Below are positions 1 through 64,000 of a stretch of 64,000 bases of DNA, one piece after another. Each line of letters starts with the position of its first letter. The stretch's first letter is position 1. The DNA comes from Deltaproteobacteria bacterium (GTDB taxonomy: Bacteria > Desulfobacterota > Desulfobaccia > Desulfobaccales > 0-14-0-80-60-11), in contig JASEFS010000014.1 of the NCBI GenBank assembly GCA_030018495.1, positions 1-64,000 on the forward strand, given 5' to 3'. Under the pieces are notes generated by a model that searched no databases, was not told the origin of the DNA, and saw nothing but the letters and a program-made list of their open reading frames with translations. Position numbers and translations under genes: made by a program.

Positions 1-117
1 CGCAGATTAGCACGTTATATCAAGATGTTAAACTGTTTTTTGAGGTTGATTTACCGTTATTTTCCATGAGACTTTCGCAGAGGTCTCAACTTTGAACCTT
101 GAACCTTGAACTCTGCC

Positions 118-2796
118 TCAGTGCCTTACCGCCTCACCCCAGGAGGCCTCCTCCAGGCCTGCCTCCTCGACGTGCGCCAGGACCGCCAGCTTGACGGCCT
201 GGACCTTGCGGTATACTTCCTCGGGCCTTTTCAGTTCGCCGTCCACGGTCAGGAGGTCCCGCTCGACCCTGATGTCGAAGAGGCGCTCGTTCTCCTCGAG
301 GTAGGGGAGGATGAGCCGCCAGTCCGCGTCGCTGAGGGGAACGATCTCCCCGCCGTTCAGCTGCTCCTCCACCACTTGGCCGTAAGGGTCCCGGATATAG
401 AGGGCGCCGCCCGAGGCCAGGGAAAAGAGGTTGGAGCCGGGGTAGGGCGTGGCCTGGTCCCTGAGGCGGCCCCGGTGGTCGAACTCCAGGCCGTTGACCA
501 CCACGAAGCCGCCGCCGTTTAAGGGGTCGCCGGCCATAAAGGATTCGGCCAGAAAGTCCAGGGCAGTGCCGTTGATCACCACCCGGGGGCGCCCCACCGC
601 GTTGATCAGGGGCCGGCCCGCGGCGTTGCCCATGACGTAGACCTCGCCGCCCTTGGCGCCGTACATGAAGGTCTGGCCCACGTCGCCGAAGACCACCAGT
701 TTGCCCCGCTTCATGATCTGGCCGAGCTGGTCCTGGCCGTTGCCGTGCACGTAGATTTCCATGCCGTCGATGCCTGAGGCCAGGTAGTCCCCGGAGCTGT
801 GATACACGTCGAGGCGCACGTCGTCGGTGTTCAACCCGAAGCCGCAGCCCGTGAAGCGCTGGCCCCGGTAGCCGTAAGCGATGAAGCGCCGCCAGCCCAG
901 CTCATAGGCCCGGCACAGCAGCCTGGCATCGCAGTCTTCGCCTTCCGGCGGGAAACCGGAAGCGTCCAGGATAAGAACCGAGTCCTTTTTAGGGGGCGCG
1001 GCCAGGCGCACTCTGGTCTCCCAATCGATCAAGCGGTAGCGGCTCTTGTGGCGCTTGCTGATTTGCGGCGTCTCCCGGAAAATCTGAGTCAGGGTGTCCA
1101 AAACCAGGCGGATGAGGTGGCTCCGTTTTTTGTCGCCCGGGTCATAGCGCCGGTCCAGGAGCAGGCTGAGCCCCGCGATGGCTGCAGCTTTGACGGCATC
1201 GTCGTCCTGGGCCAGTCGGGCCGCGATCTGGAGCTTTTCCAAAAACCGGGAATAGGGCCACTGGGGCACCTGGGCCTTGACCCACTCGTAAAATTTTTGA
1301 CCGCTGGAGTCGGACAAAAGGGCCTTTATTTGGGGGGCCAGTTCCGCAAAACGGTCCGGTTCGATTTCCAGCACCGTGCCTTCCCAGGGCTTCTGGTACC
1401 AGGGCACGGTGACGGGCTTGCCGAACTTGTCCTTGCAAGCCAGAGCCATTCGCCCGTCTTTCTTCTCCAGAGAAAAGACAAACGCGCCGCCGTCCGTGTG
1501 GCTGCCGCCCCGGGCGTTCCAGTACAGGTCGGCCACCGGACAGAAGCGGGGGTCCTCGGAGGCCAGGGACGCGAGGGTCGCGTCGATGGCCTGCTTCTCC
1601 GAGCACACCAGGCCGATCTGCACCTGGCCGTCCTGGAGCGCAAAAACCTGGGGCCGCAACATGGACGTGTCCGTGATGCCGATGAGCTCAAAGCATTTTT
1701 GTTTGGCGTCGTTGCGGGCAATGATGAAAAACCAGGGCCCGTCCGGGGAGCCGTGGATGTTGGCGGCCTGAATCTGCCGATAAATGCGCTGTTTGTTTTT
1801 GGGCAGCAGGTCGAAATCCCGCTCCGTGGTGGGGGCCATGGCCTCGATGACATACTCCAGGGGGTAGCCGTACAGGCGGTTCCACAGGTCAAAGAGGAGC
1901 ACCGCCACTTCGGTGTCGGTGAGGAACTGCGGGTAAAAGTGGCGCTGATTGAGGTACTCGCTCACCGAGAAGTAATTGGCGAAGTCTCCGTTGTGCACCA
2001 GGGCCACGTTCATGGCCGCGAAGGGGTGGGCGCCGCCGGGGTGCCAGACCCGGCCCCGGGTGGGATAGCGCTGGTGCGCGATCCAGATGTGGGCCTTGAA
2101 GTCCAGGAGGTTGTAATACAGGGCCGCCTCTTCGGCGTAGCCCACGATCTTGAGGATCATGAGGTTGCGCCCCTGGGACAAGACGAAGGCCTTCTTGTCC
2201 CCCAGAGAGGCGTAATAGGCCTGGTTCAGCTTGTAGCAGTTCTGGGAGACGAATTCGTCCTCCACATCCCGCCAGGAAACCTCGTAGAGCTTGTGCTGGT
2301 GGATGAAGTATTGCAGCACCTCGGGTTTGACCCGGACGAAATAGCGCCACACATCCGGGGGCTGCACCATGAGGCTGTGCAAGTCCCGCCAGTCGCTCAT
2401 GGTGGGCACGGGGGCGGCGTGGTCGATGCGGAAGACGTTGTTGATGAACTGGGCTTCCACCTGACGCCGGACTTCGGGGTCCAGATAGGCGATTTGGATG
2501 AGGTAGCTGTCATCCAGGATTTCCTGGGAGACGCCGAGGGACGCCGCGTCCAGCCCTACCGCGGCGATGCCGCCGCCCTTGCCGTTGCCCCGGTTGTGCA
2601 TCTGCACGGAGGGCAGGAAGATGTGCTTGCCGGACACCGGCACGTTGGCCGCAAAGCCGGTGACCCCGCAGCCGCCTTCTTCTTCGCTCTTGACCAGATG
2701 CCCGGCAGGGTAGGGCGGGGGCAGGGTCCGGCGGGTTTGCCAGAGTTTTAAGCCCGGGTGGTTGTTATTGTTATTGTTGCCTTGCATTGCTTTCAC
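118..2796 (-). CDS. Archaeal-type glutamate synthase glutaminase subunit: class II glutamine amidotransferase (CGVTGF) plus GXGXG domain; GTG start
   Basis: 892 aa ORF; CGVTGF...HNRGNGKGGG Ntn-type GATase region and C-terminal GXGXG-like repeats (GMEIYVHGNGQDQLGQ...GGEVYVMGNAAGRP); beside FMN subunit. Confidence 0.85.
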   Translation of the reverse strand: MKAMQGNNNNNNHPGLKLWQTRRTLPPPYPAGHLVKSEEEGGCGVTGFAANVPVSGKHIFLPSVQMHNRGNGKGGGIAAVGLDAASLGVSQEILDDSYLIQIAYLDPEVRRQVEAQFINNVFRIDHAAPVPTMSDWRDLHSLMVQPPDVWRYFVRVKPEVLQYFIHQHKLYEVSWRDVEDEFVSQNCYKLNQAYYASLGDKKAFVLSQGRNLMILKIVGYAEEAALYYNLLDFKAHIWIAHQRYPTRGRVWHPGGAHPFAAMNVALVHNGDFANYFSVSEYLNQRHFYPQFLTDTEVAVLLFDLWNRLYGYPLEYVIEAMAPTTERDFDLLPKNKQRIYRQIQAANIHGSPDGPWFFIIARNDAKQKCFELIGITDTSMLRPQVFALQDGQVQIGLVCSEKQAIDATLASLASEDPRFCPVADLYWNARGGSHTDGGAFVFSLEKKDGRMALACKDKFGKPVTVPWYQKPWEGTVLEIEPDRFAELAPQIKALLSDSSGQKFYEWVKAQVPQWPYSRFLEKLQIAARLAQDDDAVKAAAIAGLSLLLDRRYDPGDKKRSHLIRLVLDTLTQIFRETPQISKRHKSRYRLIDWETRVRLAAPPKKDSVLILDASGFPPEGEDCDARLLCRAYELGWRRFIAYGYRGQRFTGCGFGLNTDDVRLDVYHSSGDYLASGIDGMEIYVHGNGQDQLGQIMKRGKLVVFGDVGQTFMYGAKGGEVYVMGNAAGRPLINAVGRPRVVINGTALDFLAESFMAGDPLNGGGFVVVNGLEFDHRGRLRDQATPYPGSNLFSLASGGALYIRDPYGQVVEEQLNGGEIVPLSDADWRLILPYLEENERLFDIRVERDLLTVDGELKRPEEVYRKVQAVKLAVLAHVEEAGLEEASWGEAVRH

Positions 2797-2802
2797 CGAA
2801 AT

Positions 2803-2910
2803 AGTTCAAGGTTCAAGATTCAAGGTTCAAGGTTCAAGGTTCAAAGTTTAAAATTTATGGTGCGCGGTGCGCACCCTACAGAAAACCGAAAACCGAAAAC
2901 TGAAAACCGG
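2803..2910. repeat. Heptad arrays (GTTCAAG)n and (GAAAACC)n between gltA-like and gltB
   Basis: GTTCAAG-type array 2803-2851 and GAAAACC-type array 2881-2910 bracketing REP-type palindrome 2859-2875. Confidence 0.9.
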
Positions 2911-2913
2911 CTT

Positions 2914-4467
2914 CTACGCCCCGCGTCTAAGATCATCATCCACCGGCAGGTTGTAATAGTCCAAATGCACCAGGGTATCGGTGCGGCCCACCAGTTCCCG
3001 GATGCTGCGCATCCCTAAGCGGCGCAGGATTTCCTTGAGCTGCCAGGCCCAGGAGTGGTACAGGTTGCTCACCCGTTTTTCGCCCCACTCCACGGTCATC
3101 ATTTCCACCAGTTCCGGGTCGGTGGTGGCGATGCCCCGGACACAGCCCCGGCCGCTTTCGCACTGATAGCAGCGCAGACACTCCAGGGCCACCATTTCGC
3201 CGGTGCCCACCTGGACGCCGTCCGCGCCCAGCGCGATGGCCTTGGCGATGTCGAACGCGGTGCGGATACCGCCCGACGCGATGAGGGTGACGTGCTCCCG
3301 GATGCCCTCCTGTTTCAGGAACTGGTGCACCTTGGGGATGGCGAACTCGATGGGCATGGCGATGTTTTTCTTGGCGATGTCCGGGGCCGCGCCGGTGCCG
3401 CCGTAGCTGCCGTCCAATTGGACCACGTGCGCGCCGGCGTAATAGCTCCCGACGGCCACCATGTCCACGTCCGTGGGGGTGGATACCTTGACGGATACCA
3501 GGGCCCTGGGGTTGATCTCCTTAATCCAGTCCAGGTGCTTTTTGTGGTCCTCCACCGAATAGACGCTGTGGAAGGGGAAGGGGGAGAACAGGGCGCTGCC
3601 CGGCACCGACTCCCGCATGCGGGCCACCGCGGGGGTGACCTTGTCGCCCAACAGGTGCCCGCCGAGTCCAGGCTTGGCCCCCTGGGCGTACTTGAACTCC
3701 ACCATGCGGACGCGCTGAATGGTGTCCTCCCTGACCCCGAAAAGGCCGGTGGCCACCTGGGTGATGACAAAATCCTGGTATGGTATAAGCTCATCCGGGA
3801 AGCCGCCTTCGCCGGTGGACATCATGGTGTTGAAACGCACCGCGGACCTGAGGCGGGACAGCATGGCGTTGATGCTGATGGAGCCGAAGGACATGCCGGC
3901 GCTGTACCAGGGCACGGAGAGCTTGATTTGGGGGCGTCCGTCGCCCCGGCGGTTCAGCTCCAGCTCCAGGGAGATGTCGTCGTGCGTCAGCTTCAGATCT
4001 TTGTGCCGGGGCGGAAACAGGAAGCGCAGCTTGTCAAAGCCGCCGCCTGACGCACCGGTGCGGTATTCCAGGTCGCTGTAAGGCAGGGTGCCGAACTCCG
4101 CCTGCCACCAGGTGCTCAAAAGCAGGTCGCCGCTCCAGCGGTAGTCGCCCAAAGTGGGATACACCGGATTGAGGCGCACCGTCAGGGCCTGGGCGGGGCA
4201 GTTGGCGACGCAGTAAAAGGCGTTTTTTTCGCAGGCAGGCCCCAGGCAGAGGTAGCTCTTGGGTTTCCTGACGTACTTGCCGGCCTTGGCGTGCACCCCG
4301 TAGGGGCAGACTTCCACGCACTTGCCGCACTGGATGCACTTGGCTTCGTTGCGCCAGACCCGATACTTGGACAAGGGGTTCTTAAAGCGGCACGGGGTTC
4401 GCACCGGGGTGTAGGGGTCGCCGGGCTGCCATTGGTCGTTGACTGGTTTTATCTCTGGTAGTGCCAT
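2914..4467 (-). CDS. gltB: Glutamate synthase FMN/2-oxoglutarate domain with N-terminal ferredoxin domain (archaeal-type GltB)
   Basis: 517 aa; MSFGSIS, TGEGG, LDGSYGGTGAAP, SGGIRTAFDIAKAIALGADGVQVGTG, CLRCYQCESGRGCVRGIAT 3Fe-4S motif; N-terminal CIQCGKCVEVCP. Confidence 0.9.
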   Translation of the reverse strand: MALPEIKPVNDQWQPGDPYTPVRTPCRFKNPLSKYRVWRNEAKCIQCGKCVEVCPYGVHAKAGKYVRKPKSYLCLGPACEKNAFYCVANCPAQALTVRLNPVYPTLGDYRWSGDLLLSTWWQAEFGTLPYSDLEYRTGASGGGFDKLRFLFPPRHKDLKLTHDDISLELELNRRGDGRPQIKLSVPWYSAGMSFGSISINAMLSRLRSAVRFNTMMSTGEGGFPDELIPYQDFVITQVATGLFGVREDTIQRVRMVEFKYAQGAKPGLGGHLLGDKVTPAVARMRESVPGSALFSPFPFHSVYSVEDHKKHLDWIKEINPRALVSVKVSTPTDVDMVAVGSYYAGAHVVQLDGSYGGTGAAPDIAKKNIAMPIEFAIPKVHQFLKQEGIREHVTLIASGGIRTAFDIAKAIALGADGVQVGTGEMVALECLRCYQCESGRGCVRGIATTDPELVEMMTVEWGEKRVSNLYHSWAWQLKEILRRLGMRSIRELVGRTDTLVHLDYYNLPVDDDLRRGA

Positions 4468-4470
4468 TTT

Positions 4471-4730
4471 TTTCAGTTTTCAGTTTTCAGTTTTCAGTTT
4501 TCGGTTCTTAGAATTCATTTATGACGCAGCAAAAAATAATTTATGTGGCGCCGCCGCCTCGGCGGCGCCTGAACCGCCGCCCCCGGCGGTTCTACATTTT
4601 ATCCTCGTTCCCAGGTGCACTCGGGAACGAGTAGAATCGGTTTTACGCTTGCCTGTTTCACGGTTTGATTTCAGGAGCAGATCGGATTTTTGCTTTTAAC
4701 CAAAAACCGAAAACCAAAAACCAAAAACCG
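4471..4730. repeat. Paired inverted heptad arrays TTTTCAG/CCAAAAA around GC-rich palindromes
   Basis: Arms 4471-4509 and 4698-4730; internal GGCGCCGCC/GGCGGCGCC, GAACCGCCG/CGGCGGTTC and CTCGTTCCC/GGGAACGAG hairpins. Confidence 0.85.
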
Positions 4731-4733
4731 CCT

Positions 4734-6149
4734 TTATTCTCCTTCGCGCCTGCCGCCGTCTTTGACCGGCTGGGCGAACAGGGGGGCGAAAATCTCCTGC
4801 TGCAAGTCGTCCACAAACATGGCCCGGCCCACTTCGCCCCGGAGGCGGCGAACCTCCCGGATGCCCATGGCTCCCAGCACCTCCAGCAACTGGTTGTTCC
4901 AGGCCCCCATGAGGTTCATAAGGCGCTGGGCGCCCCGGCGGACGTTGAGCTTCTCCATCTGCACGGGGCAGGAGCCGCCGTTTTGGCATTCGCGGCAGAG
5001 GCGGCATTCCAGGGCCAGGAGAATGGGCAGATCGACGATCACCCCGTCCACGCCGCAGATAATGGCCTTGGCCACATGTTCGGCCATGGCGATGCCGCCG
5101 CTGGCCAGCAGGGTTACGGTGTCCCGGAGATTGTCCGCCACCAGGCGCAGGTGGCAGGTGCGGATCAGGTCCTTCAAGTGCAAGTGGCCGGCGTCCCCGT
5201 ATCCCATGGCGTGCTGGTCCGCGGCCAGGTGGATGACTTCCGCGCCGGCCCCGGCCAACTCCGCCAGGCGCGCCTCGCAGCGGCCGTCAGCCGGCACCTT
5301 GATCATGGTGATGAGCGCGGGATAACGCCTTTTCAAGCTTTCTATTTTTTCCAGAACGCTTTCGTGGTCACCGATTTCCACCAGGGGCACCCCGGCCAGC
5401 AAGGGGTCGTCCAGGTTCAAGGTTTCGCAGACATAGCTGGGAACCAACCGGCCGTCAGCCTGATCGAAATCGGAGCCGAGGTTTTCCCGGGGAATCACCG
5501 CCAGAGTGCTTAGCTGCCGGGCCGCCTGGACCGTGCTTTGGCGGACCTTGTCCGGAGCCGCGCCCAAGGGAGGCTCGGCCAGGAGCACCGGCAAGGGTAT
5601 CTCCACCAGGGGCGGCGGGGTAAAAGCCAGGTCCTTTTGTTCGTTGAATATGAGAAACAGAGGCTTGCGCCCCAGGTCAATGGCCGTGCTGATGTATTCC
5701 CGGCCGTGAATGCCGTCCCGGGTGGGCCGGACGATTTCGCTCATATCCGTCCAGATGGAGTCAAACCCGGGACCCGCGAACGGGCCGCCGTAGCCCGCGC
5801 CGGACACCGGAATCTTGCCGGTTTCAGCCTGGGAATAAGTGCTCAGGATGATTTCCGGCTTCCAGTAGTCGTCCCCCAGGGTGCGGTACTGGGGGTTGGC
5901 GGCTTTAACCACCAGCTCTCGGGGGCAGCCCTGCACGCAGCGGTAGCAGTTTTTGCAAAAATTGTCGATGGTGTCCGTCAGGCTGGTCTGGTCGAAGTCG
6001 CGCTGCCGAAACGCCAGATACGGGCAGGTCTCCTTGACGCAGTGGGTGCAGCGCAGGCAGCCTTCGCCCCAATCGAGAATGGTGCTCTTGCCGGGCGCGG
6101 GGAAGCGGCGGGAAATTGGATGCACGTGGATATGATACTTGGCAGGCAT
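4734..6149 (-). CDS. Degenerate glutamate synthase FMN-domain paralog with two 4Fe-4S motifs
   Basis: 471 aa; CLRCTHCVKETCP and CKNCYRCVQGCP; keeps LLASGGIAMAEHVAKAIICGVDGVIVD and CRLCRECQNGGSCPV but lacks TGEGG and GGTGAAP motifs. Confidence 0.75.
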   Translation of the reverse strand: MPAKYHIHVHPISRRFPAPGKSTILDWGEGCLRCTHCVKETCPYLAFRQRDFDQTSLTDTIDNFCKNCYRCVQGCPRELVVKAANPQYRTLGDDYWKPEIILSTYSQAETGKIPVSGAGYGGPFAGPGFDSIWTDMSEIVRPTRDGIHGREYISTAIDLGRKPLFLIFNEQKDLAFTPPPLVEIPLPVLLAEPPLGAAPDKVRQSTVQAARQLSTLAVIPRENLGSDFDQADGRLVPSYVCETLNLDDPLLAGVPLVEIGDHESVLEKIESLKRRYPALITMIKVPADGRCEARLAELAGAGAEVIHLAADQHAMGYGDAGHLHLKDLIRTCHLRLVADNLRDTVTLLASGGIAMAEHVAKAIICGVDGVIVDLPILLALECRLCRECQNGGSCPVQMEKLNVRRGAQRLMNLMGAWNNQLLEVLGAMGIREVRRLRGEVGRAMFVDDLQQEIFAPLFAQPVKDGGRREGE

Positions 6150-6160
6150 GCTACGCCTCT

Positions 6161-6847
6161 TTACGGCCGCTGGTCCGGCCTGAGCACCCGGCGGGGCCCG
6201 CCGGCGTCACCCTGGGACCAGTCCTTGGGCCTGGCAACCTGCATCAGCCGGTCAAGCTGGCCCAGGGCCATGAGGCGCTCGTAAATCTGGAGCCAGGCGC
6301 AGGGAACTTCGGGGTTGAACTCCCGGGCCAGATTGATTTCGCACAGGCCGTTTTTCGGGCCGCCGCAGGGGCCGTTCAGCAGGCTCTTGGCGCAGCGGGT
6401 CACCGGGCAGATGCCCCCGGTGAGCCCCAGCAGACAGTCGCCGCAGCCCCGGCAGTTTTCCAGCCACAGGCCGCGCTCCGCGGTTTCGCCGATGAACAGG
6501 GTGTTCAGGGCCGGGAACACCGGAATTTCGGGCAAATGGGCCGCCAGGGCCTGGACCCCGGCGCCGCAGGCCAGAGAGAGGACGGCCTGGGCCGACTCCG
6601 CCTGTTCGACCACGTCCAAGAGAAATTCGTGGATGCACTGGCGATCCACGCTGTTTTCCCGTATATCCACTTCCCTGCCGGCCATCTGAAAGGCCATCCT
6701 CAGGGCCGCGGCCAATTCCGCCACTTCCTTGCGGCCGCCGGCCACGCATTCAGCCACGCAGGTATCGCAGCCGGACAGGAGGATGCGGTCAAAGCCTTTC
6801 AACATATCCTGGATTTCGGCCAGGGGTTTTCTCGTTCCAACAATCAC
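6161..6847 (-). CDS. MetV-like protein (methylenetetrahydrofolate reductase C-terminal domain family)
   Basis: 228 aa; LSGCDTCVAECVAGGRKEVAEL and NCRGCGDCLLGLTGGICPVTRCAKSLLNGPCGG Cys signature. Confidence 0.8.
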   Translation of the reverse strand: MIVGTRKPLAEIQDMLKGFDRILLSGCDTCVAECVAGGRKEVAELAAALRMAFQMAGREVDIRENSVDRQCIHEFLLDVVEQAESAQAVLSLACGAGVQALAAHLPEIPVFPALNTLFIGETAERGLWLENCRGCGDCLLGLTGGICPVTRCAKSLLNGPCGGPKNGLCEINLAREFNPEVPCAWLQIYERLMALGQLDRLMQVARPKDWSQGDAGGPRRVLRPDQRP

Positions 6848-7347
6848 GGTTTGCTTACTCCTTCCCCGCCGGGGGAGCCCGACCGGGCCGGGTTGGGGCC
6901 CAAAGACCGGGCCAGGCGCTGCATTTCAGCCGCCGCCTCGGTCAGGGCCTGCTCGTCTCCCGGGGGTATTCTCGACATTCCCAGGCGCTGGGTTTCAAGG
7001 CCGATTTCAGCCAAATAGTTGCGGGCATAATCCACTCGCCGACCCATGCGAAAGCTGCCCTCGGTGAACCGGCAAAGCTCTTCAGGGCAGCCGATGATCC
7101 AGAGGAGGTCTGCTTCAGTAGATAATATGCGCAGCATCTGGAAGACCTCCACCTTGCTGCTGCAAGGCTCGGCGACGACGCGTCCCTTGAAATCAGAATT
7201 TCCCAAAGTCGCCGCCAGCCTGCCCGGCTCGGGTAGGGCTTGCTGGCAGGCTAGCACCACAATCTGCAACTTCCGGCTCATAGTTCTCACTTCCGGCATA
7301 AGATAATCATTGCCGCCGTTCTTGAATGCAATTTGTAACATAACCAC
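6844..7347 (-). CDS. FlpD/MvhD-like hydrogenase iron-sulfur (delta) subunit family protein
   Basis: 167 aa; GCPEELCRFTEGSFRMGRRVDYARNYLAEIGLETQRLGMSRIPPGD resembles MvhD/FlpD GC-(x)n-C-(x)n-RR signature; overlaps the MetV ORF by 4 nt. Confidence 0.7.
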   Translation of the reverse strand: MVMLQIAFKNGGNDYLMPEVRTMSRKLQIVVLACQQALPEPGRLAATLGNSDFKGRVVAEPCSSKVEVFQMLRILSTEADLLWIIGCPEELCRFTEGSFRMGRRVDYARNYLAEIGLETQRLGMSRIPPGDEQALTEAAAEMQRLARSLGPNPARSGSPGGEGVSKP

Positions 7348-7546
7348 AACCAGAAGCCAGAATAATATTTCATATAAATATTATCGTATATGCAGTATTT
7401 TGGATAGATAAAATTATTTTTAAAGGCGTTTTTCCAGGTTCTAATCCAATGCGGCGCAACCAGACAAGAGTAGGGACAGGTATCCCCCTGTCCCCCTGCG
7501 CCGGTGAGGACGCCTGCGCCTGAAACTGGTCTGCCTGGAAGTATCC

Positions 7547-7936
7547 CTAAGCTTTGGCCGCCAATCCCTTCCTCTCGTCGATATCGCCGGGGTACATCAC
7601 GGCTTCATGGCCCCGCTCCCGGGTGCGGATGCGGATAACTTCCTCCACCGGGTAGACGAAGATGAGCCCGTCGCCTGTTTCGCCGGTATACGCGGACCGG
7701 AGAATGGCCTCGATGGTCTCCTCCAGGTTGTGCTCGCTCAGGATGATGTTGACCTGAATCTTGGTCAGCATGTCCACCTGATAGGTGCCGGAGCGCCCCG
7801 CCAGGGTGATGCCCCCTTGGCGGCCGTGGCCCCGGATCTCAAACATGCTCAGCCCCAAAATGCCGATTTCCTTGAGGGCTTCCTTGACGTCGTTGACTTT
7901 GTCTTCCCGAATAATGGCTTCAATTTTTTTCAACAT
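7547..7936 (-). CDS. glnB: P-II family nitrogen regulatory protein
   Basis: 129 aa; KKIEAIIREDKVNDVKEAL, GHGRQGGITLAGRSGTYQVDMLTKIQVNI, TGETGDGLIFVYPVEEVIRIRT. Confidence 0.93.
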   Translation of the reverse strand: MLKKIEAIIREDKVNDVKEALKEIGILGLSMFEIRGHGRQGGITLAGRSGTYQVDMLTKIQVNIILSEHNLEETIEAILRSAYTGETGDGLIFVYPVEEVIRIRTRERGHEAVMYPGDIDERKGLAAKA

Positions 7937-8076
7937 AAGCTTTCAGCCTTCAGCTTCTTTCCGTCCAGAAAAGTTCCGGCCATGAGAAGAAAATTCTTGG
8001 CGGAAAACAAAACCACTTGGGGGCAGCCAACTTCAGTCTTCTAAAGCTGAGAGCTGAAAGCTGACAGCATAGAGCT
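7937..8076. repeat. Paired inverted heptad arrays (AGCTGAA-type) between amt and glnB
   Basis: Arms 7937-7957 and 8043-8076; ~17 of 21 positions complementary by hand alignment. Confidence 0.85.
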
Positions 8077-9301
8077 AACTGTATGCCCTCTCTCCGTGGG
8101 TGCTGATATCCAGGCCCACCTCTTCTTCCGCGTGCGAGACCCTCAAGCCGATGCTCCAGTCCAGAACCTTGGCAAGGATAAAGGTGACCCCGAAGGCAAA
8201 GGCCATGGTGACCACAGTGGCCAAAAGCTGAACCCCCAACTGGGAAGGATTGCCGTAAAAGAGACCGTTGCCGCCATTCGGATTTACTGCGATGGTGGCC
8301 AACAGCCCGGTGGCGATGGTGCCCCAGGTGCTGGCCAGGCCGTGGCAGGCCCAGACGTCCATGGATTCGTCCCAGTGGCGCTTGATGCGGAAGCGGATGC
8401 CGTAGTAGCCCAGAGGCGCGGCCACCGCGCCGATGACCATGGCGGCCACGGGTGTGACAAAGCCCGAGGCGGGCGTCACCGCGGCCAAGCCCACCACCAT
8501 GCCGGTGGCCAGCCCCAGGGTGCTGGGCCGTCCGTCCAGCCAGGACAGGAGCATCCAGACCAATCCCGCAGTGGCCGCCGAGGTGTTGGTGGTCAGCAGG
8601 GCATTGACCGCCACGCCGTTGGCCCCCAGGGCGCTGCCGGCATTGAAACCGAACCAGCCCACCCACAAGAGGCCGGCCCCCAGCACCGTAAAAGTGATGT
8701 TGTGGGGCTCCATCGGGGTTTTGCCGTAGCCCTTCCGGGGGCCGATGGCAAAGGCAAAAGCCAGGGCCGAGAAGCCCGCGGCGATGTGCACCACGGTGCC
8801 GCCGGCAAAGTCCAGCACGCCCAGGGCCGCCAGCCAGCCGCCCTTGCCCCAGACCCAGTGGCAGAGAGGGTCATAAACCACGGTGACCCAAATAAGGCTG
8901 AACAGGAGGAAGCTTTTGAAGCGGACCCGCTCCACGAACGCGCCGGTGATAAGGGCCGGGGTGATCACCGCAAACATCATCTGGAACGCGGCAAAGAGAG
9001 AATGAGGAATGGTTTTGCCATAATCGGGGTTGGGAGCCGCGCCCACGCCGCTCAAACCCAAATAGTTCAAACCGCCGATAAAGCCGCCGATGTCTTCACC
9101 GAAAGCCAGAGAATAGCCGTAAACCACCCATTGCACGCCGATGAGGGCTAAGAACGCGTAACTGAGCGTCAAGGTGGAGAGAATGTTTTTGCGGCGGGCC
9201 ATCCCTCCATAGAAAAAGCCCAGGGCCGGAGTCATCATCAGCACCAAGGCACAGCTTACCAATATCCAGGCGGTATCGCCGGTATTTATGGCCTCACCCA
9301 T
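8075..9301 (-). CDS. amt: Ammonium transporter Amt
   Basis: 408 aa, 11-TM-like; DTAWILVSCALVLMMTPALGFFYGGMARRKN and FAGGTVVHIAAG. Confidence 0.95.
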   Translation of the reverse strand: MGEAINTGDTAWILVSCALVLMMTPALGFFYGGMARRKNILSTLTLSYAFLALIGVQWVVYGYSLAFGEDIGGFIGGLNYLGLSGVGAAPNPDYGKTIPHSLFAAFQMMFAVITPALITGAFVERVRFKSFLLFSLIWVTVVYDPLCHWVWGKGGWLAALGVLDFAGGTVVHIAAGFSALAFAFAIGPRKGYGKTPMEPHNITFTVLGAGLLWVGWFGFNAGSALGANGVAVNALLTTNTSAATAGLVWMLLSWLDGRPSTLGLATGMVVGLAAVTPASGFVTPVAAMVIGAVAAPLGYYGIRFRIKRHWDESMDVWACHGLASTWGTIATGLLATIAVNPNGGNGLFYGNPSQLGVQLLATVVTMAFAFGVTFILAKVLDWSIGLRVSHAEEEVGLDISTHGERAYS

Positions 9302-9454
9302 GCTTGCCTCTCATTTGCACCTTACTCAGCATTTAGACCTTCATATCTGAGGCGCGAGTCATGACTCCTGCATACGGCAGGAGGAGGATGGCAGGGCAGG
9401 GCGGGGGATGTAATCCCCCGGTCCTCCCCTGGAAGAATCACGACGCGGTTCGCC

Positions 9455-10783
9455 TTAGAGAATGGGAAGATAGCGGTCGATTTCAAAGGCGCTCACGTGC
9501 ATGCGGTAGGCATCCCATTCGATCTTTTTGTTCTCCAGGAACTTGTTGAAGATGTGATCGCCCAGGGTCTCCCGCACCAAGTCGCTCTTCTCGGTTTCCT
9601 CGATGGCCTCATAGAGGCTTCCGGGCAGAGATGCAATGCCGTGGCGGGCGCGTTCCGCTTCGGTCATGTGGTAAATGTCCTGCTCCACCGGGTCGGGCAG
9701 GGGGTAGTTTTGCTCAATGCCCCTCAAGCCGGCGGCCAGCATGACGGCAAACGCGAGATAGGGGTTGCAGGCCGGGTCGGGGGCGCGGTATTCGCAGCGG
9801 GTGGCCGCCTCCTTGCCGGGCTTGTACATGGGCACCCGGACCAGGGCCGAGCGGTTGCGGCGGGCCCAGGACACATACACCGGGGCTTCATAGCCGGGCA
9901 CCAGACGCTTGTAGGAGTTGACCCACTGACTGCAAATGGAAGTAATTTCCCGGGCATGCTTGAGCAGGCCCGCAATGTAAGCCTTGCCCGCGGCTGACAG
10001 GTTGTACTCGTCTTTGGGATCATAGAAGGCGTTTTTGCCGCCCTTGAACAGGGACTGATGCGTGTGCATGCCACTGCCGTTGATGCCGAAGATGGGCTTG
10101 GGCATGAAGGTGGCGTAATAGCCGTTCAGCATGGCGTAGACCTTCACCGTGACCCTGAGAGTCATGGTCTTGTCCGCCATGCGCAGACCTTCATCATAGC
10201 GCATGTCGATTTCGTGCTGGGAGTCGGCCACTTCATGATGGCTGTACTCGATGCGCACGCCCAGCTTTTCCAGGGCGAAGATGGTCTGGCGGCGCAGGTC
10301 GTTGCCCAAATCCAGGGGCGGAGCGTCAAAATAGCCGCCCTTGTCGATAACTTCCGGGGCCTGGTTGTTGGCGAAGTAAAAGTATTCCAGTTCCGGCCCC
10401 AGGTAATAGGTGTAGCCTTTTTCCGCAGCCTTGGCCAACATCCTTTTGAAGACATAACGCGGATCGCCGGGATAAGGGGAGCCGTCCGGCTGCAAAATAT
10501 CGCAGAACATCCGGGCCACGGGCTGATCCTCGGGACGCCAGGGGAGGAGCTGAAAAGTGGCGGGATCAGGCTTGGCGATCATGTCGCTCTCTTCGATGCG
10601 GGAAAAACCCTCGATGGACGAGCCGTCAAAGCCCATACCCTCGCTCATGGCCTCTTCCAATTCGCTGGGGCGGATGGAGAAACTCTTCAGGACCCCCAGT
10701 ACATCGGCGAACCAGATTTGAATAAAGCTGACATTATGGTCTTTTACGGCTTTGAAGACATCTTCGCTGGTCTTGCAATCCAC
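9455..10783 (-). CDS. glnA: Glutamine synthetase type I
   Basis: 442 aa; GFDGSSIEGF, NGSGMHTHQSLF, KRLVPGYEAPVYVSWARRNRSALVRVP. Confidence 0.97.
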   Translation of the reverse strand: MDCKTSEDVFKAVKDHNVSFIQIWFADVLGVLKSFSIRPSELEEAMSEGMGFDGSSIEGFSRIEESDMIAKPDPATFQLLPWRPEDQPVARMFCDILQPDGSPYPGDPRYVFKRMLAKAAEKGYTYYLGPELEYFYFANNQAPEVIDKGGYFDAPPLDLGNDLRRQTIFALEKLGVRIEYSHHEVADSQHEIDMRYDEGLRMADKTMTLRVTVKVYAMLNGYYATFMPKPIFGINGSGMHTHQSLFKGGKNAFYDPKDEYNLSAAGKAYIAGLLKHAREITSICSQWVNSYKRLVPGYEAPVYVSWARRNRSALVRVPMYKPGKEAATRCEYRAPDPACNPYLAFAVMLAAGLRGIEQNYPLPDPVEQDIYHMTEAERARHGIASLPGSLYEAIEETEKSDLVRETLGDHIFNKFLENKKIEWDAYRMHVSAFEIDRYLPIL

Positions 10784-10840
10784 GGCGACCTCCAGGAGAT
10801 ATGAGATAATATTCGATTAGGTTAATTTTATTGGCAAGGA

Positions 10841-10854
10841 GCAATTTATGTGCC
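10841..10854 (-). promoter_or_regulatory. Sigma-54 (-24/-12) promoter of glnA
   Basis: Minus strand reads GGCACATAAATTGC: GG-N10-GC in GGCAC-N5-TTGC context, ~58 bp upstream of the glnA start. Confidence 0.8.
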
Positions 10855-11160
10855 TTTAATAAAATGCAATGATATTAAGATGTTATTAAATCAGACCGCA
10901 ATTATATCTTACAATAATGTATTTTTATAAAGAAATTAATGACAAAAAAGTAAATAAAACTAAGAAGGCGACACACGAGGGAAAAAATTGGCGGTAATGC
11001 AAAAACGTTCCCAAGTGCAACTTGGGAACAAGCAGGGGGGGTAAAATGCAAAACGGGGAACAGGGAAAACCCGGGGCCGAGGGGAAAGCTGGGGCGCGGT
11101 GCGCACCCTACTAAACTGCAGGCGCATTAAAAGCTTTTTCTAGTGGCTACCGGCTTCTTA

Positions 11161-11193
11161 CTGCTCACTGCTCACTGACCACTGACCACTAAC
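11161..11193. repeat. Heptad array CTGCTCA/CTGACCA at the 3' end of the nifA-like gene
   Basis: ctgctcactgctcactgaccactgaccac. Confidence 0.8.
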
Positions 11194-11194
11194 T

Positions 11195-12733
11195 TCACTT
11201 CCCCCGGTACTGCTTGGGGTCGAGGCCGTAGCGCTTGATTTTGTATCCCAGGATTCTGAGGCTGGTGTCCAGGTATTCGGCCGCAGCGCTCTGGTTGCCC
11301 CGGGTGGCGATAAGGGCCTCGGTTATCAGCTCTTTTTCCAGGCTCTCCACTTGGGCCGCCAGGCTGGGGCGTTCCGAACCGCGGCTGGCGGAGCCCTCCT
11401 GGGCGATTCCTGCGTTCCAGCGGGACTGCAGGCTGGGGGGCAGGTGGGAACTCAAGATGGTGTCGCCGTCGCAGACCAGCAGGGCCCGCTCTATGACGTT
11501 TTCCAGTTCCCGGACGTTGCCCGGCCAGCTGTGATGCATAAGCATGTCCATGGCGCTTTGGGACAGATGCGGAGTGGGCCGGTTGTTTTGCCGGGCGTAT
11601 TTTTCCAGGAAGTGCTCGGCCAACAGGGTTATGTCGGTTTTGCGCTCCCTTAGGGGCGGCAGATAGATGGGAAAAACATTTAAGCGGTAATACAAGTCTT
11701 CCCGGAAAGAGCCTTCGGCCACCAGCTTTTCCAGGTCGCGATGGGTGGCGGCGATGAGGCGCACATCGGTCTTGAGGGTGGCGGCGCCCCCCAGGCGGTT
11801 GAACTCCCGCTCCTGGATGACCCTGAGGATCTTGAGCTGGACGCTGGGAGGGAGGTCGCCGATTTCATCCAGGAAAACGGTGCCGCCCTGAGCCAGCTCA
11901 AAGCGTCCGTGCTTGCGCTGCAAAGCGCCGGTGAACGCGCCTTTTTCGTGGCCGAACAATTCGCTTTCCACCAGCGTTTCCGGCAGGGCCGCCAGATTCA
12001 CTTTGATAAAGGGTTTGGCAGACCGGTGGCTGTTGTAATGAATGGCATTGGCCACCAGTTCCTTGCCGGTGCCCGATTCGCCCCGGATCAAAATGGTGGC
12101 GTTGCTTTTGGCCACCCGCTGGATCATTTCGAAAACCTGGCGCATGCGGCTGGAGTTGCCAATGATGTTGCCCACCCGGTAGCGCTCCTTCAGCGCCCCC
12201 TTGAGCTGGAGGTTTTCATTGCGGAGCTTTTCTTTTTCCCGGTCCAGGAGCAGGAGGTTGTTGCCGGCCTGGGCGATGATGGAGGCGATGATGGTAAGGA
12301 GGCGAAGGTCCCGTTCCAGGCTGAGGTCCTGAAAATGCCGGTCCACCGAGAGAGCGCCGATGGTTTGATGATTGATCTTGATGGGCACGCAGAGAAAAGA
12401 AAGTTCGTCCTTTTCCTTGCCCCGGGTGCGGGTGCGGTTCAGGAACAGGGGCTCCTGGCTGACGCGGGGGACCACCATGGGTTCCCCGGTTTCCACCACC
12501 CGGCCGGTGATGCCTTCTCCCAATTTATAGCGCCCGCGGCGCCGGGCTTCCGCGGTGAGGCCCTGGGCCACTTCTATCTGAATCTCGTTGGTCTCCGGGT
12601 TCAGGATGGTGATAGTGCCCCGTTCCATGCCTTCGCTGTCCAAAATTTTCAAAATCTCCTGGAGATTGCGCGGCAAGGGCTTGGGGGCGTTTAGGGTGCC
12701 GATGATTTCGTACAAAAGGGTTAAATCTTCCAT
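11195..12733 (-). CDS. NifA-like sigma-54-dependent activator (GAF + AAA+ + HTH)
   Basis: 512 aa; GESGTGKELVANAIH, GHEKGAFTGA, C-terminal Fis-type HTH (GNQSAAAEYLDTSLRILGYKIKRYGL). Confidence 0.88.
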   Translation of the reverse strand: MEDLTLLYEIIGTLNAPKPLPRNLQEILKILDSEGMERGTITILNPETNEIQIEVAQGLTAEARRRGRYKLGEGITGRVVETGEPMVVPRVSQEPLFLNRTRTRGKEKDELSFLCVPIKINHQTIGALSVDRHFQDLSLERDLRLLTIIASIIAQAGNNLLLLDREKEKLRNENLQLKGALKERYRVGNIIGNSSRMRQVFEMIQRVAKSNATILIRGESGTGKELVANAIHYNSHRSAKPFIKVNLAALPETLVESELFGHEKGAFTGALQRKHGRFELAQGGTVFLDEIGDLPPSVQLKILRVIQEREFNRLGGAATLKTDVRLIAATHRDLEKLVAEGSFREDLYYRLNVFPIYLPPLRERKTDITLLAEHFLEKYARQNNRPTPHLSQSAMDMLMHHSWPGNVRELENVIERALLVCDGDTILSSHLPPSLQSRWNAGIAQEGSASRGSERPSLAAQVESLEKELITEALIATRGNQSAAAEYLDTSLRILGYKIKRYGLDPKQYRGK

Positions 12734-13184
12734 GCTATCTTCCGGCCTGCGATCTCAGGCAAGATGCCGGTGTTCATTATCAGGCATGCAAGAGCTCAAA
12801 GGGAAACCCCGAGCTGCAGTTCCCCGAACTCTTAAAAAACCAAATGCATAATATATAACAAATTTATTTCATTTTCGTCAAAAAATGCAATTTATTATTT
12901 AACTAAATTGTAAAAATCAGGAGATAGGCATAATGCCTCCTGACCAGGCCGGCTTTTACACCTTAGCAGCTTGCTTGGCTGCCGGGTTGCCGTCAAAGCC
13001 GCGCCGGTAAATTCAAACCCTGAACGCAATATATTGCGCGGTCCATGGAATTGCTTATGTTTGCTTCATGAACGTAAGCGGCATGTGATCCAGCCTGGGC
13101 CGCGATTGGCCTGAAACTTGAAATTAAAGCTTGGCGGGGAAAAGACCGAACAAACTGGTGAGAACTGTTGGGGAGGAGCAAGCC

Positions 13185-13364
13185 TTGAAACTGAACCGGA
13201 AGAAAGCGCTGATTCTGAGTGGCTATATAATGTTTAACCTGTTTGTGGGGGTCACCTGTCTGAGGGCGCTCGGCAGGCTGGGCTCGGCCTTTGGCAGGGT
13301 TAATTTCAATCTGGGAGAGGTGCTGAATCACCTCTGGGCTTCGCTTCTGCCCAGCCCTTTTTGA
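13185..13364 (+). CDS. Candidate single-TM microprotein (59 aa, TTG start)
   Basis: GGGGAGGAG Shine-Dalgarno 6 nt before TTG; (M)KLNRKKALILSGYIMFNLFVGVTCLRALGRLGSAF... basic N-terminus then hydrophobic helix; in frame with the 13131..13364 ORF. Confidence 0.4.
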   Translation: MKLNRKKALILSGYIMFNLFVGVTCLRALGRLGSAFGRVNFNLGEVLNHLWASLLPSPF

Positions 13365-13636
13365 CGAAGCTTTGGCAGGTCCCGGGCGTCTCTTTAAGGG
13401 CAAAGGCTGCTTCGCGCCGGCAAAAATTTTCTTGAATAACAAGAAAATATCTCACCCTGCAACAAGAGAGAACTTTCAGATTAACAGAAAAGCACGGCCG
13501 CCAAAAGTCAGCGCAATTCTGCGACCATTTTTCTGGACCAAAATCTATCCGAAAATTGTCGCGCCGGCGCCCTCGCCGGCAACCAATTTAAGTCCCTAAG
13601 AACCAATCCAGAAAACAGATTTGCCAAGCCCGGCCT

Positions 13637-14950
<1,314 letters not shown>

Positions 14951-15002
14951 CTATTCTATCCTGAATCGGGGGCTTGTTGAAATAAGAAACTAAGAGAGCG
15001 GG

Positions 15003-15042
15003 AAAAAAGGCGAGCCCTGGCGCCAATCGCCGCCAGGGCTCG
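15003..15042 (-). terminator. Intrinsic terminator after the DUF6600-like gene
   Basis: Minus strand CGAGCCCTGGCG-GCGATTGG-CGCCAGGGCTCG followed by CCTTTTTTCC; 12-bp perfect stem. Confidence 0.8.
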
Positions 15043-15067
15043 GGAAAGGTTTTCAGGAAACCACCTG

Positions 15068-17044
15068 CTAGCGGTCCTGAAAATCTCTTAACCTTTGAAA
15101 TTGGGAATGCTGCTGGGGGCGTTCCCTTTGTTGCCGCTGTACCTGCTGAGCCCGCTGAGGCCTCTGGAACTGACGCAGCTGCTGTCGGCTCTGCTCCTGC
15201 TGCTGGCGAAATTGCTGCCGCCGCTGCTGCTCCTGCTGGCGGCGAAATTGCTGCTGTTGTATTTGTTGGCGAGGCTGCTGCTCAAGCTGCTGTCGCCTCT
15301 GCTGCAGCATTTGCCGGCGTTGCTGTTGCTCCTGTTGTTGGCGGAGCTGCTGAGGAGCTTGTTGGCGCCTCATTTGTTCTTGCTGCCGGCGCAGCTGTTG
15401 CTGCTGCAGTCCTTGCTGCTGCTGTTGCTGGCGCATGATTTGTTGCTGTTCCAGTTGCAGGCGCCGCTGCTGTGAGGGCTGGAAGCCTTCCGGACGGCCT
15501 CGACCGCCTTGTGAGGCTCCCTGGGGAGCATCTCCGGGACCGCGCCGCAGTCCCTGCGCGCCTTGGGGAGGTTCACCCGGACCGCGTCGCACCCCGCCGG
15601 CGCCCGGTCCCTGAAAGCCTTCCACCGGGCCGCGCCGCAGGCCTCTGGAGGTTTCCGGTCCTTCGCCCGGACCCTTTCTCAGGCCGCGCTGGCCTTCAAT
15701 GACTTCAGGCTGGCCGCGCCCCATTCTCTGGGGTCCCTGAGGACCTCTTATGGCGCCCCTTTGGGAGTCTTCCGGGCGAACCCATTGCCCCCGCCCTGCC
15801 TGTCCCCGGCCGGGACCGCCAGGACCCTGGGCCGCCACGGGGCTGATTTTCCGCAGGCGTTCTTCCATTTGCGGAGTAATCTGCTGTTGGGCCCTTCTGG
15901 GCAGTTGCATGCCCCGCACCTTTGCCGGCCGCTCGCCGGTAAAGGCTGCGGGTCTGGCCTTGGGCAGGCTGGCTGCGTCAAGAGGCCTTAAGTCCGCGGG
16001 CTTGATAATGGCCCGGGGATTGCCCAGGTGCCTGACCGCCTGGTCCACGTTCCTGACTTGCGTAGGCCTGGACCAAGTGAGAGGGTTTTCCGAAGGCACG
16101 ATATGCCTGAGATAGCGATTGCGGTGGAAGACCCGCTCATCTGGCCAACCACCATGGATTTTATGAGGGTGAGCATGCCTCATGTAGTTATTTATGGTCA
16201 CATACTCAATCCTGGTCACATGGGAGACATATCTGACCGGGGGTCCCCAGGAATACGCTCCCAGTCCATAGCCGTCGCCGAAATAGTTGCGGCGGTAATA
16301 ACTGGGATAGTACCAATCGCGGACTATCACAGTAGTCGGATAAATCATTGGATAGTAGCTGGGCGGGGCCAGAATGCCGGACCCCATATAGGAATAGGCC
16401 GGGGAATACGGTTGGCCGAACCCCAGCAGGAACCTGGAGGCCTGAGCAAAAATCCAGAATGGTGCGGTGAGAAGGTTAAGGGGCGAGCCTCCTAAGCCCG
16501 GAACCCCCCCGCCGTATCCAGTGTACGGGACTGCATAACCAGGGTCGGCATAAGCAGGGGGCGGCGTGTAGTTGGGGGGCGGGATGGGAGCCCAGCCGAT
16601 GTAGGAAGTATCCACCGGGGCGTCCTCGGGGCTGTTGCGCCAGGCCACGGTGTTGGGATACCAGGTGCGCCCGGGAGACCAGACCCAGCCGTAGTCCTCG
16701 GTGGGCATCCAGTTGCCGTAATGGTAAGTGGCCCAACCCCAGGGTTCATCGGTTTCAAACATGTAACCCTGTTCGCTGGGGGTCCAGCGGCCATTGATAT
16801 ACGGCCGCCAATCTTCCTCTACATTATTGGGATACCATACCGGCCCGTATTTGTCGTAATCCACCCAGTTTCCATGCGGCGACAGCTCGTCATAAAAAAT
16901 GGCGGCATCTTCATAGGAAGCCTGGGCCGGCCGCGGCACCAGAGGAATCCCGGCCATGACAAACACCAGGACAAAGGCAAGCAGCGCGCCCGTTAAACAT
17001 TGCTTTGACTTCATATGCATCTCCTTGATAGTCGGGTTGAACAA
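15068..17044 (-). CDS. DUF6600-like exported protein with long Gln/Arg-rich low-complexity C-terminus
   Basis: 658 aa; YDELSPHGNWVDYDKYGPVWYPNNV...W repeats, signal-like N-terminus, C-terminal polyQ/R tract. Confidence 0.7.
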   Translation of the reverse strand: MFNPTIKEMHMKSKQCLTGALLAFVLVFVMAGIPLVPRPAQASYEDAAIFYDELSPHGNWVDYDKYGPVWYPNNVEEDWRPYINGRWTPSEQGYMFETDEPWGWATYHYGNWMPTEDYGWVWSPGRTWYPNTVAWRNSPEDAPVDTSYIGWAPIPPPNYTPPPAYADPGYAVPYTGYGGGVPGLGGSPLNLLTAPFWIFAQASRFLLGFGQPYSPAYSYMGSGILAPPSYYPMIYPTTVIVRDWYYPSYYRRNYFGDGYGLGAYSWGPPVRYVSHVTRIEYVTINNYMRHAHPHKIHGGWPDERVFHRNRYLRHIVPSENPLTWSRPTQVRNVDQAVRHLGNPRAIIKPADLRPLDAASLPKARPAAFTGERPAKVRGMQLPRRAQQQITPQMEERLRKISPVAAQGPGGPGRGQAGRGQWVRPEDSQRGAIRGPQGPQRMGRGQPEVIEGQRGLRKGPGEGPETSRGLRRGPVEGFQGPGAGGVRRGPGEPPQGAQGLRRGPGDAPQGASQGGRGRPEGFQPSQQRRLQLEQQQIMRQQQQQQGLQQQQLRRQQEQMRRQQAPQQLRQQQEQQQRRQMLQQRRQQLEQQPRQQIQQQQFRRQQEQQRRQQFRQQQEQSRQQLRQFQRPQRAQQVQRQQRERPQQHSQFQRLRDFQDR

Positions 17045-17362
17045 ACAAGACGACTCACGAATATTCCTGCCTCATCTTGTCACCTGGGATTCCATCTCAG
17101 CCTGCCCAGGAAGTTAGTCATAAATTTCATTCTAAAAACCGTTTTTTGTTTTCAGGGCCGAGCCACAATTGCTGATCGTCCGCATTATATTAGATACCGT
17201 TTTTTCCTCGTATATTAATTTTTTATAAAGAATTTTTTTCCCTGCTCTGGATTAGGCCCTGAAACCGGGTCAAACCTGCACCCTGGTATTGCAACTTTCA
17301 TGCAGAAATGTCGGCTATAGGAGCAATTGTCTTAAACAAATTAATAGAATTTTCCGGAGGGC

Positions 17363-18448
17363 TTACCCAAGCTCCCGGCCGTCAGGTGAAAGGCGCAACT
17401 TGCCCACGTGAAGAAAGCGCACCTGCGGGGCGGCCTGCGCGGCCACGGGGGTCAATACCGTGACAGACCTGCCGTTCCAAGGGCCGGGGAGCAGCAGCCC
17501 CAGCCCCATGGTGCGGCACTGCCCGTCCAGCAGGCCGACCAAACGGAGGGCGAAAGACTGCCAGGTCAGAAAAACCAGCTTCTCTTCTCCGGCAGCCCGG
17601 TGGTGGCATTCTGCGGTCATTTCCTCCAGGAGCAGGACGACGCGGCGGCCGTCGGCTTCTCCCAGCAGCACCGGCGTTTTCAAAATTTCGGCGTAGCGCT
17701 CAATTTCCTCCGGCTCCAGGGGCCGGCCTTGGCTTAAAGGCACGCCCCGCCAACTTATCTTTTTAAGGGGCAGAGACCGGCGGCGGGCTCTGGCGAAATA
17801 TTCCCGGAAGCGAGCCTCGCGATAAGCGCGGCGGGCCTCCATGCTCTTGCGGGTGGAAAGGGCGGATACCGGCAGCACGCACGCCTCCCGTCCGTCCCGA
17901 GTTCCCATGGCCTGGAGCAGGCAGTCCAGTTCCCGTTCCCGGGCCAGCCCCAGAATAAGCGGCGGCCGCAGAAGTTCGGCCTGCGCGGGCTTCAGGCGGA
18001 AAGCCGCGGGTCCCTGCACCAGCCCGCTGGTGTTCACTACGATGTGCCGCACACCCTGGTCCAGAGCCTGATCCGCCAGGGTCCGGCAGCCCACCGTGAC
18101 TTCCAGAACAGCACCCACCGGAGAAGTCTGGCCGATGAAATAAAGGCCGTCTGGGAACAGGCTGTCGTCGCCGGGAAAACGGGGCGGGAAGAGAGCCAGT
18201 CCCAGGGCCGCAGGCGGCCCCAGGTGTGACTGGCCCACGTCCAGGTCCACCAGGGCCGCGGGCTTGCCCGCAGCAAAGGCCCGATAAATCAAATAGCGGG
18301 ACAGGGTGCTCTTGCCCGTGTCCGGCCCGCCTATTACCATGCACGTCCTGCCTGTCTTCACAAAGCGGGCGGCCGCCTCGTCCCACTCCGGGGGAATGTC
18401 GAGATTTTTCAGAAAGGGGAAGATTTCCTGGGATTGCCGGTTCATCAA
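17363..18448 (-). CDS. Clp1/Grc3-type polynucleotide 5'-hydroxyl kinase family P-loop protein
   Basis: 361 aa; Walker A GGPDTGKST and DLDVGQSHLGPPAALGLAL signature. Confidence 0.7.
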   Translation of the reverse strand: MMNRQSQEIFPFLKNLDIPPEWDEAAARFVKTGRTCMVIGGPDTGKSTLSRYLIYRAFAAGKPAALVDLDVGQSHLGPPAALGLALFPPRFPGDDSLFPDGLYFIGQTSPVGAVLEVTVGCRTLADQALDQGVRHIVVNTSGLVQGPAAFRLKPAQAELLRPPLILGLARERELDCLLQAMGTRDGREACVLPVSALSTRKSMEARRAYREARFREYFARARRRSLPLKKISWRGVPLSQGRPLEPEEIERYAEILKTPVLLGEADGRRVVLLLEEMTAECHHRAAGEEKLVFLTWQSFALRLVGLLDGQCRTMGLGLLLPGPWNGRSVTVLTPVAAQAAPQVRFLHVGKLRLSPDGRELG

Positions 18449-18538
18449 GGGAACGGAGCGCCGTGCTCACCCTGCAATTTGCAGATTTCCTTCGGAGCCT
18501 TTGAGAACAGCAGTCAAGGCGGGCAGTGCCCGCCCTCG

Positions 18539-19033
18539 CTAGTCGATACGCAGATGCATCCAGACGACGTCGAAATCCTCCCCGAATTTTCTTCCCACCC
18601 GGGGGAATCTGCCGCATTCCTTGAAACCGTGCCGGAGGTGGAAGTTCAGGCTGGCCTGATTGAGGGAGGAAACAGAGGCCAGAATAGAGTCTATTCCCAT
18701 GCCCTTGGCGGCTTTCACCAGTTGTTCCAGGAGGGCCGTTCCCAAGCCTCGGCGGGTATGTTCCGGCAGAATGAAATAGGTGATCTCCGCGGTGCGCCGG
18801 AAGGTCTCGGCAAAGTGATGAGGCCGCAAAAAGGCAAAGCCCACCACCTTCTGCAACTCATCTTTAACGATGATAGTTGGGTAACCGCGGGTGATTTCCA
18901 AAAACCGGCTGAAGAACTCATAATCTACAGGTGCTTCCAGGAACGCCGCGTGGCTGTGGGCAATGTAATGGTTGAAGAGGTCGATCACCGGCCCGCGGTG
19001 TGCCTCGGACAAAGGTTCGAAATGATATTCCAT
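18539..19033 (-). CDS. GNAT-family N-acetyltransferase (phosphinothricin acetyltransferase-like)
   Basis: 164 aa; YFILPEHTRRGLGTALLEQLVKAAKGMGIDSILASVSSLNQASLNFHLRHGFKECG. Confidence 0.85.
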   Translation of the reverse strand: MEYHFEPLSEAHRGPVIDLFNHYIAHSHAAFLEAPVDYEFFSRFLEITRGYPTIIVKDELQKVVGFAFLRPHHFAETFRRTAEITYFILPEHTRRGLGTALLEQLVKAAKGMGIDSILASVSSLNQASLNFHLRHGFKECGRFPRVGRKFGEDFDVVWMHLRID

Positions 19034-19147
19034 CAGCTCGGGCTGCTTGTCGGAACGACTTCAGGCGGGCAGTGCCCGCCGCGCATTTACGGGTCGGGGG
19101 GGTTGCAGTGGGCGGGGGGCTCGCGACCCCTGGCTCGCTCCACAAAA

Positions 19148-20071
19148 TCACCCCCCGATCATCACCTTGGTGCCCACGCAGCTCACCATAAAGGTGTCCG
19201 GGAAGGCCAGGGCCAGCTGCGTCAGGGCTTTGAAGCCGGTGCAGTGGCCAGCCAGGAGAATCTTGGGATTGAGCTCCTTGAGCCCCTGGATGGTGCTGCG
19301 GATAAGATCGGGGCCGCCTGCGGTGAGATGAAAGCCGCCGATGATCGCGGCGATTTCCTGGACGCCGGTGAGCTTCTGGGCGTATTTCACCATATTGACG
19401 ATGCCCGGGTGGGAGCAGCCGCCCAGAATCACCAGCCCCTGCCCCTGAACGTGGGCCACCAGGGCCTGCTCATCGGTGAAGGGATCGTTTTCTTCAACGC
19501 CGGCGATCACCCGCTTGGGGCCGGGCAGCGGCGTCTCGTAAGGAGTGGAGGCCTCCACCGTGCCGGTAAGGAGCACCTGGTCAAGCACCAGGGCAGGACC
19601 GCTGTTCTCGTGCATTTCGGCGCCCCCCTGGACCAGGGCTTCCCGGTCCAGCTTCCAGGGGCCGATGCGGCCCCGGGGGGTGATGAGCAGCTTGGGGTGG
19701 TAGCAGTCTTTGTGGAAGTAGACCGGGAGCTTACCCTGACGGCGGCTCAAAATTTCCACAAGGCCGCCGTAATGGTCCGGATGCCCATGGCTTAACACCA
19801 CGGCGTCCACCTCTTCCAGATTATGCTCCAGGGCTTCAATATTGTTCATCAAAGGGAGCGGCGAATTGGCTGCGTCCAGCAAAAGCCGGCTGGTGGCGCC
19901 GTCCTTTTCCAGGGTGATCCAAAAGGCCAAGCCGTGCGCGGCCACCAGGGGTTTTTTCAGGCGGCCGGGAACGACCCGCTCCACCACTCCGGGCCTGGAA
20001 GGTTCAAACACATCGAAGAAGTTGTCCACCAGCACTTCCACAGTGACCGACTTGAGAGCGGGGATCTGCAT
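19148..20071 (-). CDS. MBL-fold metallo-hydrolase (7,8-dihydropterin-6-methyl-4-(beta-D-ribofuranosyl)-aminobenzene-5'-phosphate synthase-like)
   Basis: 307 aa; VLSHGHPDHYGGL, GGCSHPGIVNMV, GGFHL. Confidence 0.8.
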   Translation of the reverse strand: MQIPALKSVTVEVLVDNFFDVFEPSRPGVVERVVPGRLKKPLVAAHGLAFWITLEKDGATSRLLLDAANSPLPLMNNIEALEHNLEEVDAVVLSHGHPDHYGGLVEILSRRQGKLPVYFHKDCYHPKLLITPRGRIGPWKLDREALVQGGAEMHENSGPALVLDQVLLTGTVEASTPYETPLPGPKRVIAGVEENDPFTDEQALVAHVQGQGLVILGGCSHPGIVNMVKYAQKLTGVQEIAAIIGGFHLTAGGPDLIRSTIQGLKELNPKILLAGHCTGFKALTQLALAFPDTFMVSCVGTKVMIGG

Positions 20072-20275
20072 GGAGCCTCCTAACAGAAGAGCGTCTGGGC
20101 TAAAGGGAGCTGCCCTTTAAGCCCACACTACCCCTACAGGCCGCGCCTGTCAAGCAGATTGACGCCTTCCCAAGGCTTGTGAAAACTCAAAAATAATGAA
20201 CTTATGAGTAAAACTCGGAGGGCTTGTTTACCTTATTCTTTAATTCTCCGCCGAAAGCGGCAGCTTGTTTCTCCC

Positions 20276-21565
<1,290 letters not shown>

Positions 21566-21826
21566 AAAGGCAGTTAGTTAAATGTTTCCGTTTGTCCTGG
21601 CGATACTTGATTTAGTCCAGGAAGGAATTAAAAATTCGCGGCACCGGTTTGTAAAAAGCCACAACACACCTGGGGGTAGTGGACGTCGATGATGAAATAT
21701 TGTGCAAAGAACAAGCTAACTCATACCGGGGGAGTTCGGGGCCAAGACCTTGTTATCGTTTCGGATCGCAAATGAAATTTCTTTAAAGGGAGGTTGTGAG
21801 GACGCTAACTTTTTTTACCGGCCTTG

Positions 21827-22423
21827 TCAAGAAAATTTGAGGTCTCGCCAAATGTTTTCCACCTGTTTTTTGGTATCCTCCAAAGAGCCGCGATTGTCAA
21901 TCACATAATGGGCCAACCGCCGCTTTTCGCCAAGCGGCCACTGGGCTGCCAGGATGCCGTCGATTTCCCGGAGATCCCGCTCATCCCTGGCCTTGAGCCG
22001 CTGCATCTGCTGTGCCGTATCGGCATATACTACAATAATGCGGTCATAGGCGTTTTGCAAGCCCGTTTCAAACAGCAGGGGCACTTCCACGATGACCAGC
22101 TTTTCGCCCTTCTCTGACAGTTCCTTTACCTTATCCCTGATCATCCCGATGATGCGCGGGTGGAGAATGGCGTTTAATTTTTGCCGGGCCTCAGGGTCGG
22201 AAAACGCCAGCCGCGCCATTTTGCCCCGGTCCAGTTCGCCGTCTTCCTGAAAGAACTCGGGTCCGAAAGCGCGGCGGAGCTCCTCCCAGGCCGGCGCCCC
22301 CGGCCTGACCGCGTCCCGGGCCGCGGCGTCGGCGTCCACCACCGCCGCGCCCAGCTCCTTAAACATGCGGGCCACCGTGGACTTGCCCGACCCGGCTCCG
22401 CCGGTGAGAGCGACTTTGAGCAT
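21827..22423 (-). CDS. coaE: Dephospho-CoA kinase
   Basis: 198 aa; LKVALTGGAGSGKSTVARMFKELGAAVVDADAAARD. Confidence 0.95.
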   Translation of the reverse strand: MLKVALTGGAGSGKSTVARMFKELGAAVVDADAAARDAVRPGAPAWEELRRAFGPEFFQEDGELDRGKMARLAFSDPEARQKLNAILHPRIIGMIRDKVKELSEKGEKLVIVEVPLLFETGLQNAYDRIIVVYADTAQQMQRLKARDERDLREIDGILAAQWPLGEKRRLAHYVIDNRGSLEDTKKQVENIWRDLKFS

Positions 22424-22510
22424 AGTTGAGTGTTTTTTTTCTTGAGGGAGGGGACCAGGGGGGTGCGGGCCCTGCCCCCTCCCTCAAACTCCCTCCCCCA
22501 ACCCCTAATT

Positions 22511-22560
22511 GTAGGGTGCGCACCGCGCCCCATCATATTCGGCGGGCAGTGCCCGCCCTA
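22511..22560. repeat. Pair of GTAG-headed REP-type palindromes between HNH gene and coaE
   Basis: GTAGGGTGCGCACCGCGCCC and GGCGGGC-AGT-GCCCGCC-CTAC. Confidence 0.85.
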
Positions 22561-22590
22561 CATTTGCTGATGAGCATATTTTTACAATAA

Positions 22591-23946
22591 TTAAGCATCA
22601 ATACTTCCACTACAACCAGATATGCGATATTTTGTACATCCCCAAAATGCTCTCCAATGCTGCCCTGGCTTTGGTTTTATGAGACGCATGTCTGAACCGC
22701 ATTTAGGACACTTTGGGGCCGATGATTTCTTCGAAGCTATTGTACTTGTCTTTTTCCTTGATTTTGACTTTACCCCCTTGAATAGTCGAAATGTTGAGTC
22801 AGAACGCTCTTCTATCATATCCCAACGAGGATGCCATTCCCCTTTATTTTTTGTAACAGCCAAAACCTCTGCTAATCGTGGCCCAGTTTCTTCAGATAAT
22901 TTTCTTGGACCAATCCAACTATTTGAGCACTCAAGACAATTGACTGCAACTTGTTGTTTCTGTTTGCTAATATTAGTTGTCAGGTTTTTATTATTACAGG
23001 ATGGGCATGAGAGTCCATAGTAATTTATTATTTCTGAGAGATCCGATTTGCTAATCAACTCTAATCGCCTTACATGGGCTCTCACATCATGGTATCCTGG
23101 AGAAGATGGATTTCTTCTTTTATGTGCATGTACCATAGTAAAATATCTAGTTTTTATATCTCCCCAAATCCTTTCATGTCCTTCATCAGGTTCCAACGCA
23201 TGGTGAAAGCAACATAACGTTATTAAATTCTTGGGAACATGCTCACCACCTTGGGAGACTGGAATTTTATGATGAATGTGGAGTTCGGTCCTTGAAGGAC
23301 ATCCAGAAACTTGGCACCTATTTCCGTCACGTTCCATGACAACCAGTCGTAAGTAATTCCAAAAAGGAGGATAGCCTGGCCAGTTATTAAAAACTTTGAG
23401 AATTGCCTTGTCGCGGGAAGTGAGTATAGCAAGTGGATCATGAAAATGCCGCAGTTCTGGCCCTACTGGTTTAGGGTATAACGATTCCCATTGCTGTAAT
23501 CTCTTCCCATGTTCTTTTTTTGCTGCTTTATAAATTAGAAAAAGTGTTACAGGAGCGGCTATAAAAAGAATATTCAAATATAAAAGAGCAAGAGAAACCC
23601 AAACTAAAATACCAATTGGTCCATAGATTTTCCGATATGGACAAGATTGAATGAAAGCTTCGCGGGCTTGATGTCTTGCTTCCCGCTCTTTTATAAATTC
23701 CCTTTTTTGCCTCTCATATTTTTCTGGATATTGAATACTAGAAATTTCAGTAAAACATTTTTTACAGAGATATGATTTATCATTTAGTAGAAGGCCAGGA
23801 CTTTCATAACCTCTGCAAAGAATACAAGGGTTTTCAAGTCTATCGACTTTATTCTCATTATAAGCTTCATTATGTTCAATAAATTTGTCGATATTTACCT
23901 TTGCTAAAAAATGTTTTGGGCTGAATTTTGCATGCCATGATTCCAT
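22591..23946 (-). CDS. Membrane-associated HNH endonuclease with multiple zinc fingers
   Basis: 451 aa; N-terminal CILC...CKKC finger, two hydrophobic helices, HNH core RDGNRCQVSGCPSRTELHIHHKIPVSQGGEHVPKNLITLCCFHH, CPSCNNKN...CLEC, C-terminal topoisomerase-type CPKCGSDM...FWGCTKYRISGC; AT-rich relative to flanks. Confidence 0.7.
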   Translation of the reverse strand: MESWHAKFSPKHFLAKVNIDKFIEHNEAYNENKVDRLENPCILCRGYESPGLLLNDKSYLCKKCFTEISSIQYPEKYERQKREFIKEREARHQAREAFIQSCPYRKIYGPIGILVWVSLALLYLNILFIAAPVTLFLIYKAAKKEHGKRLQQWESLYPKPVGPELRHFHDPLAILTSRDKAILKVFNNWPGYPPFWNYLRLVVMERDGNRCQVSGCPSRTELHIHHKIPVSQGGEHVPKNLITLCCFHHALEPDEGHERIWGDIKTRYFTMVHAHKRRNPSSPGYHDVRAHVRRLELISKSDLSEIINYYGLSCPSCNNKNLTTNISKQKQQVAVNCLECSNSWIGPRKLSEETGPRLAEVLAVTKNKGEWHPRWDMIEERSDSTFRLFKGVKSKSRKKTSTIASKKSSAPKCPKCGSDMRLIKPKPGQHWRAFWGCTKYRISGCSGSIDA

Positions 23947-23947
23947 A

Positions 23948-24934
23948 TTATTTCATCTCCCGCTCCTTTAGTAGTTCTAAAATTTGTTGGAAATCCTCCG
24001 GCAGCGGCGCCTCGAAGGCCATCGCCTCGCCGGTCCGGGGGTGGCTGAAGCCCAGGTTCCGGGCGTGCAGGAGTTGCCGCGTCACCAGGGGCTTGAGGCC
24101 CCGGAGCCGGGGTTCGGCCTTGAGCCGGGCCGCGCCGCCGCCGTAGGCCGCGTCCCCCACCACGGGGTGGCCCAGGGAGGCCAGGTGCACCCGGAGCTGG
24201 TGGGTGCGCCCGGTCCGGGGCTTGAGCTCCACCAGGGTCAGGGGCGGGGCGAATTCCTCCAGCACCCGCCATTGCGTCACCGCGGCTTTGCCCCGGCGGG
24301 CATGCACGCTCATCTTCTGGCGCTCCGAGGGGTGGCGGCCGATCTCCTTTTCGATTTCCCCCGTCTTGGTCTTGAACCGGCCCCACACCAGGGCCACATA
24401 GGTTTTGTCCACCTGCCGCGCCTGGAATTGGCGCACCAGAGACTCATGGGCCAGGGCCGTTTTGGCCGCGACCAGAAGGCCGCTGGTGTCCTTGTCCAGG
24501 CGGTGCACCAGGCCCGGGCGGCTGACGTCGCCGATGTCCTGGAGCTCCGGGCAATGGGCCAGAAGGGCGTTTAAGAGCGTGCCGCCGCGGTGTCCGGCGC
24601 CGGGATGCACCACCAGCCCCGGCGGTTTGTTGACCACGATTATATCCCCATCCTCAAAGATAATGTCCAGAGGAAGGGGCTCGGCGGCCAGAAAACCGGG
24701 CTCCGGCGGCGGCACCGTCAAGGTGATGCGGTCTCCCGGCCGCACCTTATAGCTGGCGGACTGGGCCAGATCATTGACCAGGACCAGGCCGGCCTTCAGC
24801 CAGCGCTGCACCCGGGCCCGGGAATAGCCGGCCTGGCGCGCCAGGAACTGGTCCAGGCGGGCGCCGGCCTCCGCCTCGGGCACCGTCAGGCTGATGAGGC
24901 CGGAATCGTCGCGGTCTGGAGAAGCCCCGGCCAT
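23948..24934 (-). CDS. rluD: Pseudouridine synthase RluD family
   Basis: 328 aa; S4 domain then VVNKPPGLVVHPGAGHRGGTLLNALL, GLVHRLDKDTSGLLVAAKT, RTGRTHQLRVHLASLGHPVVGDAAYG. Confidence 0.95.
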   Translation of the reverse strand: MAGASPDRDDSGLISLTVPEAEAGARLDQFLARQAGYSRARVQRWLKAGLVLVNDLAQSASYKVRPGDRITLTVPPPEPGFLAAEPLPLDIIFEDGDIIVVNKPPGLVVHPGAGHRGGTLLNALLAHCPELQDIGDVSRPGLVHRLDKDTSGLLVAAKTALAHESLVRQFQARQVDKTYVALVWGRFKTKTGEIEKEIGRHPSERQKMSVHARRGKAAVTQWRVLEEFAPPLTLVELKPRTGRTHQLRVHLASLGHPVVGDAAYGGGAARLKAEPRLRGLKPLVTRQLLHARNLGFSHPRTGEAMAFEAPLPEDFQQILELLKEREMK

Positions 24935-24974
24935 TTAAAGTTTTTCCCCCGTGGCCCAAGGTGAGGGGATGCAT

Positions 24975-25356
24975 GGCTTTAAGCTGTAAGCTATAAGCTT
25001 TAGGCTTAAGGCTTTAAAAATCCTCCTAAATCCCCCTTTAAAAAAGGAGGACTTATAAACGAGTGACAAGAGGGACACGGCCAGCGGGATTTTAAAAGGA
25101 GTATGGAACATCTGGATAATACAAGGTTTAATCCATAAAGCAAAAAATCAACATCTTTTTTTTGTAGCGGCGCGATTCATTGCGCCTCGGGAGGGCGTGA
25201 TAAATCACGCCCCTACAATAAATACTCCCTGGAGGGAGATTGTTATAATTCGGAATTCTAAAGCCGCGGGCCGTCCAATTAAATCCTGAGCTTAAAGCTT
25301 AAAGCCTACAGCTTACAGCTTTACAGCTTTGAACTTTGAACTTTGAACCTTGAACT
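24975..25356. repeat. Paired inverted heptad arrays (AAGCTTA-type) plus GAACTTT array between PIN-TRAM and rluD
   Basis: Arms 24975-25015 and 25288-25356, strongly matched as inverted copies; REP palindromes inside. Confidence 0.9.
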
Positions 25357-26407
25357 AAATTTTACGGGAAATGCTGGTGAGCCCGCCGTTTTTGATTTCA
25401 CTGAAGATCATGCGCCCTGCGGTGGTCTGAAGCACGCTGGTGACGGAGACCTCGACCTCCTTGCCGATGAAGCGCCGGGCGTTTTCGATGACCACCATGG
25501 TGCCGTCGTCCAGATAGCCCACGCCCTGGCCCTGGGACTTGCCTTCCCGCTGGATGTGCACCTGGAGGGTCTCGCCGGGCAGCACCGCGAGCTTCAGGGC
25601 ATTGGCCAGCTGGTTGATGTTCAGCACTTCGATGCCCTGAATCTCCGCGACCTTGTGGAGATTGAAATCGTTGGTCAGGATCTTGGCGCCCCGCTTCAAG
25701 GCCACGGCCACCAGCTTGGAATCCACCCCGGTGGGGGGCACGTCGTCGATGGCTTCGATTTTCAGGTTGTTTTTCTGCTGCAGGCGTTTCAGGATATCCA
25801 AACCCCGGCGCCCGCGGCCCCTTCTCAGGTCATCGGTCGAGTCGGCGATGTGCTGCAGTTCCTCCAAAATGAACTTGGGCACCAGAAAAAGGCCGTCCAA
25901 GAACCCCGTATCCACGATGTCTGCGATGCGGCCGTCGATGATGACGCTGGTATCCAGCAAAATCAAAGGCTTGCGCGCCGGCTTGCCGGGCTCCAAAAAG
26001 AAGGGCGCGGTGATTTCCGCCATTTTCTTGCCGCCCAGCACCAGTCCCACATAACCGAAAATCACATAAAAGATTATGTAGAGGGGGATTTGCAGGTTGG
26101 GCAGCCGCAGAAACTGATCAAAGGGATAGCTGGCGAGCTTGGCGATCCCCAGACCGATGAGCAGCCCCAGGGTGCTGCCCAGGATGGTCTTCAACGGGAT
26201 GCGCCGGATGGCCCGCTCCAGCCCCAGGGTGAGCAAGGCCACCGCCAGGCCGCCGGCCGCGCCGGCCCACCCGGCCCAGGCATAATCCTCTAATTTGGGG
26301 ATTTGTTTGCCAACGAAGTAACCGCTGACCGCGCAGACGGTACCCAGGATGGCAAGAACGGCCAGCTTCTTCAGCAACTGCGACTCACCTCCCTTCCGGG
26401 CGGACAT
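25355..26407 (-). CDS. PIN/TRAM domain membrane protein (YacL-like)
   Basis: 350 aa; N-terminal TM helices, PIN core LLDTSVIIDGRIADI...KILTNDFNLHKVA, C-terminal TRAM. Confidence 0.9.
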   Translation of the reverse strand: MSARKGGESQLLKKLAVLAILGTVCAVSGYFVGKQIPKLEDYAWAGWAGAAGGLAVALLTLGLERAIRRIPLKTILGSTLGLLIGLGIAKLASYPFDQFLRLPNLQIPLYIIFYVIFGYVGLVLGGKKMAEITAPFFLEPGKPARKPLILLDTSVIIDGRIADIVDTGFLDGLFLVPKFILEELQHIADSTDDLRRGRGRRGLDILKRLQQKNNLKIEAIDDVPPTGVDSKLVAVALKRGAKILTNDFNLHKVAEIQGIEVLNINQLANALKLAVLPGETLQVHIQREGKSQGQGVGYLDDGTMVVIENARRFIGKEVEVSVTSVLQTTAGRMIFSEIKNGGLTSISRKI

Positions 26408-26517
26408 GAGGGGGCATGGCGACCGGCCCGATAGCGCGAAAGGTGGACGCCTCGTCTGCTGAAGCCAGCATCGCTGAAAGGGCGGATACCCTCAAACGCG
26501 TTTCTGCGTGGAAGTGG

Positions 26518-27033
26518 TTAACTGGTCTCCACGGAGGCGTGCGCCACATCTGAGTGATTTAGTATATCTTGCAGTTGGGCCTCAATCTCCTCTTCCTTCA
26601 TATTATTAACTAATGATAATTCTTTCACCAAGAGATTTTTGGCGGTGTCCAACATTTTGCGCTCACCGAAGGACAGCTCTTTTTCCAGCTTGAGGAGGGT
26701 CAAGTCCCGAAGGACTTCGGCCACCCTGAGAGGGGAGCCGGTCTTGATCTTGTCCATGTAATCGCGATAGCGCCGATTCCAGGTGGTGGTGTTGATCCGG
26801 GTGGGGCGGGTGCGCAGAATTTCGTAGATGTCCAGCACGGATTTGGTGTCGATGACTTTCCGCAGGCCGATGTTCTTGGCATTATTGGTGGGGATCATGA
26901 TGATCATGTCGTTGTCCAGAAGACGCATAATATAAAAGCTGTGAGGTTGCCCTCCCACCTCTTTTTCCTGGATCGACTCGATCACCCCGACGCCGTGCGC
27001 GGGGTAAACAGCCATCTGGCCAACGTTAAACAT
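26518..27033 (-). CDS. CarD family transcriptional regulator
   Basis: 171 aa; FNVGQMAVYPAHGVGVIESIQEKEVGGQ. Confidence 0.95.
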   Translation of the reverse strand: MFNVGQMAVYPAHGVGVIESIQEKEVGGQPHSFYIMRLLDNDMIIMIPTNNAKNIGLRKVIDTKSVLDIYEILRTRPTRINTTTWNRRYRDYMDKIKTGSPLRVAEVLRDLTLLKLEKELSFGERKMLDTAKNLLVKELSLVNNMKEEEIEAQLQDILNHSDVAHASVETS

Positions 27034-27095
27034 GCTACAGACCTCCTTTCATGTACAATTTATCACAATTTCACATCAATGGCAAATTAATTGAC

Positions 27096-28187
27096 TCACC
27101 GCTGGAAGCGAAAAGTCAAAATATCGGCGTCGTGGATTTGGTAGTCCCGGCCTTCGACCTGGATAAGTCCCGCTTCCTTGATTTTGGCCGGAGAGCCCAG
27201 GCGCACCAGGTCGTCGTAGCGCATGACTTCGGCCCGGATAAACCCTTTCTCCATGTCGGAGTGCACCCGGCCTGCGGCCTTGGGCGCGGGGGTGCCGGCC
27301 GGCACGGTCCAGGCCCGCACTTCGGGGCCCACAATCGTGTAAAAGGTGACCAGGTTGAGCTGGCGGTAGCTTTCCCGGATCAGCCGGTTGATGCCAGGCT
27401 CGGTCAGCCCCAGGCTCTCCAAAAATTCGCGGCGCTCCGATTCGGAAAGTTCCATGAGTTCGGCTTCCAAATCGCCCAGCAAAGGGACCACGGCCACCCC
27501 CCGCTCTGCAGCCAGTTCCTGCAAAGCCAGGTAGTGCGGGCCGCCATGAAACTCCGACTCGCTCAGGTTGGCCACAAACAGATAGGGCTTCAAAGTGAGC
27601 AGAGCCACCTCCTTCAAATATTCCAGGTCCTGGGGCGACAAACCGAGAGCCCGGGCCCACTTTCCCTGGTTCAAGCCTTCCTCTACCCTGGTCAGGACAG
27701 GGAGAGCCGCCGCGGCAGCCTTGTCCCCGACTTTGGCCCGCTTCTCCAGTTTGAGGCGCTGGCGGCTGAGAATCTCCAGGTCCGCCAGTATCAGTTCCGT
27801 TTCCACCACCTCCACATCCCGCCGCGGATTGAGGCCGCTTAGAGGATGAGGGCATTTGGGGGTTTCAAAGCAGCGCACCACGTGCACCAGAAGGTCGGTG
27901 TCCCGGATGTGCCCCAGAAACTGGTTGCCCAGACCCTCGCCCTGGGACGCCCCGGCAATGAGGCCGGCCACGTCCACAAACTCGATGGTGGTGGGCGTCA
28001 CGCGCTCCGGCTTTAATATCTCCCCCAACTTAGCCAAGTGGGGGTCAGGCACCGGCACCACCCCGATGTTGGGGTTGATGGTGCTGAACGGATAAACGGC
28101 CGTTTCCGCGCCGGCCGCGGTCAAAGCGTTAAAGATGGTGGTCTTGCCCGCATTGGGGAGTCCGATGATGCCGCAGCGCCATGACAT
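27096..28187 (-). CDS. ychF: Redox-regulated ribosome-binding ATPase YchF
   Basis: 363 aa; CGIIGLPNAGKTTIFNALT, EFVDVAGLIAGASQGEGLGNQFL. Confidence 0.97.
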   Translation of the reverse strand: MSWRCGIIGLPNAGKTTIFNALTAAGAETAVYPFSTINPNIGVVPVPDPHLAKLGEILKPERVTPTTIEFVDVAGLIAGASQGEGLGNQFLGHIRDTDLLVHVVRCFETPKCPHPLSGLNPRRDVEVVETELILADLEILSRQRLKLEKRAKVGDKAAAAALPVLTRVEEGLNQGKWARALGLSPQDLEYLKEVALLTLKPYLFVANLSESEFHGGPHYLALQELAAERGVAVVPLLGDLEAELMELSESERREFLESLGLTEPGINRLIRESYRQLNLVTFYTIVGPEVRAWTVPAGTPAPKAAGRVHSDMEKGFIRAEVMRYDDLVRLGSPAKIKEAGLIQVEGRDYQIHDADILTFRFQR

Positions 28188-28189
28188 GT

Positions 28190-28336
28190 CAGTTTTCGGT
28201 TTTCGGTTTTCGGTTTTCGGTGAAAAGCTTCAGCAGCATGTAGATTTCTTTTCTCCCGTTCCCAATTTGATTTGATAACGGCGACAATGGCTGTGGCCAG
28301 ATACAGACAAACAGAAAACAGAGAACAGAAAACTAA
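28190..28336. repeat. Paired inverted heptad arrays GTTTTCG / CAGAAAA between amrS and ychF
   Basis: Arms 28190-28222 and 28304-28336, abutting ychF start and amrS stop. Confidence 0.9.
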
Positions 28337-29490
28337 CTCCGCCAGATGCCCGGAATCTTGGTCCCGCAATGGCGGCATTTATCTCCTTTAAGGTTTACCT
28401 CGCCCACCGCATAGCCCCGGCGGCTGATGACCAGTTTGCCGCAATTGTGACAGTGGGTGTTCTCCGCCGGGTTCCCCGGCAGGTTGCCCAGGTACACGTA
28501 TTTCAGACCAGAGTCCAGGGCGATGCGGCGCGCTTCTTCCAGAGTGCTCACCGGTGTCGGGTAGTGATTCTTCATTTTGTGCAGCGGGAAGAAGCGGGAA
28601 AAATGCAGCGGGGTGAGCGGCCCCAGCTCTTTTTTGATCCATTGGCACATGGCCCTGATCTGGTCCGGTTTATCATTCTTTTGGGGGATGACCAGGTTGA
28701 CGATCTCCACGTGGACCCCGCGGCTGCTTAACGTTTTTAGCGTGGCGAGCACCGGTTCCAGTTCCCCATCCACCATTTCCTGATAAAATTTGTTGTCAAA
28801 GGCCTTGAGATCAATGCAGGCCGCGTCCAGCACCTCCGCCAGTTTGGCCAGGGGCTCCGGCGAGACGTAGCCCGCCGAATGGCAGACATTCAAAATCCCG
28901 TCTTTTTTGGCCAGCCGGGCCGTGTCCAGCATATATTCATAAAAGATGACAGGCTCCACGTAGGTGTAGGCAATTGAGGGGCAGTTATTTTTGCGTGCTC
29001 CGGCCACCACCTGATCGGGGGGTGTGTCAAAGTTATAGGTTTCTTCCGGTTTGGCCTGGGAAATCTCCCAATTCTGGCAAAAGATGCAGTGCAGGTTGCA
29101 TCCCGCGGTGGCAATGGAATAAGACGGCGTGCCGGGCAGGACATGAAAAAGGGGCTTTTTTTCGATGGGGTCCACATGCACCGCGCAGGGATTGCCGTAA
29201 ACCAGACTATAATATGACCCTTTGCGGTTTTCCCGCACGCCGCAGTCGCCCCGTTCGCCGGGCTTGACCTCGCACTGCCGGGGACAGAGTTGGCACTTCA
29301 CTTTCTGGTTGGGCCGCACCTGGTAGAAAAGGGCTGGGTGGGGCTTGACCAATCCCTGCCGCATATTCTGAGGGAAAAAAGGAAAAAGCGGGGTGGGCAG
29401 GGAAAACAGGGCCAGGGTGCAGGCGCTTTGCCGGACAAAACTGCGCCGGTCCAGAAGCCTTTCGCACCAGACCCGACGCCCGGTATTCAT
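28333..29490 (-). CDS. amrS: AmmeMemoRadiSam-system radical SAM enzyme with Tat-like N-terminus
   Basis: 385 aa; CQLCPRQCEVKPGERGDCGVREN, CNLHCIFCQNWEISQ; N-terminal DRRSFVRQSACTLALFSLPTPLF. Confidence 0.85.
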   Translation of the reverse strand: MNTGRRVWCERLLDRRSFVRQSACTLALFSLPTPLFPFFPQNMRQGLVKPHPALFYQVRPNQKVKCQLCPRQCEVKPGERGDCGVRENRKGSYYSLVYGNPCAVHVDPIEKKPLFHVLPGTPSYSIATAGCNLHCIFCQNWEISQAKPEETYNFDTPPDQVVAGARKNNCPSIAYTYVEPVIFYEYMLDTARLAKKDGILNVCHSAGYVSPEPLAKLAEVLDAACIDLKAFDNKFYQEMVDGELEPVLATLKTLSSRGVHVEIVNLVIPQKNDKPDQIRAMCQWIKKELGPLTPLHFSRFFPLHKMKNHYPTPVSTLEEARRIALDSGLKYVYLGNLPGNPAENTHCHNCGKLVISRRGYAVGEVNLKGDKCRHCGTKIPGIWRS

Positions 29491-29608
29491 CAGGCCATGC
29501 CTTTCATGTCAAAACTCCAGCGGCTCAAACCAATGGAATTATTCCCCTCAATTTCGAGACCAGGGGCGGCAAAATAGCTGAGGCGAGGTTGGCCTGGAGG
29601 CGGGCGGG

Positions 29609-29899
29609 TTAGGACCGGTTGTTATTTATCCGGTTGCGCAGCACCCCGGAGGTCTTAAAGACCACCACTTTACGGGCTCGAAGAATGAGGTTTTCCTTCG
29701 TCTGGGGGTTCCTGCCCCGCCGGGCATTCTTCTGCCTGACCGAGAATTTGCCAAAACCACTGATGAGCAGATCTTCACCTTGGGCCAGGGTTTCCTTGAT
29801 GATGCCGAGCACCCGCTCCACCACCGCCCGGGATTCCTGCTTGCTTAGACCTGCCTGAGTTTGCAAACGCGTGATCAGCTTTTCTTTGGTGAGGGCCAT
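29609..29899 (-). CDS. ihfA: Integration host factor subunit alpha / HU family protein
   Basis: 96 aa; KEKLITRLQTQAGLSKQESRAVVERVLGIIKETLAQGEDLLISGFGKFSVRQKNARRGRNPQT. Confidence 0.9.
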   Translation of the reverse strand: MALTKEKLITRLQTQAGLSKQESRAVVERVLGIIKETLAQGEDLLISGFGKFSVRQKNARRGRNPQTKENLILRARKVVVFKTSGVLRNRINNNRS

Positions 29900-29971
29900 G
29901 GTTTGTTCGAAACACCCGTGGAGGTCAGTTAGTTAAGCTGTTAATAATGGTAAATAATCTGGAAATTGGTG

Positions 29972-30880
29972 TCAAGCTTTTTTTCCGGTGGCCGGGGGCG
30001 GCTGTTTTATCAGCCTGGAATCGGCCGGCCTGGAAAAGTGACGCAGGCCGAAATCCATGGCGTGAAACTTACAGGAGTCCACGCACTTGAGGCACATGAT
30101 GCAATCCTGGCTGGCCTGGTCTTCATAGGGTGTTATGCCGGTAGGGCAGGCCTTGACACAAGATTTGCAGTGCAGGCAGTTGCCCTCGATATAATCCACT
30201 TTGATTAGGGTCGTGCGGTTAAACAACCCATAAAAGGCCCCCAAGGGGCATAAGGTGCGGCAAAAAAAACGGCTGATAAAAATGGCCAGAATAATAATCA
30301 GGATCAGGATAGTCAACTTGTTCCAGAAGTAGAAACCCAGGGTCTGCCACAATTCAGGTTTGAGGGAGATGAGAGGAAGGGCCCCCAAAAGCGTTCCGGA
30401 CGGACAGATAAGCTTGCAGAACCAGGGGTGCCCCAACCCGAATTGATCAGTCAAAAACAGGGGCATGAGGATCACCGTAGCCACCAGGACCACGTATTTG
30501 GTGTAGCGCAAGGGCGGCCACAGGGAAAACTTGGGGGTGGGGATTTTATAGAGCAGGTCCTGGATGAAGCCGAAGGGGCAGAGCCAGCCGCAGGGCAGAC
30601 GGCCCACCAGGGTGCCGATGAAGCCGAGGTAGCCCAGCACCATGAAGCCGGTATGAGGAAAGGAGGCCGAAGGCGTGTAGCGGATGCTGGCGATAAAGTT
30701 CTGCACCGCGCCCACCGGACAGGACAGCAGGGCCGCAGGGCAGGAGTAGCAATTCAGCCCGGGGTGGCAGATCGCCTTGAGGGGCCCCTGATAAATGATG
30801 GAACCGCCGAAAAGGAATTTAAAATAGGAGTTGGTCCCCAGCGCGACCACAGTCTGAATGAGCCACCGGAAGGCGTTCAT
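29972..30880 (-). CDS. NapH/YccM-like membrane 4Fe-4S ferredoxin
   Basis: 302 aa; CHPGLNCYSCPAALLSCPVGA, RLPCGWLCPFGFIQDLLYKIP, CLHCKSCVKACP, CIMCLKCVDSC. Confidence 0.85.
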   Translation of the reverse strand: MNAFRWLIQTVVALGTNSYFKFLFGGSIIYQGPLKAICHPGLNCYSCPAALLSCPVGAVQNFIASIRYTPSASFPHTGFMVLGYLGFIGTLVGRLPCGWLCPFGFIQDLLYKIPTPKFSLWPPLRYTKYVVLVATVILMPLFLTDQFGLGHPWFCKLICPSGTLLGALPLISLKPELWQTLGFYFWNKLTILILIIILAIFISRFFCRTLCPLGAFYGLFNRTTLIKVDYIEGNCLHCKSCVKACPTGITPYEDQASQDCIMCLKCVDSCKFHAMDFGLRHFSRPADSRLIKQPPPATGKKA

Positions 30881-31012
30881 TCACCCTACCCCGATGCAGG
30901 CCAGACAGATGGTGTTCCCCAGGTTCATGAGATAGTCGATATCCCCGGTGTTCACCCCGATGAGAAAAAGCAGAGAAAAGATGATGATGAGCACTATGGC
31001 TCGCCGCGGCAT
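30881..31012 (-). CDS. 43-aa CXXC-motif membrane microprotein (CD1871A-family-like), not in the ORF track
   Basis: Hand translation MPRRAIVLIIIFSLLFLIGVNTGDIDYLMNLGNTICLACIGVG*; stop abuts the ATG of the NapH-like gene (TGAATG). Confidence 0.7.
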   Translation of the reverse strand: MPRRAIVLIIIFSLLFLIGVNTGDIDYLMNLGNTICLACIGVG

Positions 31013-31179
31013 GATGAGCCTCCCAGCGTTGTCAGCGGAGGGGGTCTGCTCCCTCAGAAGGATAATTCAGCCGACTACTCCAAATTCTCAGAATTCATCA
31101 CTTATCCTCAAGAGTATTATACCCCTATTCCTGGGAACAAGGGTCTGAGGAATTTTTTTCAATATTTTTTACAAATGTA

Positions 31180-31210
31180 TTGACAAAGCATAATATGCTA
31201 ATATTATAAT
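31180..31210 (+). promoter_or_regulatory. Candidate sigma-70 promoter with embedded palindromic operator upstream of arsR-like gene
   Basis: TTGACA 31180-31185, IR GCATA-A-TATGC 31188-31198, TATAAT 31205-31210 (19-bp spacer; alternative TATTAT 31202-31207, 16-bp spacer). Confidence 0.55.
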
Positions 31211-31216
31211 AAACAA

Positions 31217-31516
31217 ATGAAAGAGGAAGACACCTTACCAAACCGCCTGGACAAAGCGGCCCGCTGCTTACGGGTGCTGGCCCATCCCACCCGGCTGTTG
31301 ATCATCCATCTCCTGGGAGAGGGGGAAAAGTCGGTTCAGGATTTGGAGAAACTGGTGAAAGCTTCCCAGTCAAGCGTCTCCCAACACCTGAATTTACTGA
31401 AAGACAGGGACATCCTGGAGTCCCGGCGTGCGGCCCAGCAGGTGTTTTATCGCCTCAAGGACCCCCGGGTTCTGCAGCTCACGGCTCTCACCCGGGAGTT
31501 GTTCTGTAAGGAATAG
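31217..31516 (+). CDS. ArsR-family transcriptional regulator
   Basis: 99 aa; RVLAHPTRLLIIHLLGEGEKSVQDLEKLVKASQSSVSQHLNLLKDRDILESRRAAQQVFYRLKDPRV. Confidence 0.9.
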   Translation: MKEEDTLPNRLDKAARCLRVLAHPTRLLIIHLLGEGEKSVQDLEKLVKASQSSVSQHLNLLKDRDILESRRAAQQVFYRLKDPRVLQLTALTRELFCKE

Positions 31517-31773
31517 TTTGCGGGGCTCAAGGTTCAAGGTGAGTGCGGCGGAGCACGTAAGGTAGACGCAGATTCTGCTTAAAGAGAACCAATAAGTTGT
31601 TGACCGGATTCGCCCCCCTCACCCCAGCCCTCTCCCCCGTCAGCGGTGGGAGAGGGTTCCCCCAAAATTGGGGGAGAAGGGCAGGGTGAGGGGGAACCCA
31701 AGCATATCGGCAGGAGAGCCGGAATTAAAGCCATAAGCAATTTTTGCAATTCCCTGAAAAGGAGATCAGCCAA

Positions 31774-32217
31774 ATGAACAATAAAAAGGAAAAAGCCTGT
31801 TTCATCTGCTCCCGGGACACCCTGGACGGGGCCTACCCCGCCCTTATCCTGGGCATCAACGCGGCCCGCTTGGGCATGGAGGCCAAGGTCTTTTACACCT
31901 TCATGGGCGTCAACCTGGTGCGCAAGGGCGGCATCGAGAAAGCCAAATTCATTCCTCCGGGGGTCATGGGCGCGGTGCCCGGCATGTCCAGCCTGGCCAC
32001 GGCCATGATGAAGAAAAAGGCTGAAAAGGCCCAAATCCCGTCGCTTCCGGACCTGATGGAGATGGCCCAGTTGGAGGGGGTGGAACTCATCGCCTGCCGC
32101 ATGACCATCGACATGATGGAAATCAAAGAAGAGGACATGCTCGAAGGCGTGCCCATCTGGACCGCGGAGGATTTTCTGAAATATGCCCGGGACGCCAACC
32201 TCTGTCTGTTCACCTGA
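31774..32217 (+). CDS. DsrE/DsrF/DrsH-like family protein
   Basis: MNNKKEKACFICSRDTLDGAYPALILGINAARLGMEAKVFYTFMGVNLVRKG...; GGAGA upstream of the internal ATG. Confidence 0.8.
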   Translation: MNNKKEKACFICSRDTLDGAYPALILGINAARLGMEAKVFYTFMGVNLVRKGGIEKAKFIPPGVMGAVPGMSSLATAMMKKKAEKAQIPSLPDLMEMAQLEGVELIACRMTIDMMEIKEEDMLEGVPIWTAEDFLKYARDANLCLFT

Positions 32218-32321
32218 TGGCACCTTGAACTAAAGTCGGCCCTTTGCGGACTTGCGCAGGTCGAAAGACGGTCCTAATATAAACCTAAGGATGGTGAAAC
32301 CGCTTTTAACTCAAAGACCGG

Positions 32322-32852
32322 GTGACGAAAATGGGCAGAGAAGCCTTGCTGGTAGCGGACATGATAAACGACTTCATTGACCCTGAAGGTTCCCTCTTCG
32401 TCGGGCCGGCCGGCCGGGAAATCGTCCCTTACGTCAAGAAAAAAATTGACGAAGCCAGGAACGCGGGCAAGTTGATCATTTTTATCTGCGATGTGCATTC
32501 CCCCGATGATCCCGAGTTCAAGTACTTCGCCCGCCACGCGGTGAAAGGCACCTGGGGAACGGAAGTAATTCCCGAACTCACCGTCCGGCCTGAAGATCTG
32601 CGGGTGGACAAGCCCACCTATGACAGCTTTTTCAAAACCGACCTGGAGGAGCTTCTGAAGAAAGAGCAAATCGAGCGGGTCGAAGTGGTGGGGGTATGCA
32701 CCTCCATTTGCGTCTATGAGACGGCCAAAGGGCTTTTCCTCAGAAAAATTCCCGCGGTGGTGCACCGGCAGGGGGTGGCAGATTTCGACCCCGAGGCGCA
32801 TGAATTCGCCCTCAAGCACCTGGAACGCGTTTGGGGGGCGGAAGTGGTCTAA
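32322..32852 (+). CDS. Isochorismatase / nicotinamidase-like cysteine hydrolase
   Basis: 176 aa; LLVADMINDFIDPEGSL, VVGVCTSICVYETAKG. Confidence 0.9.
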   Translation: MTKMGREALLVADMINDFIDPEGSLFVGPAGREIVPYVKKKIDEARNAGKLIIFICDVHSPDDPEFKYFARHAVKGTWGTEVIPELTVRPEDLRVDKPTYDSFFKTDLEELLKKEQIERVEVVGVCTSICVYETAKGLFLRKIPAVVHRQGVADFDPEAHEFALKHLERVWGAEVV

Positions 32853-32906
32853 GGCGGCGCACCAGGATATTTATCTCGTTAACTCCAGGCTACTAAAATC
32901 AAGACA

Positions 32907-32931
32907 AGCCCCCCGTCCAGGGGGCTTTTTC
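32907..32931 (+). terminator. Intrinsic terminator after isochorismatase gene
   Basis: AGCCCCC-loop-GGGGGCT followed by TTTTTCTTT. Confidence 0.85.
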
Positions 32932-33002
32932 TTTGCTTTTCATTTGGTTACGCCGCCGGCTTATGATAGTATTTAACGGATTTGGCGAAGCAGGCGAAAG
33001 TT

Positions 33003-33656
33003 ATGAACGCTGCTGATATCTGGATACTTGCGGGAGTGCCCGCCTCCTCGTTTGTGGTGGCCCTGTCCGGGGCCTTGATGCCCGGCCCGCTTTTGACCCT
33101 GACAGTGGGAGAGTCCGCCCGCCGGGGCTTTTGGGCCGGCCCTCTGATTATGGTAGGCCATGCGGTTTTGGAACTGGCCCTGGTGATCCTGCTTCTCATC
33201 GGCGTGGGCGCCTGGCTGCACCGCCCCTGGATTTTGGGAGCGGTGGGCCTGGGCGGCGCGGTCATGCTGGGCTGGATGGGCCTGGGCTTGGTCAGGGCCT
33301 CCCGCGGCGGCCGCCTGGAGCTGGACGCCAACGCCGCGGGCGGCCTGCACCCGGTGTGGGCCGGGGTGCTCATGAGCCTGGCCAACCCTTACTGGCTCCT
33401 CTGGTGGCTTACCATCGGTCTGGGCTACGTCCTGTTTTCCGTCAAATATGGGTTTGTGGGGGTGCTCCTGTTCTTTGTCGGGCACATCCTGGCCGACTTC
33501 GCCTGGTATACCCTGGTGGCCGCGGCGGTGGCCCGGGGTTCCCGCTTCCTGTCGGATCAGGTCTATCGCAACTTTTTGGCCGGCTGCGGGGTGTTTCTTT
33601 TTGCGTTCGGCGGCTATTTCGGCTTTCAGGGCGTGAAGTTCTTGCTGAACGCCTGA
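33003..33656 (+). CDS. LysE-family translocator
   Basis: NAADIWILAGVPASSFVVALSGALMPGPLLTLTVGESARRGFWAGPLIMVGHAVLE; multiple TM helices. Confidence 0.85.
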   Translation: MNAADIWILAGVPASSFVVALSGALMPGPLLTLTVGESARRGFWAGPLIMVGHAVLELALVILLLIGVGAWLHRPWILGAVGLGGAVMLGWMGLGLVRASRGGRLELDANAAGGLHPVWAGVLMSLANPYWLLWWLTIGLGYVLFSVKYGFVGVLLFFVGHILADFAWYTLVAAAVARGSRFLSDQVYRNFLAGCGVFLFAFGGYFGFQGVKFLLNA

Positions 33657-33875
33657 CCTGCGGGTGAGCTGCAGGTGGTTAGCATCTTCCCCCGGAAGGC
33701 GATCGTTTGACCAAATAAACTATATCTTGGCCGCCATTTCACCTGTCGCTTTAGGGTTGACCAGGATAAATGCAGCGCCGCCGCCCCCCGGAGGCGCGAA
33801 AAACCCCCGGGCGCGGCGGTTCTACAGCCGAGGGCATGACTGCGAATTTCATAACCGCAATAAGAGGTTTTTTGC

Positions 33876-34505
33876 ATGGGATTAATTCAAAGGGGCCTTA
33901 TAGTAGGGATGCTGGAGGTCAACTGCTACGTCGTGGGAGACGACGAAACCAAGGACGCGGTGGTCATCGACCCGGGGGGAGACGAAGACGAAATCCTGGA
34001 AGTCTTGCGCCATCACGGCTTGAATCTCAAATATATCATTGACACCCACGGCCATTTCGACCACGTGGACGCCAATCAGCCGCTGAAGGACGCCACCGGC
34101 GCCCAGATCGCCATCCACAAGCTGGACGCCCACATGTTGAGCAAGCCGTCGCAAGAGGCTTTGTTTTTCACGGGCAACCGTCTGCGGCTGTCCCAGGCGG
34201 ACGTTATTCTTAATGAAGGCGACATCATCACCTTCGGCAACTTCAAGCTTAAAGTTTTGCATACCCCCGGCCACACCCCGGGCGGCATCTCCCTGGTGAT
34301 GGAAAACCAGCCCCTGGTCTACGTGGGTGACACCCTGTTCGCCGGGTCCATCGGCCGCACCGATTTCCCGGGCGGCGATTTCAACGCCCTGATTAACGGC
34401 GTGCGGACCAAGCTCTTTACCCTGGGAGACCATTACATCGTCTATCCGGGCCACGGACCGGTGACCACCATCGGTCAGGAGCGCCAGTATAACCCGTTTT
34501 TTTAG
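33876..34505 (+). CDS. MBL-fold metallo-hydrolase (glyoxalase II-like)
   Basis: 209 aa; DTHGHFDHVDANQPLK, HTPGHTPGGISLV, VGDTLFAGSIGRTDFPGGD. Confidence 0.92.
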   Translation: MGLIQRGLIVGMLEVNCYVVGDDETKDAVVIDPGGDEDEILEVLRHHGLNLKYIIDTHGHFDHVDANQPLKDATGAQIAIHKLDAHMLSKPSQEALFFTGNRLRLSQADVILNEGDIITFGNFKLKVLHTPGHTPGGISLVMENQPLVYVGDTLFAGSIGRTDFPGGDFNALINGVRTKLFTLGDHYIVYPGHGPVTTIGQERQYNPFF

Positions 34506-34590
34506 GTTTTCGGTTTTCGGTTTTCAGTTTTCGGTTTGAGTAAAATCCGAAACCTCGCCTTCGACATTAAACAGAAAACAGAAAGAAACC
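34506..34590. repeat. Paired inverted heptad arrays between MBL gene and coaBC
   Basis: Arms 34506-34537 (GTTTTCG) and 34569-34590 (ACAGAAA). Confidence 0.85.
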
Positions 34591-34591
34591 T

Positions 34592-35812
34592 ATGTCATTT
34601 GCCGACAAACGCATCCTCCTGGGAGTCTCCGGCGGCATCGCCGCATACAAGGCCGCGGAGCTGGCCCGGCGGCTGGTGACGGCCGGGGCCACGGTGAAGG
34701 TGGTGATGACCAAAAGCGCCGCCGAGTTCGTCACCCCCATGACTTTCGCGGCCCTGACCGGCCAGACGGTGGGCACGGCCCTGTTCGGCCCAGGGGTGCA
34801 TCCCCTGGAGCACATCTGGCTGGGGCAGCAGGTGGACGCCGTGGTGCTGGTGCCGGCCACGGCCAATCTCATCGGCAAAGCGGCCAACGGCATCGGGGAC
34901 GATCTGCTGAGCACCATATTGATTGCGGCCACCCGCCCGGTTCTGGTCTGTCCGGCGATGAACTGCGAAATGTACGAGAATCCGGCGGTCCAGGAGAACC
35001 TGGCCCGCCTCCGGGAGCGCGGCATGTGGGTTCTGGAGCCGGAAGCCGGGGCCCTGGCCTGCGGCGCGGTGGGCTATGGGCGGCTGCCGGAAACCGATAG
35101 CATTTTAGCGGCTCTGGGGCGGTTGGTCGCGGTGAGGGATTTGGCAGGTCAACGCCTGCTGGTAACAGCCGGACCGACGCACGAGGATTTGGACCCGGTG
35201 CGCTATGTGACCAACCGCTCCAGCGGCAAGATGGGCTATGCCGTGGCCCGGGCCGCGTGGCGGCGGGGGGCTGACGTCGCGCTGGTGACAGGACCTACAT
35301 CCCTTCCAGACCCCTTTGGAGTGGAAATGATTCGGGTGCGCTCGGCCCTGGATATGCTCGGCGAAGTGGTGAAGCGCTTCCCGTCCTGCGACGCCCTGGT
35401 TATGGCCGCGGCGGTGGGAGATTACCGCCCCGAAAGCCTGGCGGAGCGGAAAATCAAGCGGGGCTCCACTGCCGCCCTCCAGGTGACCCTGGTTCAGAAC
35501 CCAGATATTCTCAAAGAAATCAGCGCCTTGAAAGAAAGCCAAATTACCATCGGTTTTGCCGCCGAAACACATGACTTGATTGAAGAGGCCAACCGCAAGC
35601 TGACGGAAAAGAATCTCGACCTTATTGTGGCCAATGACGTCAATCAGCCGGATTCCGGCTTTGCCGTGGATACCAATGAAGTGACCCTGGTGGCCGCGGA
35701 CGGGGAGGTTGTGTCCCTGCCGCTTCTGACCAAAGATGAAGTGGCGGACAAAATCCTCGACTGGCTGGTGCCCCGCCTGACCCCCAAGTCCCCGGAGGAT
35801 GCCGGTGACTGA
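34592..35812 (+). CDS. coaBC: Bifunctional phosphopantothenoylcysteine decarboxylase / phosphopantothenate-cysteine ligase
   Basis: 406 aa; ILLGVSGGIAAYKAAELARRL, PAMNCEMYENPAVQENLARL, LLVTAGPTHEDLDPVRYVTNRSSGKMGYAVA. Confidence 0.97.
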   Translation: MSFADKRILLGVSGGIAAYKAAELARRLVTAGATVKVVMTKSAAEFVTPMTFAALTGQTVGTALFGPGVHPLEHIWLGQQVDAVVLVPATANLIGKAANGIGDDLLSTILIAATRPVLVCPAMNCEMYENPAVQENLARLRERGMWVLEPEAGALACGAVGYGRLPETDSILAALGRLVAVRDLAGQRLLVTAGPTHEDLDPVRYVTNRSSGKMGYAVARAAWRRGADVALVTGPTSLPDPFGVEMIRVRSALDMLGEVVKRFPSCDALVMAAAVGDYRPESLAERKIKRGSTAALQVTLVQNPDILKEISALKESQITIGFAAETHDLIEEANRKLTEKNLDLIVANDVNQPDSGFAVDTNEVTLVAADGEVVSLPLLTKDEVADKILDWLVPRLTPKSPEDAGD

Positions 35813-36503
35813 AAACCCCGCTGCCGCCCTTAAGGAACTAACAGGGCTCCTGAAGGAATGGCTCGCGTTCCAGGGGCGTCTCGGGTGGCAGGGAACCGCG
35901 CCTTCGGAAGAAGTCAAACAGGTGAGAGAGCCCGGTGCGGCCGCTCCGACTCCCACCCTGAAGGAGATTCGGGAAGCGATGGAGCACTGCCGAAAGTGCA
36001 AACTCGGGCGCGGCCGCACCAACCTGGTGTTCGGCGAAGGTTCTCCCAATGCTGAGATAATGTTCATCGGCGAGGCGCCGGGCGAGGAGGAAGACCGCCA
36101 GGGCCGTCCTTTTGTGGGCCCGGCCGGCCAGGTTTTGAACAATCTCCTGAATAAGTTGGGACTGAGCCGGGAAGAAGTCTACATCACCAATGTGGTGAAA
36201 AGCCGGCCGCCCAACAACCGGGACCCGGAGCCGGATGAGATCGCGGCCTGCCTGCCGTTTTTGCAGCAGCAAATCAAGGCCATCCGGCCCAAAGTCATCG
36301 TCGCCCTGGGACGGATTGCCGCGCAAACGCTGCTGAACACGCGCGAACCCATAACCAAACTCCGGGGCAGATGGCATAAGTACGACCGCATCCCGGTCAT
36401 GCCCACCTTCCATCCTTCCTATCTGTTGCGCTTTCCCAGAGAGCGGATAAAGACCTGGCAAGACATGCAACTGGTCATGGAGCGGTTAGCTGCCGATGAA
36501 TAA
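35799..36503 (+). CDS. Type-4 uracil-DNA glycosylase
   Basis: 234 aa; CRKCKLGRGRTNLVFGEGSPNAEIMFIGEAPGEEEDRQGRPFVGPAGQVLNNLL. Confidence 0.93.
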   Translation: MPVTENPAAALKELTGLLKEWLAFQGRLGWQGTAPSEEVKQVREPGAAAPTPTLKEIREAMEHCRKCKLGRGRTNLVFGEGSPNAEIMFIGEAPGEEEDRQGRPFVGPAGQVLNNLLNKLGLSREEVYITNVVKSRPPNNRDPEPDEIAACLPFLQQQIKAIRPKVIVALGRIAAQTLLNTREPITKLRGRWHKYDRIPVMPTFHPSYLLRFPRERIKTWQDMQLVMERLAADE

Positions 36504-37791
36504 GGTTAAATCCCTCTGCCTCGCCATCCTGGCGCTGGGCCTCCTGGCGGCGGGGGCAAAACCGGCGGCGAGCGTCGCCGGCGTCGTTTACGCCCTGCCG
36601 GCTACGGGCTCCATCAATCCGGGACTGGCTGATTTTATCATTCAGGGCATCAGTAAAGCCGAAGCTGAGAAGGCCGAAGCGCTGGTCATCCAGTTGGACA
36701 CCCCCGGCGGTCTGGAAGTCTCCATGCGCAAGATCTGCCAAGCCGTCATCAACGCCAAAGTGCCGGTCATCGTCTACGTTTCGCCCAAGGGAGCGAGGGC
36801 GGCCTCCGCGGGGGTGTTTATCACCGTTGCCGCGCACGTCGCCGCCATGGCGCCCGGCACCAATATCGGGGCAGCCCACCCCGTGTCCATCGGCTTGGGC
36901 AAGACGGACAAGGTGATGAGCGACAAGGTCATCAACGACATGGTGGCCTTCGGCCGCTCCCTGGCCAAAGAACGGGGCCGCAACGCCGACTGGGTGGAGC
37001 AGGCCATCAGGAAAAGCGTCTCCATTGACGCAGGTGAGGCCAAGAAGCTCAAGGTCATTGATTTTGTGGCCGAAAATCTGAATGAAGTGCTGGAAAAAGC
37101 CCACGGTCTCGAGGTAAAGATCGCCGGCAAAGCCGTGCGCCTCAAGACCCTGGGAGTGCCGGTACGGGAGATTCAGGAAGGCCTCAGCACCAAAATCCTC
37201 AAGCACATCGCGGACCCCAACATCGCCTTTATTTTGATGCTCATCGGCTTGGCCGGCCTTTACTTTGAGCTGTCCAACCCCGGCGTGGTGTTGCCGGGAG
37301 TTTTAGGGGCCATCTGCCTGCTTCTGGCCTTATATTCCTTTCAAACCCTGCCGGTGAATTATATCGGGCTGCTGCTGATCCTGCTTTCTTTTGTCTTTTT
37401 TATTCTGGAGATCTATGTAACCAGCTTCGGCCTGCTGACCGTGGCGGGGGTGATTTCCCTCTTGTTGGGTTCCATAATGCTGTTTCCGGGAGGAGGGGCC
37501 GGCATGGCTATCGCCTGGCAAGTCTTGATCCCCACTCTGATAGCGGTGACGCTGTTCTTCGTCGGCATCGCCTATTTAGTGGCGCGCACCCACCTGCGCC
37601 GTTCCATAACCGGCAGCGCCGGCCTGATCGGGGAACGGGGCGTGGCCCATACCGATATATCCGCGAAAGGCGGCCAGGTCTTTGTGCATGGCGAGTATTG
37701 GCAGGCAATGAGCCAAGAGCCCATTGCCAAAGGCGAGCCGGTGGAAGTGGAGGAAGTCATCGGCTTGAAAATCCGGGTGCGCCGGGCATAA
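36496..37791 (+). CDS. NfeD-family protein with ClpP-like serine protease domain
   Basis: 431 aa; VIQLDTPGGLEVSMRKICQAVINAKVPVIVYVSPKGARAASAGVFIT; TM block then OB-fold-like C-terminus. Confidence 0.92.
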   Translation: MNKVKSLCLAILALGLLAAGAKPAASVAGVVYALPATGSINPGLADFIIQGISKAEAEKAEALVIQLDTPGGLEVSMRKICQAVINAKVPVIVYVSPKGARAASAGVFITVAAHVAAMAPGTNIGAAHPVSIGLGKTDKVMSDKVINDMVAFGRSLAKERGRNADWVEQAIRKSVSIDAGEAKKLKVIDFVAENLNEVLEKAHGLEVKIAGKAVRLKTLGVPVREIQEGLSTKILKHIADPNIAFILMLIGLAGLYFELSNPGVVLPGVLGAICLLLALYSFQTLPVNYIGLLLILLSFVFFILEIYVTSFGLLTVAGVISLLLGSIMLFPGGGAGMAIAWQVLIPTLIAVTLFFVGIAYLVARTHLRRSITGSAGLIGERGVAHTDISAKGGQVFVHGEYWQAMSQEPIAKGEPVEVEEVIGLKIRVRRA

Positions 37792-37796
37792 AAAAA

Positions 37797-37939
37797 CGGT
37801 TTTCAGTTTTCCGTTTTCTGTTTCCGGTGAAAAGAAATCAGTGAAACCTGATCGGACAAAGCTTTACCGACAGCCGGAATTTATTCACTGACCCAAACGC
37901 CAAACTAAAAACCGAAAACTGAAAACTGAAAACTGATAC
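37797..37939. repeat. Paired inverted heptad arrays between nfeD and slipin genes
   Basis: Arms 37797-37829 and 37903-37939. Confidence 0.9.
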
Positions 37940-37953
37940 TTAAGGAGGCTCAG

Positions 37954-38727
37954 ATGTTCTCACCGGCATTCGTAATAGCCATACTGGTAGTCTTTTTCCT
38001 GTTGAGCGCCGTCAAAATTCTCGCGGAATATGAGCGGGCGGTGGTGTTCCGCTTGGGGCGGGCCCTGGACAAGGCCAAAGGTCCGGGCCTCATCATCGTT
38101 ATCCCCATGATCGACCGCGTGGTCAAGGTCAACCTGCAGCTCGTCACCTACGACGTTCCCAGCCAGGACATCATCACCCGGGACAATGTCACGGTCAAGG
38201 TCAATGCGGTGGTATATTTCCGGGTTATCGAGCCGCTCAAGGCGGTAATCGAGGTTCAGGACTACATTTCCGCCACCCAGTTGCTGGCCCAGACCACCTT
38301 GCGCAGCGTCTGCGGCCAGTCCGAGCTGGACGATCTCTTATCGGCCAGGGAAAAGATCAACGCGCAGATTGCCGAGATTCTGGATAAACATACCGACCCC
38401 TGGGGCATCAAGGTGACCCTGGTGGAGCTCAAAGCCATTGACCTGCCCATCGAGATGCAGCGGGCCATGGCCAAGCAGGCCGAAGCAGAGCGGGAACGGC
38501 GGGCCAAGGTGATCAACGCTGAAGGCGAATTCCAGGCCGCCGCCAAAATGGCCGAAGCCGCCCAGGTGCTGGCCACCGAGCCTATCTCCTTGCAGCTCCG
38601 CTATCTCCAGACGCTTCGGGAGATTGCCGCGGAAAAGAATTCCACCACCCTGTTTCCCATCCCTATTGATTTAGTGAAGCCGTTTATTAAAATGTATGAA
38701 CGGCTGGAGGAACAGGAGAAGAAGTAA
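37954..38727 (+). CDS. Slipin family SPFH/band-7 protein
   Basis: 257 aa; [47 protein letters not shown] upstream. Confidence 0.95.
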
Positions 38728-38841
38728 GCAGCGGCCAGTGGGCCAGGGGTCCGGGGCCGGAAAATTGAATTGTGTATTCAATAATTACGCTGGAGGGCAA
38801 GCAGGCGCTCCAGGGATGCTATGCTATAAATCGGAGGACAT

Positions 38842-39177
38842 ATGGCCAAGAAGGAACGCAAAGAAAAGAAAGAAAAGCCCTTGGAAAAAATGACGGCCAC
38901 GGAGCTGCGCAAATATGCCTTGGAGCTGGGAGAAATCACGGGTGTGCACGGCATGAACAAAGAGGAGCTTTTGGCCGCCATCAAAAAAGTCAAGGGCATT
39001 GAAGATGAGGGCAAAAAAGCGGCCAAAACGGTGAACGTGCGTGAGCTGAAGCAGCAGGTCAAGGAGCTTCGCGCCCAGAAAGCCGCGGCTTATGAAGCCG
39101 GGGAGCCCAGCAAGAAGATCAACATCCTGCGCCGCAAGATGAGCCGGTTAAAGAAGCGCACCCGCAAGGCCGCGTAA
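38842..39177 (+). CDS. Stand-alone Rho N-terminal (Rho_N) domain protein with basic C-terminal tail
   Basis: 111 aa; MTATELRKYALELGEITGVHGMNKEELLAAIKKVKG aligns with Rho_N of the window's own Rho. Confidence 0.75.
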   Translation: MAKKERKEKKEKPLEKMTATELRKYALELGEITGVHGMNKEELLAAIKKVKGIEDEGKKAAKTVNVRELKQQVKELRAQKAAAYEAGEPSKKINILRRKMSRLKKRTRKAA

Positions 39178-39183
39178 AGGAAA

Positions 39184-39219
39184 GTTTTCAGTTTTCAGTT
39201 TTCCGTTTTCAGTTTTCAG
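39184..39219. repeat. Heptad array GTTTTCA after Rho_N gene
   Basis: gttttcagttttcagttttccgttttcagttttcag. Confidence 0.9.
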
Positions 39220-39233
39220 AGGGGGCTAGCCCT

Positions 39234-39312
39234 GGCACAGGCGGGATGCCTGTTTTTTGGTGGCACAGGCTTTCAGCCTGTGTCTGCACAGGCGGGACGC
39301 CTGTGCCACCTG
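39234..39312. repeat. CACAGGCG-GGA-CGCCTGTG type palindrome cluster
   Basis: ggcacaggcgggatgcctg, ggcacaggctttcagcctgtg, gcacaggcgggacgcctgtgcc. Confidence 0.85.
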
Positions 39313-39366
39313 GGTTGGTCAGGAGGGTAGAAGCTTCCGGGTCGGTAAGTCGGCCGGAGCAAAATA

Positions 39367-39406
39367 AGAAAGAAAAAAAACGGGGGCGGGTTTTAAACCC
39401 GCCCCC
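39367..39406 (-). terminator. Intrinsic terminator of the nuo operon
   Basis: Minus strand GGGGGCGGGTTT-AAAACCCGCCCCC followed by GTTTTTTTTCTTTC, just past nuoN stop. Confidence 0.9.
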
Positions 39407-39432
39407 TTTATGTTGCTGCGACTGGAGGACGC

Positions 39433-40893
39433 TTAAAGGCTGGGGAAGATTTTGACGGAATTCATGGCCAAGTCGTAGAACCAGCCGGGGAAGATGCCCA
39501 CCAAAACGGTGGCTACGGCGGTGGCGATGACGCACGCCGTGACTGCGGGGGTGAAAGCGATGGGGCCGAGATCGGCCTCCGCGGGGCGCATGTACATGAG
39601 CACGGTGATGCGCAGGTAATAGTACACCGAGACCAGGCTGTTCATCACGCCCAGGATGGCCAGCCAGATATAGCCGGCCTGGACGGCCGCGGAGAAGATG
39701 TAGAATTTGCCCACAAAGCCTGCGGTGGGGGGCATGCCGGCCAGGGCGAACATGAAGACGGCCATGCCCGCGGCCAAGCCCGGGTGCTGGTAAGCCAGGC
39801 CGGAGTAGTCGTAGATGTTCAGGTAGCTGTCCTTCTTGCGGGCCACCAGAATGACCACCCCGAAGGCCCCGATGTTCATCAGGGTATAAGCCAGAAGATA
39901 GTAGAGGATGCTCACCGCGCCCAACTGGTTGGCGGCCACCAGGGCCACCAGGATATAGCCCGCGTGGGCGATGGAGCTGTAGGCCAGCATGCGCTTGATG
40001 TTGGTCTGGGCGATGGCCACGACGTTGCCCAGGGTCATGGTGGCCACGGCCAGGACCCACAGGAGCATATGCCAGTTGACGTGGAAGGCCGGGAAGGCCA
40101 GGAAAAAGACCCGGGCGAACGCGGCGAACGCCGCGGCCTTGACGGCCACGGCCATGTATGCGGTGATGGAAGTCGGGGCGCCCTCATAGACGTCCGGGGT
40201 CCACATGTGGAAAGGCACCGCGGCCACTTTGAAGCCGAAGCCCACCACGAGCAGCGCAATGGCCAGCAGGGTCAGGGGCTTGGTCAGAGTGGCGGCGTCG
40301 GTTAGGCGCTTGGCCAGCTCATCCAGGTACAGGGAGCCGCCCGCGGCGCCGTACAGAAAGGCCATGCCGAAGAGCAGGAAGGCGCTGGCAAACGCGCCCA
40401 GCACCAAATACTTCAGGGCCGCTTCGTTGGACCTGGCGTCTTCCCGGAAAAACCCGGCCAGCACATAGACCGCGATGGACATGACCTCCAGGCCCAGGAA
40501 AATCATGATCATGTGGGCGCTGGCGGCCATCATCATCATGCCGACGGTGGCGAACAGGATCAGGGCGTAGTATTCGCCCATGTCCTTGCCCCACTCTTCC
40601 AGATACGGACGGGACAAGAGAATGGTCAAGGCCGCGCCCAGGATCAGGATGAGATAGAACAGGAAGGCGAAGTTGTCCACATAAACCATGCGGGCAAAAT
40701 CAGTGCTTTGAGCGCCCCACAAGTCGATGGTCTGAAACGCGGCCAAGGCCAGGACTGCCAGGCTGAAATAAGGGAAGTAGGTCTTGCGTCCTTTGGAGAG
40801 GGCGTCCACAAGCAGAATCAGGATGGCCCCTAAAGCGAGCGTCAGCCAGGGCCCGATACTGATAAGGCTGAAGGTGGGTATGGTCAGGGTCAT
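39433..40893 (-). CDS. nuoN: NADH-quinone oxidoreductase subunit N
   Basis: 486 aa; KVAAVPFHMWTPDVYEGAPTSITAYMAVAVKAAAFAAF. Confidence 0.96.
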   Translation of the reverse strand: MTLTIPTFSLISIGPWLTLALGAILILLVDALSKGRKTYFPYFSLAVLALAAFQTIDLWGAQSTDFARMVYVDNFAFLFYLILILGAALTILLSRPYLEEWGKDMGEYYALILFATVGMMMMAASAHMIMIFLGLEVMSIAVYVLAGFFREDARSNEAALKYLVLGAFASAFLLFGMAFLYGAAGGSLYLDELAKRLTDAATLTKPLTLLAIALLVVGFGFKVAAVPFHMWTPDVYEGAPTSITAYMAVAVKAAAFAAFARVFFLAFPAFHVNWHMLLWVLAVATMTLGNVVAIAQTNIKRMLAYSSIAHAGYILVALVAANQLGAVSILYYLLAYTLMNIGAFGVVILVARKKDSYLNIYDYSGLAYQHPGLAAGMAVFMFALAGMPPTAGFVGKFYIFSAAVQAGYIWLAILGVMNSLVSVYYYLRITVLMYMRPAEADLGPIAFTPAVTACVIATAVATVLVGIFPGWFYDLAMNSVKIFPSL

Positions 40894-42431
40894 CGCGCCT
40901 CCCCTTTAAACACTTGGGATAGAGTGACTTTCGTGGCCTTGGCCTGCTCCATCTTGGCCACGAAATTCGTAGTGGTGGCTTCGATCTTATTCAAAAAGGT
41001 GCTGGGATAAACGCCGATCCAGACGATAAACAACAGGAGCGGCGCAAAGATGAAAATCTCCCGGCCGGAAAGGTCCGGCAGGTTTTTGTTCTTGGGATTG
41101 GTAACTTCGCCGAACATGACCCGCTGGAACATCCACAGCATGTAAACCGCGGCGAAAATCACGCCGGACGCGGCGATGGTGGCCAATATCTTGTTTTCCT
41201 TGAAGGTGCCAAGCAGAATGAGAAATTCGCCCACAAAGCCGTTCAGGCCGGGCAGGCCGATGGAGGACAGGGTCACGATCATGAAGATGGTGGCGTATAT
41301 GGGCATCGGGGTGGACAGGCCGCCGAAGTCGGCGATCATGCGGGTATGGCGGCGTTCATAAATCATGCCCACGATAAAAAACAAGGCCCCGGTGGACAGC
41401 CCGTGGTTGATCATCTGGATGACGCCGCCCTGGATGCCCTGGACGTTGAAGGTAAAGAGCCCCAGCATGACAAAGCCGAGATGGGAGACGGAGGAAAAGG
41501 CGATCAGGCGCTTCAAGTCCTTTTGCACGATGCAGACCAGGGCCCCGTAAACAATGCCGATGACCGCGAGGACGCTGAACAGGGGCACGAAATAGTAGGC
41601 CGCCTCAGGGAAGAGCGGCATGTTGAAGCGCAGGAAGCCGTAAGTCCCCATCTTCAAAAGCACCGCAGCCAGAATGACCGAGCCTACGGTGGGGGCTTCG
41701 GTGTGGGCGTCGGGCAGCCAGGTATGGAAGGGGAACATGGGCACCTTGATGGCGAAAGCCAAGCCGAAGGCCAGGAACATCCAGAACTGCATGTTGAAGG
41801 GGATGTTCAGCCCATATAACTTCAGCAGATCAAAGGTATAAACGCCGGTCACTTTGCCGTGGTAGAAGTAAAGCACCAAAATGGCGACCAGCATGAGCAG
41901 GGAGCCGAACATGGTGTACAGGAAGAACTTGATGGCCGCATATACCCGGCGGGCCGGGTTGCCCCAGACGCCGATCAACAGGTACATGGGGATGAGCATC
42001 ACTTCCCAGAACACATAGAACAGGAACAGGTCCAGGGCCAGGAAGACGCCGATCATGCCGCTCATCAGGGCCAGGATGCAGATCATGAATTCCTTGACCC
42101 GGGTCTGGATGTCCTCCCAGGTGGCCAGGACGCAGAGCGGCGTCAGGAAGGTGGTGAGGAGCACCAGGAGCAGAGAGAAGCCGTCCAGGCCAAGGATATA
42201 GCTGATGCCGTACTGGGGCAGCCAATCGTAGCGCTCCATAAACTGCATGGCCGCGGTGGTGCTGTCGAACCTAAACCACAAGGGCAAAGAGAGCCCGAAT
42301 TCCACCAGCGCGATGCCCAGGGTGGTGAGCTTCAGGAGCCGGTGGTTCTTCCGGGGGAGGAAAATGAGCAACGCGATCCCCAGGACAGGAAAAAAGATAA
42401 GAAGCGATAATATGGGTAGCTGCATGAGCAA
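40890..42431 (-). CDS. nuoM: NADH-quinone oxidoreductase subunit M
   Basis: 513 aa; VKVPMFPFHTWLPDAHTEAPTVGSVILAAVLLKMGTYGFLR-like motif; overlaps nuoN by 4 nt. Confidence 0.97.
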   Translation of the reverse strand: MLMQLPILSLLIFFPVLGIALLIFLPRKNHRLLKLTTLGIALVEFGLSLPLWFRFDSTTAAMQFMERYDWLPQYGISYILGLDGFSLLLVLLTTFLTPLCVLATWEDIQTRVKEFMICILALMSGMIGVFLALDLFLFYVFWEVMLIPMYLLIGVWGNPARRVYAAIKFFLYTMFGSLLMLVAILVLYFYHGKVTGVYTFDLLKLYGLNIPFNMQFWMFLAFGLAFAIKVPMFPFHTWLPDAHTEAPTVGSVILAAVLLKMGTYGFLRFNMPLFPEAAYYFVPLFSVLAVIGIVYGALVCIVQKDLKRLIAFSSVSHLGFVMLGLFTFNVQGIQGGVIQMINHGLSTGALFFIVGMIYERRHTRMIADFGGLSTPMPIYATIFMIVTLSSIGLPGLNGFVGEFLILLGTFKENKILATIAASGVIFAAVYMLWMFQRVMFGEVTNPKNKNLPDLSGREIFIFAPLLLFIVWIGVYPSTFLNKIEATTTNFVAKMEQAKATKVTLSQVFKGEAR

Positions 42432-42444
42432 CTCCTACAGGTTG

Positions 42445-44343
42445 TTATCCCAATAAATAGCCGACGACGAGGGTTACTCCCAGGACAATGGCCAAGGCGT
42501 AATTCTGGAGAAAGCCGGTTTCCAGGCGCCGGAGATGGGCGCTCAGCCAGGCCACGGTGCTGGCGGAGCCGTTCACCGCGCCGTCCACCACCTTATCGTC
42601 CACCTGGGTCCACAGCAGGGTGGAGCCGCTCTTGATGGGTTCCACCACGATGGTGTCATAAATCTGATCCACATAATACTTGTTGTAAATAAGGTCGTAG
42701 GGGACTCTGAACTTCTCGGCCAGCCAGCCGGGCAGGTCCGGCCGCAGCATGTACAGCTTGTAAGCGGTATAGATGCCGATGGCGGCCACCGCCATGCTGA
42801 AGGCCATGAGGCCGATTTCCAGGCTCACCGGCGGATGGCCGCCGTGGCCCACCGGGGTGATGGAGGGGGAAAGAAACTCCTTGAACTTGTGGCCCCCTTC
42901 GATGATGGGGAAGCCCACAAAGCCGCCCACGATGGAAAGAAACGCCAGAATCATCAGGGGGACGGTCATCAGCGGCGGCGATTCGTGCACGTGGTGGGCC
43001 ACATGGGGGTCCACCCGGGATTCGCCGAAAAACACCATGTACACCGCCCGGAACATGTAAAACGCGGTGATGAACGCCGCCACGGTGCCGATGCCCCAAT
43101 AAAAGTAATTGCCGTCAACCAGGGCGTGGAAGAGAATCTCGTCCTTGCTGAAAAAGCCGGCAAAGGGGAAGATGCCCGCGATGGCCAGGGTGGCGATCAA
43201 AAACGTGCGGTAGGTGATGGGGATGTGGTCCTTCAGGCCGCCCATGCGGCGCATATCCAGTTCGCCGGACACCGCGTGAGACACGGAGCCCGCGCCCAAA
43301 AATAAAAGGGCTTTGAAGAAGGCGTGGGTCATGAGATGGAAGATGCCGGCCACAAAGGCCCCCACGCCGCAGGCCAGAAACATATAACCCAACTGGCTTA
43401 CCGTGGAGTAAGCCAGGACCCGCTTGATGTCAAACTGGGCCATGCCCATGGTCGCCGCGAAAATGGCGGTGAGCGCGCCGATGGTGGCCACCACCGTCAG
43501 GGAGAAGGGCGCCAGGGCATAGAGGGCGCTGCAGCGGGCCACCATGTAGACGCCTGCGGTGACCATGGTGGCCGCGTGGATGAGGGCGGACACCGGGGTG
43601 GGGCCTTCCATGGCATCGGGCAGCCAGGTGTACAGCGGAATCTGGGCCGACTTGCCGGTGGCGCCCACAAACAGCAGCAGGGTGGCCGCGGTGATGATGC
43701 CGCTGCCCACGGGGTACCGGCCGGCCAAGGCGAAGACTTCCCGGAAATTGAGGGTGCCGAAGGTCCAGAACAGCAGAAACATGCCCAGCAGGAAGCCGAA
43801 GTCGCCGATGCGGTTGACCACGAAGGCCTTTTTGCCCGCGTCGCTGGCGGACTGCTTCTCGTACCAGTAGCCGATCAGCAGATACGAGCACAGGCCCACG
43901 CCTTCCCAGCCCACGAACATCATGAGGAAGTTGTTGGCCCCCACCAGGATGAGCATGAAAAATACGAAGAGGTTCAGGTAGGTGAAGAACCGGGGGAAGC
44001 CCGGGTCGTCGTGCATGTAGCCTACAGAGTAGATGTGAATGAGAAAGCTGACGCCGGAGACCACCAGGAGCATAATGAGGGACAGAGGGTCCACCAAAAA
44101 GCCGATGGGCACGCTGAACTTGCCGGCCGCGATCCAGTTATAGACTACTATTTCCACGGGCCGGGAGGCAGCCGGGAGCTTGAGGAATTCCAGGAAAATA
44201 GCCACGGTGAGAGCGAAGCTCAAGCCGATGACGCCGGCGCCGATAGTGCCCACCAGGTTTTTGGGGAGCCTTTTCCCGTAGAGGCCGTTGATCAAAAACC
44301 CCATAAGGGGAAAGACGGGGATCAGCCAGACATACTGTATCAT
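42445..44343 (-). CDS. nuoL: NADH-quinone oxidoreductase subunit L
   Basis: 632 aa; VGWEGVGLCSYLLIGYWY, TWLPDAMEGPTPVSALIHAATMVTAGVYM. Confidence 0.97.
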   Translation of the reverse strand: MIQYVWLIPVFPLMGFLINGLYGKRLPKNLVGTIGAGVIGLSFALTVAIFLEFLKLPAASRPVEIVVYNWIAAGKFSVPIGFLVDPLSLIMLLVVSGVSFLIHIYSVGYMHDDPGFPRFFTYLNLFVFFMLILVGANNFLMMFVGWEGVGLCSYLLIGYWYEKQSASDAGKKAFVVNRIGDFGFLLGMFLLFWTFGTLNFREVFALAGRYPVGSGIITAATLLLFVGATGKSAQIPLYTWLPDAMEGPTPVSALIHAATMVTAGVYMVARCSALYALAPFSLTVVATIGALTAIFAATMGMAQFDIKRVLAYSTVSQLGYMFLACGVGAFVAGIFHLMTHAFFKALLFLGAGSVSHAVSGELDMRRMGGLKDHIPITYRTFLIATLAIAGIFPFAGFFSKDEILFHALVDGNYFYWGIGTVAAFITAFYMFRAVYMVFFGESRVDPHVAHHVHESPPLMTVPLMILAFLSIVGGFVGFPIIEGGHKFKEFLSPSITPVGHGGHPPVSLEIGLMAFSMAVAAIGIYTAYKLYMLRPDLPGWLAEKFRVPYDLIYNKYYVDQIYDTIVVEPIKSGSTLLWTQVDDKVVDGAVNGSASTVAWLSAHLRRLETGFLQNYALAIVLGVTLVVGYLLG

Positions 44344-44353
44344 GGAATTCGCC

Positions 44354-44659
44354 TCACCACTTGAGGATGTTCAGGTCGTCGACATACACCGTGGCCCGGT
44401 TGCGGAAGATGGCCACCACCAGGGCCAGGCCCACCGCGACTTCGGCCGCGGCCACCGTCATGACGAAAAATACGAACATCTGGCCGTCTATCGCCTGGAA
44501 GGCGTTGGCGAAGCCGATGAAGGCGATATTGACGGCATTGAGCATCATCTCGATGCACATCAGGATGATCAGAATGTTTCGCCGGATCAAAACCCCGATG
44601 GCGCCTAAGGCGAAGAGCACCACGCTGAGGGCCAGATAGTAACTCAAGGGGACTGCCAT
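44354..44659 (-). CDS. nuoK: NADH-quinone oxidoreductase subunit K
   Basis: 101 aa; LIRRNILIILMCIEMMLNAVNIAFIGFA. Confidence 0.96.
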   Translation of the reverse strand: MAVPLSYYLALSVVLFALGAIGVLIRRNILIILMCIEMMLNAVNIAFIGFANAFQAIDGQMFVFFVMTVAAAEVAVGLALVVAIFRNRATVYVDDLNILKW

Positions 44660-44679
44660 AAAAGTCTCCTTAAAACGCG

Positions 44680-44838
44680 GTAAGCTTTAAGCTATGGGCT
44701 TTTGGCTTTAAGCTGAAAGCCGTAAGCTTTTTTGAGGCAATTTGTTCAACTCGCCAAAAACTTGCTCAGTATGAGGGATAAGCATCGTTTTCTATTTTTT
44801 AAAAAGCTTAAAGCTTAAGGCCCAAAGGCTTAGAGCTA
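44680..44838. repeat. Paired inverted heptad arrays (AAGCTTT-type) between nuoJ and nuoK
   Basis: Arms 44680-44731 and 44801-44838. Confidence 0.85.
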
Positions 44839-45336
44839 TTTCAGCTTCGATTTAGCCAACACCACCGCGCCCACGATGGCCACCAGCAAGAGCACGCTGG
44901 TGACTTCGAAGGGCAGAAGATAATCGGTGAACAGCAGCCGGGCGATGGACTCGGTGTTGCCCAACCCCGGGGGGGCCGCCTTGGCCAGGGGCACTTCGGC
45001 CTTGGAGAAGCCGTAAACCAGGATAAAAGCAACCAACGCCGCCAAGGTGATGCCGGCCAGCTTTTGGCCGAACCAGGGGCGGGCGGCCTCCTCTTCGGGC
45101 TGCCTGAGATTCAGGAGCATGATGACGAAGAGGAAAAGCACCATAATGGCGCCGGCGTAAACGATGATTTGAATGGCCGCGATAAATTCCGCGTGTGCCA
45201 GCAGATAGATGCCGGCCACCGCGAAAAAGTTGACAATAAGCCAGAGGGCGCTTCTCAAAGGATGGGTCTGGAAAACCACCAGAACCCCGGAGATGAGTGC
45301 TATTCCCGCCAGTGCGAAAAAGATGTATGCCATCAT
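44836..45336 (-). CDS. nuoJ: NADH-quinone oxidoreductase subunit J
   Basis: Start moved to MMAYIFFALAGIALISG; the upstream part of the 232 aa ORF is translated heptad repeat; AAGGA SD present. Confidence 0.94.
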   Translation of the reverse strand: MMAYIFFALAGIALISGVLVVFQTHPLRSALWLIVNFFAVAGIYLLAHAEFIAAIQIIVYAGAIMVLFLFVIMLLNLRQPEEEAARPWFGQKLAGITLAALVAFILVYGFSKAEVPLAKAAPPGLGNTESIARLLFTDYLLPFEVTSVLLLVAIVGAVVLAKSKLK

Positions 45337-45348
45337 CGGGAAATCCTT

Positions 45349-45478
45349 GTTTTCTGTTTTCTGTTTTCTGTTTCCTGTATGACTTTCTGCCGGCTCAGGT
45401 TTGCTTCGCGCCTCATTTTCCTTCCTTGTTTCTGATTTTCCTTGATGCCGAAAACTGAAAACCGAAAACCGAAAACCG
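45349..45478. repeat. Paired inverted heptad arrays between nuoI and nuoJ
   Basis: Arms 45349-45378 (TGTTTTC) and 45448-45478 (GAAAACC). Confidence 0.9.
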
Positions 45479-45481
45479 TTT

Positions 45482-45913
45482 TTAAAGCCAGTCCGGCATG
45501 CGCATTTCCGATTTCTTCTGGGTGGCCCGGTCAATGTCCAGGATCAGGACCTCTTTCTGGTATTGGGCCAACTCATAGAGATTGTTTAATTTTATGGCCG
45601 CCTTGGGGCAGGCCTCCTGGCAGAAGCCGCAAAAGATGCAGCGGGTCAGATCGATGACGAATTGGGTCGGGTACTTCTCGTGCTCCGGCCCTTCGGCCGG
45701 GACAATATTTTTAATGGCGTTGCTGGGGCAGACCACCATGCACAAGGTGCAGGCTACGCAGCGGCGGGTGCCGTCTTCATTGACGACCAACTCCGGATGG
45801 CCCCGGAAACGGGGATATACCGGCCGCTTCTCCTCGGGGTACTGGAGCGTGACCGGCTTGGAAAACACGTGGCGCAGGGTGGTGGCCAAGCCTTTGATGA
45901 GCGGGAGAATCAT
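45482..45913 (-). CDS. nuoI: NADH-quinone oxidoreductase subunit I
   Basis: 143 aa; CVACTLCMVVCPSNAI, CIFCGFCQEACPKAAI. Confidence 0.96.
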   Translation of the reverse strand: MILPLIKGLATTLRHVFSKPVTLQYPEEKRPVYPRFRGHPELVVNEDGTRRCVACTLCMVVCPSNAIKNIVPAEGPEHEKYPTQFVIDLTRCIFCGFCQEACPKAAIKLNNLYELAQYQKEVLILDIDRATQKKSEMRMPDWL

Positions 45914-45946
45914 ATAAAAAACCTCATGGGCTTTAAGTTGTTCCTG

Positions 45947-46085
45947 TAGGGGCGTGATTTATCACGCCCTTTTCATTTCCTAAAAGCTATTTCTCCAAGG
46001 GCGCAATGAATTGCGCCCCTACTTTAAAAGCCTAGTTTTATAGGGCGCACCGTGTGCGCCGTTATAGGCGGCCACGGGCCGCCCT
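45947..46085. repeat. GTAG-headed REP-type palindromes between nuoH and nuoI
   Basis: GGGCGTGAT-TT-ATCACGCCC 45950-45969; GGGCGCAAT-GA-ATTGCGCCC 45999-46018; further 46039-46085. Confidence 0.85.
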
Positions 46086-46136
46086 ATAGTTTTTGGTTAT
46101 CTTTTAGCTGACAGCTGATGGCTAATTAGCTGACAG

Positions 46137-47162
46137 CTATATCAACAACATCACCGCGCCGGTGACCATGATGTTCAGCAGGGCCAAAGGCAGCATCACC
46201 TTCCAGCCCAAATACATGAGCTGGTCAAAACGGAAGCGGGGAAAGGTGCCCCGGACCCAGATGAAGCAAAACACCAGAGCGAAGGTTTTGCCCATGAACC
46301 AGACCACGGGCGGCAGAATCGGCCCCTGCCACCCCCCCAGGAACAAGGTGGTGATCAGGGCCGAAGCCACGATGATATGGGCATATTCGCCCATCATGAA
46401 CAAGGCCCACTTCATGGAGCTGTATTCCGTCTGGTAGCCGGCCACCAGTTCGTTTTCGCATTCAATCAGATCAAAGGGGGTGCGGGCGCATTCGGCGAAC
46501 GCCGCGGTGAGAAAAAGCACGAACCCCAGGGGCTGGTAGACGATGAACCACATGTCTTTCTGGGCTTCCACTATTTTGACCAGGGAAAGGCTGCCCGCCA
46601 GCATGAGAACCCCGATGACGGAAAGCCCCAGGGCCAGCTCATAGCTCACCATTTGGGCCGAAAGGCGCAGGCCGCCCAAAAGGGAGTATTTGCTGTTGCT
46701 GGCCCAGCCGCCCAGGACCGCGCCGTACACCGCCAGAGACCCCATGGCGAAGACATAGAGCAGCCCCACGTTGATGTCTGCGATGACGCCCTGGTTCAGG
46801 CCCGCGGCGGTGAGGTCGAAAGTCTGCCCGTAAATGGTGATTTGGGGCGGGAACATGTCCTTGGCGAAGGGGATCACCGCAAAGGGCAGAAACGCGGTGA
46901 CCGCGGTGATGATGGGCGCCATCACGAAGAGCACCTTGTTCACCATGGGCGGCGTAAAGTCTTCTTTAAAGAGGAGCTTGACCAAATCCGCCAAAGGCTG
47001 GAGCAAACCCCAGGGCCCCACCCGATTGGGGCCGTAGCGCAGTTGAATAAAGCCCAGCACTTTGCGCTCCATGAGCACGGTGTAGGCCACCAGGGTAAGC
47101 AGGACCACCAGGACAATGAGAATCTTGATGGCGGACAACGCGATTAAAACCGGCAGATTCAT
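46137..47162 (-). CDS. nuoH: NADH-quinone oxidoreductase subunit H
   Basis: 341 aa; GFIQLRYGPNRVGPWGLLQPLADLVKLLFKED, ERTPFDLIE-like (ARTPFDLIECENELVAGYQTEYSSMKWALF). Confidence 0.97.
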   Translation of the reverse strand: MNLPVLIALSAIKILIVLVVLLTLVAYTVLMERKVLGFIQLRYGPNRVGPWGLLQPLADLVKLLFKEDFTPPMVNKVLFVMAPIITAVTAFLPFAVIPFAKDMFPPQITIYGQTFDLTAAGLNQGVIADINVGLLYVFAMGSLAVYGAVLGGWASNSKYSLLGGLRLSAQMVSYELALGLSVIGVLMLAGSLSLVKIVEAQKDMWFIVYQPLGFVLFLTAAFAECARTPFDLIECENELVAGYQTEYSSMKWALFMMGEYAHIIVASALITTLFLGGWQGPILPPVVWFMGKTFALVFCFIWVRGTFPRFRFDQLMYLGWKVMLPLALLNIMVTGAVMLLI

Positions 47163-47167
47163 AGTCT

Positions 47168-49813
47168 TTAAGCCTTTTGGATGGTTACCCTCACCAGGTT
47201 GGAGTTGAGGGTCAACATATGAGCCGCAGGCTCAGCAAAATGCTCCGGCAGGAACACCACTCCCTGGGCCAGGTTGGCGTCCAGGGTCACCGGGGCCGTT
47301 ATTTCACCGTGCGAGGAGATGATTTTGGCTTCATCTCCTTCCGCCAGTTCCAGGGAGGCCGCGTCTTCGGGATGGAGCGCCAGCATCCCCTTGGGGGTCA
47401 CGACCAGGGTGCCGCAGGGGTGATGCGTGGTGTAGGAGCCGGAGTGCTGCAGAACTTTCCCCACAATCAGGGTGAAGGGGCGCCGCCCGGGCAGACTGAT
47501 GTCCAAATCAAAGGGCGCAAACTTGCCGGACAGGGTGGCCGGGATGCCGCTCCCCACGGTTTTGCCGGGGGCCAGGCCGGCCCACAGAGGCACATTTTTG
47601 GCCAGGTCCTGGAAGATGCGGACCGGGCTGCCGGGAACCGCGGGAAAGCCCATTTTCGCGCCCAATTCGCTGATGATCTGCCAATCGGGCTTAACTCCGT
47701 CGGCATCCAGGGCCTTGTTCAACACCCCCAGGCTGCCGCCGCTGGAGATGAACGAACCTTCCTGTTCGGCGTGAATGGCCACCGGCAGAACCACGTCGGC
47801 CATTTGGGCGAAGTCGTTCAGGAAGGCGTCCTGGACCACGATGAATTTGAGCTTGCCCAGAAGCTTTTCGGCGCGGGAGCGGTTGGGCAGAAACCGCAGC
47901 AGGTCGCCGCCCAAGGCATAGAGGGCCTGCGGGGCCGCCGGGTCGTCTGTCTCCAGCTTGTCCAGCATGGCCAGGAGATCAAGCCCCGGTTCTTTGATTA
48001 CAGGTTTGTCGCCCCAGAAGGCCGCCGCGGTTTGGTCGTCCAGGGGCAGATAGCCGGGCAGGCGGTCCGGCAGCACGCCCGCTTCGCACACACCGCGGGT
48101 ATTGGCCTTTTCAGCCACGGGATAAAGGGCGCTGCCGGGCTTTTCCGGGCGGCCGATCAACAGAAACAGATCGGCCAGGGCCATGACCGTCTGTTCGGCC
48201 TTGTCCTGCCCCAAAAGCTCCACCCCGAAGATGACGGCCGGAGCCTGGGCCTGAGCCAGCAGGGTCGCGGCCTCCTCAAAAAGCGCGGCCTCGTCGAAGC
48301 CGCACTTGGTGGCCAGTTCCTTGGGGCCGAATTTTTTCAGGGTTTCCTGCAAGTCTTCCAGGTTGCCTGAGGCAATAGCCGGCGTCCGGTCGGGTTGAGC
48401 CGCCAGCAAAGCTTTCATAATGCCTGCCAGGACTAGGCGCTCGGCGCCGGGTTTGTATCTCAGGCTGAGGTCGGCCCAGCGGTCGTACTTGGTAGTCCGG
48501 GGATTGGCCAAAATGAGCTTGAACTTATCATTCTGCCGGGCCTTGTTAACAGCCCAGCCCAGGGGGGGCAGTTCCGGGGTGATGTCCGCGCCGATGGCGA
48601 AGACCAGGTCGGCCTGGGCCAATTCCTCAAAAGAGCCGAGCACAAAGGGGAAGCCGCTGCCCTTGGTCTCCTCGCTTATCGCCAGCGGAGAGTGATAGGG
48701 AGGCAGGGTTTTGCCAACGGCTTTGACCTCCGTCACTTTGGGCCAGCCGAAGACCTCGGCCAGGCCGGCGACGGCCTTGAGATAATGGAGCCGGCCCGGG
48801 TTGTCCAACTGGTTGGTGCCCAGCCCGGCCCGGAAGAACTTTTGGAAAAGGTAATTGGCCTCCAAAGTGGCCCGGGGAGAGCCGATGCCGTAAATGGCAT
48901 TCGCCCCGGCTTCGGCGGCAATTTCTTTGAATTTGGCGCTCACCAGGTCCAGGGCCTCGTCCCAGGTGGCTGTCCGGAACTTGCCGTTTTCTTTGATGAG
49001 CGGGGTCTTGAGGCGGTCTTCGGCCTCCACCACCGGATAGCCGAAGCGGCCACGGCCGCAGAGCAGCACGCTGTCGCCGTTATAGACGCGCATGACGCGG
49101 CCGTCTTTGACGTGCAGTTCATAGGTGCAGCCGCCGCCGCAGAAGGGGCAGACCATCATGGTCTTGTCCACTTCCCAGGCCCGGGCCCGGTACTTGAACT
49201 GCTTGTTGATGAGCGCGCCCACCGGGCAGATGTCGATGCAGGAGCCGCAGAATTCGCAGTCCAGAGGCACCCGGCCCGAACCCAGTTCGGTGAAGTAGCC
49301 CCGGTTCATGAAGTTGATGGCCATGGCCCCCACATGGTCCCGGCAGATGCGCACGCAGCGGCCGCAGGTGATGCAGCGGTCCGGGTGGCGCTCTATCAGG
49401 TCGGATTCGTAGTCATGGTTGGGCGGCAGAGCGATGGCCTTCAGGTCAACCTGGTCGATCCCCAGGGCATGGGTCAATTCCTGGAGTTCGCATTCGCCCC
49501 CCTTGTCGCAGATGGGGCATTCGATGGCGTGGTTGATGAGCACCAGTTTCATCAATTCCCGGCGGATGGCCTGGAGGCGGTCGGAATTGGTCACCACCTC
49601 CTGGCCTTCGGCCACGGTGGTGGCGCAGGCCGGCAGGGGCCGGGGGGGTCCGGGCTTGACTTCCACGACGCAGATGCGGCAGGAACCGATGGGCTTTAAA
49701 GCCGGGTGGAAGCACAGGTACGGGATGAAGATGCCGTTTTCCTTGGCGACTTCCAGGATGGTTTTCCCCGGCTCCGCCTGTACGGCCCGGCCGTCGATGG
49801 TCAAGTTCACCAT
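47168..49813 (-). CDS. nuoG: NADH-quinone oxidoreductase subunit G
   Basis: 881 aa; N-terminal 2Fe-2S, CRICVVEVKPGPPRPLPACAT, CITCGRCVRICRDHVG, molybdopterin-oxidoreductase-like region. Confidence 0.95.
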   Translation of the reverse strand: MVNLTIDGRAVQAEPGKTILEVAKENGIFIPYLCFHPALKPIGSCRICVVEVKPGPPRPLPACATTVAEGQEVVTNSDRLQAIRRELMKLVLINHAIECPICDKGGECELQELTHALGIDQVDLKAIALPPNHDYESDLIERHPDRCITCGRCVRICRDHVGAMAINFMNRGYFTELGSGRVPLDCEFCGSCIDICPVGALINKQFKYRARAWEVDKTMMVCPFCGGGCTYELHVKDGRVMRVYNGDSVLLCGRGRFGYPVVEAEDRLKTPLIKENGKFRTATWDEALDLVSAKFKEIAAEAGANAIYGIGSPRATLEANYLFQKFFRAGLGTNQLDNPGRLHYLKAVAGLAEVFGWPKVTEVKAVGKTLPPYHSPLAISEETKGSGFPFVLGSFEELAQADLVFAIGADITPELPPLGWAVNKARQNDKFKLILANPRTTKYDRWADLSLRYKPGAERLVLAGIMKALLAAQPDRTPAIASGNLEDLQETLKKFGPKELATKCGFDEAALFEEAATLLAQAQAPAVIFGVELLGQDKAEQTVMALADLFLLIGRPEKPGSALYPVAEKANTRGVCEAGVLPDRLPGYLPLDDQTAAAFWGDKPVIKEPGLDLLAMLDKLETDDPAAPQALYALGGDLLRFLPNRSRAEKLLGKLKFIVVQDAFLNDFAQMADVVLPVAIHAEQEGSFISSGGSLGVLNKALDADGVKPDWQIISELGAKMGFPAVPGSPVRIFQDLAKNVPLWAGLAPGKTVGSGIPATLSGKFAPFDLDISLPGRRPFTLIVGKVLQHSGSYTTHHPCGTLVVTPKGMLALHPEDAASLELAEGDEAKIISSHGEITAPVTLDANLAQGVVFLPEHFAEPAAHMLTLNSNLVRVTIQKA

Positions 49814-50046
49814 AAGTCGTTCCGTTAGTGATTAAGCTGTCAGTCAGTTTGTTTGGGGCGCGCCGAGCGCCATATTTATTTGCATTACGCCTTATTTTTT
49901 GGCGGGCGGTGCCCGCCCTACATTCTATATGAACCAGCCGCCCCCGGATAATCATGCACAGGCGGGAACGCCTGCTCTGCATTCATTGGTGCAGGCTAAA
50001 GCCTGCGGCTGCAGCATTTGGCGGCGCGGCGGGCGCGCCCGTCTTT

Positions 50047-50208
50047 TGTAGGGGCTCGATTTATCGAGCCCTTTGTAAGGCGCCATGAATGGCGCCCCTA
50101 CAGGCCGGCACGGAGGCCCGCACCACCGTCAATCAGCGAAACCCGAAATCCAGAACCTAAAACCCAGAACTCAAAACCCGAAACCGAAAACTGAAAACCG
50201 AAAACCGT
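50047..50208. repeat. REP-type palindrome pair followed by heptad array between nuoD and nuoG
   Basis: GGGCTCGAT-TT-ATCGAGCCC 50052-50071; GGCGCCAT-GA-ATGGCGCC 50079-50096; heptad-type array 50139-50208. Confidence 0.85.
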
Positions 50209-50211
50209 CTA

Positions 50212-51405
50212 TTAACAGTCCACATCCGCCAGGACGATGTCCATGGTGCCGATGAGCGCGATGAGGTCGGCCAAAAGCCTCCCCTGGGCCAACTTGGGAA
50301 GGGCGTTCAGCACCACAAACGAGGGCCTTCTCACCTTCACCCGCCAGGGCTTGCCGGTGCCGTCGCTGACGATGTACCAGCCCATTTCGCCCTTGGGGGC
50401 TTCAATGGCATGATAAACCTCGCCGCCCTTGGGGGGCCGCAATCCTTCCTCAATGAGGAGGAAGTGGTTTATCAGGCCGGCGATGTCATGGTAAACCCGC
50501 TCCTTGGGCGGCAGACTGATCCTGGGGTCGTCCACCTTGATGTCGCCTTTGGGAAGCTTTTCCAGGGCCTGGCGCACAATGCGGTTCGATTGCAGCATTT
50601 CCTGCATGCGCACCAGGTACCGGGAATAGGTGTCGCCTTCCCGGGTCCCCAGGGGCACTTCAAAGTCAAAGTCCTGGTAGCTGGAATAGGGGTTGTCCCG
50701 GCGCAGGTCCCAATCAACTCCGGAGCCGCGGGCCATGGGGCCGGACCAGCCCCAGTCAATGGCCTCTTCCTTGCTCATGACGCCCACGCCGACGGTGCGT
50801 TCCTTCCAGATTTTATTTTGAGTGAGAAGGTTGTCGTAATCCTTCCACTTCTCGGGGAACTCCTTGACGAACTCCATGGCTTTCTCGACGAAGCCTTCGG
50901 GCAGGTCCGCGGCCAGGCCGCCGATCCTGAGGTAGAGCGGGAACATGCGGCCGCCGGAGACCATTTCGCACAGGTCCATGATCTTCTCCCGCTCCCGGAA
51001 GCCGTAAAACAGGGGTGTCATGGCTCCAAGATCGTGGGCATGGGTGCCCATCCAGAAGATATGGGAGGCGATGCGGGTGAGCTCCGCGATAATCACCCGG
51101 ATGTACTGAGCCCGTTTGGGCACCTCGACACCCAGGAGCTTTTCCACGGCCAGACAGAAGCCCAGATTGTTGACTTCGCCCGCCAGATAATCCACCCGGT
51201 TCATCAGGGGCAGGCATTTGTGATAAGTGCGCCCCTCGCACATTTTTTCGATGCCCCGGTGCAGATAGCCGATGTCGGGCTCCGCCCGGACGATGAGTTC
51301 GCCGTCCAGCTCCACCAGGACCCGGAGCACCCCGTGGGTGCTGGGGTGGGAGGGCCCCACGTTGAGGAGCATGGTTTCAGTGCGTGGCATGGCTTGTATT
51401 TCCAT
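50212..51405 (-). CDS. nuoD: NADH-quinone oxidoreductase subunit D
   Basis: 397 aa; LNVGPSHPSTHGVLRVLVELDGE, PDIGYLHRGIEK. Confidence 0.97.
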   Translation of the reverse strand: MEIQAMPRTETMLLNVGPSHPSTHGVLRVLVELDGELIVRAEPDIGYLHRGIEKMCEGRTYHKCLPLMNRVDYLAGEVNNLGFCLAVEKLLGVEVPKRAQYIRVIIAELTRIASHIFWMGTHAHDLGAMTPLFYGFREREKIMDLCEMVSGGRMFPLYLRIGGLAADLPEGFVEKAMEFVKEFPEKWKDYDNLLTQNKIWKERTVGVGVMSKEEAIDWGWSGPMARGSGVDWDLRRDNPYSSYQDFDFEVPLGTREGDTYSRYLVRMQEMLQSNRIVRQALEKLPKGDIKVDDPRISLPPKERVYHDIAGLINHFLLIEEGLRPPKGGEVYHAIEAPKGEMGWYIVSDGTGKPWRVKVRRPSFVVLNALPKLAQGRLLADLIALIGTMDIVLADVDC

Positions 51406-51414
51406 GGAAACTTC

Positions 51415-51867
51415 CTATTCGCCCCGCTGCGGGTATTCTTTGCGGAGGGGAAACCCCTTCCATTCCTGGGGCAGAAGAATGCGTTTCAGATTCGGATGTC
51501 CTTTGAACTTGATGCCCATGAGATCGTAGGCTTCCCGTTCGTGCCAGTCCGCGGTGGACCAGACGGAGGTCACCGAATCGATGACCGGCGCGGCGTCGTC
51601 CAAAAAAGCCTTGAGCGCAATCCGGTCGTGATAGCGGTGCGAATACAGGCTATAGACCACCGCAAAGCGGGGGCTGGCCGGGTGGTAGTCGATGGCCGCG
51701 ATCATTGACAGGTATTTAAAAGAGACGCTGGAATCATCCCGGAGCGCTTTGCAGATGTCCACGATGCGCCCGGGCTTGACCACGATGGTGGTGTCGCCCC
51801 GAAACTCCGTGACTTCCACCACTTCATCCGGGAATTTCTCTTGGAGCAGTTCCGCCGCCTTGTGCAT
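51415..51867 (-). CDS. nuoC: NADH-quinone oxidoreductase subunit C
   Basis: 150 aa; WHEREAYDLMGIKFKGHPNLKRILLPQEWKGFPLRKEYP. Confidence 0.96.
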   Translation of the reverse strand: MHKAAELLQEKFPDEVVEVTEFRGDTTIVVKPGRIVDICKALRDDSSVSFKYLSMIAAIDYHPASPRFAVVYSLYSHRYHDRIALKAFLDDAAPVIDSVTSVWSTADWHEREAYDLMGIKFKGHPNLKRILLPQEWKGFPLRKEYPQRGE

Positions 51868-52382
51868 TAAGCCGCCTCCCGCCGGGACTGGAGCTTGTCT
51901 CGATATTGCTGGGTCAGGAAAGGATCATGGAGAATTTTTTCATGGAGCTTCAAAATGCCGTAAAGCAAGCCTTCGGGCCGGGGCGGACAGCCGGGGATGT
52001 AAACGTCCACCGGCAAGTACTTGTCGATGCCCTGGACCACGGCGTAGGAATCAAAAATGCCGCCGGAGGAAGCGCAGGCCCCCATGGCGATGACCCACTT
52101 GGGTTCGCTCATCTGCTCGTAGACCCGCTCGATGGCCGGCATCATCTTCTTGCAGACAGTGCCCGCGATGATAATGACGTCGGCCTGACGCGGCGAAGCG
52201 CGAAAGGCTTCCATGCCGAAGCGGGCGATGTCCCAACGGTTGGCCGCGGTGACGATCATTTCGATGGCGCAGCAGGCCAAGCCGAAGGTGGCGGGCCAGA
52301 GGCTGCTTTTGCGGGACCAGTCCACCAGCTTTTCCAAGGTGGTGGTGAGGACGTTGTATCCCAGGTGTTCTTCAATGCCCAT
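51867..52382 (-). CDS. nuoB: NADH-quinone oxidoreductase subunit B
   Basis: 171 aa; [37 protein letters not shown]. Confidence 0.97.
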
Positions 52383-52398
52383 GCAAATACTCCAAAAA

Positions 52399-52561
52399 GC
52401 GGTTTTTGGTTTTTAGTTTTTGGTTTTTAGTGCAGCGTGATTTGGGGCTTTTTTTATTTACCTAAGAAACCAAAAACCTTTTTGTTATTTGTTTTTGGTT
52501 CTCGGTGAAGGCTATGACCATTTACGCAAACCAGAAACCAAAAACCGAAAACCAAAAACCG
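52399..52561. repeat. Nested paired inverted heptad arrays between nuoA and nuoB
   Basis: Arms 52399-52430 and 52529-52561 plus inner AACCAAAAAC...GTTTTTGGTT near 52467-52501. Confidence 0.9.
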
Positions 52562-52567
52562 TATTTA

Positions 52568-52924
52568 TCATTCCCATTCCAAGGCGCCTTTGCCCCAAAC
52601 GTAGGCCAGCCCTACCACCAGGACAAAGACGAAAATGGCCATCTCGGCGAAGCCGAACCAGCCCAGGTCCTTGAAGATCACGCCCCAGGGGTAGAGGAAG
52701 ATGGCCTCGATGTCGAACACGATGAAAAACATGGCGATGACATAAAACCGCACCGTGTAGCGATAGCGGGCATCGCCGATGGGGTCCATGCCGCACTCGT
52801 AGGGGATGTCTTTTTGCGGGGTGTGGCGCTTTTTGCCCAAAAGCTCGGACAAGAGCACGATGGACCCGATCAGCCCGACGACAATACCCATGTAAAGGAG
52901 GACAGGCACATAATTGATCAGCAT
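52568..52924 (-). CDS. nuoA: NADH-quinone oxidoreductase subunit A
   Basis: 118 aa; PYECGMDPIGDARYRYTVRFYVIAMFFIVFDIEAIFLYPW. Confidence 0.97.
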   Translation of the reverse strand: MLINYVPVLLYMGIVVGLIGSIVLLSELLGKKRHTPQKDIPYECGMDPIGDARYRYTVRFYVIAMFFIVFDIEAIFLYPWGVIFKDLGWFGFAEMAIFVFVLVVGLAYVWGKGALEWE

Positions 52925-53059
52925 AAGCCAGCCTTAATATGCGGGTGGGTCCGGCCCACCTTTATCTCTTGGCGGGCCAGGCCCGCCCTTTGTTGGCTCC
53001 GTGGATAGCCCGGGCCTCTTGCCCCGGGACTTCACGGGCTGGAAGCCCGCGATGGTAAA

Positions 53060-54916
53060 TCAGTGTCCGTGGCCGTTTCCCTTGCAGACTCCCAACGGAC
53101 AATTTCCCGCCACGTGCGCCAGCCATTCGTCCCGGAAGCGCTCGATGGTGGTTTTCAAAAAGGAGTGGGGGCTCCAGCCCAAGGCGCAGTTGGCGCTCTC
53201 CACCATGTACTTGGAAAGCTTGACCAGCCGGTCCAGGTCGGCCTCTTCACCCTGGCCCGCGGCGATCCGGCACACCATCTCGTACAGCACCCGGGTGCCG
53301 CGGCGGCAGGGCAGGCAAAAGCCGCAGGACTCGTGCTGAAAGAAGGACATCAGGCACTTGACCACGTCCACGATGCAGGTGGTGTCATCCATGACCAGCA
53401 TGGTGCCGGAGCCCAGGGCGCCCTCCACCGCCATCATGGCCTTGTATTCCAGGGGGGTGTCCACGTGCTCCGGGAGAATGAAGCCTGAAGCCGCGCCGCC
53501 CGGCTGCACCGCCTTTAAGGCGCGGCCGTGGCGCACGCCGCCGCCGATGGAATTGATCAAAGTGGACAGAGGCAGGCCCATGTTGGCTTCCACGATGCCG
53601 GGCTTATTGACATGGCCCACCACCTGAAAGATCTTGGTGCCCTTGGAGTCCTCGGTGCCCTTGGCCTTATACCAATCCGCGCCTCGGACGATGATGTCCG
53701 GTACGCTGGCCAGAGACTCCACATTGTTGACGATGGTGGGTTTGTACCAGACGCCAACCTGGCCGGGGAACGGCGGCTTTACCCGAGGGTAGCCCCGCTC
53801 GCCCTGGATGGAATTGATGAGCGCGGTTTCCTCGCCGCAGACATACGAGCCGCCGCCGGTCTGTATCTGGATATGGAAAGAGAAATTGGTGCCGAAAATA
53901 TTGTCGCCCAAAAAGCCCCGCTCCATGGCCTGGTCGATGGCGTTCTGGAGGCGGTGCATGGACAGGTAATACTCACCCCGCACGTAGATATAGCCCTGGT
54001 GCGCGCCCACCGCGTAGCCCGCGATGGCCATGCCTTCCAAGACCCGGTGGGGATCGCCCTCCATAAGATAGCGGTCTTTGATGGTGCCGGGTTCGCCTTC
54101 ATCCGCGTTGCAGACGATATATTTGGGGAATACGGGCGACGGCCGGGTGAAGGACCACTTCAACCCGGTGGGAAAGCCGGCGCCGCCCCGGCCCCGGAGG
54201 CCCGACTCTTTCACCACCTCCACCACCTCCTCGTCGGTCATGGAGGTGACGGCCTTTTTCAAGCCTTCGTAGCCGCCCCGGGAAACATAGTCGTCCAGGC
54301 TCATGGGGTCGATCTGATCCACGTTCCTGAGCAAGGTCAATTCATCGGGGCTGGGCGGGTACTCGCTCAACGGGTTGGTGCTGCGGCGGAGCTGGCGGTA
54401 GTCCGGAGCCTTGCCGGCCCGGTAGTCGGCCAGGATGCTCTTGATGCGCTCGGGCGTGAGCCTGCCGTGCACCACTTCGTTGATCTCCATGGCCGGGGCC
54501 ACTTCGCACACCCCCAGGCAAGCCGTATGCTCCAAGGTGAACAGGCCGTCAGCGGTGGTTTCCCCCACCTCCTTGAGGCCCAACTCGTCCTTGAGCACAT
54601 CCACCAGGTTGTCCACCCCCATGATGTGGCAGGGCGGGGATTCGCAAAGTCTAATGATATATTTGCCCCGGGGCTGCGTCGAGAACATGGTGTAGAAGCT
54701 CAGGACGCCGTAAAGATAGGCGTACGGCAGGTTCATTTCCCGGGACACCTGCTGCAGGGCCTCCATGGGCAGCCAGTTGCCGCAGAGATTCTGCACCGCG
54801 TGGAGAGCGGGCAGCAGGCCGCCTTTGATCCGCTTGAATTTGCCGCAGACTTCCTGAATGCCGGCTACTTGTTCGGGGCTTAAAGACGCGCTGACGGGGC
54901 GTTTTATTTCCAGCAT
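53060..54916 (-). CDS. nuoEF: NuoE-NuoF fusion (24-kDa + 51-kDa subunits)
   Basis: 618 aa; CESPPCHIMG...ACLGVCEVAPAMEIN (NuoE) then GRGGAGFPTGLKWSF, CNADEGEPGTIKDR, SCGFCLPCRRGT (NuoF). Confidence 0.95.
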   Translation of the reverse strand: MLEIKRPVSASLSPEQVAGIQEVCGKFKRIKGGLLPALHAVQNLCGNWLPMEALQQVSREMNLPYAYLYGVLSFYTMFSTQPRGKYIIRLCESPPCHIMGVDNLVDVLKDELGLKEVGETTADGLFTLEHTACLGVCEVAPAMEINEVVHGRLTPERIKSILADYRAGKAPDYRQLRRSTNPLSEYPPSPDELTLLRNVDQIDPMSLDDYVSRGGYEGLKKAVTSMTDEEVVEVVKESGLRGRGGAGFPTGLKWSFTRPSPVFPKYIVCNADEGEPGTIKDRYLMEGDPHRVLEGMAIAGYAVGAHQGYIYVRGEYYLSMHRLQNAIDQAMERGFLGDNIFGTNFSFHIQIQTGGGSYVCGEETALINSIQGERGYPRVKPPFPGQVGVWYKPTIVNNVESLASVPDIIVRGADWYKAKGTEDSKGTKIFQVVGHVNKPGIVEANMGLPLSTLINSIGGGVRHGRALKAVQPGGAASGFILPEHVDTPLEYKAMMAVEGALGSGTMLVMDDTTCIVDVVKCLMSFFQHESCGFCLPCRRGTRVLYEMVCRIAAGQGEEADLDRLVKLSKYMVESANCALGWSPHSFLKTTIERFRDEWLAHVAGNCPLGVCKGNGHGH

Positions 54917-55026
54917 GATTAGTCCAAGGGAAGGAAAATTGTGAAAAATTTCTTTAGCTCTTGATTTTTAATCCCAACAGGGCGGGCTGTCAAGAACTTT
55001 TTTGGAAAAAATGGACAGCCGGGGAA

Positions 55027-55321
55027 GCAGCAGTCAGCAGTCAGTAGTCAGCAGTCAGTAGTCAGTAGTCAGTAGTCAGTAGCCAGTAGTCAGTAGTCAG
55101 TGGGCAGTGGTCAGAATGTAGGGCGCGCTCTGCGCGCCTAACTAAGCGGCCAGTGGCCAGTGGTTAGTGGTCAGTGGCCAGTGGAAAGGGGAGGGATTAT
55201 TGCTAAATGTTTACATATAACTATCACATGTTCGGCGCGCGCGGCGCGCCCTATATTCTGATTACTGGTAACTGGTAACCGGTTTTTGCCTGACATCTGG
55301 CACCTGGCACCTGGCACCTGC
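55027..55321. repeat. Mosaic of heptad arrays (AGTAGTC, GGCCAGT, CTGGTAA, CACCTGG) with REP palindromes between nuoEF and ydcF
   Basis: ~12 AGTAGTC-type units 55027-55114; GGCCAGT units 55147-55186; CACCTGG units 55290-55321; palindromes 55122-55138 and 55234-55250. Confidence 0.9.
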
Positions 55322-55322
55322 C

Positions 55323-55889
55323 CTAACGCCAGAACAGGGCCCGGCGGCCCAGGACCTTGAGCCAGGCCGCGCCTTCCCTCAGGGCCATCTTGGTGAGCCA
55401 GAGATAGCGGCGGTTTTGCCAGTATGTCCTCAGGACCCCCGGGACCGGCAGGGAATAGAGGTCAATCTGATGCGGGTGGAAATGGCGGCGAAAGAGATAG
55501 CGGGCCCGGCGGATATGGAGGCCGTCGGAGACCAGGGCGACGCTGGCCAGGTTGAGGTCCTGCACCACCGGCAGGGTGTGGCGGGCCGAAGCCAGGGTAT
55601 TTTTGCTCTCTTCTTCCAGGATGAGGCGGCCGGCCAGGCGGTCCCGCATCTCCGCTCCCCAGTTATCCTCAGTCCAGGCCAGGGCATAGTCCGCCATGGC
55701 CCTGGCCTCGGTCAGATGGGTGCCATGGGTGGGCCCGCCGGTGATTATGACGTAAGCCTCGCCGCCCTGCTCCTGCCACACCGCGATGGCATGCTCCAGG
55801 CGCATGCGGCCGATGCGGCCGGGCCGGCCCTGGGCGTTCAGGCGGGCCCCTAAGACTATCAGGGCGTCCAGAGTTCGGTGCTCAGGCAT
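55323..55889 (-). CDS. YdcF/DUF218 family protein
   Basis: ALIVLGARLNAQGRPGRIGRMRLEHAIAVWQEQGGEAYVIITGG...EARAMADYA...EEESKNTLASARHTLP; start moved to MPEHR. Confidence 0.85.
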   Translation of the reverse strand: MPEHRTLDALIVLGARLNAQGRPGRIGRMRLEHAIAVWQEQGGEAYVIITGGPTHGTHLTEARAMADYALAWTEDNWGAEMRDRLAGRLILEEESKNTLASARHTLPVVQDLNLASVALVSDGLHIRRARYLFRRHFHPHQIDLYSLPVPGVLRTYWQNRRYLWLTKMALREGAAWLKVLGRRALFWR

Positions 55890-55920
55890 AAGCAGTGACC
55901 AGTGGCCAGTAATCAGTAAC
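55890..55920. repeat. Heptad array abutting the ydcF start
   Basis: agcagtgaccagtggccagtaatcagtaac. Confidence 0.8.
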
Positions 55921-55955
55921 GTATTCTTATTGGCGGGGAGTGTCCGCCCCACAAC

Positions 55956-56702
55956 TCACGATCGCCGCTTGCGCCGCTCCTTGCGGGTGGCGGCCTTCCA
56001 GGCCGGTTCATCCTTCTTGCGGCCCGCCTTGCCCGCTTTCTTCATCATTTCAGCAAAATCCACGGCCAGCGCGCCGGCGGGCGGCAGAGGGAAATCCTCT
56101 TTGGCCGGTTTGGGTTTGGGCTTTGGCTTTTCCGGTACTTTCGGAAGCGGCGGCGCCTGGACGAATTCTTGGGGAACGGCGGAAGAGGAAAGAAAAAGGT
56201 TTTCACCATACGGTTGAAAAGCCACCCCGGCCCGGGCCGCAGCCCGCGCCTGGACGGTGATCAGGACGGGCTCCGGTGAGCGGCGTTTGCCCAGTTTAAG
56301 GGCAATCTCAGGGGTGACAGCCAGGACAATCTCCTGGCCGATCGGCGGCCTAAGCCCATGTTCGACCACCACGGCGTGGGCCTTGGGCGGGACCGCGGCA
56401 TAGAGCAGGGCAGGGGGGGCTTCTCCCGGGGGCCGCCTTAGTGCCGCGGGCTTGGGCGCCACACTCCGGATCTTATCAGCCAGGATCTCCAACCGGGGCG
56501 ATTGACTCAGGGCCGCGGTCTGGTCCAAATGATGCCGCCTAATATGGCCCCAGCCCGGCTCCGAGCCCAAGGCCGCCAAAAGTTGCTTGATGGAAACAAA
56601 GCCCTCGGCATCCAATACCAGGCCGAACTCGTCGGGCCGGTGGCAGAGGATGTAGGTGAGCATTTTGGCCAGGGCTTCCAATTGGGAAGGCAACCGCGTC
56701 AT
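55956..56702 (-). CDS. KptA/Tpt1-like protein with degraded catalytic motifs and basic C-terminal extension
   Basis: 248 aa; LAKMLTYILCHRPDEFGLVLDAEGFVSIKQLL, PPALLYAAVPPKAHAVVVEHGLRP, VLITVQARAAARAGVAFQPYGENLFLSSSAVP align with Tpt1 layout. Confidence 0.7.
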   Translation of the reverse strand: MTRLPSQLEALAKMLTYILCHRPDEFGLVLDAEGFVSIKQLLAALGSEPGWGHIRRHHLDQTAALSQSPRLEILADKIRSVAPKPAALRRPPGEAPPALLYAAVPPKAHAVVVEHGLRPPIGQEIVLAVTPEIALKLGKRRSPEPVLITVQARAAARAGVAFQPYGENLFLSSSAVPQEFVQAPPLPKVPEKPKPKPKPAKEDFPLPPAGALAVDFAEMMKKAGKAGRKKDEPAWKAATRKERRKRRS

Positions 56703-56958
56703 GAATCTATCCTGAGAAATTCCTCAAGCCCTCAAAAGTTAACTGAAATCCTTAACGCCGTAGGAAGGAAAGCGAAACGCCTCCTGCCATTAGGGTTAAA
56801 GCGGCACAGGCAGACCGCCTGCGCCACTCTTAAGGCTCATGGTTTTTTCGCCTTTTTTCCCTTTCCCCTTTTCCCCTCTTGCCCCTTTCCTGGAATCTAC
56901 CATTCGGGTGTTGACAAGACAAGGAAAGATGCTAATTTTATACGGATAAGGATTTACC

Positions 56959-57495
56959 ATGGAGCGCCGCTGCTTTGACAGTAATCATCGGGAGTTGCTC
57001 TGCGAGGCTCAAGTCATCGCGGAGGAGATGACTTCCGACTTTTTCAAGCTGAATCATAGCCATTGGCAGCGGTGGCGCTATGATATTCTTACCCTGGAGC
57101 ACCTGCGCTCCGAAGAGGTTTCGCCCCATGCCCTGGCCTTACTGGCCAAATACCAGGGGCTGCCGCCGGACAGTTCCCTTAACTCCGTGGCCTTCGACTT
57201 CTACCGCATCTGTCTCCAGGATCACAACATTTTGAGGACCCTGACGTCCGGCCGGGGTTTGGCAGCCCTGCCGCTGTTCAGTTATATTTTAACCCATGAG
57301 TTGGTTCATGTGGTGCGTTTCAGCCGTTTTCAGGCGAGATTCGAGGCCACCTGGCCGGAAAAGCTGGCTGAAGAGGCCCATGTGCACCGTTTAACGCAAG
57401 ACATTCTGGCGCCGCTGAATTTTCTCGAACTGGCGCCGGTCTTTAATTTCTATGAAACCAGTTGGCAAGGAGGTTGGCGGTATGCCCATCTATGA
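56959..57495 (+). CDS. HExxH-motif protein of unrecognised family, putative metallopeptidase
   Basis: 178 aa; [19 protein letters not shown]...[13 protein letters not shown]. Confidence 0.55.
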
Positions 57496-57787
57496 GTATC
57501 AATGCGCCGCCTGTGGTCGGGTCACGGAAAAATGGCAGAAATTTTCGGAAGCGCCTCTGACGATCTGCCCACATTGCGGCGGGAGTCTCAACAAACTTAT
57601 CAGTAACTGTTCCTTTCACCTCAAAGGCAGCGGCTGGTACGTCACTGATTATGCCGGCGGCGGACGGCCAAATTCCAGCACTCCCGAAAAAGCGGACACG
57701 GCAGGTAAAAGCGCCGGCAGCGGCACGGGAGAAAAGTCCGAGGCCTCGGCGAAGTCCGAGTCGTCTGCCGCGTCAAAGATAAAATGA
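57482..57787 (+). CDS. FmdB family zinc-ribbon protein
   Basis: [34 protein letters not shown]; start overlaps the upstream ORF end. Confidence 0.88.
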
Positions 57788-57830
57788 GGAACCTGTTAAC
57801 ATTCCCCGTCGGGGAAGAAAGTGAGCATTT

Positions 57831-58409
57831 GTGGCAGAAATCAAAAGCGCTCTGGAAATAGCCTTGGAAAAAGCGGAGCGCTATGGCCGAGCTACCAAAG
57901 AGGAACTTCGTAAAGAAGAATACCTGGAAAAAGGGCGGCAACTGGCGGTCCAGTTCTTAAAGGAAGAGGGCGATTTGGCCGCGGAGCTGGCGAAGCTCCC
58001 TCCCGAAGCCAGGGACGCGGCCAAGCAGGCGGTAAAGGAAGTGCTGGTGCGAAACATCGCCCTTCCCCGGGAAGAAACCGTGGACCCTCGGGCGGTGCGG
58101 GCCCTGGAAGGCCTGCTCCTGGTAGCCTCCAACCAAAAGGGCATGACCCGGCTCAAGGAAGAAGTGCAGCAGCTCTGGCAGCAATTTCTCATGGCTCGGA
58201 ATTCGGCGCTGCAGCAGCTTAAAGCCAGCTTCAGCCAGCAGGTCAGAAATGTCACCCAGGCCCTGGAGGCCCAGTACGGCCAGAGGATGAAGGTGGAAGT
58301 GGAACACCTGCCCCAATTCCAGGAAGAATGGCGCAAGTTTGAGACGAACCTCATCCAGCAGTTCGAACCCATCCTGGAAGACCGCAAGACCAGGATGCTG
58401 ACCTTGTAG
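57831..58409 (+). CDS. Hypothetical coiled-coil protein
   Basis: 192 aa; charged helical sequence, no family recognised; same-strand spacing after FmdB. Confidence 0.6.
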   Translation: MAEIKSALEIALEKAERYGRATKEELRKEEYLEKGRQLAVQFLKEEGDLAAELAKLPPEARDAAKQAVKEVLVRNIALPREETVDPRAVRALEGLLLVASNQKGMTRLKEEVQQLWQQFLMARNSALQQLKASFSQQVRNVTQALEAQYGQRMKVEVEHLPQFQEEWRKFETNLIQQFEPILEDRKTRMLTL

Positions 58410-58470
58410 CAGTGGCCAGTGGCCAGTGGTCAGTGGCCAGCAGACTGAAGACTGATTACTGATCACTGGC
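58410..58470. repeat. Inverted heptad arrays between convergent genes, running into the amidohydrolase 3' end
   Basis: gcagtggccagtggccagtggtcagtggccagcagactgaagactgattactgatcactggc. Confidence 0.85.
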
Positions 58471-59235
58471 AACTTTTTCTCTCTCTCCCAAACGGCATAC
58501 GCGGCGGAAGTTATCGGCCAGGACGGCTTGTAGCTGCTCGGAAGGCAGGTTGAGGCTGGTCACCTTGGCCAGTTCGTGGGCCGGGTGGCCGAAGGGGTAG
58601 TCGCTTCCGAAAAACAGTCGGCCGCTGCCGTAACGTCCTAAATAATCTTCTATTTCCCTCCTCGAAGCCAGAGCGGTGTCGGCATGAACATAAGGCAAGG
58701 CAAAAAGGCCGGTCCGCTCCAAAGCCGCATAGCCGCCGTTTAAGCCTCCCAGGTGCGGGATGATCAGAGGCACCTGGGGCGGCAACAATTTCTCTGCAAA
58801 AAGCAGGGTATTGGCGAAGGTCTCTTCCAAAAGAATGGGCAGCCCTTTTTTCTGCACCACCTCCAAAAATTCCCGGCAGCGGGGATCGTCGTAGTGGTAT
58901 TCCGGTTCATTGGCGTGCCGGTGCCACTTGACCGCGACGTACCCCGACCCCAGGTCTTCATAGGCAAAATCGTTCCAGACGAAAAAATACCTGGAAATCT
59001 CAATTTCCGGGTCGTTCAGTTCCCGCAGGTAACGATGTGCAGCCCGTCGGCAGGCCTGCCAGGCCGGCGTATCGGTGAAGTTGTAATCGTACCGGTCGTA
59101 AATATCCTCCACCGGTGGGATAAGCCCGGCTCCCCTAATGCCGGCCTCCTCAAGCAGCGGACGGATGCCCTCCCAGCCCCAGGAGACGTTTTGGACGCCG
59201 CAGTGGATGTGGCTGTCGATGACTATTCTGTCCAT
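58456..59235 (-). CDS. Amidohydrolase-family protein (TIM-barrel metal-dependent hydrolase)
   Basis: 259 aa; VIDSHIHCGVQNVSWG, GSGRLFFGSDYPFGHPAHELAKV. Confidence 0.85.
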   Translation of the reverse strand: MDRIVIDSHIHCGVQNVSWGWEGIRPLLEEAGIRGAGLIPPVEDIYDRYDYNFTDTPAWQACRRAAHRYLRELNDPEIEISRYFFVWNDFAYEDLGSGYVAVKWHRHANEPEYHYDDPRCREFLEVVQKKGLPILLEETFANTLLFAEKLLPPQVPLIIPHLGGLNGGYAALERTGLFALPYVHADTALASRREIEDYLGRYGSGRLFFGSDYPFGHPAHELAKVTSLNLPSEQLQAVLADNFRRVCRLGEREKVASDQ

Positions 59236-59265
59236 GTATCCGTTAGGTGATATCAGCCTTGAAAG

Positions 59266-60654
59266 TTAATCAGGACGACGCCGCCGGGAAAGGAACAGGC
59301 CGAAGAGGTTGATCCCTATGGCAGTGGCGATAATGAACCAGTCCAGGACGCTAAAAAGGGCGCAAAGCAGTATCAGATAGAAGTAGTCCCGGCTGACGGC
59401 TTCGTTCAACATCTTTTCCGGCCCTGAGGCGAACTCTTTCTTGCTTAGGGGGGAAAGCCCGCCAGAGGTTTGCCGGCGCCTCTCCTGCAAGGGGTTGGTG
59501 AGCCGCCAGCACCAGGCGTAGCCGAAGGTAAGGGGGATTAATAAAAGAATAAATAAGGCCTGGCCTGTGGCGCGGTACCGGCCCACGGCAATCCCACAGA
59601 AAATGAGCAGGTTCAGGATAGTGTCGCCGTAGAGGTCAAGCAGGCGGCCTTCCGGACTCTCCTGAAAGGTCAAGCGGGCCAGGAGGCCGTCGAGGGTGTC
59701 AAGGACGATGATCCAGGGCAGCAGCAGGGCGGCCCCCAGACCGGCCCAGTAATTGCCGACAAGAAAGCCAGCCACGGCCACCAAGCCGAGGAGCAGATCG
59801 GCTACCGTGATGCAATTCGGATGCACCAGGATGGCCTTATCCGCCAACCTGAGGAGAATATAGCGGGCCAGGCGGCGGTTCACCGAGCTTTCCAGGCAGC
59901 CCTCGCCCCAGGGAGAGCCGTGAGTCGCCATGACCAGGCGAAATGCTGCGTTCTTGACATCCTGGTCATTTTGTATAGAGGCGACCGCACCGGCCTCGGT
60001 TTCGATGCCCATGAGCCGGTTTCCCCGGGCCTGCTCAACGAAATACGGGAAGAGAGCGGCGTTCGGAGCCGCGTCCGGGACTTCCGCCAACCCCTGATTT
60101 TGCAGCCATGACCGCCATCCCCGCCAGGCGGATTGCGAGAACAGGGCCAACCCCAGGACGCAATGGCTTCCGGACCCGGTGGCGAAATCGAAGGAAGTTA
60201 TTAGATTTTCCTCCATAGACACCCGCATAGCTGCCTGGATGCCCGGAGGCTGAGCCCCGGCCCGGCAGTCTGCGACAGCCAGGGCCAGCCCGCCTTCAGG
60301 CACCGGAGACCGGGAGAACTCTGCCAAAACAGCCGGGGTGGTCAATATATCCGCGGCCATTACCAAGATGGAGCCGTTCTCGGTATTAGAAGGGGCCGGG
60401 AGCGGCAGGTCCTGCCACCTGGAGAATACCTCCAGGGTGGCGCCGGCCGGTCCCTTCATCCTGGCCAGGCGCTTCTCCAATTGAGCGCGGGCGGCCGGGG
60501 GGGCCAGCAAACCGACCCTGGAGATGCCGGCGCGCCAGAGGCTGAAAATCAGGCGCTGCAGATATGGCAAGCCGACGATCGGGGCAAAGAGATGAGGAGG
60601 CAGCAACTGCCCCCGTTGGGTGGTGGGAATCAGGACCAGGGCTTGGGTTGCCAT
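59266..60654 (-). CDS. Fused nucleotidyltransferase-like + CDP-alcohol phosphatidyltransferase (IPCT/DIPPS-like architecture)
   Basis: Start moved to MATQALVLIPTT; CDP-AP motif DTLDGLLARLTFQESPEGRLLDLYGD; N-terminal LFAPIVGLPYLQRLIFSLWRAGIS. Confidence 0.7.
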   Translation of the reverse strand: MATQALVLIPTTQRGQLLPPHLFAPIVGLPYLQRLIFSLWRAGISRVGLLAPPAARAQLEKRLARMKGPAGATLEVFSRWQDLPLPAPSNTENGSILVMAADILTTPAVLAEFSRSPVPEGGLALAVADCRAGAQPPGIQAAMRVSMEENLITSFDFATGSGSHCVLGLALFSQSAWRGWRSWLQNQGLAEVPDAAPNAALFPYFVEQARGNRLMGIETEAGAVASIQNDQDVKNAAFRLVMATHGSPWGEGCLESSVNRRLARYILLRLADKAILVHPNCITVADLLLGLVAVAGFLVGNYWAGLGAALLLPWIIVLDTLDGLLARLTFQESPEGRLLDLYGDTILNLLIFCGIAVGRYRATGQALFILLLIPLTFGYAWCWRLTNPLQERRRQTSGGLSPLSKKEFASGPEKMLNEAVSRDYFYLILLCALFSVLDWFIIATAIGINLFGLFLSRRRRPD

Positions 60655-60662
60655 CACGCCTT

Positions 60663-61004
60663 TCAGCAGGTCAGGTGCAGCGCTGCGGCCAAGCGCCGCT
60701 TTCCGGCTTGGGCGTTGATCACCTGGACGGCCTGGCGGGTGGGCAGCTCCACCAGTTCGATGCCCTTGTCCTTGAGATAAGCGGCCAGCTCGGAATCCAC
60801 CTGCATGCGGCCCGGCTGGCCTTTTCCAACTACCAGGACCTGGGGATCGGCGTCCAACACCTCGAAAATGTCCGGGAGCTGCAAAAGATGGCTTTCCTGA
60901 CGCCACCAGTCCTTTTTGATATGGCCCGGCCAGATGAGCAGATCCTGGGAATAGGAGACGCCGTCAATGACAATGTGCCCAAAGTCATAGCTGTCTATAT
61001 GCAT
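60663..61004 (-). CDS. Mth938/NDUFAF3-like domain protein
   Basis: MHIDSYDFGHIVIDGVSYSQDLLIWPGHIKKDWWRQESHLL...PQVLVVGKGQPGRMQV. Confidence 0.75.
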   Translation of the reverse strand: MHIDSYDFGHIVIDGVSYSQDLLIWPGHIKKDWWRQESHLLQLPDIFEVLDADPQVLVVGKGQPGRMQVDSELAAYLKDKGIELVELPTRQAVQVINAQAGKRRLAAALHLTC

Positions 61005-61006
61005 TT

Positions 61007-61546
61007 TTACGGTGCCCCCCGTCCACCCCGCCAGGGATCGAAATAGGGCGGGGTAAACCAATGTTCCAATGCCGGGTCGTAGTCGTACCATTCCCTGGGA
61101 ATAGGATAATACCACTTTTCCCAGACAGGGTAGGAACCCAGGTGGATTTGCCGGGCTTTAAGAAGCGGGGCGCCCTCGTGGGTCCCTTGCACGACCCCGG
61201 CTACAGTCACCTTGCGCTTGGCGATGTAATAGGAAGGAGGCAGAAATTCGTCGCTCAATACATAAAATGTGCCGTGCGCGGGTCCGTAAGGCTCTAAGGA
61301 GGGGCTAAGTTCCTGCTGGCTGACGGCCAGGAGGCTTTTGTCGTCCTTCAGAGACACGGAGATTATTTCACCGCCCAAAACAACCGTTTTCCCCTTGAAT
61401 CTTGCCGGATCGGCCTGAAGCGCGGCGAAATCAAGGGGCGCGCCCGGGTCCAGGCGGGCCTCCTGGACATACCTCTGGGAAATGGCCGGGCCGCAGCCGC
61501 ACAGCACGGCGGTCAGCGCCAGGCCGGCAAAAAGTTTGGCAAGCAC
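61007..61546 (-). CDS. Slp-family outer-membrane lipoprotein
   Basis: 179 aa; lipobox-like VLCGCGPAIS; PARFKGKTVVLGGEIISV. Confidence 0.8.
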   Translation of the reverse strand: MLAKLFAGLALTAVLCGCGPAISQRYVQEARLDPGAPLDFAALQADPARFKGKTVVLGGEIISVSLKDDKSLLAVSQQELSPSLEPYGPAHGTFYVLSDEFLPPSYYIAKRKVTVAGVVQGTHEGAPLLKARQIHLGSYPVWEKWYYPIPREWYDYDPALEHWFTPPYFDPWRGGRGAP

Positions 61547-61647
61547 GGGATTTCCTTTTCGCCGAAATTTATTTTACATAAAATAAAAACATTATACCGG
61601 AAAGCAAGGCTGCGAGGTCTGAGCCGACCCAGGGCGCAGCCGGAAAA

Positions 61648-62430
61648 ATGCTCATGAAGAGAAAACGGCAGGCAGATGACAGAGCAGGGCAGGTGGACCT
61701 GAGCCGGGTGGCCGTGGTCCTCTATCGGCCCCAGTTGCCGGAAAATATCGGGGCGGTGGCCCGGGCCGCCTGCAACATGGGGCTGGAGCGCCTTATCGTG
61801 GTTCAGCCCGAAAGCCTGCACCCGGAGCGTATGCGCATGATGGCGACCCCGGCGGCCTCCCATGTCCTGGAAAAAATCGAAGCCTATGACGACCTCGCCT
61901 CAGCCCTGGCCGCGTTTTCTTATGTCGTGGGCACCACCGCCCGCCGGGGCGGGCTGCGCCGGGAGCTTTATGATCCCCGGGAAATGGCCCTGCGCCTGGT
62001 GGAGACCGCCAAAAATAATGATGTGGCGCTGCTCTTCGGCCCGGAAAATTGGGGGCTGACCAACAAGGAACTGCCTTTCTGCCACGCCCTGGTGACCATC
62101 CCCACCGCGGGCTGCGCCAGCCTGAACCTGGCCCAGGCGGTCCTGATACTGGCCTACGAACTCTGGCTGGTCCGCCATTCCAAGCCCAGATTTGAACCGC
62201 GGCTCGCGAATGTCCGGGAACTGGAGTCCATGTATGACATGCTCAAAGAGACCCTGGTGAAGATCGATTTTATCAGCCACCAGAATCCGGACTACTGGAT
62301 GATGAACGTGCGCCGGTTGTTCAACCGCCACGGCCTCCGGGCCCGCGAAACCCAGGTGGTCAAGGGCATCTGTCGCCAAATCGACTGGTATGTCAAGCGG
62401 CGGCTGTCATCAGAAGAAGGGAACAAGTGA
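61648..62430 (+). CDS. TrmJ-like RNA methyltransferase (TrmH group)
   Basis: 260 aa; VVLYRPQLPENIGAVARAACNMGLERLIVV, LLFGPENWGLTNKELPFCHALVTIPT. Confidence 0.9.
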   Translation: MLMKRKRQADDRAGQVDLSRVAVVLYRPQLPENIGAVARAACNMGLERLIVVQPESLHPERMRMMATPAASHVLEKIEAYDDLASALAAFSYVVGTTARRGGLRRELYDPREMALRLVETAKNNDVALLFGPENWGLTNKELPFCHALVTIPTAGCASLNLAQAVLILAYELWLVRHSKPRFEPRLANVRELESMYDMLKETLVKIDFISHQNPDYWMMNVRRLFNRHGLRARETQVVKGICRQIDWYVKRRLSSEEGNK

Positions 62431-62667
62431 AGTTGGCATGGATTTGGCATTACAAAATCAAGGTGGAGTGGCATAGCCGGAGGGGCGGCGGTTTAGGAGT
62501 TGGCTTCCCTGGCAAAATGTGCTATGAGTGACATGGGGAAAACGCCGTGTGCAACCAGCGTCGGCGCAACGTCCTTGGCCCTACGGCTGGTCGACTGTAC
62601 CAGATGTCAATGCTCATTCTTTTCGCGCTAACTGAAAAAAAACTATTAAGCGGAGCAGGGTTGCATC

Positions 62668-64000
62668 ATGAATTTAGCTGAACGCCTCCTCAAAGAAAAG
62701 ATTTTGACCCGGGAACAATTGGGCTTGGCGCTTAATCGCCAGAAGAAGCAGCGGGGTTATCTGGCCAAGCATCTTCTGGAGCTGAACCTGGTGGACCCGG
62801 AGGTGCTGGCCAGGCTTTCGCCGCCCTTCCCGCCGGTAGCCCACACCTTTGCCGACTTGGGCATTCCGGAGACGCTTCTGGCGCAATTATTTCTGAAACA
62901 CGCGTTCTTCAAGGAATACGTCACCTCCAAGGAGATGGCGGAATCCCTGCGGATTCCCGAACATCTGGTAGAGACTTTAATAGAATACCTCAAGGGACAG
63001 AAGTACCTGGACATCAAGCCCCGGGACATTTTGCGCCCGGAGGCCGGCCACCTGGCGGTGGAACTGCGCTACACCCTGAGTGACGGCGGCAAGAAGCGGG
63101 CGGAGCAGTTCCTGGAATTCAACAGCTATGTGGGACCGGCCCCGGTGACGCTGGAGGATTACTGGGACTGGGTGGAGATGCAATCCATTCAGCAGGTCCA
63201 GGTAGACGAAGAAAAACTTCGGGAGGTTTTCTCGGATTACGTAGTGCAGGATGAGATTCTTTACAAGCTGGGCCCGGCCATCATGAGCGGCCGCTCCATC
63301 TTCCTGTTCGGCCCCACCGGCAGCGGCAAGACCGTGCTGGCCAAGGCCATCGGCGACGCCTTCGAAGACGCGGTGTTTATTCCCTACGCCATTTACGTAT
63401 ATGGCCAAATCATTCGCCTTTATGACGAGGTCAACCATCAGCCGGTCACCGCGACCCACGATGTCACCCGCCAGGACCGCCGCTGGGTGCTGTGCCGGCG
63501 GCCGGTGGTGATAGCCGGCGGCGAAATGACGGAAGACTCCCTGGAGCTCAAGTATAATCCGACTCTAAAATACTACGATGCGCCGCACCAGATGCGGGCC
63601 AACAACGGCATCTTTATTATCGACGATTTCGGACGGCAGAAGGTTTCGCCCCGGCATCTGCTCAACCGCTGGATGTATCCTCTGGAGACCCGCCAGGATT
63701 TCTGCTACCTTAACACCGGGCAGCAGTTTGCCGTGCCTTTCGACCAGCTCATTATTTTCGCCACCAACCTGGACCCTTACGGCCTGGCCGACGCGGCCTT
63801 CCTGCGCCGCATCCGCCACAAGGTCTTCATCGGCCACGTGAACGTGGAACAATACATGGAAATCTTCCGCCGGGTGTGCGATCAGCAGAATATCCGCTTC
63901 AATCCCGAAGTCATCCGGGAAATGATGATCAAACACTACTTTCAGGCCTCCCGGCCCATGTCCGCCTGCCACCCCCGGGACCTCATCGAAAATCTCATCG
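62668..64000 (+). CDS. AAA ATPase with MshEN/GspE-N-like N-terminus (truncated by the window end)
   Basis: Hand translation MNLAERLLKEKILTREQLGLALNRQKKQRGYLAKHLLELNLVDPEVLARL...FLFGPTGSGKTVLAKAIGDAF...FIIDDFG; open to the last base. Confidence 0.75.
   Translation, partial: MNLAERLLKEKILTREQLGLALNRQKKQRGYLAKHLLELNLVDPEVLARLSPPFPPVAHTFADLGIPETLLAQLFLKHAFFKEYVTSKEMAESLRIPEHLVETLIEYLKGQKYLDIKPRDILRPEAGHLAVELRYTLSDGGKKRAEQFLEFNSYVGPAPVTLEDYWDWVEMQSIQQVQVDEEKLREVFSDYVVQDEILYKLGPAIMSGRSIFLFGPTGSGKTVLAKAIGDAFEDAVFIPYAIYVYGQIIRLYDEVNHQPVTATHDVTRQDRRWVLCRRPVVIAGGEMTEDSLELKYNPTLKYYDAPHQMRANNGIFIIDDFGRQKVSPRHLLNRWMYPLETRQDFCYLNTGQQFAVPFDQLIIFATNLDPYGLADAAFLRRIRHKVFIGHVNVEQYMEIFRRVCDQQNIRFNPEVIREMMIKHYFQASRPMSACHPRDLIENLI

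Follow-up and report, generated by a model that had tools for sequence, protein, structure and literature searches.

Gene content and composition of the locus

The window, the whole 64,000-nucleotide stretch of DNA analysed here, carries on its minus strand a 451-aa open reading frame (ORF) for an HNH nuclease (22591-23946), whose existence as a real ORF was confirmed and which is supported by a Pfam HNH match and by relatives elsewhere. On the same strand, rluD (23948-24934) lies upstream, and coaE (21827-22423) and then rho (20276-21565) lie downstream. The HNH gene is stand-alone: as the first-pass annotation had noted, no partner gene is present beside it, and no paralogue was found in its own genome. 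Nor is a methyltransferase, the mark of a restriction-modification system, encoded between rluD and rho in the window.

The composition of the gene sets it apart from its GC-rich surroundings. Its GC content of 0.379 is ~4.6 SD below the mean of the window ORFs (0.594, SD 0.047) and its GC3 is 0.265, versus a mean of 0.733; both values are the lowest among the 48 ORFs in the window that are 150 aa or longer.

The ATG of the HNH gene follows the rluD stop (TAA, 23948-23950) after a single base (ATGAAATAATATGG), again as first annotated. The end of rluD is itself AT-rich (23948-23989, minus strand, 33% GC), and its final codons contain a likely ribosome-binding site for the HNH gene (GGAG, 23957-23960; AAAGGAG, 23963-23969). 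Expression of the HNH gene probably depends on read-through from rluD and on translational coupling to it; promoter and terminator scans at the gene gave signals not clearly above chance. The spacer between the HNH gene and coaE (22424-22590, minus strand) consists of dispersed short repeats with ~30 partial matches elsewhere in the genome. No inverted repeats were found around the HNH gene, and the short direct repeats there were only chance-like.

Architecture and conservation of the HNH protein

Full-length relatives occur in two further genera of the host's bacterial family (G017, 68% identity; G008, 63-64%) and in a metagenome-assembled Zixibacteria genome from another phylum (L003, 52%), and a relative with 37% identity that lacks the last finger lies on a prophage contig (L007). 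Together with the window protein these make up the five family members compared here. The six-module order first proposed (zinc finger, two transmembrane helices, helical linker, HNH nuclease, zinc ribbon, topoisomerase-type zinc finger) stood as described for the window protein, but not throughout the family, as detailed for the last two modules below.

The N-terminal finger (C41, C44, C61, C64; 23755-23826, this and the following features all on the minus strand) has four cysteines that are invariant in all five members; it is weakly DUF4428-like, with a below-cut-off DUF4428 match (E 0.011) in the Zixibacteria protein. It is followed by a hydrophobic hairpin of two short, predicted transmembrane helices (residues ~110-143; 23518-23619), for which 19-residue hydropathy reached 2.2-2.9 in every member. 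The residues of the hairpin vary among members, yet the hairpin itself is always present, as expected for a membrane anchor, and both of its ends are predicted to lie on the cytoplasmic face. AlphaFold2 models built from the five-sequence alignment placed helices at residues 103-121 and 130-156, but with low confidence (pLDDT 54.8 for the full-length protein and 61.0 for the core), so they were not used and confirm neither the topology nor the fold.

A helical linker separates the hairpin from the HNH core (residues ~199-254; 23185-23352). The core scored 29 bits against the Pfam HNH profile PF01844, above the gathering score of 21.4. The active-site residues (His-His/Asn/His: H225, H226, N240, H249) and the structural zinc ligands (C211, C216, C245, H248) are invariant in 5/5 members, down to 37% identity, which places the protein in the PF01844 superfamily; the loss of catalytic residues that the first-pass annotation had named as counting against its reading was thus not observed. 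Beyond the core lies a double V-x-x-H-x-R-[R/K/H] motif (residues 269-297; 23056-23142) that had been missed in that annotation. It is conserved in all five members, forms strands in the low-confidence model and possibly binds nucleic acid. The zinc ribbon (C314/C317/C337/C340; 22927-23007) has lost C317 in the G017 relative. The topoisomerase-type finger (C413/C416/C437/C445; 22612-22710) is present in the four bacterial members and absent from the prophage relative; its cysteine pattern is recognizable, but its score against the topoisomerase I C4 finger profile (PF01396), 20.7 bits, is under the cut-off of 32.

Matches in PADLOC, NCBIfam and PHROGs were centred on the HNH core, with only weak zinc-ribbon matches elsewhere in the protein. 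PADLOC has no dedicated model for it, and the PADLOC matches were limited to the HNH motif. A profile search of the PDB likewise gave weak HNH-motif matches, among which a 5-methylcytosine-specific restriction enzyme ranked first (E 0.014). Pairwise NG86 dN/dS values among the three members from the bacterial family were 0.16-0.19, with dS near saturation, indicating that the protein is under purifying selection.

Distribution and inheritance

The HNH gene is rare, being found in three of the 29 genomes of the host's class, with no match in the other 26, and in two of a 395-genome sample of the phylum. Plasmid and phage tblastn searches found no full-length relative, and repeated viral scans returned the same single prophage contig and no other. 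In each of the three carriers from the bacterial family the gene comes after an rluD 3' end, while the Zixibacteria copy lies between nucleotide-sugar genes and leuS (gene names at the Zixibacteria and prophage loci were assigned mostly by eye). Vertical conservation behind rluD with a housekeeping role, named at the outset as the contrary outcome, was matched in gene position only: the gene again lies behind an rluD 3' end in two relatives from the bacterial family, but most genomes of the class lack it, so that it is not a vertically fixed housekeeping gene.

The three carriers are scattered on the coaE tree. Among them, HNH proteins are 57-68% identical, versus ~60% for CoaE and ~69% for RluD, a resemblance that would fit vertical descent. 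On the other hand, GC3 of the HNH gene is 0.20-0.27 in carriers whose neighbouring housekeeping genes have values of 0.73-0.86, and in every host none of the other genes compared is as AT-rich. This contrast, along with empty sites in the genus of G008, favours repeated acquisition from an AT-rich pool, which we consider likely although not settled. The horizontally acquired character first suggested for the gene is thus borne out by its patchy presence in three scattered genera, its AT-richness in each host, the variable slot that it occupies and its 52% identical relative in another phylum. Overall, the HNH gene is genuine and rare, keeps a conserved catalytic site and has the character of a horizontally exchanged gene.

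A variable slot between rluD and coaE

We sought rluD and coaE across the 29 genomes of the class. In the sister family, f2, ~3-12 bp separate the aligned gene ends. In f1, the family of the host, this distance varies between 57 and 4289 bp, with 57 and 77 bp in G007 and G009 and 4289 bp in G004. The coaE-rho gap, which served as a control, is constant at 260-324 bp in 19 genomes. The variable slot was observed at 22424-23947 of the window and at loci L056-L067 and L075. Its cargo in f1 includes relBE-like and HicAB-like toxin-antitoxin genes, genes of unknown family and, in G004, genes for a PMT_2 membrane protein and a B12-radical-SAM-like protein (names assigned by eye, except for PMT_2 and the HNH_5 protein described next). 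The G014 slot holds a different AT-rich gene (32% GC; L061:1476-2471), which encodes an HNH_5 protein.

The AT-rich tail of rluD apparently travels with the cargo. GC content over the final 10-14 codons of rluD is 27-33% in the three HNH genomes (for G017, in the tail copy directly preceding the HNH gene) and 21% in G014, compared with 60-71% in G007 and G009, two members of the genus of G008 that have no insert. An extra rluD 3' end of ~100-130 nt occurs inside the slot of G017, G002 and G010, where it separates a relBE pair from the cargo that follows, in G017 the HNH gene. The approximate positions of the duplicated ends are L002:297-455, L057:2120-2250 and L064:2213-2335. Such duplicated tails suggest that cargo inserts at the 3' end of rluD and either leaves a gene tail behind or brings one along. 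The slots showed no integrase, and exchange would presumably proceed by homologous recombination through rluD.

The slot relE genes of G002, G017 and G010 (G002:C45:19941-20198, G017:C135:5551-5808, G010:C129:1841-2098) are 85-99% identical to the G002 copy, whereas other copies in the family reach at most 53%. As coaE of these three genera is only ~60% identical to that of the window, the far closer relE genes suggest recent cross-genus exchange of slot cargo.

An identical 12-mer, GAGGGTTGATGA, was observed right before the start codons of two unrelated cargo genes in different genera, the HNH gene and the gene of a 211-aa protein (L005:1486-1497 and L057:2255-2266).

In a literature search, largely of papers available without subscription, no description of an rluD-coaE hotspot was found. 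Neither the rluD slot nor the Zixibacteria locus is a defence island.

A relative in a prophage lysogeny region

The prophage relative is the best clue to function: it is located in a lysogeny region, with a candidate defence module. The gene order there is an S24-type repressor, the HNH gene, a 146-aa ORF, PDC-M02A (DUF4365; E 3e-68), PDC-M02B (E 6e-112), a serine recombinase and tRNA-Leu, and the HNH relative is thus likely to sit among genes expressed in the lysogen. This association comes from a single locus, and PDC-M02, a two-gene system in PADLOC-DB, itself has candidate status only. The PDC-M02A/B pair (L007:7630-9328) lies between the HNH relative and the serine recombinase, which adjoins tRNA-Leu.

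Proposed function and alternatives

Given the prophage context, membrane hairpin, nuclease domain and accessory distribution, the protein most likely defends against DNA entering the cell, each functional step being inferred. The defence idea advanced in the first-pass annotation is plausible and somewhat strengthened. At the level of sequence, the HNH site is intact, hairpin and zinc fingers are conserved, selection is purifying and the distribution is accessory. The presence in the same slot of toxin-antitoxin genes and of the different HNH_5 protein points the same way.

In its specific form, to which we give about an even chance, the protein would be a stand-alone inner-membrane HNH nuclease attacking DNA on its way into the cell, most likely that of phages as it is injected. 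The gene would have been acquired as cargo of the variable rluD-coaE slot. With both of its ends kept on the cytoplasmic side by the hairpin, the protein would use its fingers and His/Arg motif to bind, where entry takes place, either DNA or a partner. The HNH domain would cut DNA as it crosses the membrane, with the tether holding the enzyme away from the chromosome. A more far-reaching version, which we put forward tentatively and hold to be rather doubtful, is that the proteins, built of finger, membrane hairpin, HNH, His/Arg motif and ribbon, form a hitherto undescribed nuclease family that cuts DNA at its site of entry. In this bacterial family their gene would be borne on an exchangeable cassette, lacking an integrase, that inserts at the rluD 3' end and either substitutes for the terminal portion of rluD or duplicates it. 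The literature search, with the coverage given above, found no description of a membrane HNH defence protein of such layout.

The same anatomy and context would also suit a defence nuclease working otherwise than at the point of entry, a possible if somewhat improbable alternative. The hairpin might instead sense membrane damage or a phage protein, upon which the HNH domain would destroy all DNA (abortive infection), or the fingers might recognize modified DNA, as in type IV-like restriction. HNH cores are common in abortive-infection and type IV-like effectors, and the HNH motif weakly matched mREase_IV and ZorE models; these matches stop at the motif, however, and no known sensor domain or signalling partner is present.

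A selfish free-standing homing endonuclease, which would cut empty rluD-coaE alleles and be copied in by repair, could account for the resemblance of the core to phage HNH families (E 2e-10), the position after an rluD 3' end in 3/3 carriers of the bacterial family, the patchy distribution and the alternative alleles at one site. Simple homing was nevertheless judged unlikely: the members are not tied to a single target site (an rluD 3' end in 3/5, elsewhere in the Zixibacteria and prophage relatives), the slot accepts cargo without any HNH gene, including cargo with an rluD-tail duplication, and a conserved membrane hairpin is unexpected in a homing enzyme. Least probable of all is an ancestral, vertically inherited family gene with a cellular role in membrane DNA processing, lost many times, which fits the shared position in three genera and the flank-like identities but was judged unlikely given the GC3 contrast with neighbouring housekeeping genes, the empty slots of two congeners of G008, the 26 of 29 class genomes lacking a match and the unrelated alternative cargo in the slot.

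If the entry-site function holds, location and not sequence would mark DNA as foreign, and the rluD-coaE slot would be a place in this lineage to seek small accessory genes outside classical defence islands.

Comparison with known systems

Phage HNH endonucleases (PHROG 333, 119 and 589; ST64B sb56) share the HNH core, with E-values of 2e-10 to 1.7e-9 for the PHROGs, but the similarity spans at most ~100 residues and neither the hairpin nor the finger array was matched. ZorE, DpdF and type IV (mREase_IV) models have the HNH motif in common with the protein, with weak, motif-limited scores (E 0.0087 for ZorE); unlike these systems, the HNH locus, with its neighbours rluD, coaE and rho, has no partner genes, neither ZorA/ZorB nor a Dpd cluster. 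The HNH_5 protein in the G014 slot is likewise an HNH nuclease encoded by an AT-rich gene directly behind rluD, but it belongs to a different HNH family (PF14279) and differs in architecture.

The closest parallel in mode of action may be SNIPE, which offers an experimentally tested precedent: this membrane-bound nuclease cleaves phage DNA while it is being injected, and loss of the transmembrane domain makes it toxic (PMC13190303). The HNH protein resembles SNIPE in layout. Both are single-gene nucleases of accessory distribution; the membrane anchor and cytoplasmic nuclease domain of SNIPE have predicted counterparts in the HNH protein, where hydropathy supports a hairpin in 5/5 members, and the N-terminal finger of the HNH protein weakly resembles the N-terminal DUF4428 domain carried by some SNIPE homologues that lack a transmembrane segment (PMC13190303). 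On the other hand, SNIPE combines DUF4041 with a GIY-YIG nuclease and has a single membrane pass near its N terminus, whereas our protein has an HNH nuclease, a two-helix hairpin at residues 110-143 and extra zinc fingers, and gave no DUF4041 match and no GIY-YIG match in Pfam, PADLOC, NCBIfam or PHROGs. Lacking both defining domains, the HNH protein is not a member of SNIPE; by analogy it may work like SNIPE, and if so, membrane-tethered cutting of incoming DNA would have had a second origin, in a nuclease of unrelated fold.
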